Source: Roseithermus sacchariphilus
Lineage (GTDB): Bacteria; Bacteroidota; Rhodothermia; Rhodothermales; MEBIC09517
Direction: 5' to 3'
NCBI GenBank assembly: GCA_003285105.1
Contig: CP030158.1
Span: 310,001-374,000, forward strand
Length of the DNA stretch: 64,000 bases
The notes under the pieces were generated by a model. That model ran no database searches and had not been told where the DNA came from. It saw only the letters and a list, made by a program, of their open reading frames with translations. The translations under genes and the position numbers were made by a program. Below, piece after piece: positions 1 to 64,000 of the stretch (its first letter is position 1; each line of letters starts with the position of its first letter).

Positions 1-131
1 AAGATAGCCGCCGCCTCCCGGTGAGTCAATCGGATGCGCCGGGCGCAGGGAGCGGAGCACCGTCCGGAAGGGCGATGGCGGGTTCGTTACGCGGTGTCCC
101 GTCACCCCCCCTCGCCCCTCGGGCCGTCGCG

Positions 132-1334
132 CTACGGCCGCGAGACGATCGGGGGATGGGCGAGGTCCCGGTACCGCGCCTCGACGGTGTCCCGGGGCAC
201 ATCACGGCCGGCTCTGACCCACCAGCGGTAGTGTACGTCCAGCGGCCGGGACCGGGTCAGGTCGAACGGGAAAAACTCCCCGAAGCGCCCGTAGCGCCGC
301 TCCGAGAACGGCGCGTACCCGCCGTCGGGGTTGGCCGGGTCGCTCAGGCAGGCGACGGTGAAGCCCTCGCCGCCGACGTCGAACTGCATGGCGTTCCAGG
401 GGAGGTTGACGTGGGTGCTGTCGTTGACGTCGAGGTCGGGTGGCCGATGGGCCCAGGCTGCCGGGCGCAGGAACGTCGTGCCGTCTGCGTGCTCGGCCAC
501 CTCCTGGGCCGCACGGAACTGCACCCCGGCATGGTGCCGGTCGCCGTCGAGCCGGATCGAGCCCCGACGCGTCTCGAGGTGCGTGCGCCAGTCGATCAGC
601 GTCTGCCCGGCGGGCTGCCGGAACACCCGCACGGTGCGTCGCTCCTCGGCGACCGGCTCGCCCTGCCGGTCGGTCCACCGGATGCGCACCGTGTGCCCCC
701 CGAAGACGGGGCCACCGACTTCCTCCTCGAAGGCCACGTGGGCCTGGTGCTCGCCGTCGTTGGCCCACCACAGGTTCAGCGTGTCGTCCTCGACGATGAC
801 CTCGGTGTAGCCGAAGAACAGCCCACGGTGGTGCTCGTGCAGCCCGCCCACGCCCTTCGTGATCCGGGGCGTGCCGTCGACCGGGTCGAAGACGTGGTGG
901 AACGGCTTGTTGGTGGCCTGGACGTGCGCCGGGTTGAAGACGGGATGGACGTACTGCAGGACCGGCCGCCCGGCCAGCAACAGCGTCCGGGCCGTGTCCG
1001 CATCGACCCGCCACGTGAACGAGGCCGCCACGGCGCACGCCTCCCCGAGGTGCAGGGTGTAGTGCCGGGACGCCCCGGCCGGCTGCGTCACCGTCCACCA
1101 GATGCGGCGGCGGCGCCCCTCCAGCGGCTCCACCTGCCCCGGCATCCCGGTGGTGCCGTCCCGGACGCACACGGGCGTCGCCCCGGTCACATCCGGCGCC
1201 TCGACGTCGAGGTAGACGGGGGTGGACACGCGATCGACGGTGCCGGACAGCACCGTCACCTCAAAGGTCGACGCGTCCGGGCCACAGGCTCCGAGCACCC
1301 AGGCCAGACCAAGTACCCACACGATACGTAGCAT
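132..1334 (-). CDS. DUF6807 (PmoA-like) family lipoprotein
   Basis: A 400-residue protein with a lipoprotein signal: hydrophobic residues 3-14 and a lipobox ending in Cys17 (VLGAC). The body matches the DUF6807 family, often labelled 'methane oxygenase PmoA' although it has no shown link to methane oxidation. The family hallmark LHEHHRGLFFGY lies at about residues 165-176, followed by many conserved His, Trp and Arg residues; members are often found with carbohydrate-degradation genes. The reaction is unknown; a role on a glycan or sugar derivative at the outer envelope is inference. It is transcribed away from the phosphofructokinase gene, and a 7-bp repeat array abuts its start codon. Start chosen because it gives the intact lipobox. 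Confidence 0.8.
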   Translation of the reverse strand: MLRIVWVLGLAWVLGACGPDASTFEVTVLSGTVDRVSTPVYLDVEAPDVTGATPVCVRDGTTGMPGQVEPLEGRRRRIWWTVTQPAGASRHYTLHLGEACAVAASFTWRVDADTARTLLLAGRPVLQYVHPVFNPAHVQATNKPFHHVFDPVDGTPRITKGVGGLHEHHRGLFFGYTEVIVEDDTLNLWWANDGEHQAHVAFEEEVGGPVFGGHTVRIRWTDRQGEPVAEERRTVRVFRQPAGQTLIDWRTHLETRRGSIRLDGDRHHAGVQFRAAQEVAEHADGTTFLRPAAWAHRPPDLDVNDSTHVNLPWNAMQFDVGGEGFTVACLSDPANPDGGYAPFSERRYGRFGEFFPFDLTRSRPLDVHYRWWVRAGRDVPRDTVEARYRDLAHPPIVSRP

Positions 1335-1423
1335 TCAGCTTTCAGCGGTCAGCGGTCAGCGATTAGCCGGCAGCCAGCAGCCAGAAGCCAGCAGCCAGCA
1401 GCCAGCAGCCAGCAGCCAGCAGC
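1335..1423. repeat. Composite heptanucleotide tandem repeat, copy A
   Basis: Two adjoining blocks of 7-bp units lie between the divergent DUF6807 and phosphofructokinase genes. The first block has units close to TCAGCGG (three, with decay at the edges); the second has about nine units of CAGCCAG, one of them AAGCCAG. The same two unit types recur at 39267-39400 and 54267-54436. The array starts at the base next to the start codon of the minus-strand gene, so it lies in its 5' leader or promoter. Function unknown. Confidence 0.9.
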
Positions 1424-1645
1424 ATGAATATATCGCATAACCCGGGGCGATGTGGGCCGGGGCGGTTGGTGGCCTTGAACCCGCCCCATCCGGCGTGCTA
1501 TCATGCCTCTGCTATCATGCCTCGGGGACCGGGATCGGGGAGGGGGATGGGAACGCGAAGCGCGCTGCCCGTCGGCCCGTCCTCCCGCCCGGCCGCGTCC
1601 CCGCCTCCATGCCCGCACGACCTGCTCGCCTGATCTTCCTGCTCC

Positions 1646-2773
1646 ATGCCCAAAGCCTTTCGCGTAGGCGTCCTGACCGGCGGCGGCGATGCCCCCGGCC
1701 TGAACGCCGTCATCCGCGCCGTCACCAAAAGCCTGATCCTGCAACACAACGCCGAGGTCGTCGGCATCGAAGACGGCTTCCAGGGCCTGATCGAGCAAGA
1801 CGTGCGGCCGCTGACCTATCGCGACGTCAGCGGCATCCTCACCCGGGGCGGGACGATCCTCGGCACCAGCAACAAAGCCAACCCGTTCAGCTACCACCGC
1901 CGCGGCGGGGCCGACGTCTCGGCCGAGGTGCTGCACTTCATTCACGACCTCGGCCTGGATGCGCTCGTCGTCATCGGCGGCGACGGGTCGATGTCTATCT
2001 CGCACGGGCTCTACGAACGCGGCGTGCCGATCGTCGGGGTGCCCAAGACCATCGACAACGACATCGTGGGGACGGATCGGACGTTCGGCTTCGACACGGC
2101 CGTCTCCATTGCCACGGAGGCCATCGACCGGCTGCACACGACGGCGCAGAGTCACAACCGGGTCATGATCGTCGAGACGATGGGCCGCTATGCGGGCTGG
2201 ATCGCGCTCTATGCCGGGGTGGCCGGCGGGGCGGACGTGATCCTGATCCCGGAGATCGACTTCGACCTCGAGGCCATCGCGCGGGTGTGCCGCGAGCGGG
2301 AGGACGGCGGCCAGCGCTTCACGATCGTCGCCGTGGCCGAGGGGGCCCGGCCGCAGGGCGGCGAGATGGTCGTGGCGAAGCGCGTCGAGGACAGCCCGGA
2401 CCCGATCCGGCTGGGCGGCATCGGCCGCTTCCTCGAAGCCGAACTGCGCACGCGCGTGCAGAGCGAGGTGCGCACGACCATCCTCGGGCACATGCAGCGC
2501 GGCGGCACCCCGACGGCCTACGACCGCAACCTCGCCACCTGCTTCGGCGCCTATGCCGCGGCCATGGTGGCCGGCGGCCAGTTCGGCCGGATGGTCGCCC
2601 TGCAGGACGGCCACTTCACGAGCGTCGACCTCGCCAGCGTCGCCAACCGGACGCGCACGGTCCCGCTGGACGCGCCGATGGTCGCCACGGCGCTGGCCGT
2701 CGGCACCTCCTTCGGCGTGAGCGACTTCGACCGGCGGCTGAACCCGACGGCTCCCGTCCCGGGCGTCGTCTGA
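1646..2773 (+). CDS. pfkA: 6-phosphofructokinase
   Basis: Phosphorylates fructose 6-phosphate to fructose 1,6-bisphosphate in glycolysis (cytosol). The 375-residue protein shows the whole PFK signature: TGGGDAPGLN (11-20), GGDGS (111-115), PKTIDNDIVGTDRTFGFDTA (133-152), VETMGR (176-181) and LGHMQRGGTPTAYDR near the C-terminus. The two residues that mark phosphoryl donor are split: the residue equivalent to E. coli Gly104 is Gly114 (ATP-type), but the equivalent of Gly124 is Lys134, the residue typical of PPi-dependent and mixed-lineage enzymes. ATP use is therefore likely but should be tested. Length fits the short bacterial group. It begins 222 bp after the repeat array; the next gene follows after 54 bp, so the two may be co-transcribed. 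Confidence 0.93.
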   Translation: MPKAFRVGVLTGGGDAPGLNAVIRAVTKSLILQHNAEVVGIEDGFQGLIEQDVRPLTYRDVSGILTRGGTILGTSNKANPFSYHRRGGADVSAEVLHFIHDLGLDALVVIGGDGSMSISHGLYERGVPIVGVPKTIDNDIVGTDRTFGFDTAVSIATEAIDRLHTTAQSHNRVMIVETMGRYAGWIALYAGVAGGADVILIPEIDFDLEAIARVCREREDGGQRFTIVAVAEGARPQGGEMVVAKRVEDSPDPIRLGGIGRFLEAELRTRVQSEVRTTILGHMQRGGTPTAYDRNLATCFGAYAAAMVAGGQFGRMVALQDGHFTSVDLASVANRTRTVPLDAPMVATALAVGTSFGVSDFDRRLNPTAPVPGVV

Positions 2774-2827
2774 CGCCCCTCCGGCACCGGCGGCGCCTCG
2801 TCCCCCTGCCTTTTTCCGCACCCGCCC

Positions 2828-3748
2828 ATGCACGTCTACCTCACCGGCGCGTCAGGCTTCGTCGGCTCCTACGTCCTGCGGGAGCTGGTGGCCCGGGGCC
2901 ACACCGCTCGCTGCCTGCTGCGCGACAAACGCGCGCCCCTCGCCGTCGACACCGACGCGGTGGAACGCGTCCGCGGCGACGTCACCGATCCGAAGTCGCT
3001 GACGGGCACGATGCGAGGCTGCGACGCGGTGATCCACCTGGTCGGGATCATCGAGGAACATCCGTCGAAGGGCATCACCTTCGAGGCCATCCACCACCAG
3101 GGCACCCGGCACGTGGTGGACGAGGCGCGGGACAGCGGGATCGAGCGGTTCGTGCAGATGAGTGCCAACGGCGCCCGGCCGGACGGCGTCTCGGCCTACC
3201 AGACGTCGAAGTGGAAGGCCGAGGAATACGTCCGGGCGGCGGGCTTCGCCCACGCGACGGTCTTTCGCCCGGCCGTCATCTTCGGCGATCCGGGGCCGGA
3301 CCACCCGGAGTTCTGCAAGCAACTCGCCACGGACCTCATCAAGCCCTTCCCGATCCTGCCCGTCTTCGGCGACGGCTCGTACCGCCTCCAGCCCATCTCG
3401 GTCGAGGAGGTGGCGGCCGCGTTCGTGCAGGCGCTGACGAACGACCGGGCCGCCGGCCAGACCTACTGCGCGGCCGGCCCCGAGGCGTTGCCCTACACCG
3501 AGGTGCTGGACATCATCACCCGGGCCCTGGGCCTCGAGCCCCGGCCCAAGCTGCCGCAGCCGATCTGGCTGGTCCGCCCTGTCGTCCACACCCTCGGGCG
3601 GATCGGGCTGCTGCCCATCTCCCCGGATCAGTTCGAGATGCTGATCGAGGGCAACGTGTGCGACAGCCGCGCGTTCTATCGCGACTTCGACGTGACGCCG
3701 CGCCCGTTCACGCCGGAGAACCTGGCCTACCTGAAGCGGGTAGCCTGA
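2828..3748 (+). CDS. NDUFA9-like atypical SDR oxidoreductase
   Basis: A 306-residue NAD(P)-binding protein of the atypical short-chain dehydrogenase group that includes the complex I accessory subunit NDUFA9. It has the dinucleotide motif TGASGFVGS (6-14), a downstream Asp (GDVTD, about 50-54), VIHLVGI (68-74) and YQTSK (124-128), which occupies the YxxxK position. The C-terminal third (about 200-306) resembles the substrate side of this family. Bacterial members often sit apart from complex I genes, as here; a role in quinone or lipid metabolism or as a chaperone is only inference. Soluble, no signal peptide. It follows pfkA closely on the same strand. Confidence 0.78.
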   Translation: MHVYLTGASGFVGSYVLRELVARGHTARCLLRDKRAPLAVDTDAVERVRGDVTDPKSLTGTMRGCDAVIHLVGIIEEHPSKGITFEAIHHQGTRHVVDEARDSGIERFVQMSANGARPDGVSAYQTSKWKAEEYVRAAGFAHATVFRPAVIFGDPGPDHPEFCKQLATDLIKPFPILPVFGDGSYRLQPISVEEVAAAFVQALTNDRAAGQTYCAAGPEALPYTEVLDIITRALGLEPRPKLPQPIWLVRPVVHTLGRIGLLPISPDQFEMLIEGNVCDSRAFYRDFDVTPRPFTPENLAYLKRVA

Positions 3749-3874
3749 TCGCCCGGCGCCGGGCGGATCGGGCCGGCACCGGAGCGACGTTTTCGCAGAA
3801 ACCCCACGCCGCCCCCTCCGCCGGCGCGTATCTTCGTGCGTGTCCCGTTGTTGCCTACCACCCTCCCCCCGTCC

Positions 3875-4531
3875 ATGCGATCCGAGCACGAGCCGTTGCC
3901 GTCCGGGAAGAAGTACGTGGCCGTCGCCGGCAACATCGGCGCCGGCAAAAGCTCCCTGACGAAGGTGCTGAGCGACTATTTCAAGTGGGAACCCTTCTAC
4001 GAGCGGGTGGACGACAATCCGTACCTGGCCGATTTCTACAATGACATGCGGCGGTGGTCGTTCAACCTGCAGGTCTTCTTCCTCTCCAGCCGGTTCAACC
4101 ACCAGCGCCAGATCGAGGCCGCGCCCCACTCGGTCGTGCAGGACCGTTCGATCTACGAGGATGCCGAGATCTTCGCCCGCAACCTGCACGAGATGGGGCT
4201 GATGAGCCCGCGGGACTTCGAGAACTACCGGGAGTTGTTCTCGATCATGACCTCGTACCTGAAGCCCCCGGATCTGCTGATCTACCTGCGGGCGTCCGTG
4301 CCGACGCTCGTGCGCCACATTCAGTCGCGCGGCCGCGCCTATGAATCGACCATCCGCATCGAGTACCTGGAGCGGCTCAACCGGCACTACGAGGACTGGG
4401 TGGAGCGCTACGACCTGGGGCCGAAGATGATCGTGGACGTGGATTCGCTCGACTTCGTCAACGAGGTCGAAGACCGCCGCGAGATCATCGGGCGGGTGGA
4501 GAGCCGGCTCTACGGCCTCTTCCCGGAGTGA
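3875..4531 (+). CDS. Deoxynucleoside kinase (dNK family)
   Basis: A 218-residue P-loop kinase that phosphorylates deoxynucleosides in the salvage pathway. Visible motifs are the P-loop GNIGAGKSS (19-27), ERVDDNPYL (43-51) which includes the substrate-contacting Glu, QDRSIYED (89-96) with the DRS motif, and the arginine-rich lid QSRGRAYESTI. Base specificity (dA/dG or dT/dC) cannot be told from the sequence alone. ATG 3875 is chosen over an upstream GTG at 3836 because the extra 13 residues (proline-rich) do not fit the family and the P-loop normally lies close to the N-terminus. Its stop overlaps the GTG start of the next gene by 4 bases, suggesting translational coupling. Confidence 0.9.
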   Translation: MRSEHEPLPSGKKYVAVAGNIGAGKSSLTKVLSDYFKWEPFYERVDDNPYLADFYNDMRRWSFNLQVFFLSSRFNHQRQIEAAPHSVVQDRSIYEDAEIFARNLHEMGLMSPRDFENYRELFSIMTSYLKPPDLLIYLRASVPTLVRHIQSRGRAYESTIRIEYLERLNRHYEDWVERYDLGPKMIVDVDSLDFVNEVEDRREIIGRVESRLYGLFPE

Positions 4532-6612
4532 GCGAGCCGCATCCGACCGTGCACGGGATCCCGACCGGAACGCCTCGCCTGGCCGGATCGGCCGTTCGGC
4601 CGCTCGTCCTGCTGGGCCTGCTGGGCCTGCTGGCGGTGCTGCCGGTCCGGGCGCAGGAGACGCTGCCGGGGGACTCGCTCGCGTCACCTCGGCCGGATAC
4701 GCTCGCGTCGCCGGATACGCTCTCGGGCGCCGCGCCGGACACGCGGTTCCGGCCGGACTCGGTGCGTCTGGTGCGAGCGCCGGTGGGCTTCGAGGCCGGG
4801 GTCGGTACGGCCATCGGGCCGGTGCGTCCGGCGCGGCAGCCGGCGCTGAGCGCCGTCGATCTCCTGGAGCGGATGCCGGGCTCGTTCGTCTACCGCTTCG
4901 GCGACCTCGGCTGGCCCGACGGCTGGAGCCCTTACGGGCTACCGCCGCAACACGTGGATCTGCTGCTGAACGGGTGGCCGTTCGAGGGCCTGGTCACGGG
5001 CCGGCCGCGCTACGACCTGCTGCCGCTGGCCTTCCTGGCGCCGCTGCGCAGCGGGCCGGGCCGGCATGGCGCCGCCGCCACGACCTACGCCGAGATGTAC
5101 CCCTACGCCGCGGCCGAGCCGCTCACGGAACTGCGCTACCAGGCCGGGGGGATGCAGAGCGTGACGGCCGTCCACGTGCAGCGACGGCGGCGGCCTCTCT
5201 TCGGGCGGCCCGGCATCCTGGATGTGCTCGTCGGCTACGGCGGGCACGGCGCCGACGGGGAGTACCCCGGCAGCCGCCTCCGCCGGGCGCGGCAGGTGCT
5301 GGGCCGCCTCCGCTACGAGCAGGCCGCCGTCTCGGTCGAGGTGTCGAACCTGCACACGCGCTGGCAACTGGGGGCCCACGGCGGGGTGCTCCCGCAGGCC
5401 GGGCAATCCTTCACGTCCATCTACGAGCGCTTCGGGGCGCAGGTCGCCCACGCCGGGGCCGAACGCCAGACCCTCCGCAACGACCTGAGTGCCACGCTCC
5501 GCGCCCGGCTCCTCCCGGGCTTCCGGCAGCCGCTGACCGTCTCGGCCGGCTGGACGTCCGAGATCTTCCGCTATACCAACCCGGGGGCGGACACGCTGGA
5601 CACCCGCGCCCACCGCTACGGCCTCCGGGGAGAGCAGGCCGTGCGGCTCGGTCCGCAGCACCTCCGGCTCCGGGCCGAGGGCTGGACGGACCGCCTCGTG
5701 CGTAGCAACGCCCTGCCGGACTCGCTCGGGCAGCACCGCCGGCAGCTGCACCTGAGCGTGCGCGACTCGCTGGCGGTGGGGCGCCTGGCCGTCGTGGCCG
5801 AGGGCGGCTTCCACACGGGCACGCAGACCTTCCCGAGCGCCGCCGCCCACGTCGGGCTGGACCTGGGGCGGCTGCGGCTGTTCGCCGAAGCGCGTCACAC
5901 CGGCCTGGCTGCTTCCTGGATCGAGGCCCACGGCTACGGCCGCTTCGTCGCCCCGCCGGAGGCCCTGCCGGACCGCCGGCTGACGCTGGGCCGGGCGGGC
6001 CTCGCCCTCCGGCTCGGCCCGCTGACGCTGGCCGCCGAGGGCTTCGTCCATGAGATCCAGCACCCCGCCGACCTGTTCGTCGTCGGGGACGACAGCCTGG
6101 CCGTCCGCACCGCCGCCTCACCCTTCCGGCGGGCGGGGCTCACCGGCACGCTCGGGTGGCGGCACACGGCGGCGCGGGGGCTCTACCTGCACCTCCAGCC
6201 GACCGCCTCTACCTTCCTCACCGAGCCGGACTCCGACCTGCACGCCCGCGTGGCCGCCAGCCTGCCCGCCCTCTTCGGAGAGGGACGGCTCGGGGCCCGC
6301 TTCCGGCTGTTCCGCGGCGACCTCGACGCCGACCTCTACCTGCGGGGGCGGTTCTGGTCGGAGATGCGCAGCCGCACCCTGCACGACCCCACGGGCCTGC
6401 TCGCCGTGCCCTCCTCGACGGCGCGGGTCTTCGGCCCCAGCGGCACGCTCGACGTCGTCCTGGAGGCCACCGTCCGCACGGCGACCCTCTTTCTGGTCTT
6501 TGAGAACGGGCTCAGCGGCACGCCCCTCCAGCCCGGCACCCTTGTCGTCCCCGTCTACCCGTTGCCCGAGCAGCGCTTCCGCTTCGGCGTCTTCTGGCCG
6601 ATCCGGGGCTGA
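4528..6612 (+). CDS. TonB-receptor-like outer-membrane barrel protein
   Basis: A 694-residue exported protein. After a basic lead it has a hydrophobic stretch (about 24-40) ending AQ, a typical signal peptide. Residues 105-190 (LSAVDLLERMPGSFVYRFGD and on) resemble a TonB-receptor plug: a 'disc-like' Leu-Glu-Arg-Met segment, then LLNGWPFEG. The rest is alternating polar and hydrophobic strands ending in phenylalanine-rich FRFGVFWPIRG, as expected for a beta-barrel. There is no visible TonB box, so it may be a substrate-independent barrel rather than a true receptor. Starts at GTG overlapping the kinase stop by 4 bases; the ligand is unknown. Confidence 0.7.
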   Translation: MSEPHPTVHGIPTGTPRLAGSAVRPLVLLGLLGLLAVLPVRAQETLPGDSLASPRPDTLASPDTLSGAAPDTRFRPDSVRLVRAPVGFEAGVGTAIGPVRPARQPALSAVDLLERMPGSFVYRFGDLGWPDGWSPYGLPPQHVDLLLNGWPFEGLVTGRPRYDLLPLAFLAPLRSGPGRHGAAATTYAEMYPYAAAEPLTELRYQAGGMQSVTAVHVQRRRRPLFGRPGILDVLVGYGGHGADGEYPGSRLRRARQVLGRLRYEQAAVSVEVSNLHTRWQLGAHGGVLPQAGQSFTSIYERFGAQVAHAGAERQTLRNDLSATLRARLLPGFRQPLTVSAGWTSEIFRYTNPGADTLDTRAHRYGLRGEQAVRLGPQHLRLRAEGWTDRLVRSNALPDSLGQHRRQLHLSVRDSLAVGRLAVVAEGGFHTGTQTFPSAAAHVGLDLGRLRLFAEARHTGLAASWIEAHGYGRFVAPPEALPDRRLTLGRAGLALRLGPLTLAAEGFVHEIQHPADLFVVGDDSLAVRTAASPFRRAGLTGTLGWRHTAARGLYLHLQPTASTFLTEPDSDLHARVAASLPALFGEGRLGARFRLFRGDLDADLYLRGRFWSEMRSRTLHDPTGLLAVPSSTARVFGPSGTLDVVLEATVRTATLFLVFENGLSGTPLQPGTLVVPVYPLPEQRFRFGVFWPIRG

Positions 6613-6677
6613 AGACGGCGCGGGCGTGCCCGGGCCCACGCCGCCACCTCCTGCCGACGACCTGATCGCTCTGCCTC

Positions 6678-8537
6678 ATGGCTCCCGCTCCTGCATCCTC
6701 CACCCCCGCGCACCTGACCCGCTACCTGGAGCGGCTCGACCGGCGTGCGGCAACCCTTCAGCAGCAGAGCCTTCGCTACAGCCGGGTGCGGCTGGCGCTG
6801 GTGCTGGGCACCGCCGTGCTCGCCTTTGCCCTCGGGCAGACCGCCGGCCCCCCGGCGGGATGGGCGGTGGCGCTGGCCGGCGTCGCGGCCTTCCTGCTGG
6901 TGGCCCGCCGGCACGCCCGGCTGGAGGACGGCCTCACCCGCCTCCGCCGCTGGCGCCGCCTCAAAGCCACGCACCTCGCCCGGCTGCACCTCGACTGGGA
7001 GGCGCTGCCGCCTCCGGCAGACACCGCGCCGGACCCCGCCCATCCCTTCGCTGCCGACCTCACCCTGATCGGCCCGCGCTCGCTGCATCATCTGCTGGAC
7101 ACCACCGCCTCGCGAGGCGGCAGCGAACGCCTCCGGGCCTGGCTCACCGCCCCCGTCCCGGACCTCGACGCGGCGCGCCGCCGCCAGCGGCTCGTCCGGG
7201 CGCTGGCCACGAACGCCCGCTTCCGGGACAAGCTGACGCTCTACGGCACGCTGATGGCGGACTCGCTGCATGCCGTGCGCTGGGACGAAACCGCGCTCCG
7301 GCGCTGGCTGACCCGACCCGCGCCGCCCCGCTCCCTGAGGCCCTGGCTCGTCGGCCTCAGCGCGCTGGCCGCGGCGAACCTCGTCCTCGTGCTGCTCCAC
7401 CTGGCCGGGGTGCTGCCGGCCGTGTGGTCCGTCACCCTCGTCGCCTACGTCGGCCTCTACCTGTCGCGCTACAACGCATTCAAGCACCTGTTCGACGAGG
7501 TGCTGGACCTGGAGGCGGACCTGCGCCGCATCCAGCCGGTGCTCCGCTTCCTCGAAACCACCGGCTGGCCTCGCCACGCGGAGCTGGCACGCCACCTCGC
7601 CCCGCTGCAGCAGACCGGGGCCCGGCCCTCGACCCACCTGCGCCAGGTGCGCCGCATCGCCGCCGCCGTGGCCCTCACCCGCAACGAGCTGATGGCGGTG
7701 CTGCTCAACGTCCTGCTGCCCTGGAATCTGCTCTTCACACACCGGTTCAACCAGGAGACGAAGCGGCTGCAAGACCACCTGCCGCGCTGGCTGGACGTCT
7801 GGTACGACCTCGAAGCGCTGTGTGCCCTGGCTCGCTTCGCCGACCACCACGCCGGCACGTCCTTCCCCGACCTCCTCGCGCCCGACGCCCCCGGCCCCGT
7901 CTTCGACGGGCGCGGCCTCGGCCACCCGCTGCTGGCTCCGACGGCCAAGGTGCGCAACGACTTCCGGGTGGACCACCTCGGCGAGATCACGCTCATCACC
8001 GGCTCGAACATGTCCGGCAAGAGCACCTTCCTCCGCACCGTCGGGGTCAACCTGTGCCTGGCGATGGCCGGCGGACCGGTGGACGCCACGGCGCTGCGCA
8101 CCATCCCGTTCCGCCTGTTCACCAGCCTCAATGTGCAGGACTCGGTGCAGGACGGCCTCTCCTTCTTCTACGCCGAGGTGCGTCGCCTCAAGGCGCTGCT
8201 GGACGCGCTCCGGACCCCGCATCCGGTGCCGCTGTTCTTTCTCATCGACGAGATCTTCCGGGGCACCAACAACCGCGAGCGGCGGATCGGCAGCGAGGCG
8301 TACGTGCGCGCGCTGGCGGCGGCCCGCGGCACCGGCCTCATCACCACGCACGACCTGGAGCTGACAGCCCTCGCCGACGAGATCCCGACGCTGCACAACG
8401 CCCACTTCCGCGAGGACGTGCGGGACGACCGCATGGTGTTCGACTACCGGCTGCGCCCCGGCCCGTGCCCGACCACCAACGCGCTCACGATCATGAAGCT
8501 GGAGGGCCTCCCCGTCGAGCCCGCACCGCCCCGCTGA
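6678..8537 (+). CDS. Membrane-anchored MutS-family ATPase
   Basis: A 619-residue protein with the MutS C-terminal ATPase: Walker A GSNMSGKST (442-450), signature region, Walker B FFLIDEIFRGTN (about 520-531) and the following conserved THD (about residue 557). It lacks the mismatch-recognition and connector domains of MutS1. Instead it has two hydrophobic regions, about 37-78 and 221-265, each long enough for two membrane spans, between which lies a lever-like helical domain. This layout is seen in a MutS-like group common in Bacteroidota whose job is unknown; mismatch repair is not supported. The following EcsC gene begins 93 bp downstream on the same strand. Confidence 0.85.
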   Translation: MAPAPASSTPAHLTRYLERLDRRAATLQQQSLRYSRVRLALVLGTAVLAFALGQTAGPPAGWAVALAGVAAFLLVARRHARLEDGLTRLRRWRRLKATHLARLHLDWEALPPPADTAPDPAHPFAADLTLIGPRSLHHLLDTTASRGGSERLRAWLTAPVPDLDAARRRQRLVRALATNARFRDKLTLYGTLMADSLHAVRWDETALRRWLTRPAPPRSLRPWLVGLSALAAANLVLVLLHLAGVLPAVWSVTLVAYVGLYLSRYNAFKHLFDEVLDLEADLRRIQPVLRFLETTGWPRHAELARHLAPLQQTGARPSTHLRQVRRIAAAVALTRNELMAVLLNVLLPWNLLFTHRFNQETKRLQDHLPRWLDVWYDLEALCALARFADHHAGTSFPDLLAPDAPGPVFDGRGLGHPLLAPTAKVRNDFRVDHLGEITLITGSNMSGKSTFLRTVGVNLCLAMAGGPVDATALRTIPFRLFTSLNVQDSVQDGLSFFYAEVRRLKALLDALRTPHPVPLFFLIDEIFRGTNNRERRIGSEAYVRALAAARGTGLITTHDLELTALADEIPTLHNAHFREDVRDDRMVFDYRLRPGPCPTTNALTIMKLEGLPVEPAPPR

Positions 8538-8629
8538 CCGCCCGGCACAACCATTTCCGCGGAGTGCGTATAACCCGGAGCCGCCGGCCCCGCGAACCGG
8601 CTCCCTCCGAACCCGCCTCCCGCGCGCTC

Positions 8630-9478
8630 ATGGAAACCCTCCCCGTCCTCGCCCGCCCGACTCCCTCGGCCTACGAACGCCGGGCGATGCACGAGATCGC
8701 CCTGTGGAAGGCGCCGTCCGATACCTGGTTCACCCGGACGGCCCGGTACGTCAACGGCACCCTTCGCCGCGCCAGCGACCTCGTGCACCACCTTCCCGGC
8801 GTCGAGTGGGTGGTGGAGAACGTCTTCAGCGGCCTGCTCGAACTGACCAATGAGATCGCACAGGACTCCGTCCGGCGTGAGGCCATCCTGGCCGAGTACC
8901 AAGCCGCCGGGGACGACCTGGCCGACCTGAGCGACGTCTTTCGGCTGGATCTCGAACGGGTAGACGCCCGGTTGAAGGGGCTGGACACGAAATACCGCAC
9001 GCTGGCGGCCGTCGAAGGGGCGGCCACGGGCTATGCGGGCGCCGCCGGGCTGGTGCCGGACCTCGTGGCGCTGGTGGCCCTGAGCCTCCGCGCCACCGGC
9101 GAATACGCGGCCTACTGCGGCTTCGACCTGGCCGACCCGCGCGAGCGGCTCTTCGCCCTGCAACTCCTGCACCGAGCCACCGACCCCGCCGACGCTCCGG
9201 CCAAAGGGGCCGCGCTGGTCCCGGTCATGCGGACGGCCCATGCCCTCGCCCGGCGGCAGACCTCGCAGGTCGTCGAGCAGGTGGCCCTGGGGCGGGCGTT
9301 GCGCAATGCGCTCCGGGCGCTGGGGCTGCGGCTGACCCGGGCCAAGCTGGCCCAGGCGGTGCCCCTGACCGGGGCGGTCATCGGCGGCACCTTCAATGCC
9401 TATTACCTCAGCAAGGTGTGTGACACCGCCTACTTCCTCTACCGCGAGCGCTTCCTGGCGCAGAAATACGGGGGATGA
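8630..9478 (+). CDS. EcsC family protein
   Basis: A 282-residue protein resembling the EcsC family (the third gene of the Bacillus ecs ABC-transporter locus). Features are an N-terminal helical region ending in YERRAMHEIALWKAP, a glycine-rich stretch GAATGYAGAAGLVPDLVAL (about 125-145), and a second Gly-rich segment GAVIGGTFNAYYLSKV near the C-terminus, both typical of the family and probably membrane-inserting. No ecsA or ecsB homologue is nearby. The molecular function of EcsC is not known. ATG 8630 is the only reasonable start giving the usual length. Its end faces the next gene at 38 bp. Confidence 0.8.
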   Translation: METLPVLARPTPSAYERRAMHEIALWKAPSDTWFTRTARYVNGTLRRASDLVHHLPGVEWVVENVFSGLLELTNEIAQDSVRREAILAEYQAAGDDLADLSDVFRLDLERVDARLKGLDTKYRTLAAVEGAATGYAGAAGLVPDLVALVALSLRATGEYAAYCGFDLADPRERLFALQLLHRATDPADAPAKGAALVPVMRTAHALARRQTSQVVEQVALGRALRNALRALGLRLTRAKLAQAVPLTGAVIGGTFNAYYLSKVCDTAYFLYRERFLAQKYGG

Positions 9479-9516
9479 CGCCTGTCCGGCCTCCCGCCTC
9501 CATCGCAGCGCCGGAC

Positions 9517-11487
9517 TCAGAGGCGGAGCTGGGCCTGGACGAAGAACGTGAGGCGCGTCTCCGGGGCGGCCGGGTGGGTGCGGTAGGGCGCGTTGAGGGC
9601 GTTGCGGAGCAGCAGCATCACCTCCAGCACGCCACCGCCAAAGGCTTTCCAGGCGCTGAGGTCCAGAAGCGCGTACGGGGGCAGCCGGTCCGGGTAGACG
9701 CCGTCGGTGGCGGCATCGGCGGCCGCATAGCCCGGCCAGGCCGTCGCGCTCTGCACCTGGAGCCGGGCGTTCAGGCTGAAACGAGGCACGGGATCATACC
9801 CGATGTGCACCCGCAGCAGGTGCTCGGGTTGCCCCGCCCAGCCGGCCACCGCAGCCGCGTCCGCCGCCGTGTGTCGCTGCCAGGCATAGGCCAGATGCCG
9901 GCGCCAGACGGCCGTGCGGTGGGTGACGGCAACGTGTCCGCGCCAGACTTGCCCGCGGAGGTGGGATCGATAGACGGCCGTGCCCAGGGTGCGCCCCCGG
10001 AAGATGTCGTCGGGGTCCACGAAGCCGAAGGTGTACACGGCGTCCAGCCCCCCCGCGAACGACCGCCAGGCCGGTCCGGCCTCGATGAGCCAGCCGCCGC
10101 CGGGGGCATAGGAGCCGGTGAGGTCCAGCGTGGTCGTGCGGGGGCGGGAGAGCGACGGGGCCGGGGTGATGGCGGTGCGCTCGGCCCAGGGCACCTGATA
10201 GCCGCGGTACAGCCAGTAGCCAAGGCGGTCCGGATCCGCCGCCGGGCGGTCGCTGTGGCTGACGGTGAGGCGGACCTGCCGGCGCGCGGCCACGGGCACG
10301 TGGGCGACGGCAAGAGCTTCCAGACCGGCCTCGCGGGCCTGCAGGAGCCCGATCACGGCGCCCCGCAGCAGCAGCCCGGACGGCTGCCGGACCTCGACCT
10401 CCTGCGCCAGGTGGCCCGTGTGGAGCCGCGCCGTGCCGAAGGAAGCACGCCCCGTACGCACGACGCGCCGGTCCAGGCCCAGCGTCGAGGTGCTCGCCAG
10501 CACGCCGCGCCGATAGCGGAGCGCAACCGAGGCATGCCCGCGGCCTTCGACCCAGTCGAAGGTGTGATCCACCCGGTTCTTCCACTCCCCGAGCCGCTCC
10601 CGGCGGTAGCCGACCCGGTAGGACAGGGTCGTGGCGCGACCGAGCGCGAGCGTGCCGTGCCCCCCGGCGAACGGGGTACGGTGGTCCGTGGCGATCTCGA
10701 AGCCGAGCGGGTCGAGGAAGCGGTAATCCCGGAACCGGGTGTAGCCGACCTGCAGCCGGTGCCGGCTGCGGGAGCCGGTGGCATAGGCCTGCACGCCCAG
10801 GCTCTGCTGCATGACCCGGTTGAGCGGATGCGGGCGACCGTACACCCCGAAGACCCGGTCCCACAGCGGCCGCCGGGTGACGTGCTGGTAGTCCTGCCGG
10901 TATGTGGCCTCGACGCCGGCGGTGGCCGTGCCATACCCGAGCGACGCCACATACCCGGGACCGACGCGGTCCACGTTGCGGGCGTCCGGGTCCGTGAAGG
11001 CATACGGCCCCGGGTCGTCGATCTCGTTGCCCAGCATCATGCCGGCGCGGGCCGCGAGGCCGTCCGGGCGGTGGGAATAGAGGTGGATGACCCCCGCCCC
11101 GGCCAGTCGCCCGTCGATCACCGTCGGCACGTGGTGCACGACGACGGAATCCAGCTGGGAGGGGTGGAGCGGGACGAGGTTCAGGTTCTGGACGTCCAGG
11201 ACGGTGGCATCGACGCGGTGCCCGTCCACGTAGAGCTGCCAGCGCGCCGTGTGGGCGGGGGCGAGCCCGCCGGCGGAGGCCCGCCAGGAAAAGCCGTCGG
11301 TCGACAGGGCGTACCAGCCGTCCAGCAGCGCAAACAGATCACTCAGGCGGACGAGGCCGGCCCGGGCGAGGTCGTCCGCCCGCAGCACCTGTACGCCGGG
11401 GCGACCGGGCGACGGCGATGGCTGGGCGTGCCCGACGCCGGCCGCCAGCAGCCCGGCCGCCAGCAGCCCGAGGGCCGTGTGCCTCAT
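9517..11487 (-). CDS. TonB-dependent-receptor-like outer-membrane protein
   Basis: A 656-residue exported protein starting MRHTALGLLAAGLLAAG with cleavage after GHA. Residues about 35-130 form a plug-like domain (VLRADDLARAGLVRLSDLFAL ... LYVDGHRVDATVLDVQNLNLVPL ... VVHHVPTVIDGRLAGAGVIHLYS). The remainder has the alternating strand pattern of a barrel and ends FFVQAQLRL, with an aromatic near the terminus as needed for insertion. Start chosen at 11487 because upstream codons have no signal sequence and overlap the preceding gene. It overlaps that gene (11484-12149) by 4 bases (ATGA), so the two are co-translated and likely act together. Substrate unknown. Confidence 0.72.
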   Translation of the reverse strand: MRHTALGLLAAGLLAAGVGHAQPSPSPGRPGVQVLRADDLARAGLVRLSDLFALLDGWYALSTDGFSWRASAGGLAPAHTARWQLYVDGHRVDATVLDVQNLNLVPLHPSQLDSVVVHHVPTVIDGRLAGAGVIHLYSHRPDGLAARAGMMLGNEIDDPGPYAFTDPDARNVDRVGPGYVASLGYGTATAGVEATYRQDYQHVTRRPLWDRVFGVYGRPHPLNRVMQQSLGVQAYATGSRSRHRLQVGYTRFRDYRFLDPLGFEIATDHRTPFAGGHGTLALGRATTLSYRVGYRRERLGEWKNRVDHTFDWVEGRGHASVALRYRRGVLASTSTLGLDRRVVRTGRASFGTARLHTGHLAQEVEVRQPSGLLLRGAVIGLLQAREAGLEALAVAHVPVAARRQVRLTVSHSDRPAADPDRLGYWLYRGYQVPWAERTAITPAPSLSRPRTTTLDLTGSYAPGGGWLIEAGPAWRSFAGGLDAVYTFGFVDPDDIFRGRTLGTAVYRSHLRGQVWRGHVAVTHRTAVWRRHLAYAWQRHTAADAAAVAGWAGQPEHLLRVHIGYDPVPRFSLNARLQVQSATAWPGYAAADAATDGVYPDRLPPYALLDLSAWKAFGGGVLEVMLLLRNALNAPYRTHPAAPETRLTFFVQAQLRL

Positions 11488-12149
11488 CGGAGAAACACCT
11501 GCAGCCAGTCCGGGGTCTGCACCGTGTAGCTGATCCCCGCGGAGAAGTACACCAGCCGGATGCGCTCGTGGGTGTAGGCGTTCATCAGATACGCGCCCGT
11601 ATGGACCGACCACGTGGGCGCCATGCGAACCTGCAGCCGTGTGTGCAGCCCCATGAAGAACTCGCTCTCGCTGTCGCCCCCGATGGTGGCAGCGTCATCC
11701 CCACACCGCTTGATCCCGCCGAGGTCGCAGCCGACGTGGCCGTTCTGCACGGCGTCTCCGAACCGCATGTAGTAGTTGCCCAGCCGAAAACCGGTCTGCC
11801 ACTGGAGGCGCGGAGAGAGTGTGACGGGCAGGCTCCAGCCCACGTGCATCTGCATGGCATCGAAGGCGGGGACATCATCCGTGGCGGCCGCGTACTGGTG
11901 CAACGCCAGCCCCGTCTCCACCTGACCCGCGTAGAAAGGCGTCTGGATGGTCACGTCGCCACCCTGGCCCGGCTGCCAGAAGCGATGGAAGGCCGTGCGG
12001 TTGAAGTTGGTCGCTCCGCCCACATGGATCGTCATCGTCTCGAAGGCCCCGCGGGTGGACTGGGCCTGCAGGGGCACGGCACCGCCAGCAACCACCAGCG
12101 CGGTGACGGAAGTCAGAAGGAGACGGATGGAAGCCGGGCAGCATCGCAT
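11484..12149 (-). CDS. Exported outer-membrane beta-barrel protein, receptor partner
   Basis: A 221-residue protein with a clear signal peptide (MRCCPASIRLLLTSVTALVV ... LQAQ). Mature part is rich in alternating strands (GWSLPVTLSPRLQWQTGFRL, LHTRLQVRMAPTWSVHTGAY, LVYFSAGISYTV), consistent with a small outer-membrane barrel; two cysteines (GCDLGGIKRCGDD) may form a disulfide in a loop. It is the first gene of a two-gene unit with the receptor-like protein at 9517-11487. No named family recognised. ATG 12149 preferred over in-frame upstream starts since it gives the signal peptide at the very N-terminus. Confidence 0.6.
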   Translation of the reverse strand: MRCCPASIRLLLTSVTALVVAGGAVPLQAQSTRGAFETMTIHVGGATNFNRTAFHRFWQPGQGGDVTIQTPFYAGQVETGLALHQYAAATDDVPAFDAMQMHVGWSLPVTLSPRLQWQTGFRLGNYYMRFGDAVQNGHVGCDLGGIKRCGDDAATIGGDSESEFFMGLHTRLQVRMAPTWSVHTGAYLMNAYTHERIRLVYFSAGISYTVQTPDWLQVFLR

Positions 12150-12382
12150 GACGGGTACCCTGTAGCCAGCACGTGAATGCGGAAACACGTGAGGACAGAT
12201 TAGCACCGCAGGCGCCCGCAGATATGCGTTTTTAGAGCAGGAAACGGTGGTGATTCCGCTCGACCGCCTTCGCCCGGGGGTACGCGCCCGGGCTGAATGC
12301 TTTTTCAGGCCGGGTTCAGCCTGGTTTCAGGGAGTGGACCGTATCGTGGAGGCGGTGTTGAAGCCGGCTCCACGATTCCCCG

Positions 12383-12616
12383 ATGTCCCTATTCCCGACC
12401 CTTCGGATGCTGCAACTCGAAGGCTACGTTCGCTTCGGCGAGGGGAGCCTGGCGGAGCCCTATGCGCAGTTGGTGGCGTCCTGGCTCCAGGAGCGCGGCC
12501 ACCCGGCACTGGCCGTAACGGACCCGGAGGACTCCACCGGGAAACGATGGGTCGTGTACTGGAAGCCGAACGTCGTCTTTGGACGCACGGAGACCGCCTC
12601 GCCCGAGACGCCGTAG
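12383..12616 (+). CDS. Small hypothetical protein
   Basis: A 77-residue open frame (MSLFPTLRMLQLEGYVRFGE and on) with balanced composition, including tryptophans and a mix of charged and hydrophobic residues, unlike the arginine-rich or proline-rich shadow frames nearby. No family recognised. It lies in an 890-bp stretch of small orphan frames between two convincing genes, so it could be an unused frame. Confidence 0.35.
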   Translation: MSLFPTLRMLQLEGYVRFGEGSLAEPYAQLVASWLQERGHPALAVTDPEDSTGKRWVVYWKPNVVFGRTETASPETP

Positions 12617-12754
12617 ACCTCACGGCCCCGCAGGCGTCCGATGGGTCCGATTGGGTAGTCGGCGACCGCAGGTTGTATCGACACACGCAGAGCGGGCTCG
12701 TCCGGTCGCTCTCCCGGCGGTTCGACAGATTCCCCCACCATGCCGAGGGCACCC

Positions 12755-12967
12755 ATGCAACCGGGAGACCGCGTTTCCGTGCACGCCGGGCCCGCCCTGA
12801 CGTTCGATGGAGCGCTCTGCCAGCTCGATGAAGTATCCGGCTACGTCTTCGTCGTGTCCGACGACGGCCGCCGGGCTGCCTGGGTGCATCGCGGGACGGT
12901 GCTCGTGCGGCAGGAAGGCTCCGAACCCGCGGGGGCGCCACCACCCGACGAGGATCCGCACACCTAG
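12755..12967 (+). CDS. Small SH3-like/KOW-like hypothetical protein
   Basis: A 70-residue protein (MQPGDRVSVHAGPALTFDG) with alternating short strands, a glycine-aspartate turn at the start and VSDDGRRAAWVHRGTVLVRQ, which together suggest a small SH3-like barrel as in KOW-type or hypothetical 'DUF' proteins. An ATG 15 bases upstream (12740) is also possible. Resembles in outline, but not in clear sequence, the product at 18203-18439. Function unknown. Confidence 0.45.
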   Translation: MQPGDRVSVHAGPALTFDGALCQLDEVSGYVFVVSDDGRRAAWVHRGTVLVRQEGSEPAGAPPPDEDPHT

Positions 12968-13095
12968 CATGACAGCGGTTCGCGGGACGGCTCGGACGCT
13001 CCCTTCGGGGTGGTGCTCACGGTATCACGCGCCCCTGCCCGCTACGGATGGCTGTGCAAACACGGTATGATGGGGGGAAGCACATCGCCCCCTCC

Positions 13096-13482
13096 ATGTA
13101 CCGAAACGTCATGCACACCTATTCCGTCTGGCTCGCCCTGCGCCCGGAGCGCTGCGAGTCCCCCGGCGTCCTTCGGGCGATTTACACGCTGTTCAGCACG
13201 CTGCAGGCCGCCGGGTACTCCCTCCGCACCCCGGACGACGGCCCCGGAGCCGAGGGCTACCGGGTGGCCTTTGCCGTGCCGGGCCCGCTGGTCCTGGATG
13301 CCTACGTGCTGCCCCTGCTGGAACGGCTGAAGCTGACCGACTGCGCGGAGGTCGGGTACCTCGCGGAGGACGAAGACGGCCACCGGACGCTGCACATCAC
13401 CTACCCCCACCTGCCTCGCCGTCACGAGGCCGCCCGCGCCTCTGCCGGCGCTTCAGCCGGCCGGACCGGGATGCCGGACTGA
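13096..13482 (+). CDS. Hypothetical protein whose 3' end is a repeated element
   Basis: A 128-residue soluble protein (MYRNVMHTYSVWLALRPERC) with no recognised domain. The core (about 6-95) has good coding character. The final 30 residues, TLHITYPHLPRRHEAARASAG onward, are encoded by a 91-bp sequence that recurs at 15523-15613 with 86 matches. Either the element inserted into the gene's end, or the second copy is a 3' fragment of this gene. ATG starts at 13048 and 13111 are also possible. The next clear gene on this strand is the regulator at 13756. Confidence 0.55.
   Translation: MYRNVMHTYSVWLALRPERCESPGVLRAIYTLFSTLQAAGYSLRTPDDGPGAEGYRVAFAVPGPLVLDAYVLPLLERLKLTDCAEVGYLAEDEDGHRTLHITYPHLPRRHEAARASAGASAGRTGMPD
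13387..13477. repeat. 91-bp duplicated element with two hairpins, copy 1
   Basis: Matches 15523-15613 at 77 of the first 79 positions and about 86 of 91 overall. It contains two stems with 6-nt loops: GCCTCG-CCGTCA-CGAGGC and GCCGGC-GCTTCA-GCCGGC. Here it encodes the C-terminus of the 13096-13482 gene. Confidence 0.85.
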
Positions 13483-13755
13483 GCGCCATCGCGCATCGAG
13501 GGCCCACCTGACCACCGGCGGACCCCCTTCCCTGGCATGATCCGGGCCATACGACGTCCCCCTCCGCAAATCCCGGATTTTTCCACGTACCTAACATGCA
13601 ACCGGAGTGACGGCTGTCGCCCCTGCATGTTGCCCGCGGAGGATGACCATGCGGCGGAAGTGATGAAGGTGGCAACCCGGCGGATGCGGGGGATCCTGAG
13701 CCTGGAAGGCGCTCCTATCATCGGAGGCCCTCCGGATACACGAACGCGCCGTGTC

Positions 13756-14172
13756 ATGTGTGTTTTACATGATCCGTTTGAACGACTGAAGCGCCTCGTG
13801 GCGACCTACCGCGCGACGGAACTGCGGCCTTCGCAGCCCGGTGATCCTGCCGATATCCGCGCGTTCCTGATGATGCTCAACCGCCGTCTCTTCGATTCGG
13901 CCTGGACGCTCCGCCTAATCGAGCAGGAGGCGGGACTCTGCGACCACAACGTCGAGTTGCGCTTCGCTCGGTACGTCGGGCAGTCTGCTGGAGCGTACCG
14001 ACGCCGCCACCGGATGGAGCTGGCAAAACGGCTGCTCCGGGATGATGGCTTACACAGCGTACCGATCTTTCAGATAGCCCTGGCCGTGGGCTACACGAGG
14101 CACGACACGTTCACACGGGCCTTCCGGCGCTACACGGGCATGACGCCAGATCAATACCGGAAGACGACGTGA
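13756..14172 (+). CDS. AraC-type HTH transcriptional regulator
   Basis: A 138-residue protein whose C-terminal about 95 residues form an AraC/XylS DNA-binding domain: first helix pair around TLRLIEQEAGLCDHNVELRF, then IFQIALAVGYTRHDTFTRAF and the closing RYTGMTPDQYRK, a standard family end. The N-terminal part is too short for a sugar-binding cupin, so it may sense nothing directly or work with a partner. The start is uncertain: ATGs at 13537 and 13627 extend it by 73 or 43 residues, but those have low coding character and run through a likely leader. The next downstream frame is the short exported peptide. Confidence 0.75.
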   Translation: MCVLHDPFERLKRLVATYRATELRPSQPGDPADIRAFLMMLNRRLFDSAWTLRLIEQEAGLCDHNVELRFARYVGQSAGAYRRRHRMELAKRLLRDDGLHSVPIFQIALAVGYTRHDTFTRAFRRYTGMTPDQYRKTT

Positions 14173-14255
14173 AGACAAAATGCAAAGCACGTCTAGGAAA
14201 GCCCTGTTAAAATATGCTCTATAGCCCGGCACACCTCACACAAACGCAACGCCCT

Positions 14256-14491
14256 ATGCGAACGAAATCTGTTTTTCTTGTCATTGCTCTTTTCCCCGTG
14301 CTATTCCAGCCTCGTGTTGCTGATACAGCCGATGAAGTGTATTGCGAATGGTATGAGAATGGCTGTCACTATGTCGTCGTTGTTCCCGACGGGGGAGGGA
14401 AGGAGATGTAGGCGTCGGGGTCGTTAACTGTGGCGACGGATGGATTCCGTACGGCACGGGCATAGCCGGTAGCTGCCCATACAACTATTGA
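14256..14491 (+). pseudogene. Short exported Cys-containing peptide, frameshifted at a G-run
   Basis: Begins MRTKSVFLVIALFPVLFQP, a clean signal peptide, then CEWYENGCHYVVVVPD and stops after 51 residues. A second frame continues past the stop to 14491 with good codon content (VGVGVVNCGDGWIPYGTG and then AGSCPYNY). The two join if one G is added to the run at 14391-14395, giving about 79 residues with four Cys in the mature part. This could be a true frameshift, a slippage switch or a sequencing error. The gene lies in a patch of lower GC. Function unknown; a bacteriocin-like or other secreted peptide is only a guess. If not frameshifted, the real product is the 51-residue form at 14256-14411. 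Confidence 0.5.
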
Positions 14492-14550
14492 ATCGTGCAG
14501 GATTGCACGGAAGGACCTGTGTCACTTCGTTAGCCCAACCTGACAGGAAC

Positions 14551-15303
14551 ATGAAAAAGCTTCTTTTCCCGGTATCTGCTCTTGTTTTGACGCACCTGTT
14601 TTCGGCCTGTCAGAATCCTGTTCAGGAGGAACGTCCGGTACCCGGCCTGGCCACCTCGATGGAGATCTCGCAGGCTACGTATCTATATCCGCTTGCGAGT
14701 CCCGCGGGCTATGAAGACATCATGGAATGGGGACGCCTCCCGGACGGGCCAGAGCGTGAACGGGCCAAACAGGCTTCACGCAACATCGCTTTACCCGCCT
14801 TTCAAAAAGGCGTGAACCTCCTGGCTGCGTTTCAGAACGAAGCGGCCTCCACATCCACCAGGACGGCCCTGGTGCACCTGGAGCGCGACCTGGCGACCCT
14901 GGACGAGCCTCAACGCTCCCTGGCCGGGCAACTGCTTGCCATCCGGCTGCTCGATGAGTACCTCGCCGGCGGAGCTCTGGACGAGACACCGCCCGAAGCG
15001 CTGGCCCGGCGCACGCTCGACGCGGAGGCACAGGCGGTCGTGGCCTTTGCAACCGAACAACTGACGACGCACAACAACCCGAACGCACACCTGGTGTCGG
15101 CTACGTTGCAGACGCTCCGGACATACTGGCCGGAGGCCACGATCCGGATGCACGCGCAGAAGACCCTCGCGGCAGCGGAAGCCTACCTCGCCCGGTCTGC
15201 GTGCGATACCTGCTCGCCCGTGCCCGCACACAAGATCTCGAAGAACTCGCTGAATAATCAGATTCGCGCCGGGGTCGAGGCCCTCAAGCCGCTGGCGCAG
15301 TAG
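14551..15303 (+). CDS. Hypothetical lipoprotein
   Basis: A 250-residue protein with a lipoprotein signal (KKLLFPVSALVLTHLFSAC, lipobox Cys20). The mature part is helical and alanine-rich with many charged residues and a CDTC motif near the C-terminus. No family recognised. The start is supported by AGGAAC just upstream. It is of lower GC at its 5' end than most of the window, as is the peptide gene before it. A strong hairpin follows at 15334-15366. Confidence 0.7.
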   Translation: MKKLLFPVSALVLTHLFSACQNPVQEERPVPGLATSMEISQATYLYPLASPAGYEDIMEWGRLPDGPERERAKQASRNIALPAFQKGVNLLAAFQNEAASTSTRTALVHLERDLATLDEPQRSLAGQLLAIRLLDEYLAGGALDETPPEALARRTLDAEAQAVVAFATEQLTTHNNPNAHLVSATLQTLRTYWPEATIRMHAQKTLAAAEAYLARSACDTCSPVPAHKISKNSLNNQIRAGVEALKPLAQ

Positions 15304-15333
15304 CCCACGTTCACGTTCATATCCTGTTTGTTA

Positions 15334-15366
15334 CAAGGCAGGGCCGCGTTCTGGCGCCCTGCCTTG
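15334..15366 (+). terminator. Hairpin terminator candidate after the lipoprotein gene
   Basis: A perfect 10-bp stem, CAAGGCAGGG at 15334-15343 pairing with CCCTGCCTTG at 15357-15366, with a 13-nt loop. It lies 30 bp after the stop codon at 15303. A U-tract is weak (CCATTTG follows), so it could also stabilise the mRNA end. Confidence 0.6.
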
Positions 15367-15522
15367 CCATTTGTCCGGCCGCCGCTCGTCGGACGCTCCT
15401 TTCCCCGCGACGCGGGCCCTGCCGAGTGTAGCGCACCGTGACATGCAGCCTCGCGTCTGTTCCGGCAGGGCGACGTAGCCCCGGTGCGCAGCGCGCTTCG
15501 GAGGATGAAGACGCTTTCCAGC

Positions 15523-15613
15523 ACGCTGCACATCACCTACCCCCACCTGCCTCGCCGTCACGAGGCCGCCCGCGTCTCAGCCGGCGCTTCAGCCGGCCGG
15601 ACGGAGATGACGG
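15523..15613. repeat. 91-bp duplicated element with two hairpins, copy 2
   Basis: Same sequence as 13387-13477, two changes in the first 79 bp and a handful in the last 12. Both hairpin stems are preserved. Here it lies between genes. Similarity weakly extends upstream into 'ggaggatgaagacg', which also precedes copy 1, so a longer 3'-end duplication is possible. Confidence 0.85.
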
Positions 15614-15829
15614 AAGCCGCCGTCTCCACGGGCAGAAAGGCCTGAATCCCGCGTCGCCCCGACGCCGGCCACCGCGCCGGATCCGATGGGGGTCGCTGGC
15701 GGTTGTGGGAAGGCCTCGTTTCATCCGGCGCCGTTCTGCCGGCCACGGCCCGATGCCGCCGGCCTGCAGAGATGGCCCGGGATCCGACCACCCCCCACAC
15801 GCCCGGGACTCCCTCGACATCCTCGGAAG

Positions 15830-17092
15830 ATGCGTCCTCTGCGACTCGGTCTGCGGGAGAACCTGCGGCCTTTCCTCTGGCTCATCGTCGTCAACGCCTT
15901 CGTGGGGGCGATGGTGGGCCTGGAGCGGGCCGTCCTGCCGCTGCTGGCCGAGGAGACGTTCGGTGTGGCCTCCCGCACGGCCATTCTTGCGTTCATCGCC
16001 TCGTTCGGGCTCACCAAAGCGCTGGCGAACCTGTCCGCCGGGTACCTGGGCGACCGCTACGGACGCAAGCCGGTGCTGATCGCGGGCTGGCTCGTCGGGC
16101 TGCCGGTGCCGGTGCTCGTGATGATGGCCCCGTCCTGGAGCTGGGTCGTGGCCGCCAACGTGCTGCTGGGGGTGAACCAGGGGCTGGCATGGTCGAGCAC
16201 CGTCATCATGAAGATCGACCTGGTAGGGCCGCGCCGGCGGGGGCTGGCGATGGGCCTCAACGAGGCCGCCGGGTATCTCGCCGTGTCGCTGGCAGCGCTG
16301 GCCTCGGGGTACCTGGCCGCCGCCTATGGCCTGCGGCCGGTGCCCTTTGCGCTCGGGCTCGTGTTTGCCGTCATCGGCCTCCTGCTGTCGGTGGTCGTGG
16401 TGCCCGAAACCCGTCCGTTCGCAGCGCTGGAAGCTGCACAGCCCGCCCCCGCGACGCACGCCTCCGGGCCTCGCTCCTTCGCCGAGGTGCTGCTGCTGAC
16501 GAGCTGGAAGAACCGCACGCTGTTTTCCGTCAGCCAGGTCGGGCTCGTCAACAACCTGAACGACGGCATGGCATGGGGGCTGCTCCCGCTGTATTTCGCC
16601 TCGCTGGGTCTGGGCCTCGAGCGCATCGGCCTGTTGGCCGCCCTCTACCCTGCCGTCTGGGGGCTGGGACAGCTCGCCACCGGGGCCGCCTCGGACCGGA
16701 TCGGGCGCAAGCCGCTGATCGTGGGAGGCATGCTGGTCCAGGCTGCCGGCATCGGCGTGCTGCTGCCGGGCCAGGGATTCGGCATGGCCACCGCCGCGAT
16801 GGTGCTGCTGGGCCTGGGCACGGCCATGGTCTACCCGACGCTGCTGGCCACCATCGGCGACGTAGCGCACCCGTCCTGGCGGGCTACCTCGGTCGGGGTC
16901 TACCGGCTCTGGCGCGACGCCGGATACGTCGTCGGCGCCCTCCTCGCCGGCCTGCTCGCCGACCTGCTGGGGCTGCCCTGGTCCATCGGAGGCATCGGGC
17001 TGCTGACGGCGGCCTCGGGCCTGCTGGCGCTGGCTCAGATGCAGGAGACAGCCCGACCGGCCTCCCGCGCCCACCGACAGGACCGGAGATAG
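15830..17092 (+). CDS. MFS transporter
   Basis: A 420-residue major facilitator protein with about 12 predicted membrane helices. The two pseudo-symmetric halves each show the conserved loop: GYLGDRYGRKP (after helix 2) and GAASDRIGRKP (after helix 8). The central loop holds PAPATHASGPRS. Substrate cannot be assigned; drug/H+ antiporter-like members look similar. ATG 15830 is preferred over earlier starts because it puts the first membrane helix near the N-terminus. The next gene starts 143 bp downstream on the same strand. Confidence 0.88.
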   Translation: MRPLRLGLRENLRPFLWLIVVNAFVGAMVGLERAVLPLLAEETFGVASRTAILAFIASFGLTKALANLSAGYLGDRYGRKPVLIAGWLVGLPVPVLVMMAPSWSWVVAANVLLGVNQGLAWSSTVIMKIDLVGPRRRGLAMGLNEAAGYLAVSLAALASGYLAAAYGLRPVPFALGLVFAVIGLLLSVVVVPETRPFAALEAAQPAPATHASGPRSFAEVLLLTSWKNRTLFSVSQVGLVNNLNDGMAWGLLPLYFASLGLGLERIGLLAALYPAVWGLGQLATGAASDRIGRKPLIVGGMLVQAAGIGVLLPGQGFGMATAAMVLLGLGTAMVYPTLLATIGDVAHPSWRATSVGVYRLWRDAGYVVGALLAGLLADLLGLPWSIGGIGLLTAASGLLALAQMQETARPASRAHRQDRR

Positions 17093-17235
17093 CTCGCCCA
17101 TCTCGCGGTGCGCTCCGGAAACCTGGCCGTCCGGTGGCCCTGTCCGCCCCTGCCCCCCTACCCGGGTGTACAACCAGCGGCTTTTTTTCCATATTGACGG
17201 ATCCCGTCTGTCCCTCCTCCCGCTCCCTGCCCGCC

Positions 17236-18132
17236 ATGCACCGTCGTGATTTCCTGCTGAAGGCCGCCGGACTGGCGGCGGCATCCCGGGCGATGCCTCA
17301 CCTGACACCGGCCTCCTCCGCCCGTCTGCCCCTTCGGAAAGCCGTCAAGCTCAGCATGGTCCAGGAAGATCTGCCGCTGGTGGACACGTTCCGGCTGCTC
17401 AAGGAGCTCGGCTTCGACGGCGTCGAGCTCGATAGCCCGAACGACTTCGACACGGCGGACGTGCTCGCCGCGCGCGACGAGGCCGACTTCCCGATCCACG
17501 GGGTGGTCGATTCCGTCCACTGGCGGCAGCCGCTCTCCGATCCGGACCCTGCCGTACGGCAGGCCGGGCTGGACGGGCTGATGACCGCGTTGCAGGATGC
17601 CCACGACTACGGGGCGTCGACGGTGTTGCTCGTGCCGGCGGTGGTGAAGAAGGAGGTCTCCTACGCCGACGCCTACACCCGCTCGCAGGCCGAGATCCGC
17701 AAGGCCTTGCCGATGGCCGAGGCGCTGGGCGTGCGGATCGCGCTGGAGAACGTCTGGAACCACTTCCTGCTGAGCCCGCTCGAAATGGCCCGCTACATCG
17801 ACGCGTTCGACAGCCCGTGGATCGGCGCGTATTTCGACATCGGCAACGTCGTCACCTATGGCTGGCCCGAGCACTGGATCCGCATCCTGGGGCCGCGCAT
17901 CCTGAAGCTGGACGTCAAGGAGTACAGCCGCAGACGGCGCGATGCGGACGGGCTCTGGGAAGGCTTCAAGGTCGAACTCGGCGAAGGCGACTGCGACTGG
18001 CCCGCCGTGCGTGCCGCGCTGGCCGACATCGGCTACCGGGGCTGGGCCACGGCCGAGGTCCCCGGCGGCGGCCGCGCCCGCCTGGCCGACATCGCCGCCC
18101 GCATGGACCAGGTCCTCGCCCTGGGCGGCTGA
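17236..18132 (+). CDS. Tat-exported sugar phosphate isomerase/epimerase-like protein
   Basis: A 298-residue protein with a twin-arginine leader (HRRDFLLKAAGLAAASRAM), then a xylose-isomerase-like TIM barrel. Typical metal-site segments are seen: GVELD (62-66), IALENVWNHF, AYFDIGN, LKLDVKEY and TAEVPGG near the end, with acidic residues at each. Such Tat-exported members are common in Bacteroidota and Planctomycetota and often act on sugars in the periplasm, but the substrate is unknown. ATG 17236 chosen for the leader. It ends 70 bp from the convergent gene at 18203-18439; a weak CGCCGAA/TTCGGGCG hairpin lies between. Confidence 0.83.
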   Translation: MHRRDFLLKAAGLAAASRAMPHLTPASSARLPLRKAVKLSMVQEDLPLVDTFRLLKELGFDGVELDSPNDFDTADVLAARDEADFPIHGVVDSVHWRQPLSDPDPAVRQAGLDGLMTALQDAHDYGASTVLLVPAVVKKEVSYADAYTRSQAEIRKALPMAEALGVRIALENVWNHFLLSPLEMARYIDAFDSPWIGAYFDIGNVVTYGWPEHWIRILGPRILKLDVKEYSRRRRDADGLWEGFKVELGEGDCDWPAVRAALADIGYRGWATAEVPGGGRARLADIAARMDQVLALGG

Positions 18133-18202
18133 GGCGTCCGGCCGGCGTGTCCTCCACTTCAGCAGGCCACGGGCCTCGCCGAAACCCGTTCGGGCGACGG
18201 CC

Positions 18203-18439
18203 TCACAGGCCTCCGTCGCCGATCGGTGGGATCCGACGGCAGCGATGGGCCGGCACCCAGAAGGGCTGCCCCCCGCCCTCCTCCACCGGCACCAGCTTCA
18301 CGTAAAGCCCGTGCCGGGTCTGCTTGCACTCGACGACCACCGCCACGAGCCAGTCCTCGGTGTCCAGGCGCACCCAGTCACCCTGCACCAGCGGCAGTAG
18401 CGGATCCCGCGGGGAGTGCTGTTCGCTTCGGTCAGACAC
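18203..18439 (-). CDS. Small SH3-like hypothetical protein
   Basis: A 78-residue protein starting at GTG. It has an acidic, proline-containing start, then LVQGDWVRLDTEDWLVAVVV and LYVKLVPVEEGGGQPFWVP, suggesting an SH3-like barrel of beta strands. It resembles small bacterial proteins of unknown function. Convergent to the sugar isomerase gene; divergent from nothing clear. Coding sense is supported by the good amino acid mix. Confidence 0.5.
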   Translation of the reverse strand: MSDRSEQHSPRDPLLPLVQGDWVRLDTEDWLVAVVVECKQTRHGLYVKLVPVEEGGGQPFWVPAHRCRRIPPIGDGGL

Positions 18440-18553
18440 ACGTCGAGTACGTTAAGGAGCCGGTGTTCCCGGAATACAGGGATCCCCTCCGGACCTGCTA
18501 CGCGCTCCGGGAACGCCGTCGTTTCCGAAAGGCGAGCCCGGCCAGGGACGCGC

Positions 18554-20014
18554 TCAATAGGCGCCTGACCCCTGGATCACGACCCGTACGGTTCGGACCA
18601 GCACGACGATGTCGAGCCAGATCGACCAGTTGCGGAGGTAATAGGCATCCCAGCGCTCCAGCCCCTCCATGCCGGCATCGCTCCGGCCGAGGACCTGCCA
18701 GAGCCCCGTCATGCCGGGGCGCATGCGGGTGCGCAGTTGTTGCAACCGGGGGGGCAACTCGCCCTGATGATACGTGGGCAACGGCCGGGGTCCGACCAGC
18801 GACATCTCGCCCTTCAACACGTTGACGAGCTGGGGAAGCTCATCCAGCGAGGTCTTACGCAAGAAGCGCCCGACGCGCGTGATGCGCGGGTCGTTCTTCA
18901 GCTTGAAGTTGGCTTCCCATTCCGCCCTGAGCGCGGGGTCCTCCTCCAGCTTTTGCTTCAGCACGGTTTCGGCATCGGGCACCATCGTGCGAAACTTCAT
19001 GACCTTGAACAGCTCGCCGTCCCGCCCGACGCGTTCCTGCAGGAACAGGGGATGATGCCGGTCCTCCAGCCAGATGACGGCCCACAGCATGGCGCACAGC
19101 GGCACCCACAACGGAGCGGCCAGCAGCACCAGCGCCAGATCCATGCTTCGTTTGACGAACTGGGCCAGCGGATCCAGCAGGCTGGACGTGATCTCCAGGC
19201 CCAGGATGCCCACGATGTCCCGGGACTGCACCCACAGCGTCGGGATTTCGAGCAGTCCCGGCACGATCACGACGCGCTTGTAATGCGATAGCGGCCCCTC
19301 GATCAGGTGTTGCACGCGCTCGTGCGGGGCATCCGGGATGGCCAGGATGGCGATGGGCGCCTCCGGGGTACTCTGCTCCGTATCGCCGAGGACCCGCACG
19401 CCTTCGACCAGATCCCCCCACCGATCCGGGTCGTCATCGAACACGGCGATGGGCGTATAGCCGATTCCATCTTCCTCCTGCAGGGCCCGGATGACCATGG
19501 CACCGAGGTGTCCCCCTCCATAGACCACCGTCGGCACGCCCCACTGGTCGTAGTGGATCAGGATGCGCTTGACGACCGTTCGGACGAAGGGGACCAGGAC
19601 GAGACTGCCCAGATACGCCAGGGCCAGCGTGAAACGGCTGGTTTCCCCCATCGACTGCGCGAAGAACAGCATCACGGCCGTGCCGCCGAAGACCACACTC
19701 AGCACGATGACGATGCGGCGCAGTTCTTCCACGGCGCCCATCCCCCAGCTCGGCAACAGCCGGCCGACGACGGCGCCCACCCACCAGGCCAGCAACAGCG
19801 CCCAGCCCCAGGCGGGGATCATCGTAGAGCCGAAGACGGCAAGGCGGAGCAACCCGGCCAGCACCAGCGCCAGCGAAAGGGCCGCCCCATCCCCCAGCGC
19901 CATGGCCAGGGCATTGATCCCACGTCTCCGATGGTAGAGAAAGGCACGCCGCCGTCCACTGGCTTTGCTGTGATGGACGACGTTCAGAGCACGCGGCGTT
20001 GTCGTGACTTGCAT
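18554..20014 (-). CDS. WbaP-type undecaprenyl-phosphate sugar phosphotransferase
   Basis: Starts glycan assembly by moving a hexose 1-phosphate (usually galactose or glucose) to undecaprenyl phosphate at the inner membrane. The 486-residue protein has four N-terminal membrane helices (about 30-150), a Rossmann-like middle domain (YGGGHLGAMVIRALQEED), a fifth hydrophobic helix and the catalytic C-terminal domain: [55 protein letters not shown] and RPGMTGLWQVLGRSD. It is the last gene of the long minus-strand polysaccharide run. ATG 20014 chosen over earlier codons since the first helix follows. Which sugar is used cannot be told from the sequence. Confidence 0.9.
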   Translation of the reverse strand: MQVTTTPRALNVVHHSKASGRRRAFLYHRRRGINALAMALGDGAALSLALVLAGLLRLAVFGSTMIPAWGWALLLAWWVGAVVGRLLPSWGMGAVEELRRIVIVLSVVFGGTAVMLFFAQSMGETSRFTLALAYLGSLVLVPFVRTVVKRILIHYDQWGVPTVVYGGGHLGAMVIRALQEEDGIGYTPIAVFDDDPDRWGDLVEGVRVLGDTEQSTPEAPIAILAIPDAPHERVQHLIEGPLSHYKRVVIVPGLLEIPTLWVQSRDIVGILGLEITSSLLDPLAQFVKRSMDLALVLLAAPLWVPLCAMLWAVIWLEDRHHPLFLQERVGRDGELFKVMKFRTMVPDAETVLKQKLEEDPALRAEWEANFKLKNDPRITRVGRFLRKTSLDELPQLVNVLKGEMSLVGPRPLPTYHQGELPPRLQQLRTRMRPGMTGLWQVLGRSDAGMEGLERWDAYYLRNWSIWLDIVVLVRTVRVVIQGSGAY

Positions 20015-20477
20015 GGGATGTTCGTAAGTCCCGGGAGTCGATGAATGTGGAACAGTAAATGGCCCATTCAGCGCGAAACCGACCGGCCTCCTGTACTTTC
20101 CCCCTCGGCAGCGCTGCCACGACACGGCATCACCACCTCGCGCCCCGCACCGAGTTAGCAAAAATATCGCCTACTCAGGCTGCCGGAACGAAAGAACTCG
20201 TCGTGCCCCGCGATCCAGATCTTGATGCCACGAGATGGATACGATAGAGCTCATGCGCATCATTTCAGCTTCTGCATCGCACCAGAACCCTTCCGTAAAG
20301 CACACAAGCACCTAAAAAAGTTAAAATTACTGCGCCACAGCCAATTACAATTAACACTTTATAATAATCCGCCTCGCATTCACATCCTATTTAAGGCTTT
20401 GTGAATACGCCCACCAAACTCAATTCAGGCAACTGTTTCCGTGACTGACCCGGAAAAAGTGTCCAGACAGGAAAGAG
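20015..20477. other. AT-rich intergenic stretch
   Basis: 463 bp upstream of the WbaP-type gene and after the WecB/TagA gene. Bases 20240-20420 are strongly AT-rich against a 68% GC background. No gene or RNA was seen; it probably holds a promoter for the WbaP-type gene and may mark the edge of acquired DNA. Confidence 0.55.
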
Positions 20478-21305
20478 TTACCGCCTCATGCTTTTCTCTG
20501 CCCCGGAGCGGTAACGGCTATGCAACCACTGCTTGAAGAACAGGAGCAGAAAGCGCGGGTTATGCTTTGCATAGCGTCGCCAGAGCCTGCGGGGCTCCAT
20601 CATCAAGCGGAAAAACCACTCCAGTCCCATGCGCTGCATCCAGGCAGGAGCCTGACGCACGCGCCCCGAATGAAAATCGAAAGCGGCCCCAACACCCAGC
20701 ATGACGGCAGGGATGCGATCCAGATGGTCGGCAATCCAATGTTCCTGCTTCGGGCATCCGATCCCGACAAAAAGAATGCGCGCCCCAGACGCCACGAGTT
20801 GCTCGGTATAAGCCGCGTCTTCTTCTGGCGTCAGGGGCCTAAATGGTGGAGCAATACAACCGACAATCTGGATGCCCGGGAAGCGATCCTGCAAAACCTC
20901 CACGAAATCCGCCAGGCTTGCTTCCGTCCCACCATAGAGGGCGATAGGGATACCCTGTTCGGCGGCAGCAGCACATACGTGTAGCGTCAGGTCTGGGCCA
21001 TAGACGCGTTCCGCCCCCGAGACTCCCAGCGCCCTCAATGCCCAGACCAAAGGAACGCCATCTGGTGTTACCAGATCTGCATTGTTGATAATGGCTCGAA
21101 AGCGCGGATCGTCGTAGGCCTCCATGGTAACGTGGACGTTAGCTGCCACGACCATCCGACCCTGATTCTCACGGCTCCACTGCACTATCTGATCGGTTGC
21201 ACGCGCATAGGACGTAGCATCGACGCGCATGCCAAGAATGAACCGGGAAGGTTGACTGGGTTGCACATCGGACAACGTCACTGGGCCAGAAAGGGATAGA
21301 GCCAT
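20478..21305 (-). CDS. WecB/TagA/CpsF family glycosyltransferase
   Basis: A 275-residue GT26 enzyme, the family that adds ManNAc or a related sugar to a lipid-linked intermediate. Conserved features: VDATSYARATDQIVQW, ANVHVTMEAYDDPRFRAIIN, ADLVTPDGVPLVWALR (with the catalytic Thr-Pro-Asp-Gly), VYGPDLT, and GARILFVGIGCPKQEHW. C-terminal positively charged tail (RRLWRRYAKH) probably contacts the membrane. Start at 21305 chosen because upstream in-frame residues have no family match and overlap the previous glycosyltransferase. GC content is lower here than in the rest of the locus. Confidence 0.88.
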   Translation of the reverse strand: MALSLSGPVTLSDVQPSQPSRFILGMRVDATSYARATDQIVQWSRENQGRMVVAANVHVTMEAYDDPRFRAIINNADLVTPDGVPLVWALRALGVSGAERVYGPDLTLHVCAAAAEQGIPIALYGGTEASLADFVEVLQDRFPGIQIVGCIAPPFRPLTPEEDAAYTEQLVASGARILFVGIGCPKQEHWIADHLDRIPAVMLGVGAAFDFHSGRVRQAPAWMQRMGLEWFFRLMMEPRRLWRRYAKHNPRFLLLFFKQWLHSRYRSGAEKSMRR

Positions 21306-21396
21306 AGATATCGACACGCGATCGTTGCAAAAGACAGACAGCCCTGAAGATTTCACACCGCTCAGAACATAATGCGATCGAAAGCCCAAAGAAAAA

Positions 21397-22578
21397 TCAT
21401 GCCTTTCTTTGCACACGATGCTCTTCAACGACACGCTCATAGATCGACATGAGCTGCCTGTAATTAACCTCGGCCGTGTATTTCTGCTCAAACTCACGCC
21501 GGGCTGCCTGACGCATACGTACCAGTTCGTCCGAATGGACCAGTAGCCAGCGGACCCGGCCGGCCAGGTCATCCGGATCACCGGGGTGAAAATGAAGGCC
21601 CGTGTAGCCATGCTCGACGATTTTCCCCTGGGAGCCCAGCGTCGTCGCCACGACAGGCAGGCCACAGCCAAACGCCTCGGCGAGCACCATGGGAAACCCT
21701 TCATACCATTCGGATGGAAAGACTAGAAATGCCGCATCACTCATAAGTTGCCTGACCTCTTCTGACGTTTTTCGCCCGAGGTATACCACGTTTTTGATCT
21801 GCTTTGCGGCTTCAACCACCAGAGGAGAAAGAGGACCATCACCCACGATCTTCAGTGTGAATGCCCCATCCAGTAGGCGCCATGCTTCCAACAACGTCCG
21901 GATTCCTTTTTCAGGGCTGAGACGCCCTACATAGAGGGCATACCGACCCGGCTGTTCACGCCATCCAGGATCGGTATGCACGAAATTCGGCTTTACGACG
22001 ATCCGATCCGGCGGCAAGCCTCCCTCGATAAACTTTTCGCGGGCGAACTCAGTGAGGGCAATATAACGATGGATTAACCTGGACCAGGTTCCTGCCACTC
22101 GGTGCGTCATAAGCATGGCCGCAACAACCCCGGAAGCCGCTCGACTCTCGCGATAGCAGGCGTGTATTACGCCCCGCCAAGGTACTTTTCCGAGACAATC
22201 TTCACACACACCTCCATTTCTAAACAATAGAGCATTAGGACACAGGAGACGGTAGTTATGCAGCGTCTGCACAACGGGCACACCTACTTCTTTGCAGGAG
22301 TAATAAGCAGCTGGCGATATCAAGGGGAAGGTATTATGAAAATGGACAATATCAGGCTTGAACTCGCTCAGCACCCCGCTCAGCACCCGTCTTTCTGATG
22401 CATTCCATACCGTTTTTACGGCCGTCTCTGCCAAATTATGATTACGGATGGCATCATTGTGAACCGCGTGCTGAACCACCGTGTGTCCATACCGATCGAG
22501 CATGGCCTGCTCAGCAGCAAACACCTGATCTTCGCCGCCGAGCCGCTGGTAATAATTATGGACGAGCAGGATGCGCAT
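21397..22578 (-). CDS. Family 4 glycosyltransferase
   Basis: A 393-residue GT4 protein with GT-B fold. N-terminal MRILLVHNYYQRLGGEDQVF, then HFHNTFPLISPAAYY and a Cys-rich patch CPNALLFRNGGVCEDCL, a common feature in this subgroup. C-terminal half has YALYVGRLSPEKGIRTLLEA and the nucleotide-sugar E-x7-E motif in FPSEWYEGFPMVLAEAFGCG. It works in the cytosol adding a sugar to the lipid-linked repeat unit; donor and acceptor unknown. GC content is lower than the window average. It sits between the ligase and the WecB/TagA gene. Confidence 0.88.
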   Translation of the reverse strand: MRILLVHNYYQRLGGEDQVFAAEQAMLDRYGHTVVQHAVHNDAIRNHNLAETAVKTVWNASERRVLSGVLSEFKPDIVHFHNTFPLISPAAYYSCKEVGVPVVQTLHNYRLLCPNALLFRNGGVCEDCLGKVPWRGVIHACYRESRAASGVVAAMLMTHRVAGTWSRLIHRYIALTEFAREKFIEGGLPPDRIVVKPNFVHTDPGWREQPGRYALYVGRLSPEKGIRTLLEAWRLLDGAFTLKIVGDGPLSPLVVEAAKQIKNVVYLGRKTSEEVRQLMSDAAFLVFPSEWYEGFPMVLAEAFGCGLPVVATTLGSQGKIVEHGYTGLHFHPGDPDDLAGRVRWLLVHSDELVRMRQAARREFEQKYTAEVNYRQLMSIYERVVEEHRVQRKA

Positions 22579-22587
22579 GCTGATGAC

Positions 22588-23940
22588 CTAGGATACAATT
22601 TCCCGCACAGGAACGGTGTCCCCGCCCGCACGCAACGATGAAGGAGGAGAGGTCAAAACTCCTCTTCGTTTCCGGGCATGAAGCTCAATCCCCCCCCATC
22701 CCAGCAGCAGCAGCAGCAGCGGCATGGGAAAGAGAGTACCGACTACGTTCGCTTCGGTCAAGCCACGAATCAAAAAGTAGATCAGGAGCATCATGCCTAG
22801 CATGGCTTCTTTCACCCCCATCGCACGTAAGTGCCGCATGAGCTTCCAGAATCCAACATAGAGCAGCAAACATAAAACGGTTCCTATTACACCGTAAGAG
22901 AAGAGGTTGTGGAGCCACTCGTTATGGGCATGTGGCACAATGCGTGTGAACACTTGGGGGCCATGATTCCGGAACGAAAAGAAGCCATAGCCAAACCATG
23001 GATTATCCCTAATCATCTCCCACGTATCGATCCATAACAAGGTGCGCCCCGACAACGTCAGCATGGTTGCACCGCCCCTATCCTGTATATAGGCAGTCAC
23101 ATAGTCGGACACCAAACCATAACTCAGGTAAACGCCTCCCATAAATAGCAGGGCGAGTACAAGCTTGACGGGCACACTACTCCGTCGCCGTATCACATAA
23201 TAGAATATCGCTACGCCCGCTCCGAGGATGGACGTTTTACTAAGACTCTGGAGGAGTGTCGCCATGAGAACCAGAAAGGCCAGCCCCCACTTAAGTTTTC
23301 CCTTATCCCCCTTCACATCAAAGGTCAGAAAGAGACAACAGAGTGCCGCGTAGGCAAACTGATTCCCAATACTATTCGGGTTCAGCAACTCATCATCGCC
23401 CAGCCGGGCATCTCCCGTGGTTCCGGCCGCGACCAGCGTCACCACAGCCATCACGACCGACCCTGCCACGAACCCCCTGATGGACGCGATCGCCACGCGC
23501 CTGGCATCGCCTTTCCGCAAGAACATGAAGATACAGAAGCATTCGAGCGCCAGCAGCGCCCAGTACGCGAAGGCGACGAACGTCGACTCCGCCCGCGTCC
23601 AGAGCAAGGTAACGAACATCCACGCCATGTACAGTACGAACCATCTGACAGCGCGGGCTTCCTTGAGATATGCCGACCGCGTAGGTAGGTGCATACCGGC
23701 AAGGAACGTCACATAGGCAAACCCGGCCCCGATCACGCCAAAAGCTAACGTACCGTAGGCAGGATTCTCCTGGAAAAAGAGATAGGTGATAAAGGGTTTC
23801 GACGCGTAGAAAAACCAGAACCAATAGGCGAGCGTGTGGACGTGCAGCGTCAGTCCCCAGCTTTTCGGCCGGACGGACCGCGCCGCGACGATGGGGGGCG
23901 CCGGCGCCGACTCGGATGCTATGGACGCAGCATTACTCAT
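22588..23940 (-). CDS. O-antigen ligase / polymerase family membrane protein
   Basis: A 450-residue protein with about 10-12 predicted membrane helices and a large extracytoplasmic loop containing GRTLLWIDTWEMIRDNPWFG and FFSFRNHGPQVFTR followed by VPHAHNEWLHNLFSYG, which is the O-antigen ligase/Wzy signature (the His-Asn-Glu-Trp-Leu motif). It either joins the glycan to the lipid A core (WaaL) or polymerises units (Wzy); the two are not separable here. A run of six CAG codons on the + strand (22700-22723) encodes Leu repeats close to the C-terminus and is slippage-prone. Its start overlaps the neighbour glycosyltransferase's stop by 8 bases. Confidence 0.85.
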   Translation of the reverse strand: MSNAASIASESAPAPPIVAARSVRPKSWGLTLHVHTLAYWFWFFYASKPFITYLFFQENPAYGTLAFGVIGAGFAYVTFLAGMHLPTRSAYLKEARAVRWFVLYMAWMFVTLLWTRAESTFVAFAYWALLALECFCIFMFLRKGDARRVAIASIRGFVAGSVVMAVVTLVAAGTTGDARLGDDELLNPNSIGNQFAYAALCCLFLTFDVKGDKGKLKWGLAFLVLMATLLQSLSKTSILGAGVAIFYYVIRRRSSVPVKLVLALLFMGGVYLSYGLVSDYVTAYIQDRGGATMLTLSGRTLLWIDTWEMIRDNPWFGYGFFSFRNHGPQVFTRIVPHAHNEWLHNLFSYGVIGTVLCLLLYVGFWKLMRHLRAMGVKEAMLGMMLLIYFLIRGLTEANVVGTLFPMPLLLLLLGWGGIELHARKRRGVLTSPPSSLRAGGDTVPVREIVS

Positions 23941-25213
23941 GCGCGGCGTTCACCTCGGCCTCCACGGGAGCCCTGTTCGGAGAGGCGATACCCAGGATGG
24001 CCTCTACGGTTTCATAGAGCGATCGCACGACGTGATCCCATCCAGAGATCTGCGCCTTGGCCCACGCCCCGTCCGACAGCGATTGCCGCACAGCCTTGTC
24101 GCACAAGCGCCCGAGCGCATCGGCCAGGTCGGATACGACCTGAGCTTCTGTCTTCCCGGCAACCGCGATCTTGCAGCCGCACGTCGCATCCACCAACGCG
24201 GCTGGCCCGCCAAGGTCGAGGCAGACGACCGGCAGGCCGTTTGCGAAAGCCTCCAGTACGACGTTCCCGCTCGAATCGTGCAAGCTCGGAAACAAAAACA
24301 CATCGTGCGCTCGGTACAGGCCATGCAGGCTGCGGTGATCCACCCACCCGATCCACTCGATGGCGTCGTCGAGGCCAAGACGGTGGGCGAGCGCCCGCCA
24401 GTGTGACTCATCTGGCCCCTTGCCAATCATCGTCAGCGTAGCCGTGGGATGATGCTCCCGCAGGCGCGCGAATGCCTGCAGACCAAGGTGCATCCCCTTC
24501 CAGTAGAGAAAGCGACCAACGTACAACACCCGCAGCGCCGACGCACCGTGCCTCGGACGCCTGGCCGGCTTCTCATCCGCAACGTCGATCCCAATCTCGA
24601 GGTGCTGATGGGTCTTATGTCGTACCGAGCGCGGCAAGGCGGCTTTCGTCTGGTGCGTCTTGGCGAAGATAAGATCGGCCTTCCGGTACGCGTAACGCAG
24701 CACCGGATCGAGCAGCGACACCCGGTTCAGTCCGTCCCGGATCGCGTCCAGGACCCATCCGCGGAACGGGTACCCCTTCCGAAGCGCTCGCGGCGCCGTC
24801 TCGCCGCCGCCCACCGGACCGAAGACGAAGGGCGCCTCCAACAGACCGAGAAAGCTCGGCTGCCGAAACACCCCAAAAGTGATGTGATGGACGAGGTCGA
24901 AGCGATGTCGGTCATGCAGTCTGCGCGCCAGAGATAGAATACCGACCTGCCACAGCACGTAATACGTCCGGATCCCCCGCCCGCCGCGTTTCCACCGACG
25001 CAGGGCGGCTGGCAGGTCGTAGTAGTGGAAGTGCACGGGCGGGAGGGCAGCATCCCGCGCGTACTCGGCTTCGATAGCCTCGGCGTTGTTCGCCCGCGTG
25101 ATGACGTGGACCTCATGGCCTTGGCGAGCGAGCACCGTGGCCCAGTGCCACCCTACGGACGGCTCCGACCCCTTGCCGGGCTCGCAGGCATAAGCGGACA
25201 GCAAGATCCTCAT
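23933..25213 (-). CDS. Family 4 glycosyltransferase
   Basis: A 426-residue GT4 enzyme: MRILLSAYACEPGKGSEPSVGW is a typical N-terminus; VFGPVGGGETAP and the C-terminal LRVLYVGRFLYWKGMHLGLQ and FLFPSLHDSSGNVVLEAF (E-x7-E type nucleotide-sugar site) follow. Related to glycosyltransferases of O-antigen loci. Overlaps the next genes on both sides (ligase by 8 bases, next glycosyltransferase by 4), so it is part of one transcript. Donor sugar unknown. Confidence 0.88.
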   Translation of the reverse strand: MRILLSAYACEPGKGSEPSVGWHWATVLARQGHEVHVITRANNAEAIEAEYARDAALPPVHFHYYDLPAALRRWKRGGRGIRTYYVLWQVGILSLARRLHDRHRFDLVHHITFGVFRQPSFLGLLEAPFVFGPVGGGETAPRALRKGYPFRGWVLDAIRDGLNRVSLLDPVLRYAYRKADLIFAKTHQTKAALPRSVRHKTHQHLEIGIDVADEKPARRPRHGASALRVLYVGRFLYWKGMHLGLQAFARLREHHPTATLTMIGKGPDESHWRALAHRLGLDDAIEWIGWVDHRSLHGLYRAHDVFLFPSLHDSSGNVVLEAFANGLPVVCLDLGGPAALVDATCGCKIAVAGKTEAQVVSDLADALGRLCDKAVRQSLSDGAWAKAQISGWDHVVRSLYETVEAILGIASPNRAPVEAEVNAAHE

Positions 25214-26451
25214 TGCGCCCCAACAGTACTCTCCTGAGACTTCACATCCGGTGCGATGCGTGCCAGCATCGCCTCCAACCGTTTCTGCACGACCCGGATG
25301 TCGAACTGGCTCCGGGCGACCTGCTGCCCCCCTTGCCCGAGGCGGCGACGCAGACCGGGGTCCTGCAAGGCCGTCCGCAGCGCCGCCTGGATGTCGCCCA
25401 CCGTCGTGGTGGCCGGGACGAGCAGCGCGTGCCTGCCGTTCTCCAGGTAGTGCACCACCTCGCCGACCTGGGACGACACGACTAGCCGCCCGGAGGCCAG
25501 GTACTCGCTCAGCTTGGTGGACAGCCCCGAGCGGCTCCAGACGCCATCCTTCCGGACGTTGTAGAGGATATGCGCGGCCCGAATCTGCCGACGGACCTCG
25601 TCCTGTGACACGAAGCCGGGGAACGTGACCAGATCGGCCAGCCCCAGTTCGCGGACCCGGGCCTGAAGCTGCGGGAGACGGGTTGGGTCGCGCCGGTTGT
25701 CGCCGAGCAGCACAGCGCGCAGCGGCTGCCCCTCGGCATGCAATCGGGCCAGAGCCATCAGCAGATGGTCGACCTCATCCTGCTCGGAAAAGGCCCCCGC
25801 GTACAGAATGACCGGCGGCCCCGGCGGCTCCGGCCCAGCATCCCAAGCGTCCACGTCGACGATGGTCGGAATCACGTGCACGCGCTCCGGGTGGCCGCTG
25901 AGACGGGCGTACTTCTCCTGGAGATAGCGCGAGATGACCACGAGGCCGTCGGCCATGGCGGGGCAGACGGCATCGGCCAGACGCGAGTTCAGCGCGAACA
26001 GGCGGCGATCCAGCGAGAGCCGCTCCCGCGTCACGACCTCGTGCCGCTCGTCCTCGTATGACTGGACGGTCGGGACACCGAGGCGGCGGGCCAGCCAGGT
26101 GAGTGGAAATGTGTCGTAGAACGAGAGTTGGTTGAACCAGACCAGGTCCACCCGCCCCTGCGCGTGCAGGTCGCGGATCGTCCGGGCGATGGTGCGCACG
26201 GCCTGCGCCTTGGCACGAATCAGGCCAAAGCCGCTTCCGCGTTCGACGGTACCGAGCACATAGCGGTAGGCGCCACCGGCAAAGGTGCCTTCCACCTGCT
26301 GCGCGGCGCGCGGCCCCACGCCCAGGCCGTGCTGGTTGAGAATCGTAACGTCGTGCCCCGCCGTAGTCAACGCCCGCACCAGTGTCTTCAGGCGCGAGGT
26401 ATTGCCGCCGCCCTCCGGCAGATCGGCGATGGTTACGAAGACGATATGCAT
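25210..26451 (-). CDS. Family 4 glycosyltransferase
   Basis: A 413-residue GT4 enzyme beginning MHIVFVTIADLPEGGGNTSRL. Middle region VISRYLQEKYARLSGHPERV and C-terminal VILYAGAFSEQDEVDHLL, then SRSGLSTKLSEYLASGRLVV supply the acceptor and nucleotide-sugar sites. Start 26451 chosen over an upstream frame (26640) because the N-terminal Rossmann strand begins here. The stop overlaps the next gene by 4 bases. 266 bp upstream to the epimerase gene with no gene seen. Confidence 0.87.
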   Translation of the reverse strand: MHIVFVTIADLPEGGGNTSRLKTLVRALTTAGHDVTILNQHGLGVGPRAAQQVEGTFAGGAYRYVLGTVERGSGFGLIRAKAQAVRTIARTIRDLHAQGRVDLVWFNQLSFYDTFPLTWLARRLGVPTVQSYEDERHEVVTRERLSLDRRLFALNSRLADAVCPAMADGLVVISRYLQEKYARLSGHPERVHVIPTIVDVDAWDAGPEPPGPPVILYAGAFSEQDEVDHLLMALARLHAEGQPLRAVLLGDNRRDPTRLPQLQARVRELGLADLVTFPGFVSQDEVRRQIRAAHILYNVRKDGVWSRSGLSTKLSEYLASGRLVVSSQVGEVVHYLENGRHALLVPATTTVGDIQAALRTALQDPGLRRRLGQGGQQVARSQFDIRVVQKRLEAMLARIAPDVKSQESTVGAQ

Positions 26452-26717
26452 GGGATCAGGATCGTCGTGGTGCAACAAATGAAGGTGTCGATTCAAGCCG
26501 GCATCAGGTGGAGCAAACTCGACCGGGAATGGGGCAAAAAGATGGCCTGTTGCAGCTTCAAGAGATGAAGTGGGCAATGCCAGATCGGAGAAGCCCTCTC
26601 TCCCCGGGCGGGCCATGGGCGACTGATGAGCGAGGTGCATAGGCTCGGCCTCATCCCCCTGGCGCTGCGCGGCGCAGTAGGAGATATGCCATACCGAATG
26701 CGAGCCTCGATGCCCGG

Positions 26718-27776
26718 CTACACCTTGGCCATGCGCTGCCGCCAGGCTTCAACGATCTGCCGGATCGTCTCCTCCAGGCTCACCGTGATGTCCCACCCCG
26801 GGTAGTGCGCCCGCACCTTCCGCAAATCACTGTAGTAGCAGATGTGATCCCCGATCCGGGGCTCCTCCGCATACCGGTACACCTGCTTCTGCCCCGAGTA
26901 CCGCTCCGCGAGCGCGAACGCCTCCAGGATCGAGCACGAATTCGCCTTGCCCCCGCCCAGGTTGTACACCTCCCCCGCCCGCGGCGCCTCGATGAAGGCA
27001 TGGATGAACCGCGCCACGTCCAGGCTGTGGATGTTGTCCCGCACCTGCTTGCCCTTGTACCCGAAGATCGTGTACTCGCGGCCCTCCAGGTTGCACTTGA
27101 CCAGGTAGCTCAGGAACCCGTGCAGCTCCACCCCGCTGTGGTTTGGGCCCGTCAGGCAGCCCCCCCGCAGGCAGCACGTCGGCAGGTTGAAGTAGCGCCC
27201 GTACTCCTGCACCATGACGTCGGCCGCCAGCTTCGAGGCTCCGAAGAGCGAGTGCTTCGACTGGTCGATCGGGAAGGTCTCCGGGATGCCGTGAGCGTAG
27301 GCCGGGTCGGCGTAGTCCCAGCGCGTCTCCCGCTCGACCAGGTCGATCGTGTTGGGCCGGTCGCCGTAGACCTTGTTGGTCGACAGATGCACGAAGGGCG
27401 CCTCGGGGCAGGCCTGGCGGGCGGCCTCGAGGAGGTTGACCGTGCCGACGGCGTTGGTGTCGAAGTCGTCGAAGGGAATGGCCGCGGCGCGGTCGTGGCT
27501 GGGCTGGGCGGCGGTGTGGACGATGGCGTCGGGCCGCAGGTCGCGCAGCAGGGCAAGCACACCGGCACGGTCGCGGATGTCGAGTTCGTGGTGCTGAAAC
27601 GACGCGAGCGTCTTCTGCAGGCGCTGCTGATTCCAGCGGGTGTCGCCCTGGGGGCCGAAGAAGACGGCGCGCTGGTTGTTGTCGAGGCCGTGGACGGCCC
27701 AGCCCTGGCGGGCGAAGTAGGTACAAACCTCGGAGCCGATCAGCCCCGAGGATCCGGTTACGAGTATCTTCCGCAT
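26718..27776 (-). CDS. NAD-dependent epimerase, CDP-paratose 2-epimerase-like
   Basis: A 352-residue extended SDR with [10 protein letters not shown] (8-17). The stretches [30 protein letters not shown], and [20 protein letters not shown] are those seen in CDP-paratose/CDP-tyvelose 2-epimerases and their close relatives. Usual catalytic YxxxK tyrosine appears replaced: the Ser-Lys pair in LFGASKLA sits at that position. True substrate is uncertain because no other CDP-dideoxyhexose genes are seen nearby, so it may act on another nucleotide sugar. ATG 27776 chosen; the neighbour gene ends 117 bp upstream. Confidence 0.75.
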
Positions 27777-27892
27777 GATCCTGGTCTGGTTATACGTACG
27801 ATGGTTGCTGTCGTGTCGTGCTATAGCTTGATATCGTGCCGCAGGGGGCACCGTACATCGACGGGTCTCGTACCGATGAGGGCCCACACAGT

Positions 27893-28999
27893 TCACGAGT
27901 GCAAGAGGGTATCGATCTGCTGCCCCAACCACAGCCAGACGCTGCTGTCCCCGTCTTCCGGGGCCTCAATCCGGGCCCGGCTGTAATACAGGCTCATGTC
28001 CACCAGATACGCAAGCTTCAACCCGGCGGCCCAGGGCTGCACGTCCGCCCAACAGGCTAGATCCGTGCCATCGAACTCGGCCCAGTGGGCATCGGCTTTC
28101 AAGCCCAGCGCGACCTGGATGGCCTCGAAATGAAAGGCGTCGTACAGCGGGGGGTAACCGCCTCTAGCCGCTTCCCAGTCGAAGACGAAGAGCTTCTCGC
28201 CGTCGAACCGGGTGTTCCAGGGGGCAAAGTCGCGGTGTGCGTAGCACAGCGGCAGCCGAACGCCCGCGAAGTATTGCTCCAGCCAGCGCAGGGCGTGCTG
28301 GTACCGGGTGCGCCAGGATGCGGGAAGACGCTCGTGCAGGTCGGCCCAGTCCGTCTGGGCGCACTGCCAGAGGACACTCTGGGTAAAGAGGCGCGGGGGC
28401 GTCCGAGTGGCCTCATAGAGCCGGTTCAGAAAGGCGATTTGCGCCGGACCGAAGTCCGACGGCCCCGTCGGCTGTGGACCGGGGGACAGCAGAATGCCGA
28501 AGGTGTCCCGGCAGGTGAATGCACCATACAGCGTCGGCAGTGTCCCCTTCAGCGCCGGGGCCGCTGCCAGGACCTCCAGGTTACGCTGCTCGTCGCGCAG
28601 CGCGGCTTGCGCACGGGGTGCCTCGGCCGCTTTCGCATAGGCCAGCACCGAACCGTCGGGCGCCATGACCTGGAGCGTATGTTTGCGATAGGCACCGGGC
28701 GTGCCCAGCGAAAACGCGAGCCGGAGGTCCTCTTCCCCGAGCACGGCGGCGATGCAGTCCTCCAGCAGCGCCAACTCACGCCTGTCCAGATCTACCCGCG
28801 CCCCGCGCCAGAGCCCCTGCCGGCCGGCCCATTTCAACAGGCGCCCAATCAGCCGCTGAGGCACGTACATGCCCAGCCCTGCCTGCCGGACAGCCCGGTC
28901 GACCGGCAACAACAGTCGAGGCTGCCGTCCTCCTGGAAAGGCGACGTACGGCCGTCCTTGTCCCTGCGGCACTGTATGTATCAAGGCAGACACGTTCAT
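27893..28999 (-). CDS. APH-like kinase (aminoglycoside phosphotransferase fold)
   Basis: A 368-residue protein with the APH/choline-kinase-like fold. Residues seen: ATP lysine candidate Lys123 (YAKA), Glu137, catalytic loop [14 protein letters not shown] with His255, Asp257 and Asn262, and metal site [10 protein letters not shown] with Asp274 and Glu276. All the expected kinase residues are present. Resistance is unlikely; the setting in a polysaccharide locus, 4 bases overlapping the NTase/P-loop kinase gene, suggests that it phosphorylates a sugar or other glycan precursor. Substrate unknown. Start at 28999 gives the overlap. Confidence 0.72.
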
Positions 29000-30294
29000 A
29001 CGTTTCTGAGATGCCGGGCGTGCGCGTGTAAGGCATGAAGAATCGCCTCCTCGGCTTGCTGCACAACCTCGTCCAGCGGCTGGCTGGCATCCAGGATCCA
29101 AGCACCGGGAAGGTCGGCGACGAGTTCTCGGTACGCGATGCGCTGCCGCTCCGTCTCCGCAAACGGCACCTCCTGCTTGCGGGCTTGCAGCACCTCAGCC
29201 GGGGCATCCAGCAAGATCCAGAAGTCCGGCTGCGGGATGAGCCGACGCACCCAGCGGGCCAACCCTACCGGCGCGCCGTAGCGGTACCGTACCGGATCGA
29301 TCAGGAGATCCACGTAATGCCGGTCGAACAGGACGAGGGTGTTTTTCGCCCGCCGGTGTGCCAGGCGCAGCCAGTAGCCCAGTTGCCAATCCAGCACGAG
29401 GAATCCCAGCTTGAGGACAGACGCCGCCGTGCTGCGTGGCGGTTGGCTGTGCGGCTCCGTCGTGGGCGCCTGCCCCTCCGAGGAGCCGCCGAGCCATCGG
29501 GGCCGCCAATGTTCTAGATGGAGGCGCAAGCCCTGGGCCGCCAGCCGTTCCTGCAGCTGCTCCAACACACTCGACTTGCCACTGCCGTCAGGGCCCAGCA
29601 CGCAGCCCCAGGGCAGCGGGGGCCTCCAACGCAGGCGCATCTCCGCACGCCAGAACGCCAGCGCCCGGCGGAGGGTACCGCGCGGATCCCGCTTGAGGGC
29701 CTGGCGACGCAAGGCTGTGCGGAGCGGCGCTACCCACGCCTCTGAGGCAGCCAGATCACCCGTCTCTGCCAGCTCCACCAGCCGTGGCCCCCACACCGGT
29801 CCCACCGCATACCGGCAGGCAGCCTGAAAAGCCTCGGCGTCGTCCCGGGCGGCGGTGCGAATCCCCTCGGCGTAGCGTTGTTTGAAGAAGCCGCCCCAGA
29901 TGAGGCTGTAGAACCACGACATGAGCGCCTCGTGGGCCGGCCGGGGCCGCCGGAAGCCCCACGCCGAAGGTTCCGCTTCGCGCAGCACCTGTGCTGTCTC
30001 CAGAAACCGGGCGCCGCGCCATTCGATCGTGTCTGTCAGATCCAGATGCCCCCATGGGTAGAAGTAGCTGTGGACGTACGACCGATGCGTGGCCCAGCGT
30101 GGGGGTCCGAGTGTCGCAACGAGCAAGCGGGCAGCTTCCTGCACGTCTGGCACCAGCAGGTCGATGTCGCCTCCGCGTTCGAGGTTGGCCCACACGTCAT
30201 GATTGCGCAGCACCACCGCCCGCTCGCCGAGGGCGTTCAGGAACTGTGTGATCTGCTCGCGTGGGATGGGATCGGCCAGCATGGGATTCATCAT
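28996..30294 (-). CDS. Nucleotidyltransferase-like / P-loop (thymidylate kinase-like) fusion
   Basis: A 432-residue two-part protein. Residues 1-200 look like a nucleotidyltransferase-fold domain: VVLRNHDVWANLERGGDIDL gives the GG-D-x-D pattern at 41-45. Residues 228-432 are a P-loop kinase resembling thymidylate kinase: GCVLGPDGSGKSS (230-242), FDRHYVDLLIDP (323-334; DR(Y/H) motif), a C-terminal lid and helix. Such fusions occur in polysaccharide loci but have no proven function known to me. The stop overlaps the APH-like gene start by 4 bases; the two likely form a functional pair. Start at ATG 30294 (MMNPML) chosen since earlier residues overlap the upstream glycosyltransferase. Confidence 0.72.
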   Translation of the reverse strand: MMNPMLADPIPREQITQFLNALGERAVVLRNHDVWANLERGGDIDLLVPDVQEAARLLVATLGPPRWATHRSYVHSYFYPWGHLDLTDTIEWRGARFLETAQVLREAEPSAWGFRRPRPAHEALMSWFYSLIWGGFFKQRYAEGIRTAARDDAEAFQAACRYAVGPVWGPRLVELAETGDLAASEAWVAPLRTALRRQALKRDPRGTLRRALAFWRAEMRLRWRPPLPWGCVLGPDGSGKSSVLEQLQERLAAQGLRLHLEHWRPRWLGGSSEGQAPTTEPHSQPPRSTAASVLKLGFLVLDWQLGYWLRLAHRRAKNTLVLFDRHYVDLLIDPVRYRYGAPVGLARWVRRLIPQPDFWILLDAPAEVLQARKQEVPFAETERQRIAYRELVADLPGAWILDASQPLDEVVQQAEEAILHALHAHARHLRNV

Positions 30295-30304
30295 GAACAC
30301 GGGA

Positions 30305-31432
30305 TTACAGGTACCGTCGATAGAGAGCGGCCATTTGCCCAGCGATCGCACGCCAATGAAACCGGCATTCTATCACCTGCCGGGCTCGGCAACCGGCCTC
30401 GTCCAGCACGGCCGACGGAGCGTCGAGTACCTGCCGGAGTCCGTCAGCAATAGCCTCCGGGGTTGCCGCCGTGATCCAGCCGGCCCGTGCTTCCGTCACA
30501 TCCACTGCCAGGTTGGTCCCCGGCGTGAGAAATACGGGGCGTCCCAACGCCATCGCTTCCAACACGGAAAACGGCATACCTTCCCACCGGGAGGTGTGAA
30601 AGAACAGACGGGCTCGTTTCAACAGGTCGAGCTTGGCCGGACCGAACACCGGCCCCGGAAACGTCACCCGGTTTCGCACACCGAAGGCTTCGCACATCTC
30701 CTCCAACTGGCGACGGCCTCCCCGAAAGTCGGGGCCGGCGAGGATGAGGGGGGGCACCTCGTGCGGGCTGTCCCGGCAGACCCGGGCGTACCCCTGAATG
30801 AGCAGGTCGAGGCCTTTGTGGTCGACCGCGAGCCGCCCGAGAAATACCCAAGCGGATCCGGCGCGAGGTGGCGGCACAGGCTCGTCGAGCAAATCCTGGT
30901 CGATTCCGTTCGGAATGAACGGCGTTGGGGCTGTCACGCCCATCTGCCGTAGAAATTCGACCTCCGGCTGGCTCACGGCATGCACCACTCGGGCACGGTT
31001 CGCGAAGGGACGCTCCACCAACGGGGTCCACAGCGCCTTCACGAGGCGGTTGCGCCCCTGCAGAACCGAGGGGTTGTACCCGCCATTGGGCGTCAGTACG
31101 TATGGCCGTCCCACCCGGCTCACCTGAATATTTTCAGGCGTAAAGACCGAATGCAGGTGGATCCAGTCGACCTGCCCGGCCCGCCAGTCCAGGAACGCCC
31201 GCGTCGCATCCGGCAGCGAGACGGCCGCTTGCCAGCGCGAGGCCGGGCAGGGTAGGTTGAACACCGTCGTTCCCTTTACCGCGGCCTCCTCCACCCGCGT
31301 CACCTTTCGTGAGAGGTGCCACACCTCCACCTGCACCTCCTGCTCCGGTAGATGGCGCACCAATCCGGCGATCGTTTTATCGACTCCGTTTGCGCTGTCC
31401 GGCTTGTAATTCCCAACGTGAGCGACACGCAT
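30305..31432 (-). CDS. Family 4 glycosyltransferase
   Basis: A 375-residue GT4 enzyme: MRVAHVGNYKPDSANGVDKT start with glycine-rich acceptor loop, VDWIHLHSVFTPENIQV, and C-terminal WVFLGRLAVDHKGLDLLI and SRWEGMPFSVLEAMALG (E-x7-E). Starts at 31432. Close gaps of 20 and 10 bp to its neighbours. Donor unknown. Confidence 0.87.
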   Translation of the reverse strand: MRVAHVGNYKPDSANGVDKTIAGLVRHLPEQEVQVEVWHLSRKVTRVEEAAVKGTTVFNLPCPASRWQAAVSLPDATRAFLDWRAGQVDWIHLHSVFTPENIQVSRVGRPYVLTPNGGYNPSVLQGRNRLVKALWTPLVERPFANRARVVHAVSQPEVEFLRQMGVTAPTPFIPNGIDQDLLDEPVPPPRAGSAWVFLGRLAVDHKGLDLLIQGYARVCRDSPHEVPPLILAGPDFRGGRRQLEEMCEAFGVRNRVTFPGPVFGPAKLDLLKRARLFFHTSRWEGMPFSVLEAMALGRPVFLTPGTNLAVDVTEARAGWITAATPEAIADGLRQVLDAPSAVLDEAGCRARQVIECRFHWRAIAGQMAALYRRYL

Positions 31433-31452
31433 CGGTATACGATCCTCCTCAT

Positions 31453-32739
31453 CTAGGCTAACTGAGCCGGTTCCATTTCTACAGGTTCTACAGGCTCTAC
31501 TGACTCCGGCCGCCGGGCTAACAACCAAGCCATGACAGCTCCCGTCGCCGCAGACGACCCGATGAGCCCGGCGATCGCTCCAGCGACCCCGTAGACGTAG
31601 GTCGCGCCCAGACCGCCCGTCAATGCTACCAGGGTTGCCGCAACGTATGCCCAGAAAACCCGATCCGGCTGCTCGCGGGCCCGCAGTGCCCCCCCCAGGA
31701 CAGCCACGATGCTGGCCGTCACCGGCAGGGCACCGAAGATCCAGAGCAGCGGGGCCATGTCCAGATACTGCCCTCCGTAGATCCAGTCGAGGAGCGTCTC
31801 CCCCCACAGGCCGGCCACCAGCCAGTAGATAACGGAACCGCCCACGAATAGCAGTACCATCCGCCGGATCATCGTTCCGAATGTGCCCGCCTGCCGGACT
31901 CGCACCAGCGTCGGGAGCAGCAATACCGACAGGGCCGAGATCACCTGCAGGGGCGGCATTATGATGTTGTTCAGCGCTTTGAGTTCACCGCTGGCATCTA
32001 GGCCGGCCCAGATCGGCAGCACGAGGAAGTACATATTACCAGGAACCCACATGAGCAACCCCGTCGCTGCTGACCAGCGTCCATACGCCCAATGCTTTGC
32101 CAAAACGTCAGTTTCAAGATTCTCGTGGACGGCGTCATCCTCTTGCCGGTACAGGGACCGTCTGATCCAGAGTCCCGCACCGGTTCCGGCCACCGCAAGC
32201 ATGCCGAAAGCCGCTTCCGCCGAAACCCAATCCCCTGTGAAGAGCACCCCTCCAACGACGCCCAGAAGCACCAGATACCAGATGCCGCCGACCACGGCCC
32301 ACTGCGGCCGCAGCTTCACGTAGCAAGCGCGCCGCATGAGCCACAGGTACAGCATAAAAGGCTGGACGGCAGCCATGCTCGCCATGACCGGAGCTAGCAT
32401 GACCGCCCCATTTATCCACAGATAGGCCGCGACGAGGGCCAGCACACCAGCGCCCGCTACAGAGAAGACGATATGGCCGCACGTGAGCAAGCGCAGATAG
32501 GTCTTCAAGGAGGCCTTGTATCGACCGGCCCCGTAGACGAGCATGGGCTCCGTCAGGAGTGCCGTATGGAAGATACCCAGCAGCGTAAAGATGGAGAAGG
32601 CTACGGTAAAGGCCCCGTACGATTCGGGGCTGAGCCAGCGCGCCAGCATGACGTTGAGCAAAAAGTTCACCCCCGCAAAGAGGGCCTGATCGAGAATCGA
32701 CCAGATCCCTTTTTTCAACCAGTCTCCGAAATGCCTCAT
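31453..32739 (-). CDS. Polysaccharide flippase (Wzx-like), first copy
   Basis: A 428-residue MATE/MOP-superfamily protein with about 12 predicted membrane helices. N-terminal LKKGIWSILDQALFAGVNFL and MLARWLSPESYGAFTVAFS are the usual start of this family. It likely moves the lipid-linked repeat unit across the inner membrane. C-terminal tail is acidic and repeated (VEPVEPVEMEP). ATG 32739 is chosen over one at 32838 that would overlap the Wzi gene and add a leucine-rich region of weak likeness. A second flippase is at 56694-57968. Confidence 0.86.
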   Translation of the reverse strand: MRHFGDWLKKGIWSILDQALFAGVNFLLNVMLARWLSPESYGAFTVAFSIFTLLGIFHTALLTEPMLVYGAGRYKASLKTYLRLLTCGHIVFSVAGAGVLALVAAYLWINGAVMLAPVMASMAAVQPFMLYLWLMRRACYVKLRPQWAVVGGIWYLVLLGVVGGVLFTGDWVSAEAAFGMLAVAGTGAGLWIRRSLYRQEDDAVHENLETDVLAKHWAYGRWSAATGLLMWVPGNMYFLVLPIWAGLDASGELKALNNIIMPPLQVISALSVLLLPTLVRVRQAGTFGTMIRRMVLLFVGGSVIYWLVAGLWGETLLDWIYGGQYLDMAPLLWIFGALPVTASIVAVLGGALRAREQPDRVFWAYVAATLVALTGGLGATYVYGVAGAIAGLIGSSAATGAVMAWLLARRPESVEPVEPVEMEPAQLA

Positions 32740-32824
32740 CGACGAATAATCGTTGCGTTGCGGTGGCAGCGCTTGCGAAAGCAGACGTGTAGTTTCGTCC
32801 AACAATCGAAGAAGAAGTAGCGGT

Positions 32825-34261
32825 TCAGAATCGATCAACCCGGTAGCGGAGCGTCAGGAGCGCTCCCAGGCGATCCTCGTACACCTGCCCCTTATCCCAC
32901 CCCACCGCCAGCCCGATCGACCACGCCGGCCGGCGGGGCAAGGTCACCGTTCCCTGCACCTGCAAAGAAACCTGCTCGAGCGGTGGGTTGAAGCGGTACA
33001 CGCCCCCAGCGCTCTCGATCGCGTCTTTTTCATAGTACGTACCGTAATTCCGGGTGTAGCTCACCATAACCCGGTATTCGACAGATCTCCACGGGTGTCC
33101 GCCTATCCCGAGATGATGCCCTACGAGCCGCGTGTTAGCGATGAACAGCCGGTTGGGTGAATCCTCCAGGTCCTCGTGCGGAAAGAGAAATGGGGACCCC
33201 AGCGTGCGCCGGTAATAGGTCCACCCGTGCCGATAGATCCCATGGTTGTAGTAATCGTCCCGCCCGGCCGGGCCGTCTCGTTCGCGCGTGGGGGCCTTGG
33301 GGCCGCTCTGCCATTTGGTGTACAGGTACTCGTACACGACCTGATCGATGAACCCGCGGTCGGCGCGGGTCACCGCGATGCCCTGCAGCCCGTCCTGCCA
33401 CGTCTTCAGCTTCACGCCGTCCTTGTCGTTGAACGGCATGTGCCGGTAGACGAGCAGAGTGGCCCGGGAATGCCGGTAGGTCAGCCCCATGTCGTAGATG
33501 CCCAGGTGGTTACCCTGGATGTAGTCCTGGTCGATGGCGGGGGCATCCGCGCTCCCCCGGAGCGCGAAGAACACCCGCACGAAGTCATCGAGCCCATCCG
33601 GGATGTCGCCGTGCCGCTCCGACTGGCCGGCCCATACGGCATCGTGTACCAGACCGGCGTAGACGTTCAACGGCAGCCGCCCACCGGCCCGGAGGTAAAG
33701 GCTTTTCTCGTGGAGCCAGGCATTCTGCACCTCCCGGCCGTCTTCGAACCACCCATGCGTCAGGTGCCCGCGAAATTCGAGGTAGCCGCGGGTTCCTGGC
33801 ACCGGCTGGTACGCCGGCAGGGACACCACCACCTTGGGCATCGGCGTCGCGTTGAGGCTCGTCCCCATGGATCCGCTCGACAGCACGCCGGCCGTTAGCC
33901 CGATGGACTCCACCTCCCGCCCGATCCGCAGTTGGAAGGCCTGCCACTGCGCCCGGACGTAGAGTTGGTTGAAGTAAGCCGTCGACGACGCCGACCAGCG
34001 CGCGACGACGTCCGCGCCGACGTCCACGCGGGTGCTCCTGCTCGACCACAGCGACGCTGTTGCCAAGGCGCGGACGTACCCGAGGCGGGGGGCATCGTCG
34101 ATCATCCCCATGCGGTTGCTGTAGAGCCAGAAGGGGAAGGCGGCGTCCGATGAGCCCCCTCCGCCTACCTCGACCATCACGGATTGCGGGGACCGCTGCT
34201 GGGCCGGTGCCGGACCCGCCAGGCAGCCAAACAGTGCGATTATCACCAGAATCCTAGTCAT
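32825..34261 (-). CDS. Capsule assembly Wzi family outer-membrane protein
   Basis: A 478-residue protein with a signal peptide (MTRILVIIALFGCLAG ending APAQ). The mature part is a beta-barrel in the style of Wzi, the E. coli outer-membrane lectin-like protein that anchors capsule. Alternating strand regions run from NQLYVRAQWQAFQLRIGREV through YYRRTLGSPFLFPH to a C-terminal LLTLRYRVDRF with terminal Phe. The usual Wzi barrel length is matched. It is directly upstream (11-bp gap) of the SLC13 permease gene on the same strand. Its presence supports capsule rather than only LPS output. Confidence 0.82.
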   Translation of the reverse strand: MTRILVIIALFGCLAGPAPAQQRSPQSVMVEVGGGGSSDAAFPFWLYSNRMGMIDDAPRLGYVRALATASLWSSRSTRVDVGADVVARWSASSTAYFNQLYVRAQWQAFQLRIGREVESIGLTAGVLSSGSMGTSLNATPMPKVVVSLPAYQPVPGTRGYLEFRGHLTHGWFEDGREVQNAWLHEKSLYLRAGGRLPLNVYAGLVHDAVWAGQSERHGDIPDGLDDFVRVFFALRGSADAPAIDQDYIQGNHLGIYDMGLTYRHSRATLLVYRHMPFNDKDGVKLKTWQDGLQGIAVTRADRGFIDQVVYEYLYTKWQSGPKAPTRERDGPAGRDDYYNHGIYRHGWTYYRRTLGSPFLFPHEDLEDSPNRLFIANTRLVGHHLGIGGHPWRSVEYRVMVSYTRNYGTYYEKDAIESAGGVYRFNPPLEQVSLQVQGTVTLPRRPAWSIGLAVGWDKGQVYEDRLGALLTLRYRVDRF

Positions 34262-34272
34262 CTCTCTACCCT

Positions 34273-36051
34273 TCAAGCGATCCATAGTACGTAGATCACA
34301 CTCAGCGCAATACCCATCACGATCAGGCTCACGGGCAGGCCGGCTTTGAGGTAGTCGTTGAACCGGTAGCGGCCGGCGGCCATCACCATGAGGTTGGTCT
34401 GGTATCCGATCGGGGTGATGAAGCTGGCCGAGGCGGCGATGGCTACGACGAGAGCCAGCGCCTTCGGGTCGATCCCCAGATGCTGGGCGGTGTACGTCGC
34501 CACCGGCACCATCAACGCCGCGGCTGCGTTGTTGGTGACCATCTCGGTCAGCACGTTGGTGGCTACGTACAGGACCAGCAGCACCGCCAGCGGCCCGAGG
34601 CTGCCGGCCAGCACCGCAATGCCACCGGCCAGCGCGGCCGCCAGCCCGGACACCTCCACCGCCTTGCCAATCCCCAGCGCCGCGGCAATCACGACGAGCA
34701 CCTGCAGGTTCACCGCCTCCCGCGCATCGGCGCCGTGCAGGCAGCGTAGCAAGATCATCGCCAGGGCCGCCGCCAGCGCGGCCGTCGCCAGGGGCAGCCA
34801 CCCCAGCGCGGCCACCCCCACCATGCCGAAGAGCACCGCCAGCGCCAGCGGGGCCTTGCCGCGTTGCGGCTTGCGTCCCTCCTCGCGCCGCGGCGCTACC
34901 AGGTAGAACTCGTCCCGCCGTGCATTCCACCGCCGGTCGAAGCCGTTGCCGGCCTCGACGATCAGCAGGTCGCCCGGCTGGATGGGGGTGCGGCCCAGCG
35001 GCCCTTCTACCCGCGCATCCTTGCGGTAGATGCCCAGCACCACCCCCCCGTAATGATCCCGAAACGCCACCTCCTTCAAAGACTTTCCAACCAGGTTCGA
35101 GGTGGACGCGACCACGGCCTCGAACAGCGGCAGGGTCTTGTATTCGTGCTCCTGCACGGGCGGGACGAGGCGCTCCAGCCCCGGTCGCTCCAGCAGCCGG
35201 TCCAGCGCCTGCGCCGTGCCGGTGAACAGCAGCACGTCCCCCCGCCGGAACGTCTCGTCCGGCGTGACCGGGATGATGCGATCCCCCCGCCGCACGTGCA
35301 CCAGAAACGCATCCCCGAGGTTGCGCAGCCCGGCTTCCTCCACCGTGCAGCCGATCAGCGAGGAACGGTCCGTCACCCGGAACTCGAACAGGCATCGATC
35401 CAGCCCGTCTTTGAAAACCTGCTCGGCGCCTCCCCGGTCGGGCAGCAGGCGGTGTCCGACGAGCGCGAAGTAGACCACCACGAGGGCCGTGGCCGGCAGG
35501 CCGATCCACGTCAGATCGAACAGCCCCAGCCCGTCGTACCCCTCGGCCTGCAGCAGCCCCGACACGACCAGGTTGGTGGAGGTGCCGATGAGGGTGATCG
35601 TGCCCCCGAGGATGGCCGCGTAGGAGAGCGGGATGAGCACCTTCGACGCCGGGATGCCGGTGCGGTCGGCCCATTGCTGGACCCGGGGGATGAGCATGGC
35701 CACGATGGGCGTGTTGTTCAGGAAGGCGGACAGCCCGGCCGTGGGGGCCATCAGCCGCGGCAGAACCAGACTCAGCCGCCGCGAGCGCGGAAACAGCACG
35801 CCGTCCAGAAACCCGAGCGCTTCGGTCTGCTGTACCCCCGCGGCGACGACGAACAACGCGGCGATGGTGAGCACGGCCGGGTTGGCGAATCCGGCGAAGG
35901 CCTGCTCCGGCGACAGCACCCCCGTCAGCAGGAGCAACCCCAGGCTGCCGACGAAGATCAGGTCGGGCCGGGTGATTTCCCGAACCAGGGCGACGAGCGT
36001 CACGAGCACGACGCCCACGGTGACCCATGCCTGCCAGCCGAGCTCACCCAT
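34273..36051 (-). CDS. SLC13-family permease with two TrkA-C (RCK_C) domains
   Basis: A 592-residue inner-membrane transporter of the DASS/SLC13 (divalent anion:Na+) type. The N-terminal half has about five helices with the SNT-like signature AFLNNTPIVAML; then two cytosolic RCK_C-like domains (about 200-370: SLIGCTVEEAGLRNLGDAFL; and TSNLVGKSLKEVAFRDHYG); then the C-terminal half with MVTNNAAAALMVPVATY and ASASFITPIGYQTNLMV. Members take up sulfate, phosphate or dicarboxylates; the substrate here is unknown. Sulfate uptake for glycan sulfation is possible but no sulfotransferase was seen. Its start overlaps the HEPN gene's end by 8 bases, so it is tied into this operon. Confidence 0.85.
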   Translation of the reverse strand: MGELGWQAWVTVGVVLVTLVALVREITRPDLIFVGSLGLLLLTGVLSPEQAFAGFANPAVLTIAALFVVAAGVQQTEALGFLDGVLFPRSRRLSLVLPRLMAPTAGLSAFLNNTPIVAMLIPRVQQWADRTGIPASKVLIPLSYAAILGGTITLIGTSTNLVVSGLLQAEGYDGLGLFDLTWIGLPATALVVVYFALVGHRLLPDRGGAEQVFKDGLDRCLFEFRVTDRSSLIGCTVEEAGLRNLGDAFLVHVRRGDRIIPVTPDETFRRGDVLLFTGTAQALDRLLERPGLERLVPPVQEHEYKTLPLFEAVVASTSNLVGKSLKEVAFRDHYGGVVLGIYRKDARVEGPLGRTPIQPGDLLIVEAGNGFDRRWNARRDEFYLVAPRREEGRKPQRGKAPLALAVLFGMVGVAALGWLPLATAALAAALAMILLRCLHGADAREAVNLQVLVVIAAALGIGKAVEVSGLAAALAGGIAVLAGSLGPLAVLLVLYVATNVLTEMVTNNAAAALMVPVATYTAQHLGIDPKALALVVAIAASASFITPIGYQTNLMVMAAGRYRFNDYLKAGLPVSLIVMGIALSVIYVLWIA

Positions 36052-36460
36052 TGGGCCCCTCCGCCGGATCGTCCAGGCGCTGGTCTGTGGCGGCCATCCA
36101 TGGTTCCATGAGCACCACATAGTGAGGGATGCGAGCAAAGAGAGCCTCAGCCAGGGCCTCGTTGTACGTGTGAACCGTATGGTTGCGATCATCCGTCATC
36201 TCCAGCGCTTGCCACGCCTCGTCCGGGTCCAAGAGACCGACCGCCTGAGCGGCGCGCATCCCTTGCCTGGGAGAGCCTGACACGACGCCCTCCCTGTCAC
36301 GCACATATCGCTGAGCGGCTTTCCAAACGGCCTCAAACGGATATTCGAAGCGCTGAATCGTTGCATCGCGTACCACCGGTGTCGCCTCCAGCGGCCGCAG
36401 CGCCTTCAGCGAAGCCAGCGCCTGACTGGCTATGTCGAGCCGCTGCTTCAGTCGTTCCAC
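36044..36460 (-). CDS. hepT: HEPN-domain toxin, HI0074/HepT-like
   Basis: A 138-residue all-helical protein of the HI0074-type (nucleotidyltransferase substrate-binding) HEPN family. The active-site motif Rx4-6H is seen in DRNHTVHTY (Arg-Asn then His), and the conserved RFEYPFEAVWKAAQRY at 47-62 matches the family start. In HepT proteins it is a ribonuclease toxin held by AMPylation by MntA. Begins 12 bp inside the partner gene's end (36448) and ends within the start of the permease gene, so the three are coupled. Confidence 0.86.
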   Translation of the reverse strand: MERLKQRLDIASQALASLKALRPLEATPVVRDATIQRFEYPFEAVWKAAQRYVRDREGVVSGSPRQGMRAAQAVGLLDPDEAWQALEMTDDRNHTVHTYNEALAEALFARIPHYVVLMEPWMAATDQRLDDPAEGPNG

Positions 36461-36738
36461 GGGATTCCCTCACGCAGCACCTGTTCTCTGAACGACAGCG
36501 GGGCCTCGGATAGATCGGTCACTTCGACCGGATACGGTACCGTACTCTCGTCCAGGGCCTCGCGGATCCTGGCCAGAACTCCCGGCCTGAGTGGCTGCTC
36601 AGGGAGCACCGCCACATCGATGTCTGATGTGCGAACGGCTTGTCCTCGTGCGAAGGAGCCGTACAGGTACACGCGGACAGGTGTCCCTTCCAACCCGCGC
36701 AGCACGACGCGCTTCACTTTTTCCAGATCGCTGTGCAT
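36448..36738 (-). CDS. mntA: MNT-domain minimal nucleotidyltransferase antitoxin
   Basis: A 96-residue minimal nucleotidyltransferase with the GSx10DxD motif in GSFARGQAVRTSDIDVAVL (about 27-43), the active site for AMPylating HepT. Stop overlaps the hepT start by 13 bases, a normal arrangement for MNT/HEPN modules. ATG at 36738 gives a compact protein; an in-frame ATG at 36792 is possible. It stands between the permease and UDP-xylose synthase genes of the polysaccharide operon. Confidence 0.88.
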   Translation of the reverse strand: MHSDLEKVKRVVLRGLEGTPVRVYLYGSFARGQAVRTSDIDVAVLPEQPLRPGVLARIREALDESTVPYPVEVTDLSEAPLSFREQVLREGIPWND

Positions 36739-36860
36739 AGCGTGGGCCCTCTTCGTTTCAAGGCGTTGTGTTCGGAACGCAGCATGAGACATCGCCCCCT
36801 GGCCTCGGCAACTGCCCGGACGTACAGCTGGCGCATCCGCGATACCCCACACCCTGTCCC

Positions 36861-37838
36861 CTACTCCGCCACCGCCATGCGATCCTTGAAATAGGCGAGG
36901 GTACGGCGCAGGCCTTCCTGGCGGCTCACCGTCGGCGTCCACCCCAGCTTCTCCCGCGCCTTCGTGATGTCCGGCTGCCGCACCTTCGGATCGTCCGCCG
37001 GCAACGGCTTGTACACGATCCGGCTCCCGCTCCCCACCAGCGACACCACCTCCTCCGCAAACGCCTTGATCGTCAGCTCCTCCGGATTCCCGATGTTCAC
37101 CGGCTCCACCTCCTCGCTCATGAGCAGCCGGTAGATCCCCTCCACCAGATCGTCCACGTAGCAGAAACTCCGCGTCTGGCTCCCGTCCCCGAACACCGTC
37201 AGATCCTCCCCCCGCAGCGCCTGGCTCATGAACGTCGGCAGCGCACGCCCGTCGTCCAGCCGCATCCGCGGCCCGTACGTGTTGAAGATCCGCACGATAC
37301 GCGTCTCGACTCCGTGGTAGCGGTGGTAGGCCATCGTCATCGCCTCGGCGAACCGCTTCGCCTCGTCGTAGACCCCGCGCAGCCCCACCGGGTTGACGTT
37401 GCCCCAGTACGTCTCCCGCTGCGGGTGCTCCAGCGGATCGCCGTAGACCTCGCTCGTCGAGGCCAGCAGAAAGCGCGCTCCCTTGGCCTTGGCCAGCCCC
37501 AGCGCCTTGTGCGTCCCCAGCGCCCCCACCTTCAGCGTCTGGATGGGCAGCTTCAGGTAGTCGATCGGCGAGGCCGGGCTGGCGAAGTGCAGCACGTAGT
37601 CGAGCGGCCCCTCGACGTAGATGTAGTTCGTCACGTCGTGCTCGATCAGGCGGAAGCCCTCGCGCCCGATCAGGTGCGCCACGTTCTCCGGCGAGCCGGT
37701 GATGAAGTTGTCCATGCAGATGACCTCGTGGCCTTCGGCCAGGAAGCGCTCGCACAGGTGGCTGCCCAGAAAGCCGGCCCCGCCCGTGATGAGCGTGCGC
37801 GGCCGTCGCGGCGTGGCGGATCCGTTCGTCTCTGACAT
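36861..37838 (-). CDS. UDP-glucuronate decarboxylase (UDP-xylose synthase)
   Basis: A 325-residue extended SDR converting UDP-glucuronate to UDP-xylose. GGAGFLGS at 19-26, the UXS hallmark [18 protein letters not shown] with the following YWGNVNPVG, and YDEAKRFAE (catalytic Tyr and Lys) are seen. [12 protein letters not shown] is near the end, as in most family members. It sits just downstream of ugd (58-bp gap), which makes its substrate, and both are consistent with one pathway. ATG 37838. Confidence 0.9.
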
Positions 37839-37895
37839 AGGATGCTGGTTATGAGCTATGGGCCGTGGGGGGAGCGGCGTCTGGGCCGCGTGCCC

Positions 37896-39266
37896 TCAGC
37901 CCTGTCCGTTCGGGGAAGGCGCTGCGGGGTGGGGGCGGCCGATGGGACGGCCGATGGAATAATACTCGAAGCCGGCCTCGGCCATGCGCCCGGGGTCGTA
38001 GAGGTTACGCCCGTCGAACACGAGGGGCGTCGCCATCAGCCGGCGCATCTTGTCGAAGTCGGGTCGGCGAAATTCGTTCCACTCCGTGCAGATGACGAGC
38101 GCATCGGCCCGATGGAGGGCGCTGTAGCTGTCGGCGGCGTAGGCAATGGCGTCTCCGAGGACGGCGCGGGTGGTGTCGATGGCTTCCGGGTCGAAGGCGG
38201 TGATGCTGGCGCCGGCGTCCAGCAGGCGGCGGATGACCTCGTGGGCCGGGGCCTCGCGGACGTCGTCGGTGTTCGGCTTGAAGGCCAGCCCCCACACGGC
38301 AAAGTGCCGCCCCTCGACCGACCCGCCGAAGTGGTCGATGATGCGCTCGGCCAGCAACCGGCGCTGCCGCTGGTTGACGGCCTCGACGGCTTCGAGGATC
38401 TCGAACGTATAGCCATGCTCCCGCGCCGTGTACACGAGCGCCTTGACGTCCTTCGGGAAGCACGACCCGCCGTAGCCGATGCCGGGGTAGAGGAACTGCT
38501 TGCCGATGCGGCTGTCCAGCCCGATCCCCCGCCGGACGTGATCGACGTTGGCCCCGACGCGCTCGCACACGTTGGCCACCTCGTTCATGAAGCTGATCTT
38601 GGTAGCCAGGAAGGAGTTCGCCGCATACTTGATCATCTCGGACGAGCGCTCGTCGACCACCAGGATCGGGTTGCCCTGCCGCACGAAGGGCTCGTAGAGC
38701 TGCGTCATGATCTCGGCGGCTCGCCGGCTGCCGGTGCCGATGACCACGCGCTCGGGCTTCATGAAGTCGTCCACCGCCACGCCTTCCCGCAGGAATTCGG
38801 GGTTGGAGACGACGTCGAACCGCTCGCCGGCGACGAGCCCGTGGCCCTCCAGGATGGCCCGCACCGCATCGGCCGTCCCGACCGGCACGGTGCTCTTGTT
38901 GACGATGATCCGGTAGCCGATGGCCGGATCGGCCGCCAGGAGCCGCCCGATGTGATCGGCCACGCCCTTGACGTAGGACAGATCCGCCGAGCCGTCTTCC
39001 CCCGGCGGCGTCGGCAGCGCCAGAAAGAGGATGTCGCTGGACTGCACCGCCTCCTGGAGCGAGGTCGTGAAGAAGAGCCGTTCCTCCCGCAGGTTGCGCT
39101 CGAAGAAGACCTCCAGGCCCGGCTCGTAGATGGGCAACACGCCGCTGCGCAGCTTCTGCACCTTGCCCTCGTCGATGTCGACGCACGTGACGGTGTTGCC
39201 CATTTCGGCGAAGCACGTCCCCGACACGAGGCCGACGTACCCGGTTCCTATGATTCCGATGTTCAT
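37896..39266 (-). CDS. ugd: UDP-glucose 6-dehydrogenase
   Basis: Oxidises UDP-glucose to UDP-glucuronate using two NAD+. The 456-residue protein starts MNIGIIGTGYVGLVSGTCFA (Rossmann), with NPEFLREGVAVDDFMKPERV and the catalytic Cys in GIGYGGSCFPKDVKAL. Length is family-like. It lies right after a 134-bp heptamer repeat array (its start codon abuts the array) and before the UDP-xylose synthase gene that uses its product. A GDP-mannose dehydrogenase role is less likely, since the UXS follows. Confidence 0.91.
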   Translation of the reverse strand: MNIGIIGTGYVGLVSGTCFAEMGNTVTCVDIDEGKVQKLRSGVLPIYEPGLEVFFERNLREERLFFTTSLQEAVQSSDILFLALPTPPGEDGSADLSYVKGVADHIGRLLAADPAIGYRIIVNKSTVPVGTADAVRAILEGHGLVAGERFDVVSNPEFLREGVAVDDFMKPERVVIGTGSRRAAEIMTQLYEPFVRQGNPILVVDERSSEMIKYAANSFLATKISFMNEVANVCERVGANVDHVRRGIGLDSRIGKQFLYPGIGYGGSCFPKDVKALVYTAREHGYTFEILEAVEAVNQRQRRLLAERIIDHFGGSVEGRHFAVWGLAFKPNTDDVREAPAHEVIRRLLDAGASITAFDPEAIDTTRAVLGDAIAYAADSYSALHRADALVICTEWNEFRRPDFDKMRRLMATPLVFDGRNLYDPGRMAEAGFEYYSIGRPIGRPHPAAPSPNGQG

Positions 39267-39400
39267 GGCTGCTGGCTGTTGGCTATGGGCTGCTGGCTAT
39301 TTTGGCTGCTGACTGATCGCTGACGGCTGACGGCTGACGGCCGACGGCTGACCGCTGACGGCTGACCGCTGACGGCTGACCGCTGACGGCTGACCGCTGC
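39267..39400. repeat. Composite heptanucleotide tandem repeat, copy B
   Basis: Fills the gap between the Wzz gene stop (39404) and the ugd start (39266). First a block like GGCTGCT/GGCTATG, then about 12 units of GCTGACG or GCTGACC. Same two unit types and order, on the + strand, as copy C at 54267-54436. Copy A at 1335-1423 has the reverse orientation. Confidence 0.92.
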
Positions 39401-39403
39401 ACG

Positions 39404-40660
39404 TCACCTGGAATCGGGCGGGGCGGTGGAGGCTTCGGTTTCGGCTTCGGGGGCGGGACGAGCCGCACGGCCCTGCCCGTTCCGCCAGCGTTTCGGCAGG
39501 AACGCCGCTTTGATCTCCTCCAGCTTGCGCTGCTCGGCTTCGTCGGCGCTCTGCCGTTCGATGGCGGCGCTAACGAAGGCCATCGCCACGCCCAGCATCG
39601 TGCCCAGAATGAGGGCAAGCAGCACGATGAGCTTACGGTTGGGGCCGCTGGGCTCGAGCGGCACGGCCGGCTGCTGCAACACCGTGACCACCGGCTCGCT
39701 GCGCTGCAACTCGATCTGGGCCTGCGTGCGCTGCGCCTGCAGATCGCCGTAGAGCTGCGAGGCAAACGTCACCTGCCGCTGCAACCGGTCCCGCTCCGTC
39801 CGCAAGCGGGCCGTCTGCGGATTGGTGTTGCGGTCGTCGAACTGCGCCAGCGCCTCTTCGGCCGCCCGCAGCTGCTGCTCCGCCTCGGCGAACTGCTGTT
39901 CGATGAACGCCAGGTTTTCCCGGGCCTTCTGCGTCCGCACCGTATGCACCCGCTTGCTGAGCTGCTGCACGAAGGTCCGGGCCAGCTCGGCCGAGAGCAA
40001 CGGATCTTCCGTCGTGACGGAGATCGTCATCAGCCCCGTTTCGAGGTCGTGCGAGGTCGACACCAGACCGGCCAGCACCTTCAGGGCGGCATCCTCCTCC
40101 TCGGTCAGGAACTGAATGCCGCCGGCCTCATCCCGGATCATCAACGCCGGCGCGCCCCCCTGGATCGCCCGCACCAGCTTCCCCGGCAGGCCGAGCACGA
40201 AGGACATCGCGCGGCCGAGCCAGCTCTTCGTCTCCCGGACGTAGTCCACGAACGTGGTCTCCCGCCCGAGCTCGGCGAAGAAAAACGTGTCTCGTGCGAC
40301 GGCCAGCAGCACCTCGCGGCTCTGGACGATGCTGGGGTAGGCCTCGGGGCTGAGGCCGGTCGACATGCCGCCCAGGCTCAACCCGAAGCCCCGCAACGCC
40401 GCCAGCGCGCCGGCACCGGGCAGGCTCCCCTCGGCCGCGGCCTCCGGCACCACCTGGGCCGAGGAGGTGTACTCGGCCGAGGACAACACGGCGATGACCA
40501 GCCCGAGCGCGGTGAACCCGGCGATCACGAGGCCGATCAGCCGGCGGTGCTGCGCCAGGATCACCCCGATGTCGAGCAGCGAGATCTCTTCCTCCTCCGG
40601 CACCGGCAGGACCGGCTCCAACAGCGGCGAGGGAGGATCAGGGGGGCGGGAATGGCTCAT
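39404..40660 (-). CDS. Wzz-like polysaccharide chain-length determinant
   Basis: A 418-residue inner-membrane protein with a Wzz domain. First helix at about 36-56 (LIGLVIAGFTALGLVIAVLSS), long periplasmic part with coiled-coil (TQKARENLAFIEQQFAEAEQ; about 240-290), second helix at about 345-370, then a proline-rich cytosolic tail. No tyrosine kinase domain (Walker motifs absent), so it resembles a stand-alone PCP protein that sets chain length and links to the SLBB export protein upstream. Gap of 54 bp to that gene. Confidence 0.86.
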   Translation of the reverse strand: MSHSRPPDPPSPLLEPVLPVPEEEEISLLDIGVILAQHRRLIGLVIAGFTALGLVIAVLSSAEYTSSAQVVPEAAAEGSLPGAGALAALRGFGLSLGGMSTGLSPEAYPSIVQSREVLLAVARDTFFFAELGRETTFVDYVRETKSWLGRAMSFVLGLPGKLVRAIQGGAPALMIRDEAGGIQFLTEEEDAALKVLAGLVSTSHDLETGLMTISVTTEDPLLSAELARTFVQQLSKRVHTVRTQKARENLAFIEQQFAEAEQQLRAAEEALAQFDDRNTNPQTARLRTERDRLQRQVTFASQLYGDLQAQRTQAQIELQRSEPVVTVLQQPAVPLEPSGPNRKLIVLLALILGTMLGVAMAFVSAAIERQSADEAEQRKLEEIKAAFLPKRWRNGQGRAARPAPEAETEASTAPPDSR

Positions 40661-40714
40661 GGTTGCAAGAGACGACGGAAAAACCCGACGGAACGGTGTC
40701 CGGTCCAGAACACG

Positions 40715-43492
40715 CTAGAAAGCGCGCGCGGCCACGACGATGAGGGTGACGGCACTCGACGCGATGGCCATCACATCGGTGATGGTTTTACCGAGATCGA
40801 AGGGCTCACGCTCCCGGGGCGGCCGGCGAGTCACCCGGATCGTCGCGCCGTCTCCGACGACGGGAGTGGCCCGGAACCAGCCGGTCTTCACCTTGAGCGT
40901 GGCGCCGGAGGGCTGCGTCAGATAGACGGCTTCGGTATCGTCGAGCGTGCCGCCGGCACGGTCGAGGTAGTAGGACACCCGCCGCCCCGGCTCGTATTTG
41001 ATGAGCCCTTCCAGCCCCACGTTGCCACGCACGGCGACGGTGTTGGGCCGCGCCGGCACGATGATCTCGTCGCCCGGGGACAGGATCACGTCGTAGCGCC
41101 GGTTCCCCCGCAAGGCCCGATCCATCTCCACCACCACCTGCTCGCCGTTGCGCAGGAGCCGCCCGCCTCCGGCATAGCCGGAAGGGAGGATTCCGCCGGC
41201 GCGGCGGACTACCTCAGACAGCGTCTCATTCTGGCGCAGGAGCGTGTACTCACCGGGAAACTGGACTTCGCCCCGCACCGTGACGACCCGCTGCACCTCA
41301 AAGTCGGGCCGGGGGCGGACGTAGACGCGGTCCCGGTGCTGCAGCGGGAACGCCCGCGCTTCGAGGAGGGCCTGCTCGTCATCGTCCACGCCGAAGCGCA
41401 CGACCTCCTCGGGCAGGGCCGTGACACCGGGCAACAGCGGCACCTTGATGCTCACGGCCCGCTCCTCGCCCGTCTGGCCGTCCAGCTTCATGCGGGTGAC
41501 TTCCACCTCGGCCAGGTAGGCATCCTCGCGGAACCCCTCGGCCTGGAGGATGAGGTCCTCCAGCGTCATGTTGTCCCGGAAGCGGAACGTGCCGGGGGCC
41601 TCCACGGCCCCGCTGATGGAGACGGTGCGGTCGGTGATGCGCTCCACGCGGGCCGGATACACCCGGATCTCGTCCTCCGGGCGCAGCAGCGTATCGGCCA
41701 GGCCCCGGCCGGCCAGCGCCTCGCCCAGGTCGAAGGGGATGATCTCCTCCGTCTCGCCGTCGGGGCTGCGGCGGTACAAATCGGCCCGGTTCAGGAACAC
41801 GTCCTTCAGGAACTCCTCATCGGTCAGCCCGCCGCCCAGGAACAGCAGATCGGCCACCGTCATGTTCTCCATCCAGGGATGCGTGGCCGGGCGGAGCACC
41901 TGGCCGCTGATGCGCACCGTGCGCTCCCTCCGGAGCGCCCGTTCGGAGTAGACGACCAGGCTGTCCTGCGGGCGCAGCACCAGGTCCTGCGTGGGAACGC
42001 CCTGCAGCACCGCCTCCAGGTCGAGCGCGATGATCTCCGGCTCCAGATCGTCCTGCAGCCGGATGAGGTCGGCCCGGGCACGGTAGGCATCGCCGGTGAG
42101 CCCGTCGGCGCGCTCGATCAGGTCGCGCACGGTGCGGACCTCCGGGGTGAGCTCGTACCGGCCCGGCTTGAAGACGGCCCCCTCGATGGTCACGGCCGGG
42201 ATGCGGCTGCGGGCCGCCAGGTTTTCGGCGCTGCGGATCGAGAAGATGTGCACCTCATCGCCGTCGACCAGCTCCACGTCCTGCTCGCCGGACAGGACCG
42301 CCTGCAGGTCGAAGTCGAGCACCGTGCGGGCTACCGACGGATCGGTGCGCTCGGCGAAGGGGATGATGCGTTCGATCTGGAACTGGCGGGCGTAGGCGTC
42401 GGGCTCGAGGCCACCGGCAAAGGCCAGCAGATCCTCGAACCGCTCGCCGGGCAGCAATTCATAGATGGCCGGGCGACGCACCCGGCCCCGGATGGCGATG
42501 GTGCTCACGCGCGGGCGGACCATCACCCGATCGTTGTTCTGGAGGCGCACCTCCGCGTCGGCGTACCCTTTGAGCAGGTACTCGTAGAGGTCCACGGTGG
42601 CGATGGGGCGGCCGTTGCGGATGATGTCGACGGCGCGGAGGCTCCCACGCAGCCGCGGCCCGCCGACGCTGTAGAGGGCGTTGAAGACGGTGGAGTTGCT
42701 CGGCAGCACGTAGCCGCCCGGCCGGGCCACTTCGCCCAGGATGTAGACCTGGATGGGTCGCAGGCGGGTCAGCGTGAGGTCCATGAAGACGGTAGGCGGC
42801 TCTCCGACCAGGCCGGCATAGCTCTGCGAGAGCCACAGCCGCAGGTCTTCGCGCAGCGCCGAGAGCCGCCGGCCGGCCACGGTGAACTGCCCGACGTTGG
42901 GCACGTAGATGCGCCCCTCGGCATCGACCGGCAGGGTGTACTGCATCTCGGCCGCTCCCCACATCACCAGCCGCAGCTCGTCCTGCGGGCCGACGATGTA
43001 GGCATCGTCGACCGGGCCCACGCTGTTGGGCTGGAAGGCCTCGGGCACCCCGTCGAAGATATCATAGCCGAAGTAGGGCAGTTCCGCCCGGGCCGCGGCT
43101 GCCTTCCGGGCCGCAATGGCAGCCGCGCGCACCGTATCCTGCCGGACCACGGTCGCCTCGACGGCCTGCTCGGCGAGCTGATCGGCGAGATGATCGGTGG
43201 TATCCGGCGGGGCGGCCTGCACGTCCGTCCCCGGCTGGCCCGGCGCGGTGGTTTGTTCGATCAGCGCCTGGATCCGCGCCTCGGGCACGCCCATGCGGCG
43301 AGCAAACGCAATGGCCTCCTCGGGGTCGGTCAGATCATAGCCCTGCTCACGGGCCAGCGCCCGGGCCTGCTCCACGGTCACACCCTGCCGCTGGAGCTCT
43401 TCCCGAATGGCGGCAGGAACCTCCTGGGCCTGCCCGTTCACGGCGATGCCCAGCGCCAGCACGGCACCGAGCCACAGAGTACGAAGACGCAT
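40715..43492 (-). CDS. SLBB-domain polysaccharide export protein (large Wza-like)
   Basis: A 925-residue outer-membrane-associated protein, far longer than E. coli Wza (about 380). It has a signal peptide, an N-terminal helical region rich in acidic residues, then the polysaccharide export signature DAYIVGPQDELRLVMWG (about 170-186), and after it at least five repeats of the SLBB type (e.g. RPIQVYILGEVARPGGYVLP, RIPAVTIEGAVFKPGRYELT, RTVRISGQVLRPATHPWM, RTVSISGAVEAPGTFRF and RVVTVRGEVQFPGEYTL). The last portion ends with a hydrophobic helix. It probably forms the periplasmic and outer-membrane channel working with the Wzz protein. ATG 43492 chosen for the signal peptide. Confidence 0.87.
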   Translation of the reverse strand: MRLRTLWLGAVLALGIAVNGQAQEVPAAIREELQRQGVTVEQARALAREQGYDLTDPEEAIAFARRMGVPEARIQALIEQTTAPGQPGTDVQAAPPDTTDHLADQLAEQAVEATVVRQDTVRAAAIAARKAAAARAELPYFGYDIFDGVPEAFQPNSVGPVDDAYIVGPQDELRLVMWGAAEMQYTLPVDAEGRIYVPNVGQFTVAGRRLSALREDLRLWLSQSYAGLVGEPPTVFMDLTLTRLRPIQVYILGEVARPGGYVLPSNSTVFNALYSVGGPRLRGSLRAVDIIRNGRPIATVDLYEYLLKGYADAEVRLQNNDRVMVRPRVSTIAIRGRVRRPAIYELLPGERFEDLLAFAGGLEPDAYARQFQIERIIPFAERTDPSVARTVLDFDLQAVLSGEQDVELVDGDEVHIFSIRSAENLAARSRIPAVTIEGAVFKPGRYELTPEVRTVRDLIERADGLTGDAYRARADLIRLQDDLEPEIIALDLEAVLQGVPTQDLVLRPQDSLVVYSERALRRERTVRISGQVLRPATHPWMENMTVADLLFLGGGLTDEEFLKDVFLNRADLYRRSPDGETEEIIPFDLGEALAGRGLADTLLRPEDEIRVYPARVERITDRTVSISGAVEAPGTFRFRDNMTLEDLILQAEGFREDAYLAEVEVTRMKLDGQTGEERAVSIKVPLLPGVTALPEEVVRFGVDDDEQALLEARAFPLQHRDRVYVRPRPDFEVQRVVTVRGEVQFPGEYTLLRQNETLSEVVRRAGGILPSGYAGGGRLLRNGEQVVVEMDRALRGNRRYDVILSPGDEIIVPARPNTVAVRGNVGLEGLIKYEPGRRVSYYLDRAGGTLDDTEAVYLTQPSGATLKVKTGWFRATPVVGDGATIRVTRRPPREREPFDLGKTITDVMAIASSAVTLIVVAARAF

Positions 43493-43568
43493 CGTGGAGA
43501 TCGTGGGGAGGGAGTTCATCGGGTATGCATCCGGGGAGATCGACCGCGCCCGGCCGGCCGCGTCCAGG

Positions 43569-44747
<1,179 letters not shown>

Positions 44748-45728
44748 TCAGGCCGACTGTGTCCGCAGCGAGCGCAGGTACCAGGCATAGGTCTGTTCGA
44801 TGCCCTGCCGGAGCGGCGTCCGCGCCGTCCAGCCGAGCGTCCTCATGCGCGAGACGTCCATCAGCTTGCGCGGCGTGCCGTCGGGCCGGGTGGCGTCGTA
44901 CTGGATCGGGCTGTTCGAGCCGACGACCTCGCGGACCAGGGCGGCCAGATCGCGAATGGCGATGTCTTCGCCGACGCCCACGTTCAGCATCCCGTCCGGC
45001 GCGACCTCGTAGAGCCGCTCCTCGGGCTGTTCCAGCACGAACAGCACGGCATCGGCCAGGTCGTCGCTGTAGAGGAACTCACGCCTCGGCGTGCCGGTGC
45101 CCCAGAGCGTCACCGGCTCGTCCGGCAGCGGGTCCTCACGCCGGGCCTCGTGGAACTTGCGGATCAGCGCCGGCAGCACGTGGCTCGTCTGCAGGTCGAA
45201 GTTGTCGCCCGGCCCGTAGAGGTTCGTCGGCATCAGGCTGAGGAAGTCGACGCCGTGCTGCTTGCGGAAGGCCTGGCAGAGCTTGACGCCGGCGATCTTG
45301 GCGACGGCGTACCACTCGTTGGTGGGCTCCAGCGGGCCGGTCAGCAGGTGCTCCTCGCGCATCGGCTGCGGGGCGTGCTTCGGGTAGATGCACGACGACC
45401 CGAGAAAGACGAGGCGCCGGACGCCGGTGCGGTAGGCCGCCTGAATGACGTTGAGCTCGATGGCCAGGTTGTCCGCGATGAAATCAGCCGGATAGGTGTC
45501 GTTGGCCAGGATGCCGCCCACCCGGGCGGCAGCGACCACGACGAAGGCGGGGCGGTGTTCGTCGAAGAAGGCCTCGGTGGCGGCCTGGTTGCGCAGGTCC
45601 AGTTCCTGGCGGGTGCGCAGCAGCAGCCGGTCGTAGCCGGCCGCACGGAGGCGGCGCACCACGGCCGATCCCACGAGCCCACGGTGACCGGCCACGTAGA
45701 TCGTCTGGTCCGGAGAGGTCAGGTGCAT
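44748..45728 (-). CDS. fcl: GDP-L-fucose synthase
   Basis: Epimerises and reduces the Gmd product to GDP-L-fucose. A 326-residue SDR with VAGHRGLVGSAVV (12-24), LGSSCIYPKHAPQPM, the catalytic NEWYAVAKIAG and YGPGDNFDLQTSHV. First gene of the long minus-strand run, so its promoter must be in 45729-46023. ATG 45728 is the best N-terminus. Confidence 0.93.
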   Translation of the reverse strand: MHLTSPDQTIYVAGHRGLVGSAVVRRLRAAGYDRLLLRTRQELDLRNQAATEAFFDEHRPAFVVVAAARVGGILANDTYPADFIADNLAIELNVIQAAYRTGVRRLVFLGSSCIYPKHAPQPMREEHLLTGPLEPTNEWYAVAKIAGVKLCQAFRKQHGVDFLSLMPTNLYGPGDNFDLQTSHVLPALIRKFHEARREDPLPDEPVTLWGTGTPRREFLYSDDLADAVLFVLEQPEERLYEVAPDGMLNVGVGEDIAIRDLAALVREVVGSNSPIQYDATRPDGTPRKLMDVSRMRTLGWTARTPLRQGIEQTYAWYLRSLRTQSA

Positions 45729-46023
45729 GAAACGGGGAAGGTGAGCGGCAGGAAGAGCGGGCGCACGGTCTGCGACCCGGAGCAGGCGTCGGTCGCGGCG
45801 GGTCCGTGCGCGATCTGCCGGAGAGGAGCGCATCCTGGTCGAGGCGACTCCGTCCGTACACGAAGGTTCACGATTCGGTCAGCGGGAAAATATCTATATT
45901 GGCGGTGCCGGGTGCAACGCCGGGCGGCGCCGGCGGATCGGTGTGCGCGGCATTTCACGCAAAACTACCCGAGCCGGGGACACCCGGCCCCGCCGCGGCC
46001 GGCCGGCATCGGATCCACACTTC
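45729..46023. promoter_or_regulatory. Divergent intergenic region between fcl and aminotransferase genes
   Basis: 295 bp separating two divergent polysaccharide operons, so it must carry promoters for both directions. An AT-rich spot, AAAATATCTATATT at 45887-45900, is the most promoter-like part. No operator or RNA structure could be assigned. Confidence 0.5.
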
Positions 46024-47190
46024 ATGCCAGATTCCGGACATTCGCCCGTGACCTCGATCCCGCTGTCCCGCCCCTCCCTGAGCGAGCGAGAGCATCGGTA
46101 CGTGAACGAGGCGCTGCGCTCGGACCGGCTGGCGCTGGGACCGTTCCTGGCCGCCTTCGAGCAGCGCATGGCCGGCGTCTGCGGCACGCGGCATGCCGTG
46201 GCCGTCAGCAGCGGCACGGCGGCGCTGCACCTCATCGTGCGCGCCCTCGGCCTCGGTCCCGGCGACGAGGTCCTCACCACGCCCTTCAGCTTCGTGGCCT
46301 CGGCCAACGCCGCCCTCTACGAAGGGGCCCGCGTTCGCTTCGCGGACATCGACCCGGACACCTTCGCGCTGGATCCGGGGCAGGCGGCCCACGCCCTCAC
46401 CCCCGCCACCCGCGCCCTTCTGGCCGTCGACGTCTTCGGCGTCCCGGCCGACTGGCCGGCGCTGGCGGCGCTGGCCGAACGCCACGGCCTGCACCTGATC
46501 GACGACGCCTGCGAGGCGCTCGGAGCGCACATCGGCGGGCGGCCCGTCGGGGCCTGGGGCGCGGCGGCGGCCTTCGGCTTCTACCCGAACAAGCAGATCA
46601 CCCTCGGCGAAGGCGGCTGCATCACGACGAACGACGACGCCCTGGCGGCCCGGTGCCGCTCGCTGCGCAACCAGGGCCGCGCCGACGACGCGCGCATGGA
46701 GCACGTGGACCTGGGCTTCAACTATCGCCTCGATGAACTCTCGGCGGCCCTGGGCTGCGCCCAGCTGGAGCGGCTGGAGACGCTGCTCGCCCGCCGCGCC
46801 GCGGTGGCCGCCTGGTACGCGGAAGATCTTGCCGACCTGGCGGAAGATCTGACCCTCCCCGCCGATCCGCCGGACCGCCGCCGGAGCTGGTTCGTCTACG
46901 TCGTCCGGCTGGCGGATCACTTCCCCGCGGATGCGCGTGATCGGGTGATGCACGCCCTGCAGGCCGACGGCATCGGGTGCGCGCCCTACTTTCCCTGTAT
47001 CCACCTGCAGCCCTACTACCGCCGGCGCTTCGGCTACCGCCCCGGAGCGTTTCCCGTCGCCGAGCGCGTGGCGGCCCGCACCCTGGCCCTGCCGTTCTAC
47101 CCGGACCTGACCCGGGACGACGTCCGGCGTGTGGCGCGGGCGCTGAAGGCCGCCCTCGGGGCGTTGCACGCCGCTTCCTCGACCCGATGA
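46024..47190 (+). CDS. DegT/DnrJ/EryC1/StrS aminotransferase
   Basis: A 388-residue PLP enzyme that aminates a nucleotide-linked keto-sugar. PLP Lys190 is in FYPNKQITLGEGG; VSSGTAALHL (61-70) and LIDDACEALGA (158-168) bind the cofactor. Fits the PglE/WbpE class. It opens a plus-strand module that also holds a PglC-type transferase, an acetyltransferase and a 4,6-dehydratase, so it most likely acts in making a diamino sugar. P. gingivalis PorR, needed for A-LPS, belongs to the same family. Start at ATG 46024. Confidence 0.9.
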   Translation: MPDSGHSPVTSIPLSRPSLSEREHRYVNEALRSDRLALGPFLAAFEQRMAGVCGTRHAVAVSSGTAALHLIVRALGLGPGDEVLTTPFSFVASANAALYEGARVRFADIDPDTFALDPGQAAHALTPATRALLAVDVFGVPADWPALAALAERHGLHLIDDACEALGAHIGGRPVGAWGAAAAFGFYPNKQITLGEGGCITTNDDALAARCRSLRNQGRADDARMEHVDLGFNYRLDELSAALGCAQLERLETLLARRAAVAAWYAEDLADLAEDLTLPADPPDRRRSWFVYVVRLADHFPADARDRVMHALQADGIGCAPYFPCIHLQPYYRRRFGYRPGAFPVAERVAARTLALPFYPDLTRDDVRRVARALKAALGALHAASSTR

Positions 47191-47197
47191 CGCCGCC

Positions 47198-47823
<626 letters not shown>

Positions 47824-47827
<4 letters not shown>

Positions 47828-48630
47828 CCTCGCCCTGGCTCGTCCGTCCGGCAACCCTCGCGGAGGCGGAGGTGGTAACCGCCTTCCTCCGGGCCGCCCT
47901 GCCGGAGTCCCTCCGCCTCTATACGATCTACGCCTCGAACCGGCTCGCGGCCTACGTGGCCGACTGCCTCGCCGCAACGGCGACGGACGCCCCGCGCTTC
48001 CGGCTGCTGACGACGACGGACGGCACGCCGGCGGGCCTGGCCGAGTGGCGCCCGCAGCCGGACGGGCTCTTCCTGAACCAGCTCGTCGTGGCCCCCCGCC
48101 ATCGCCGGCGCGGTGGGGCGCGGGCCCTGCTCGCCCACGCGCTGTCGGCCGCCGGCACGGAGGGGATGCTCCGGCTGGACGTGTTCGTAGACCGGCCCCA
48201 CGTGCTGGACTGGTACCGCCGGCTGGGCCTCGCACCGGAGGCCACCCGCACGTGGACCTGCCTCCCGCTGCCGCCCCCCTCCGCCGTGACCCACCCGACG
48301 CCCCCGCCCGACCTGCCCGAGGCCGACGCCCGGCACCGGCGCTACGGGTTCTCCACGTTCCAGCTGGCGTTGGAGGGCCGGACCTACCCCATCGGGCGGC
48401 TCGGCGCCCGGCTGTTTCGAACGACCGACGCCGCCGTCCCGGCGGACCGGGAGGCCCTGCTGGCGCTGGCGCAGCTCGACCCCCGGCGACAGTTGCTGTG
48501 CATCGCCCCGGAGCCGCTGCCCGGTGCGGTCCTGGCCCGCAGCCTGCGCCTGGCCGCCCCCGTCGCGGCGGTGCGGGCGGCGCTGACCGACTCGCCGGCG
48601 CCCCTCTGCCCCCGCTCCCCGGTGCCATGA
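47824..48630 (+). CDS. GNAT N-acetyltransferase
   Basis: A 268-residue protein with a GNAT domain: QLVVAPRHRRRGGARALLAH carries the acetyl-CoA-binding R-x-x-G-x-A motif, followed by MLRLDVFVDRPHVLDWYRRL. The C-terminal about 100 residues are of unknown type. Position right after the PglC-type gene suggests that it acetylates the amino-sugar made by the aminotransferase, as WecD does for a dTDP-sugar. Campylobacter PglD uses a different (left-handed helix) fold, so this would be a non-homologous replacement. Overlaps both neighbours by 4 bases. Confidence 0.8.
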
Positions 48631-49690
48631 CCGCCACCTTCCTCCCACCGGACGATCCACGCTGGGCGGCGTTTCTCCGCCGCGTGGCCCACGACGTCTA
48701 CCACCTCCCCGGCTACGTCGCCGCCGCGACCGTGCACGAAGGGGGCACCCCGACGGCGTTCTTCGCGGAAGCCGACGGCCACGCGCTGCTGCTGCCGCTG
48801 CTGCTGCACCCGCTCCCTCCGGCGCTGAACGCCCCGCCGAGCTGGCGCGACGCAGCCAGCCCCTACGGCTACCCCGGCCCGCTCCTCACCCCCGGCTGCC
48901 CGGCGGACACCTTCGAGGCGCTGCTGCACGCCCTCCGCCGGGAGGCTGCGGCGCGGGGTCTGGTCAGCCTCTTTCTGCGGCTCCACCCGCTGCTGCCCGT
49001 CCCCGTGTCGCCCCTGGCCGCGATCGGCGACGTGCGGCGGCACGGCCCGAGCGTCTACCTGGACCTGGAGGCGCCCGCCCGCTACCGCCGGGATCATCGC
49101 AGCGGCCTCCGCAAGCTGCGGCAGGCCGGCTACACCCTGCAGATGGACGCCTGGGAGCACGAACACGCCTTCCGGACCCTCTACGCCGCCACCATGAGGC
49201 GCGTCCGGGCCGAGCCGTTCTACCGCTTCGACGCCGCCTACTTCACGGCCCTGCGCGAGCGCCTGCCCGGCGCCCTGCACCTGGCCACCGTGCACGCGCC
49301 CGGGGGGACGTAGCCGCCGCCGCGCTGGTGCTCACCACCGGCCCCTTCGCCGCCTACCACCTCTCCGGCTCGGCCGACCGCTACCGCGCCGACGCACCGG
49401 CCAAGCTCCTCGTGGACGGCGTGCGCCGGTGGGCCCGGGCGCAGGGCCGGCGCATCCTGCACCTGGGCGGCGGCGTGGGCGGGACCGCCGACTCGCTGCT
49501 GCTGTTCAAGCAGGGCTTCTCGGACCGGACGGCCCCCTTCCACACGGTCCGCGTCATCCTCGACCCCGGCCGCTACGCCGACCTGACGGCGCGGGCCGGG
49601 ACGGCCTCGCCGGCATCCTCCGGCTTCTTCCCCGCCTACCGCCGCCACCGCCCCCGCGCCGCCGCTTCACCGCCTGCGGTCGGCTGCTGA
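48627..49690 (+). pseudogene. FemAB/GNAT-like acyltransferase, split by a frameshift
   Basis: First frame 48627-49313 (228 residues) starts MTATFLPPDDPRWAAFLRRV and has FemAB-type GNAT features (RYRRDHRSGLRKLRQAGYTL). It then stops at TAG after HAPGGT. Continuing in another frame to 49690 is LVLTTGPFAAYHLSGSADRY and AKLLVDGVRRWARAQGRRIL-HLGGG, plainly the C-terminal half of the same family. Adding one G to the six-G run at 49303 or so joins the two with DVAAAALVLTT between. Intact, the product would be about 354 residues and would likely transfer an amino acid or acyl group to a sugar or peptide. Could be a sequencing error, a phase switch or a real loss. Confidence 0.8.
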
Positions 49691-49716
49691 GGGGCGGATG
49701 CCTCCGCCTCGCCGCC

Positions 49717-50955
49717 ATGCACATCGTCGTCTTTCATCAATACCATCACAACCCCGACTGTGCGGCCACGGGGCGACACTACACGTTCATGGCGCGCTGG
49801 GCCCGGCACCACGACGTCACGCTCGTCACCACGGACGCCTGGGCGGCGAAGCGCCTCACCCACCGATACCCCTGGGTACCCGAAGGCGTCCGCCTGGTGG
49901 AGCGGCACGTGCCCTACGACAACGCCATGTCCGTCGGCGCCCGCCTGTGGGCGTTCGCGCGCTACGCGGCCGGCAGCCTGCTCGACGGGCTCCGGTTGCC
50001 CCGGCCGGACGTCGTCCTCGGCACCTCGACCCCGCTGACGGCGGCCCTGGCTGCGGCGCTGGTGGCCCGCCGGCACGGAGCGCCCTGGGTCTTCGAAGTG
50101 CGCGACCTCTGGCCCGACTTTCCGATCCAGATGGGTGCCGTGCCGCTGCGCCCACTGCAGCGGCTCCTCTACGGGCTGGAACACGCCCTCTATCGCGCGG
50201 CCGACCACGTCGTCACCCTGTCGCCGGACATGGAGGCGCACGTCCGCCGGATTCGCCCCGGCGGCGTGACCACGCTGTTCAATGGGACGGATCTGACGAT
50301 GATGCAGGCCGGCGGCCCGGCAGACGGGGCGGCGCTCCGCACCCGGCACGGCCTCGGGGACCGACGGGTGCTCCTCTACGCCGGCACGCTGGGCCGGGCC
50401 AACAACGTCCCGCTGCTGATCGAGGCCGCCGAGCGCCTCCGGCACCGGACGGACCTGGTGCTGGTCGTACTGGGGCACGGCTACCACCGGGACCGGGTGG
50501 CGGCGGCCGCGGCGCGCCTGCCCACGCTGCGGCTGCTCCCCCCGCAGCCCCGCCACGCGATGGGGGCCTGGTATCGCCTGGCGGACCTGTCGCTGATCCC
50601 GTTCCTCGACCTTCCCGTGCTGGCCGCCAACGCGCCTGCCAAGCTCTTCGACAGCCTCGGCGCCGGCACCCCCGTGGTGGTGACGAACCCCGGCTGGACG
50701 CGCACCTTCGTGGAAACCCACGGCTGCGGCTGGTACAGCCCGGCCCATGACCCTGCCGCGCTGGCCGAACGGCTCGACGCCCTCACGCAGGACCCCGACC
50801 GCCTCGCCGCCGCCGGCGCACGCGGCCTGGCCGTGGCCCGGACCCTGTTCGACCGACAGGCCCTCGCGGACCAGATGGAGGCGCTGCTGCTCGACGTCGC
50901 CCGCCGCGGGCGCCGCCACCGCACCATCCCACCGACCGGCCCGCGCCATGCCTGA
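49717..50955 (+). CDS. Family 4 glycosyltransferase
   Basis: A 412-residue GT4 enzyme (WbuB-like group): MHIVVFHQYHHNPDCAATGR start, VFEVRDLWPDFPIQMGAVPL, RRVLLYAGTLGRANNVPLLI, and LAANAPAKLFDSLGAGTPVV. These are typical of GTs that add a fucosamine-type or other deoxyamino sugar next to the initiating sugar. ATG 49717; gap of 26 bp after the broken FemAB-like gene; overlaps the next GT by 8 bases. Confidence 0.87.
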   Translation: MHIVVFHQYHHNPDCAATGRHYTFMARWARHHDVTLVTTDAWAAKRLTHRYPWVPEGVRLVERHVPYDNAMSVGARLWAFARYAAGSLLDGLRLPRPDVVLGTSTPLTAALAAALVARRHGAPWVFEVRDLWPDFPIQMGAVPLRPLQRLLYGLEHALYRAADHVVTLSPDMEAHVRRIRPGGVTTLFNGTDLTMMQAGGPADGAALRTRHGLGDRRVLLYAGTLGRANNVPLLIEAAERLRHRTDLVLVVLGHGYHRDRVAAAAARLPTLRLLPPQPRHAMGAWYRLADLSLIPFLDLPVLAANAPAKLFDSLGAGTPVVVTNPGWTRTFVETHGCGWYSPAHDPAALAERLDALTQDPDRLAAAGARGLAVARTLFDRQALADQMEALLLDVARRGRRHRTIPPTGPRHA

Positions 50956-52135
50956 CGCAGCTACCTCGCCCCCGCGACGCGTGCTGCTCCTGGCCCGGCA
51001 TCTCGGGCTCGGGGGGGCCACCACGCACCTGCGCACCCTCGCCCTCGGCCTGCAGGCGGCCGGGGTGGAGGTGCAGATCGCGAGCCGGCCCGCGGAGGCA
51101 GTGGCGGATGCCGTGGGCCTCGGGCCGGACTGGTTCACCGCCGCCGGGCTCGTCCATCACCCCCTTCCGCTGCCGACCCCCCGCTCCCTCCGCACGCTCC
51201 CGGCCGACGCCGTCCGCACCGGGCCGGCCCTGGCGGCCGTGGTGCGCCGCTTCCGGCCGGACCTGCTCCACGTGCACTGGCGTTCGGCGAGCCTCTACGC
51301 CCGGTGGGTGCAGGCCCGCTTCGGCATCCCGTTCGTCACCACCCTGCACTCGCAGCAGATCCCGTCGGCGCCGTGGCACCGGGGGCTGTCGTTCTGGGGC
51401 GCCGGGGTGATCTGCGTCAGCCGGGAGGCCGAGGCCTTCCTGCGCCGCCGGTTCGACCGGCTCCCGCCGCTCGTCACCACGATCCCGCACGGGGTGGACC
51501 CGACGCACTTCCGCCCCCCCGAGCCGGCCGAGCGCGCCCGCGCCCGCGCCCACCTCGACCTGCCGCAGGACGGTCCCGTCCTGCTCCTGCTGGGACGGCT
51601 AAACCCGGAAAAAGGCGTCGATCTGTTCCTGGAGGCGCTGGGCGGGCTCAGCCGCCGCGGTCTGCACCCCCCGGCCGTCCTCGCCGGCGAGGGCGACGCG
51701 GCTCCCTTCCGGGCGCTCGCCCGCCGCCACGGCGTGGCCGACCAGGTGCGCTTCACCGGCTTCACCGACGCCCGCACCGCCCTCTGGGCCGCCGATGTGC
51801 TCGTCCTCCCCAGCCGCCGCGAGGGCCTGCCGATGGCCGTCGTCGAGGCCATGCACTGCGGCGTGGTGCCCGTCCGCACCCCCGCCGGAGGCCACCACGA
51901 GCAGATCCGCGACGGCATCACCGGCTTCCTCGTCCCGTTCGACGACGCCACCACGCTGGCCGACCGCCTCGCGCGGCTCCTGACCGACGCGGCCCTGCGC
52001 GACCGCATGGCCCGGGCGGCCCGGCAGCACGCGCTGGCCCACTTCACCGTGGATGCCATGACCCGGCGCACCCTCCAGGTCTACCGCGCCGCCCTGCCCG
52101 CCGTCGCAGAACCTCCCCGGCCCTCCGGCCGTTGA
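50948..52135 (+). CDS. Family 4 glycosyltransferase
   Basis: A 395-residue GT4 enzyme: RHLGLGGATTHLRTLALGLQ and LLHVHWRSASLYARWVQARF on the acceptor side; VLLLLGRLNPEKGVDLFLEA and PSRREGLPMAVVEAMHCGVV (E-x7-E) on the donor side. ATG 50948 overlaps the previous stop by 8 bases. Donor unknown. Confidence 0.87.
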   Translation: MPDAATSPPRRVLLLARHLGLGGATTHLRTLALGLQAAGVEVQIASRPAEAVADAVGLGPDWFTAAGLVHHPLPLPTPRSLRTLPADAVRTGPALAAVVRRFRPDLLHVHWRSASLYARWVQARFGIPFVTTLHSQQIPSAPWHRGLSFWGAGVICVSREAEAFLRRRFDRLPPLVTTIPHGVDPTHFRPPEPAERARARAHLDLPQDGPVLLLLGRLNPEKGVDLFLEALGGLSRRGLHPPAVLAGEGDAAPFRALARRHGVADQVRFTGFTDARTALWAADVLVLPSRREGLPMAVVEAMHCGVVPVRTPAGGHHEQIRDGITGFLVPFDDATTLADRLARLLTDAALRDRMARAARQHALAHFTVDAMTRRTLQVYRAALPAVAEPPRPSGR

Positions 52136-52180
52136 TGGGACCGCTCGTATCGCTCATCCCGGCACCGCCTGGCCGCCTGC

Positions 52181-53317
52181 ATGCCGCTTGCCTCCCGCAA
52201 CGGATCGTCCGCCCGAAACGGATCCCCGGTCCCGACCGCACCGCCCCCCGTCCGGGCCGCCGACATCCTCCCGTCCGCCCCGGCCGCCGCCACGATGGAC
52301 CGCACTGCCCTCGGCGCCGTCCTGGCCGACCGCACCGTCCTGCTCACCGGCGCCGGCGGCTCGATCGGGTCGCAGCTCTCCCGGCACCTGGCCGCCCTCC
52401 GGCCCCGGCACCTGGTGCTGGTCGACGTGAGCGAGTACAACGTCTTCCGCCTGGAACAGGCCCTGCACCGCGCCGCACCGGGCGTGCCGGTGACCTGCCT
52501 CATCGCCGACGTGCGCGATGCCGACCGGATGGCCTCCCTCTTCGCCACCCATCGTCCCGACCTCGTCATCCACGCGGCCGCCTACAAGCACGTGCCCCTC
52601 ATGGAGCGCCATCCCATCGAGGCGTTCCGCAACAACACGCGCGCGACGGCCGGCCTGCTCCGCCTGGCCGAGGCTCACGGCGCCGAACAGTTCATCCTGG
52701 TTTCGACCGACAAGGCGGTCGAGCCGTCCGGGGTGCTGGGCTACACGAAGCGGCTCGCCGAGTGGTACGTGGCCTCCGCCACGCCGCCGCTCGCCGGCAA
52801 GGTGGTGCGCTTCGGCAACGTGTTCGGCAGCCAGGGCAGCGTGGTGCCGCTCTTTCGCGAGCAGATCCTGCGGGGCGGCCCCGTCACGCTGACCCACCCG
52901 GCCATGCAGCGCTTCTTCATGAGCACCGAAGCGGCCTGCCGCCTGGTGCTCCAGACCATCGGGCTGGATGAGGCATCGATCTTCGTGCTGCGCACCGAGC
53001 CCGTCTCGATCCTGTGGCTGGCCCGGCGGATGATCGAGCACCTGAAGCCCTGGACCCCCGGCCCCGTCGCCATCGAATACGTGGGGCTGCGCCCGGGCGA
53101 GAAGCTGACCGAGCGGCTCTGGGAGCCGGAGGAGCGCCCGGTTCCGACGGCGCACGCGGGCATCCTCGGCCTCGACGGGCCTCCGCCGCCCCCACGGGCC
53201 GACCTCGACGCGCTCTTCGACCGGATCGAGGCCCTGTGCCGGACCGGCCGGGCGGAGGCCGTCCGCGAGACACTCCGGCAGAGCCTGCAGGACGTCGCCG
53301 TACCCCGCACCGCCTGA
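52181..53317 (+). CDS. Nucleotide-sugar 4,6-dehydratase, PglF/CapD-like, soluble form
   Basis: A 378-residue SDR with TGAGGSIGSQLSRHLAALRP (about 57-76), HAAAYKHVPLMERHPIEAFR, VSTDKAVEPSGVLGYTKRLA and VRFGNVFGSQGSVVPLFREQ, all hallmarks of the CapD/WbpM/PglF family that makes UDP-2-acetamido-4-keto sugars. At the YxxxK site the tyrosine is replaced (Leu-Gly-Tyr-Thr-Lys; L instead of Y), as is usual in this family (Met there). Unlike PglF or WbpM it has no N-terminal membrane helices. It would supply the aminotransferase at 46024. An ATG at 52295 (38 residues later) is also a likely start. Gap of 45 bp after the glycosyltransferase gene. Confidence 0.87.
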   Translation: MPLASRNGSSARNGSPVPTAPPPVRAADILPSAPAAATMDRTALGAVLADRTVLLTGAGGSIGSQLSRHLAALRPRHLVLVDVSEYNVFRLEQALHRAAPGVPVTCLIADVRDADRMASLFATHRPDLVIHAAAYKHVPLMERHPIEAFRNNTRATAGLLRLAEAHGAEQFILVSTDKAVEPSGVLGYTKRLAEWYVASATPPLAGKVVRFGNVFGSQGSVVPLFREQILRGGPVTLTHPAMQRFFMSTEAACRLVLQTIGLDEASIFVLRTEPVSILWLARRMIEHLKPWTPGPVAIEYVGLRPGEKLTERLWEPEERPVPTAHAGILGLDGPPPPPRADLDALFDRIEALCRTGRAEAVRETLRQSLQDVAVPRTA

Positions 53318-53323
53318 TCGGCC

Positions 53324-53344
53324 GCTGATCGGCCGCTGATCAGC
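53324..53344. terminator. Hairpin between convergent genes, possible bidirectional terminator
   Basis: GCTGATC at 53324-53330 pairs with GATCAGC at 53338-53344, with a 7-nt loop; it sits between the stops of the 4,6-dehydratase (53317) and the GT2 gene (53340), and includes the latter stop. No U-tract. Confidence 0.35.
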
Positions 53345-54266
53345 CGGCGGGGTGGTCGTCCAGCCACCGGCGATGCCGGTCCAGCCGCCCCTGGAGGCCG
53401 TCCCAGCTGGCACGCAGCGCCTGCACCGTGGCCCGCGGCCCGCGCCGGGTGAGGGTGAACCACACGTGCCGCGCCAGATGGCCGAGCACCCCCCGCCATC
53501 CCCGGTACCGCCGGGCGATGTAGGCGTCGTTCCGGGTGAAGAGGTACTGCCGCAGCGGATCGTCGGCGTAGGGCAGCCGGAAGCGACGACCCGCCAGCCG
53601 GCTCGTCCAGACCGGCATGCGGTTGGGCGGATGGGCCAGCACGGCCGCAACCACGGTGGCCACCTCGAAGCCGCCGGCCCGGAGCCGGTAGAGGTATTCG
53701 CGCTCATCGCCCCAGATGAACAGCTCCGGCATCGGCAACCCGACGGCTTCGACGGCCCGGCGATGCACGAGCAGCCCGTTGAACGGATTGGCGACCCCGA
53801 CGAGCACGCCGGCACGAGCCGCTGCCTCGGCCTCGGCCCGGCGGTGCAGCCACGCCCCGTCCCACCGATACCCGAAGGCCAGCCGCTCCGGATCTTCCGT
53901 GCTCACGACCAGCGGAGCCCGTACGAGCCGCTCCGGTGCGTCCCCGAGCAGGTGCTCCAGGCACGTCGGCGCCGGGACGGCGTCGTCGTCCATCAGCCAG
54001 AATCCGTCGAGATCCTCGTCCAGCAGGTGCCGGAGGCCGGCATGGAAGCCGCCGCCGCCGCCCGTGTTCTCGGCCAGCACCCGCAAGGCCACCTCCGGGA
54101 ACCGCGCCCGCACCATCGCCGCCGTCCCGTCGGTCCCGGCGTTATCGACCACCAGCACCCGATCCGGCGGGCGGGTCTGCCCCCGGATCGCCTCCAGGCA
54201 CCGCGCCAGCAGCGCCCTCCTGTTGCGCGTCACCACCACCACGCCGATACGCTGAAAGACGATCAT
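53340..54266 (-). CDS. Family 2 glycosyltransferase (GlfT2/rhamnosyl-like)
   Basis: A 308-residue GT-A enzyme: VGVVVVTRNRRALLARCLEA (8-27), VLVVDNAGTDGT, FWLMDDDAVP (catalytic DDD, metal site) and ELFIWGDEREYLYRLRAGGF. The pattern is seen in galactofuranosyl and rhamnosyl transferases. Its homologous neighbour (54442-55365) suggests tandem duplication, and a heptamer repeat array fills the 175 bp between. Because a UDP-Galp-mutase-like gene is close (55362), galactofuranose use is a plausible inference. ATG 54266. Confidence 0.86.
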   Translation of the reverse strand: MIVFQRIGVVVVTRNRRALLARCLEAIRGQTRPPDRVLVVDNAGTDGTAAMVRARFPEVALRVLAENTGGGGGFHAGLRHLLDEDLDGFWLMDDDAVPAPTCLEHLLGDAPERLVRAPLVVSTEDPERLAFGYRWDGAWLHRRAEAEAAARAGVLVGVANPFNGLLVHRRAVEAVGLPMPELFIWGDEREYLYRLRAGGFEVATVVAAVLAHPPNRMPVWTSRLAGRRFRLPYADDPLRQYLFTRNDAYIARRYRGWRGVLGHLARHVWFTLTRRGPRATVQALRASWDGLQGRLDRHRRWLDDHPAG

Positions 54267-54436
54267 GTTCTGGCTGCTGGCTTTTGGCTGCCGGCTTTTG
54301 GCTGCCGGCTGCTGGCTTTTGGCTGCCGGCTTTTGGCTGCTGGCTATTGGCTGCCGGCTGCTCGCTGACGGCTGACGGCTGATCGCTGACGGCTGATCGC
54401 TGACGGCTGACGGCTGACGGCTGACGGCTGACCGCT
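54267..54436. repeat. Composite heptanucleotide tandem repeat, copy C
   Basis: Occupies nearly the whole gap between the two GT2 genes. First a block of GGCTGCT/GGCTTTT-like units (about 12, 7 bp), then about 12 units near GCTGACG/GCTGATC. The largest of the three arrays, and in the same orientation as copy B. It abuts the start codon of the downstream gene. Confidence 0.92.
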
Positions 54437-54441
54437 CCCCC

Positions 54442-55365
54442 TCACTCCAGCTTCGACAGATCGAACCGGAGTCCGTCCCACCAGCCGCGCAGGGCGAGGC
54501 GCAGGCGCTCGCGGCGGCGGTCCGGGTGCAGCAGCCGGGCGGCCACGTGCGGGAGGTGGCGCAGGGCCGCGCCCAGCCGCGGAGCGCCCTCCAGGCGAGC
54601 CAGGATGATGCCGTTGCGCAGCACGTAGTACGTCTTCCACGGGGCATAGCCCGCCAGCGACCGGCCGAGCCAGCGGACGCGATGGCGCTCGTGGCGGGCG
54701 TGGTGCACCCCGGCCTCGACGGGCAGCAGATGCAGCCGAAACCCGTGCCGGCGCATGCGCCGCGTCCACTCGACGTCGTCGTTGACGATGAACCAGAACG
54801 TGTACGGCAACCCCACCGCCTCCACGACCGACCGATGCAGCAGGAGAAACGGGAAGCCCAGCGCCTCGCTCGGATAGGGGCGGTCCGGGTGCAGCGGTGC
54901 GGAACGCCAGCGGCCGTTTTCGACGCCGTGGAAGAACACCTTCCGCCCCGCTTCCCAGACCCGTCCGGTGAACGCCGCATCCGCCGGGTCGGCGGCCTGC
55001 ATCGCCCGGGCCAGGGCCAGGCCGTCCGCCAGGTAGGTCGGCGCGACCTCGCAGTCGTCGTCCAGCAGCAGCAGCCACGTAGCGCCCTGCGCCTGTGCTT
55101 CCCGGATGCCGACGTGGTAGGCCCAGGCCCCGCCGCGGTTGGGCAGGTGGCATACCCGCAGGTCCGGCTGCGCGTCGAGCCAGGCGGCCGTGCCGTCCGT
55201 GCTGCCGCTGTCGATGACCAGGATGAAAGCCGGCGGGGCCGTCTGCTGCCGCACGGAGGCGAGGCATTGCCGGAGCAGCGCCAGCCGGTTGTGGGTGACG
55301 ATCACCACCCCGACGTCGGCCGCAGCAGCGCGGGAAGACGGCTCGACGGCACGCGCCCGGGTCAT
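54442..55365 (-). CDS. Family 2 glycosyltransferase (GlfT2/rhamnosyl-like)
   Basis: A 307-residue GT-A enzyme similar in length and layout to 53340-54266: VGVVIVTHNRLALLRQCLAS, VIDSGSTDGTAAW, WLLLLDDDCEV (DDD) and FWFIVNDDVEWTRRMRRHGF. The ND-D-x-E motif and C-terminal Trp-rich end fit the GlfT2-type group. Start overlaps the flavoprotein stop by 4 bases. Substrate not known. Confidence 0.87.
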   Translation of the reverse strand: MTRARAVEPSSRAAAADVGVVIVTHNRLALLRQCLASVRQQTAPPAFILVIDSGSTDGTAAWLDAQPDLRVCHLPNRGGAWAYHVGIREAQAQGATWLLLLDDDCEVAPTYLADGLALARAMQAADPADAAFTGRVWEAGRKVFFHGVENGRWRSAPLHPDRPYPSEALGFPFLLLHRSVVEAVGLPYTFWFIVNDDVEWTRRMRRHGFRLHLLPVEAGVHHARHERHRVRWLGRSLAGYAPWKTYYVLRNGIILARLEGAPRLGAALRHLPHVAARLLHPDRRRERLRLALRGWWDGLRFDLSKLE

Positions 55366-56687
55366 ACCGCCTCCGTCGTCATGGCCGCGCCGGCCCAGAG
55401 GCCCTCCTGCAGAGAGTCTGCAATGCCCTGGAACACCCACCGGCCGTAGCGTCCGGCCATCCAGATGTCGTGTGCGCGGAGGCGGGCCAGCGCCTCCTCC
55501 CGCCAGGTCGACCCGGGCCAGGCCCAGGTGTAGGCATACGGGATCCACGTGGGATCGGCCACCTCCACCTCCCCGATGAACCCCCAGGCCTGCAACGCCT
55601 CGACGGTCGCCCGCGTCCGCCGGGCGATCTCCGCATCGGTCGGTTCGGTGCCGCCCTCGAAGGCCGTCTCCACGTAGAGGCTCACCCGGTCCCCGTCGGC
55701 CCGGGCCGGTGCCGGGAGGAAGTGCGGATCGACGTTGCTGTAGAAGCCGACGCGGTGAAAGCCGGCCGGCGCGTCGGGCACGTAGAGCCAGTGCGCCTCC
55801 GGGCAGCGCGGCCCCCGGACGGCTCCCAGGTTCAGGACGAGGACGGACGTGTACGGATCCGGCGGGGCATCGGTGGAGAGGCCGGTCAGCGCCAGCATCC
55901 GCCGCAGCGGCAGCGTGGCGAGCAGCCGCTCGTAGGCCAGCGCCCGGCCGTCGGCGAGGAAGAGCCGCCGCTCGGCCGGGTCGATGCGCACCACCTCGTG
56001 GCCGTAGCGCACGTCCCCACCGGCTGCCAGCCGCTGCATGAGCGCTCCGAGGCCGTCTTCCGGGTAGATGAACTCGACGTTGTAACCCACGGCCGCCGCC
56101 GGGTCGAACGCCCCGTCGAACGCCCCGCGGATGACGAGGTCCAGGTTCAGGGGCGACTTGTAGCCGTCCTGGAAGGCGATGCGCTCCCACAGCCCCGCCG
56201 TGTAGCGCGCGTGGAACGGCCCGAAGAACCGGTCCGTTAGCGTCGGGCCGAAGCGATAGGCGAGCGCCTCGGCCATGGTCCGCGGGGTGCCGGCGGGCGG
56301 GTTCAGCATCTCCCGCAGGGCCTGCGCCGCCACGTCGGGGCCGAGCCGGTGCAGGTGGTGCTGGATCGGGTACGGCACGAAGGTATCCGATGCCGCAAAG
56401 TAGATGGCCGAGCGGCGGCGGTAGGCGCGCACCGGCGTCAGCGCCCGGATGAAGCGCAGGATCCGCGGATCCCCGCCGAAGATCCAGTGCCCTCCGCCGA
56501 TCTCGAAGCGGTACGCATCGCCGTCGGGCGGCGGCGTCGGGAGGCGGGTGGTCGTGCCGGGCCGCAGGTAGTACGACGAGCAGATGCCGCCCGGCACGGC
56601 TGCGGCTTCGAGGACCGGCAGGCCCGAGGCCCGGCCGGCCGCCAGCCCGGTCACCCCCCCGCCGAGGATCCAGGTGGGTGCGGACAT
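55362..56687 (-). CDS. FAD-dependent amine-oxidase-type protein, UDP-galactopyranose mutase-like
   Basis: A 441-residue flavoprotein: ILGGGVTGLAAG (7-18) binds FAD, with the glutamate about 20 residues later (VLEAAAVPGGICSSY). FEIGGGHWIFGGDP, YPIQHHLHRLGPDVAAQAL and SYNVEFIYPEDGLGALMQRL-type segments are like those seen in UDP-galactopyranose mutase relatives and protoporphyrinogen-oxidase-like flavoproteins in polysaccharide loci. A mutase making UDP-galactofuranose is possible but not sure. Overlaps the GT2 neighbour by 4 bases. Confidence 0.68.
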   Translation of the reverse strand: MSAPTWILGGGVTGLAAGRASGLPVLEAAAVPGGICSSYYLRPGTTTRLPTPPPDGDAYRFEIGGGHWIFGGDPRILRFIRALTPVRAYRRRSAIYFAASDTFVPYPIQHHLHRLGPDVAAQALREMLNPPAGTPRTMAEALAYRFGPTLTDRFFGPFHARYTAGLWERIAFQDGYKSPLNLDLVIRGAFDGAFDPAAAVGYNVEFIYPEDGLGALMQRLAAGGDVRYGHEVVRIDPAERRLFLADGRALAYERLLATLPLRRMLALTGLSTDAPPDPYTSVLVLNLGAVRGPRCPEAHWLYVPDAPAGFHRVGFYSNVDPHFLPAPARADGDRVSLYVETAFEGGTEPTDAEIARRTRATVEALQAWGFIGEVEVADPTWIPYAYTWAWPGSTWREEALARLRAHDIWMAGRYGRWVFQGIADSLQEGLWAGAAMTTEAV

Positions 56688-56693
56688 ACCGGT

Positions 56694-57968
56694 TCAGCGG
56701 GTTGGTTCGATGGGATCGCGGAGAGCGAGCGGATCGTGCCGGCACCGGCGGAGCCATCCGTACATCGCCAGCGCAATGAACGCCTCGGCCCCGGTGGCGA
56801 TCCAGGCCATGCCAGCCGCTCCGTGTACGGGGATGACGACGGTGGCCAACACCAGCGCCCCGACGGCGGCCGCGATGGTGATGCCGGCGAAGGCCCGGTC
56901 CATGTGCAACTGGAGCATCCAGTACAGCCCGAGCGCGTTGCTGACGGCCACCAGCACGGGCACCGCCGCCAGGATGCGCAGGAGCGGCACCGCCCCGGCA
57001 TAGTCCGGCCCGAGCACCGACCCCACGACCCGGGGTGCGCCCAGGAAGATCGCCCCGCCCAGCAGCAGCCCGAGCAGCACCGTGCGCCCCAGCCACTGCC
57101 GCATCACCGGCCGTCCCTGCGCCAGTCCCTGCCGCACGAGGTAGGCCAGACGCGGATAGACGGCCTGCGTGACGGGCTGCAGCAGGCCCGTACCGGCACG
57201 CACGATTTTCTCCGCCGCCGCATACAGCCCGGCCGCCGCCGGCGTGGCGAGCAGCCCGAGCAGCACCACGCCCGAGGCCGCGTAGCCCCGGACGGCCAGC
57301 ACCGAGGTGAACAGCGGCCAGCCCTGCCGCAACACCCTGCCCGCCCGCCGCCACGACATCCCCCGGATCGGGTACGCCCGCCCGACGATCCCGTAGCCGG
57401 CCGCCAGCGCACCGGCCGCCAGCACGGCCTGCACGGCCGGCACCTTCCACACGTCCGCCGGCTCTCGCACCAGCACCAGGATCAGCCCGAGCCCGAGGGC
57501 ACGCTCGGCGGTCGTGATCCCGGCCACCAGCCGCATCCGCTCCAGTCCGTTGAGGAACCAGTAGGGCGCCGCCGCCTGCAACACCGCCACGGCCGCACAG
57601 CCCCCGAACAGCCCCGCCGCCGCCCGCACCTCCGGCACCCCCAGCGCCAGCGCCAGCGCCAGCCCGAGGCTCACGGTTCCCAGCAGCCCCTTGGCCGCCG
57701 TCACGTCCGCCAGCACCTGCTGCAATCTGGCCCGATCTTCGCGGAGGGCGGCCACCGTCCGGGTACCCATCGCGGGAAAGCTGTACTCCACCAGGGTGCC
57801 CAGATACAACGCCAGCCCCTGCGCCAGCGACAGCACCCCCCATGTGGCGACGCCCAGCGTCGACGCCAGGTAGGGAACCAGCACCAGGGGCGTCACATAC
57901 CGGACGGCCTGCAAGCCGTAGAGCACGCCGATGTTGTGCGTGAGCCTGCGTTGCGATGATCGCGCCAT
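56694..57968 (-). CDS. Polysaccharide flippase (Wzx-like), second copy
   Basis: A 424-residue MOP-superfamily membrane protein with about 12 predicted helices: NIGVLYGLQAVRYVTPLVLV and YLASTLGVATWGVLSLAQGL at the N-terminus. Gap of 6 bp to the flavoprotein gene. Likely moves the product of this glycosyltransferase group; divergent from porU across a 129-bp gap that must hold both promoters. Confidence 0.87.
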   Translation of the reverse strand: MARSSQRRLTHNIGVLYGLQAVRYVTPLVLVPYLASTLGVATWGVLSLAQGLALYLGTLVEYSFPAMGTRTVAALREDRARLQQVLADVTAAKGLLGTVSLGLALALALGVPEVRAAAGLFGGCAAVAVLQAAAPYWFLNGLERMRLVAGITTAERALGLGLILVLVREPADVWKVPAVQAVLAAGALAAGYGIVGRAYPIRGMSWRRAGRVLRQGWPLFTSVLAVRGYAASGVVLLGLLATPAAAGLYAAAEKIVRAGTGLLQPVTQAVYPRLAYLVRQGLAQGRPVMRQWLGRTVLLGLLLGGAIFLGAPRVVGSVLGPDYAGAVPLLRILAAVPVLVAVSNALGLYWMLQLHMDRAFAGITIAAAVGALVLATVVIPVHGAAGMAWIATGAEAFIALAMYGWLRRCRHDPLALRDPIEPTR

Positions 57969-58097
57969 GCCGACCCGCCGGGATCACGCGCCGCCACGGG
58001 CCCCGCACGGACGGGATCGGAGCCCCCGCTCGGTCGTTCTGCCGTTCTGCGTGCTGCCGTCCTGACCCGTGCCCATGCGTCGACCGGTCTTGCCCCG

Positions 58098-61000
58098 ATG
58101 AGGATTCTGGGAGCTTTCCTGCTGTTGCTGCTCGGCGTGCCGCACGTCCGGGCACAGACCCCGGCGTTCGACGCCGGGTGGTACGATCCCGCCCGGCCGC
58201 ACCTCAAGATAGGCGTCGTGGAGGACGGGATCTATGCCGTCACCGCCGCCGACCTGCAGCAGGCCGGCTTCGATCCGGCCACCCTCCCGGCCGCCTCCCT
58301 CCGGCTGCTCGCCAACGGCCGCCCCGTCCCCTTCCACCTCACCGGCACCGACCCGGAGACGTGGGCACCCACCGACTCGCTGCTGTTCGTCGGCCACCGC
58401 AATACCGGCGCCGACGAGGCCTGGGCCTGGAACGGGGACCTCGCCCGCCGCAGCAGCGACCGGACCAGCCTGTACACGGACACCACCTTCTACTGGCTGA
58501 CCTGGGGCGGGACGCCGGGCCTGCGCTACGAGCCGCCCCCCGCCACCCCCGAAGCCACCCCCCGCTCCACGCTGCGGACGTCGGTGCACCTGGAGCAGGA
58601 CCGCCTCTACTACTTCGGCGACTCCGACGAGGCCGCTCAGCCGGCCTACACCCGCGGCGAAGGCTTCTACTGGGACCGCTTCAGCACCAACACGGCCACG
58701 CCCGTCTCGCGCACGTACACCCTCCCCACCCCCCACCTGACCCGCACCGACGACTCCCTGTACCTCCGCGTGCGGCTCAGCAGCGAATCCGCCCCCCGGC
58801 ACCGGGTCACGCTGGAGGTCGAAGTCACCGAGGACGGCACCACCGGCTTCCGTCCGGTCGATGAAGCCGACTGGTCCGGCTATGCCTTCCAGACCCTGAC
58901 GGCCGCCCTCCCGCAGCACCTGATCCCCGCCACCCGCGACGAGGTCCGCATCCGGGTCGTCTCGCACAACGAGTTTCTGAGCGTCCCCAACCGCGTCTTG
59001 CTGGACTGGATCGAGGCGTCCTACGTCCGCAGCCTCGTGCTGGAGCCGGCCGCACCGCTGCGCCTCGAGGTGCCCGACGCCGGCCGCACCACGCTGCAGG
59101 TCCAGGCCCCGGCCGGCCGGCGGCTGACCCTGCTCGACCCCGCCGACGCCACGCGGCAGACCGTCATCCCGACCGCCGGCGGCACGGCCCGCCTGACGCT
59201 CGACCTCCCGGAAGCCCGTACGCTGTGGCTCTTCGACCCGGCCGCCGTCCGGGCGCCGGTGCGCCTGGCCCGCGCCACCGGCCCCGACTGGAGCGACCCC
59301 GCGCTGAGCGCCGACTACGTCATCATCACCACCCCGCTGCTGCGCCCCTCGGCCGAGCAACTGGCTGCCTACCGGCGCGAGCAGGACGGCTACGAGGTGC
59401 ACGTCATCGACCAGCAGGATCTCTTCGACCAGTTCGACTACGGCCGCCCGACACCGATCGCGATCCGCCGGTTCCTCCAGGCCACTCGCGGCTGGACACG
59501 CGCACCGCGCTACCTCACCCTGTGGGGCGACCTGCTCCGGCCCGAGGATGGACGCCCCCGCCGGCCGCTCGGCCCCTGGGAGGTCATCTCCTTCGGCTAT
59601 GCCCCGGCCGACGGCTGGTTCGCCATGCAACTCACCGACGAGGCGGACTGGAGCGAGGGCCTCGCCGTCGGCCGCATCCCCCTTCGCTCGAACGACGACG
59701 GGCAGCTTTTCCTGGACAAGCTGACCCGCTACGAAAACGCCCCGCCCGGCGACTGGCAGAAGCGGGCCATCCAGCTCGCCGGCGGCTTCACCCCGGCCGA
59801 GCAGCAACTGCTCCAGAATTACACCCTCTCCTGGGGGGCCGTGCTCGCCCGCGCCCCGATGGGCGCCGACACGCTGACCTTCTTCAAGAACGTCACCGAA
59901 CCCCTGGACCCGAGCTTCCAGGACTCACTCCGCATCGCGCTGCGTAACGGAGCCGGCTGGCTTACCTACTTCGGCCACTCGGCCGCCGACAGCTGGGAGA
60001 TCGTCACGGACGACCCCGAGGAGTTCGACAACGCCGACCGCCTCCCGGTGGTGCTCTCGCTGGGCTGCAACACGGGCAACGTGGCCGGCGGCCAGTTCGA
60101 GACGACGGACCGCCTCGTGCTGGGCGAGCGCCTGGTGATCGGATCGGCCAACGGGGCCATCGCCCACTGGGGAGCGTCCAGCCCCTCGACGATCACGCTG
60201 CCGGGCATCCTAGCCCAGGAGGTGCACGCCGTCGTCTTCCGGGATACCGTCCGCGTGCTCGGCGTGGCCTTCCAGGAAGCCAAACGCCGCTTCGCCGCCG
60301 TGCGCACCCCCACCTCGGCCGTCCTCACCACGCTGCTGCAATACGGGCTCATCGGCGATCCGGCCACCCGCCTCAACCTGCCCACCCGGCCCGACCTGCT
60401 CATCCCCCCCGGCGGCCTCTCCGTCTCGCCGGTAGCGCCCATCCTGGAGGATTCGAGCCTCACCGTGCACCTGCGCGTGCGCAACCGGGGGCTGGTCCCG
60501 GCCGACAGCGTCCTGATCCGCCTCACCCACACCGGCCCGGACGGCAACACACAGGCGTTTGCCCGCACGCTGCCCCCCGTCTTTCTCTCCGACACGCTCC
60601 ACGTCCGTATCCCGCTCGACACCGCGATGATCGGAGACAACCACCTGCGCGTCGAGGCCGACCCCTTCGGCGCTTACCCCGATGCCGACCCGTTCAACAA
60701 CGCCACGGAACGGACGCTGACCGTCTTCGCCTCGGGCGTCGCCCTCGTGGAGCCGCCCGACCTGGGGCTCGTCACCACCCCCACGCCCCGGCTCCGCGTC
60801 GGGCTCTCCTCGCGCCGCGCGACGTCCTGGCCCGTCGTCTTCGAACTGGACACGTCCGCCACGTTCACCTCGCCCGCGCTCCGCCGCCATGAAACCTCGC
60901 CGGACGGACCCGCCGCCACCTGGACGCTGACGGAGCCGCTCCCGACGCACCGCCCCGTGTACTGGCGCGCCCGGCTGGCGGACCCGGCCCAGCCCGAGAA

Positions 61001-62996
61001 CTGGCGCACGGCGGTCTTCACCGTGGATCCCGACGCGCCCGGCCCCGGCTGGAACCAGCAGGGCCCCCTCTTCGCCCGCAACGCCCACAGCCCCCTGATC
61101 GAGGTCGACCGCGGCACCTGGGCCTTCCGCACCTACCGGACCGAGGTGCGGGTCACCGCCGAGCGCGGCAGCGGCTTCGAGAAAGGCCAGATCGTCGTCA
61201 ACGGCGAGCAGCTGCAAAAATTCACGCTGGGCTTCGGCGTGGTCGTGCTCGACGGCGACACGGGGGCGCTGCGCTACACCGCCGCCATGCCGACCTACCA
61301 GCCCGCCGCCAACCTCATCCCGGCCCACGGCGACTCGACGGCGGCCCGCCTCCGGCTCGACAGCCTGCTGGCGCTCGTGGAGCCGGGCGACTACGTGTTC
61401 GTGCGCACGCGCCACCTGGGCCGCGCCAGCGAGGCGACGATCCAGGAGCACATCAAGGCCCGCTGGCGACGGCTCGGCAGTACGGCCATCGACACGCTGA
61501 CGTACAACGACCTCTGGATCATGATGGCCCGCGTGGGGTTCCCGGAGGATACGCAGGAATGGGCGGTGCCGGCCTCCGAAAGCCACATCAATGAGATCGC
61601 CCGGGAAACCACGCTCTCGTTCACCTACCCCGAAGGCACCACCACCTCCCCCCCGATCGGGCCGGCGCTGGACTGGGACGCCGTCCGCGGCGCGGCCACG
61701 CTCGCCCACGGCGACGCCCGCATCCGCGTCGAGGTGCTGAGTGCCGACGCCCGGACGGTGCTGCTCGACGGCGTCGACCTGCCCGGCCAGGCGAGCCTGC
61801 AGGCGCTGGATGCCCGGCAGCACCCCTACGTCCGCCTGCGCGCCACCCTCTCCGACCCGACGCAGACCTCCACCCCGCAGCTCGACCGGTGGCTCGTCAC
61901 CTACACGCCGGTGCCCGAGCTGGCCGCCGACCCGGCCACCTTCACCCTCTCGGCCGACACCCTGCAGGAAGGCCAGCCGCTGACGGTCACGGCCGCCGTC
62001 ACCAACCTGAGTGCCCACGCCGCCCCGGAGGTGCACGTCGCCTACGTGGTGACCGACGCCGCCAACCACGAAACCCTGGCCGCCGTCGACACGCTGCGAG
62101 CGCTGGCCCCGGAGGCCACCGCAACGTCCACCGTCGTCCTCGATACCGAGGGCCTCGCCGGCACGAACCGCCTGCGCGTCCAGGTCGGCCAGCCCGGCCG
62201 CGTCGAGCCGGTGACCTACAACAACGTGCTGCTGCACCCCTTCACGGTCTGGCCCGACCGGGAGCCGCCGGCCCTGACCGTGCGCATCGACGGGCAGAGC
62301 TTCCCGGCCGACCCGGACCCCGTCCGCAACGTGCAGGACCCGGCGTTCCCCTTCGTCTCCGCCCGGCCCGTCATCGAGGTGCTGGTCGAGGATGCCAACC
62401 CCTACCGGCCCCTGCAGGACTCGAACGTCGTCCAGATCACCTTCGACCGCGAGCCGGTCCCGCTGGATGATCCGTCGATCGCCTTCGAGGCCGCCCCGGG
62501 AGGCCCGCAGAACCGGGCGCGGCTGACCTTCACGCCCGACCTGAGCGGCCGCGACACCACCCACACGCTCGTCGTCCGCGCCTTCGATGCGGCCGGCAAC
62601 GAAGCCGAGGGCAGCCCCTACCAGGTCCACTTCCGCGTGCAGCGCAGCGTCAGCGTCGAGAGCCTCTACCCGTATCCCAACCCCATGAGCCGCGCCACCC
62701 GCTTCGCCTTCCTGCTGCGCGGCGCCGACCCCGGGCTCGTGGAGGACTTCCGCATCCGCATCTTCACCCTCACCGGTCGGCTCGTGCGCGAGTTCGACCT
62801 GCTCGAAGACCCCATGCTCCTCGACGGCGGCGGGCTGCGCATCGGCTGGAACACGCTGCGATGGGACGGCCGCGACGCCGACGGGGACCTCCTCGCCACC
62901 GGCGTGTACCTCTACAAGGTCTACCTCCGCGCCGACGGGCAGACGATCTCCGTCAACAACGAGACCGGCATCGAGAAGCTCGTCGTGCTGCGTTGA
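58098..62996 (+). CDS. porU: PorU-type gingipain-like C25 sortase of the type IX secretion system
   Basis: A 1632-residue secreted protein. Signal peptide (MRILGAFLLLLLGVPHVRAQ), then a pro-region-like part, the C25 caspase-like core from about residue 405, with His627 in YFGHSAADSW and Cys657 in LSLGCNTGN as the catalytic dyad, then several Ig/CARDB-like domains (about 770-1540), and a T9SS type A sorting domain in the last about 90 residues (YPYPNPMSRATRFAFLL ... GVYLYKVYLRADG). PorU removes the sorting signal from cargo and joins it to a surface lipopolysaccharide in P. gingivalis (A-LPS). At 1632 residues it is well over the roughly 1100-1200 typical of P. gingivalis PorU. The next gene is manC-like. 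Confidence 0.9.
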   Translation: MRILGAFLLLLLGVPHVRAQTPAFDAGWYDPARPHLKIGVVEDGIYAVTAADLQQAGFDPATLPAASLRLLANGRPVPFHLTGTDPETWAPTDSLLFVGHRNTGADEAWAWNGDLARRSSDRTSLYTDTTFYWLTWGGTPGLRYEPPPATPEATPRSTLRTSVHLEQDRLYYFGDSDEAAQPAYTRGEGFYWDRFSTNTATPVSRTYTLPTPHLTRTDDSLYLRVRLSSESAPRHRVTLEVEVTEDGTTGFRPVDEADWSGYAFQTLTAALPQHLIPATRDEVRIRVVSHNEFLSVPNRVLLDWIEASYVRSLVLEPAAPLRLEVPDAGRTTLQVQAPAGRRLTLLDPADATRQTVIPTAGGTARLTLDLPEARTLWLFDPAAVRAPVRLARATGPDWSDPALSADYVIITTPLLRPSAEQLAAYRREQDGYEVHVIDQQDLFDQFDYGRPTPIAIRRFLQATRGWTRAPRYLTLWGDLLRPEDGRPRRPLGPWEVISFGYAPADGWFAMQLTDEADWSEGLAVGRIPLRSNDDGQLFLDKLTRYENAPPGDWQKRAIQLAGGFTPAEQQLLQNYTLSWGAVLARAPMGADTLTFFKNVTEPLDPSFQDSLRIALRNGAGWLTYFGHSAADSWEIVTDDPEEFDNADRLPVVLSLGCNTGNVAGGQFETTDRLVLGERLVIGSANGAIAHWGASSPSTITLPGILAQEVHAVVFRDTVRVLGVAFQEAKRRFAAVRTPTSAVLTTLLQYGLIGDPATRLNLPTRPDLLIPPGGLSVSPVAPILEDSSLTVHLRVRNRGLVPADSVLIRLTHTGPDGNTQAFARTLPPVFLSDTLHVRIPLDTAMIGDNHLRVEADPFGAYPDADPFNNATERTLTVFASGVALVEPPDLGLVTTPTPRLRVGLSSRRATSWPVVFELDTSATFTSPALRRHETSPDGPAATWTLTEPLPTHRPVYWRARLADPAQPENWRTAVFTVDPDAPGPGWNQQGPLFARNAHSPLIEVDRGTWAFRTYRTEVRVTAERGSGFEKGQIVVNGEQLQKFTLGFGVVVLDGDTGALRYTAAMPTYQPAANLIPAHGDSTAARLRLDSLLALVEPGDYVFVRTRHLGRASEATIQEHIKARWRRLGSTAIDTLTYNDLWIMMARVGFPEDTQEWAVPASESHINEIARETTLSFTYPEGTTTSPPIGPALDWDAVRGAATLAHGDARIRVEVLSADARTVLLDGVDLPGQASLQALDARQHPYVRLRATLSDPTQTSTPQLDRWLVTYTPVPELAADPATFTLSADTLQEGQPLTVTAAVTNLSAHAAPEVHVAYVVTDAANHETLAAVDTLRALAPEATATSTVVLDTEGLAGTNRLRVQVGQPGRVEPVTYNNVLLHPFTVWPDREPPALTVRIDGQSFPADPDPVRNVQDPAFPFVSARPVIEVLVEDANPYRPLQDSNVVQITFDREPVPLDDPSIAFEAAPGGPQNRARLTFTPDLSGRDTTHTLVVRAFDAAGNEAEGSPYQVHFRVQRSVSVESLYPYPNPMSRATRFAFLLRGADPGLVEDFRIRIFTLTGRLVREFDLLEDPMLLDGGGLRIGWNTLRWDGRDADGDLLATGVYLYKVYLRADGQTISVNNETGIEKLVVLR

Positions 62997-63000
62997 GAAC

Positions 63001-63041
63001 CCCGGCCGCGGATCCACCCGGCTTTTTTTCCCGGTTTTTTA
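63001..63041 (+). terminator. Terminator candidate after porU
   Basis: A GC-rich CCGG-bearing stretch followed by two U-runs (T7 at 63023-63029 and T6 at 63035-63040) directly after the porU stop at 62996. The stem is short, so the call is uncertain. Confidence 0.4.
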
Positions 63042-63139
63042 TTCCTTCCGTGGCGGCCACGCCCTAGTTTGCCGCCGGCCGGCGGTGCGCCTCCGTGCGC
63101 CGCCGCCCTCTCTTTCCCCGACGCGACTTCATCCGATCC

Positions 63140-64000
63140 ATGACCCACGCCGTCATCATGGCCGGGGGCATCGGGAGCCGGTTCTGGCCCAAGAGCCGCC
63201 GCGCCCGCCCCAAGCAGTTTCTCCAGGTCTTCGGAGAGCAGACCCTCATCCAGAACACCGTTGCGCGGCTGCAGGGGCTCATCCCGCCCGAGCGCTGCTT
63301 CGTCGTCACCCACGAGCGCTACGTCGAGCAGACGCGGGATCAGTTGCCGGCGCTGCCGGCGGAGAACATCCTGGCCGAGCCGATCAGCCGCAACACGGCC
63401 CCGTGCATCACCTACGCGGCCGTCAAGCTGCTGGCGCAGGATCCGGACGCCACGATGGTGGTGCTCCCGGCCGATCACGTCATCCCGAACGTGCGGCAGT
63501 TCCACGAAGTGCTGCGCGTCGCCATCGAAAAAGCCCGGGAGCCGGGCACGATCGTCACCATCGGGATCACCCCCACGCACCCGGCCACGGGCTACGGCTA
63601 CATCCAGTTCGAGGGTTCCCTGGACCCCTCCGACCCCGTCCCCCGCGCCTATCCCGTCCGCACGTTCGCCGAGAAGCCGGACCAGGAGACGGCCGAGCGC
63701 TTCATCGACTCGGGGGACTTCCTCTGGAACAGCGGCATGTTCATCTGGCGGGCCGATACCATCCTCGACCAGGTACGCGCCCACCTGCCCGCAGCCTACG
63801 ACGCCTTCCGGTCCGTGCAGGACGCCCTCGGCACCGACCGCGAGCCCGAGGCCGTGGCCGAGGCCTTCCAGAAGAGCCCGGCCACGTCCATCGACTACGG
63901 CGTGATGGAGCATGCCGACCACGTCTACGTCGTGCCCGGCTCCTTCGGGTGGAACGACGTGGGCGACTGGCGGGCCGTCTACGACCTCAGCGACAAGGAC
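63140..64000 (+). CDS. manC: Mannose-1-phosphate guanylyltransferase, 3' end off window
   Basis: Makes GDP-mannose from GTP and mannose 1-phosphate. At least 287 residues shown: AGGIGSRFWPKSRRARPKQF (8-27) holds the nucleotide-binding signature, followed by AEPISRNTAPCITYAA, VLPADHVIP, FAEKPDQETA, WNSGMFIW and SFGWNDVGDW, all typical. The gene runs off the end of the window, where a C-terminal part is expected. GDP-mannose would feed gmd and fcl at 43.5-45.7 kb. Confidence 0.92.
   Translation, partial: MTHAVIMAGGIGSRFWPKSRRARPKQFLQVFGEQTLIQNTVARLQGLIPPERCFVVTHERYVEQTRDQLPALPAENILAEPISRNTAPCITYAAVKLLAQDPDATMVVLPADHVIPNVRQFHEVLRVAIEKAREPGTIVTIGITPTHPATGYGYIQFEGSLDPSDPVPRAYPVRTFAEKPDQETAERFIDSGDFLWNSGMFIWRADTILDQVRAHLPAAYDAFRSVQDALGTDREPEAVAEAFQKSPATSIDYGVMEHADHVYVVPGSFGWNDVGDWRAVYDLSDKD

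Follow-up and report, generated by a model that had tools for sequence, protein, structure and literature searches.

By analogy, the nearest mechanistic precedent for the tailoring route considered below appears to be pseudomycoidin, in which Ser is phosphorylated by a kinase, after which a nucleotidyltransferase (NTase) attaches one or two hexoses to the new phosphate (review PMC8498205). The module proposed here, which combines an NTase-fold domain, a thymidylate kinase (TMK)-like domain, an APH-fold kinase and a GT4 glycosyltransferase, would likewise use kinase and NTase in sequence on one acceptor and place a sugar on phosphate. In pseudomycoidin, however, the kinase is an HPr kinase homologue, the acceptor is a peptide, and TMK-like, APH and GT4 components do not figure; the NTases are likened by description. 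NTase folds can make phosphate-linked polymers, as is known from LicD proteins, in which the NTase acts as a polyol-phosphate polymerase (PMC11666461). The Lic1 (LicA-LicD) system resembles the module in pairing a choline-kinase-like fold with an NTase-fold protein that decorates a surface glycan, but the module gives no PF04991 match, shows no constant LicC-like cytidylyltransferase in the annotated loci examined, and has a TMK-like kinase in addition. WbdD, the O-antigen kinase/methyltransferase, is a kinase-fold enzyme that phosphorylates glycan in the cytoplasm. By description, it belongs to ABC-transporter-dependent chain termination, whereas the module lies in Wzx/Wzy loci and has NTase and TMK-like units that are separate. 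Thymidylate kinase itself (PF02223 / TIGR00041) shares fold, P-loop, DR motif and LID region with the TMK-like domain; the latter differs in being fused to an NTase domain, in lying in exopolysaccharide (EPS) loci, in its altered pocket and in scoring far below TIGR00041. Inside the Wzx/Wzy cluster wps-1 of Actinoplanes missouriensis, the kinase-like WpsI, likened here to the module by description, is as essential as Wzx/Wzy for the phenotype; sulfotransferases are present in that cluster and no NTase or TMK-like partner is described (PMC13390465). An Akkermansia capsule paper places an aminoglycoside phosphotransferase next to cps1, a gene whose kinship to the module is not established. Searches of the open-access literature yielded no account of the pair or the module among reports on thymidylate kinase or APH in EPS or O-antigen loci, and no papers on PF14907 / NTP_transf_5.

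Locus layout and domain composition

The window is a stretch of 64,000 nucleotides from Roseithermus sacchariphilus (contig CP030158.1, positions 310,001 to 374,000). A sequence-only reading had described in it a gene fusing an NTase-like to a TMK-like domain, overlapping by 4 bases a complete APH-type kinase gene, with all catalytic residues apparently intact and both genes between glycosyltransferases. The fusion gene is present and intact (Table 1), a 4 bp ATGA overlap joins it to the full-length APH gene, and the NTase triad, the P-loop and the APH catalytic loop are all kept; an alternative, longer start of the fusion gene is possible at a GTG at 30351. The placement between glycosyltransferases holds on the upstream side, where a GT4 lies, but the immediate downstream neighbour is an epimerase/dehydratase, with glycosyltransferases only beyond it. 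Wzx and Wzy (Pfam) and priming and glycosyl transferases occur together in one cluster, and on this gene content the locus is classed as a Wzx/Wzy exopolysaccharide cluster on the (-) strand.

Table 1. Positions in the window of the pair, its domains and the surrounding cluster genes
Feature	Position	Strand	Details and basis
WbaP-like gene	18554-20161		name from sequence reading only
WecG-like gene	20478-21704		named as for the WbaP-like gene
Wzy-type polymerase/ligase	22588-23940	(-)	PF04932 E 4.2e-20
Module GT4, window copy ('YACEPxxGSEPxVGW' subfamily)	23933-25213	(-)	adjacency/fusion to pair in most loci
NAD-dependent epimerase/dehydratase	26718-27932	(-)	directly downstream of pair; PF01370 E 1.1e-45
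APH-fold kinase gene	27893-28999	(-)	368 aa
NTase-TMK gene	28996-30294	(-)	432 aa; ATG start = 30294
TMK-like P-loop kinase domain, residues ~224-432	28996-29625	(-)	GPDGSGKS P-loop, D324-R325, LID RKQE 372-375
Helical linker domain (predicted), residues ~101-223	29626-29994	(-)	AF2: mostly helical, pLDDT mostly 80-92
NTase-fold domain (putative), residues ~1-100	29995-30294	(-)	triad D43, D45, D85; weak PF14907; AF2 secondary structure
GT4 of different subfamily	30305-31807	(-)	directly upstream of pair; NCBIfam matches (HpsP, other GT4s) below cut-off
Wzx-type flippase	31453-32838	(-)	PF01943 score slightly below cut-off; synteny

The N-terminal half of the NTase-TMK protein gave no match in a Pfam scan, and no confident solved-structure match was found for the NTase domain; a search with this domain returned one weak PDB match named nucleotidyltransferase-like (E 0.6), and the list from a fold search with the whole model was filled by TMK chains. 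Among 24 very divergent N-terminal domains, D43, D45 and D85 are the sole invariant columns, in the DxD...D carboxylate pattern of the NTase fold, and 4 of the 24 weakly match PF14907 NTP_transf_5 (E 0.0024 to 0.1). Because of these invariant residues and weak matches we assign the half to the NTase fold, a putative assignment that draws on motif, topology and PF14907.

The second gene is, judging from its family, an APH-fold kinase. The window protein (P0002) scanned alone has no Pfam match, so the assignment depends on its relatives, 8 of 10 of which match PF01636 (best 1.1e-11); its AF2 model was unusable (pLDDT 45). The catalytic pattern HRD257xxxxN262, D274, E276, K123, E137 is conserved in the family, E137, H255, D257, N262, D274 and E276 being present wherever a member's frame extends over their positions. 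H255, D257, N262 and D274 occur in all members except one with a split frame, E137 in all but one gap, and the K123 position holds Lys in 30 members and Arg in 3. The split frame (L003:6034-7252, in a cyanobacterial-lineage MAG) lies near an X stretch and is probably an assembly problem.

Choline kinases are among the solved relatives of the APH profile (4r77, E 0.0023), and PF01633 Choline_kinase matches 2 of the 10 relatives scanned. Together with the NTase fold of LicD proteins (PMC11666461), these matches favour a phosphocholine-like decoration, in which the APH would be a choline/ethanolamine-type kinase, the NTase a LicD-type phospho-X transferase working from CDP-X, and the TMK-like domain a recycler of CMP or an accessory. 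Such a decoration seems improbable, as none of the 24 NTase domains matched PF04991 LicD at E<=0.1 and no cytidylyltransferase was seen to recur beside the module throughout those annotated loci that were examined.

The acceptor pocket of the TMK-like domain

A family profile search against the PDB retrieved thymidylate kinases at E 1.4e-10, and the AF2 model of the NTase-TMK protein (pLDDT 77.7) compares well with S. aureus TMK (VIA Z 17.8, 3.2 Å over 181 residues). The P-loop and the RKxE lid are kept in all 35 homologues, and the DR motif is also kept. Scores against the thymidylate kinase families are low: the window protein falls below the Pfam cut-off for PF02223, and the equivalog cut-off of TIGR00041 (83 bits) is missed both by the window protein (23.8 bits) and by the best relative scanned (36.1 bits). 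In an alignment with the genome's own tmk, the base-contacting Arg of TMK (AxR) is replaced by an aromatic residue (Y/F/W/H) in 33 of 35 members, a pocket Ser by Asp (D329) in 34, and a pocket Tyr by Asp (D333) in 33. We take the role of these Arg, Ser and Tyr positions in the dTMP pocket to be as established for dTMP kinases. Since the dTMP-pocket residues are lost although the fold is kept, the TMK-like domain is probably not a dTMP kinase; it is probably active on another acceptor, which we infer is likely to present phosphate or sugar groups.

Identity with the housekeeping dTMP kinase was ruled out by these altered residues and by the presence of a housekeeping tmk elsewhere in the same genome (G000:C1:1392136). 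A second PF02223 match, at 273867, is deoxynucleoside-kinase-like, lies beside a folK-like ORF and is unrelated. Two related deoxynucleoside-kinase-like ORFs, of which one adjoins the folK-like ORF, are found in this one genome, at window positions 3836-4531 and at L036:8811-9521 (G000:C1:273811-274521). A lone TMK-like domain that has no NTase domain (L028:9466-10284) is flanked by oxidoreductase and NhaA-like genes and is possibly a relic.

Co-occurrence, fusions and a fourth part

The sequence-only reading had proposed a search for conserved co-occurrence across polysaccharide loci, and would have given up its idea had the pair not been conserved elsewhere. The pair proved to be conserved in the window's order, in the order around Novimethylophilus, on plasmids and in Verrucomicrobiota, with adjacency and several types of fusion. 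A single-sequence search of 60 genomes found NTase-TMK relatives in 10 and APH relatives in 8, all within those 10. With profiles, 114 genomes of the window's order gave NTase-TMK in 10 and APH in 9, and all 9 APH genomes carry NTase-TMK; the tenth NTase-TMK genome has the TMK domain only, outside an EPS context. In one genome of the set (G005), APH begins right after NTase-TMK at the same contig end. The sampled Novimethylophilus order (399 genomes) has NTase-TMK in 4 genomes, the same 4 that carry APH, plus a fifth, weak APH match (E 6e-7). Searching 72,556 plasmids with P0002 alone returned 5 records, every one of which carries NTase-TMK. In Verrucomicrobiota, NTase-TMK occurs in 12 of 289 genomes, and an APH, in some cases weakly scoring, lies close by in each of these 12 loci. 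Hypergeometric p values for co-occurrence are 1.5e-12, 4.8e-9 and 3e-21 for the window's order, the Novimethylophilus order and plasmids, uncorrected for shared phylogeny. Counting G005 as having APH, the partner is absent from only 2 of 35 loci (L028 and L068). For some divergent loci (L033, L066, L067, L097 and L102-L104), the APH partners have E values of just 1e-6 to 1e-13, to be read with the commonness of APH folds in mind. NTase, TMK-like and APH parts accompany one another in no fewer than four bacterial phyla. These are the phylum of the window (Hymenobacter included), Verrucomicrobiota, Pseudomonadota (alpha, beta and gamma) and, in one MAG, a cyanobacterial lineage; Actinomycetota also carry the module, less securely.

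The arrangement of the parts varies by lineage. Hymenobacter pHsw1 encodes APH-NTase-TMK as a single 823-aa protein, a locus of the Novimethylophilus order (L075) has NTase-TMK-APH-GT4 in one 1176-aa ORF whose NTase is cut by the contig end, and a verrucomicrobial locus has a TMK-APH fusion (L100). In another betaproteobacterial locus of the Novimethylophilus order (L074), a Wzx flippase is fused to APH. Two loci (L099 and L105) have NTase, TMK, APH and GT4 as individual genes in each other's neighbourhood. These lineage-specific fusions and splits indicate that the four parts are separable and have been recombined, yet stay together. One might suspect that common folds simply happen to be neighbours in an EPS locus that moves horizontally, given that the APH, P-loop and NTase folds are all abundant and that plasmids carry some of the loci; this is contradicted by near-exclusive co-occurrence across independent samples and by the several fusion types, and we consider it hardly credible.

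The fourth part is a GT4 of one subfamily, with the motif YACEPxxGSEPxVGW, which is adjacent or close to the pair in most loci. Each of the 7 pair-positive genomes tested has it, at E<1e-90; weaker matches in 5 of 22 pair-negative genomes mean that it is enriched with the pair, not exclusive to it. Mirror-tree correlations, from which shared species history was not removed, are 0.59 for NTase-TMK/APH, 0.72 for NTase-TMK/GT4 and 0.75 for APH/GT4 (all p 1e-4), so that GT4 divergence tracks that of APH and NTase-TMK more closely than those two track each other. The unit had been seen as two genes. The pair is real, but because one GT4 subfamily accompanies it we count four parts, and one fusion reaches as far as the Wzx flippase.

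The dedicated GT4, accompanying or fused to the kinases and closest to them in divergence, is also what would be expected of the main rival to the tailoring reading, a sugar-activation cassette. Here the APH would be an anomeric sugar kinase, the NTase would convert the sugar-1-phosphate to an NDP-sugar for use by the GT4, and the TMK-like domain would carry out a second phosphorylation or recycle nucleotide. Fusions of kinase and nucleotidyltransferase for sugar activation are established in HldE and in fucokinase/GDP-fucose pyrophosphorylase (FKP). However, we know of no sugar-1-phosphate nucleotidyltransferase of the pol-beta/PF14907 NTase type, and a Wzx-APH fusion would be odd for an enzyme of free sugars; on balance, we regard sugar activation as unlikely.

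Fusions to GT4 and Wzx could also be read as regulatory, with the kinases and NTase modifying proteins (Wzx, GT4 or Wzc) and controlling export instead of acting on the glycan. Protein modification is within reach of both NTase-fold enzymes and kinases, but three co-conserved catalytic units, with no sensory domain in the family scans, seem to exceed a simple regulatory need, and we hold this role to be very improbable.

A role in anti-phage defence was rejected: PADLOC gave no match for NTase-TMK (P0001) or APH (P0002), and P0003 had one weak match (E 0.0032), to the P-loop only. Phage records searched with P0001 gave no match. One IMG/VR contig filed as viral (L068:3736-6064) carries NTase-TMK without APH, beside a Methyltransf_24-type gene resembling one in EPS loci.

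A proposed tailoring route on lipid-linked repeat units

Co-occurrence, adjacency and fusions strongly support the two genes as a functional pair in glycan synthesis, and this much of the sequence-only proposal stands; its specific chemistry, the building or activation of an unusual sugar or phospho-substituent, stays conjectural. There is good support for the pairing as such and for its functional connection with glycan assembly. The module probably adds to the sugar chain, or activates on it, a group bearing phosphate, by a so far undescribed route whose chemistry and product are presumed.

Our preferred reading, to which we give a probability of about 0.48, just short of even, is that the pair forms part of a cytoplasmic module of four parts for phosphate-dependent tailoring of the lipid-linked repeat unit, before flipping, in the Wzx/Wzy pathway. 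In this scheme, the undecaprenyl-linked repeat unit would receive a sugar from the GT4, and the APH kinase would phosphorylate a hydroxyl group of this sugar or of the sugar's substituent. Adding or activating a phosphate would fall to the TMK-like kinase, in which conserved Asp and Arg replace the nucleotide pocket, and through that phosphate the NTase would then transfer a nucleotidyl group or a phospho/glycosyl group. The repeat unit would end up with a phosphate or phosphodiester substituent before being flipped by Wzx. Fusions to a glycosyltransferase and a flippase favour this tailoring route, and since both of these handle lipid-linked units, they suggest that the acceptor is the undecaprenyl-linked repeat unit and not some free metabolite. 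The intact residues, the co-occurrence, the fusions, the glycan context and the changed acceptor pocket are observed features; the substrates, the order of the steps and the phosphate in the product we infer. A further-reaching version, in which a four-enzyme assembly (GT4, APH, TMK-like kinase and PF14907-like NTase) in at least four phyla would build a phosphodiester- or nucleotide-linked substituent on undecaprenyl-linked units by means of two serial kinases and an NTase, a chemistry new to exopolysaccharide biosynthesis, we regard as doubtful.

EPS loci abound in genes labelled 'hypothetical protein' or 'phosphotransferase', and here such genes resolve into one module. Should the module phosphorylate lipid-linked repeat units, phosphate groups may have gone unnoticed in many environmental EPS, where they would affect charge, metal binding and the properties of biofilms; the module would then also offer a new means of producing phosphoglycans. 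The fused proteins make its activity directly testable.

Two further associations were seen in the neighbourhood of the module. On two Leisingera plasmids (L062 and L063), it adjoins luxI/luxR-type quorum genes and an rfbCBDA rhamnose operon; the Leisingera EPS may, given the luxI/luxR-type neighbours, be quorum-controlled. Several loci belonging to the window's order, and also Novimethylophilus, encode one or two right-handed beta-helix proteins (PF13229) downstream of the module (L030:7514-11700, L027, L031, L032; L005:10167-11807); these are apparently secreted, and each is a possible lyase or epimerase.
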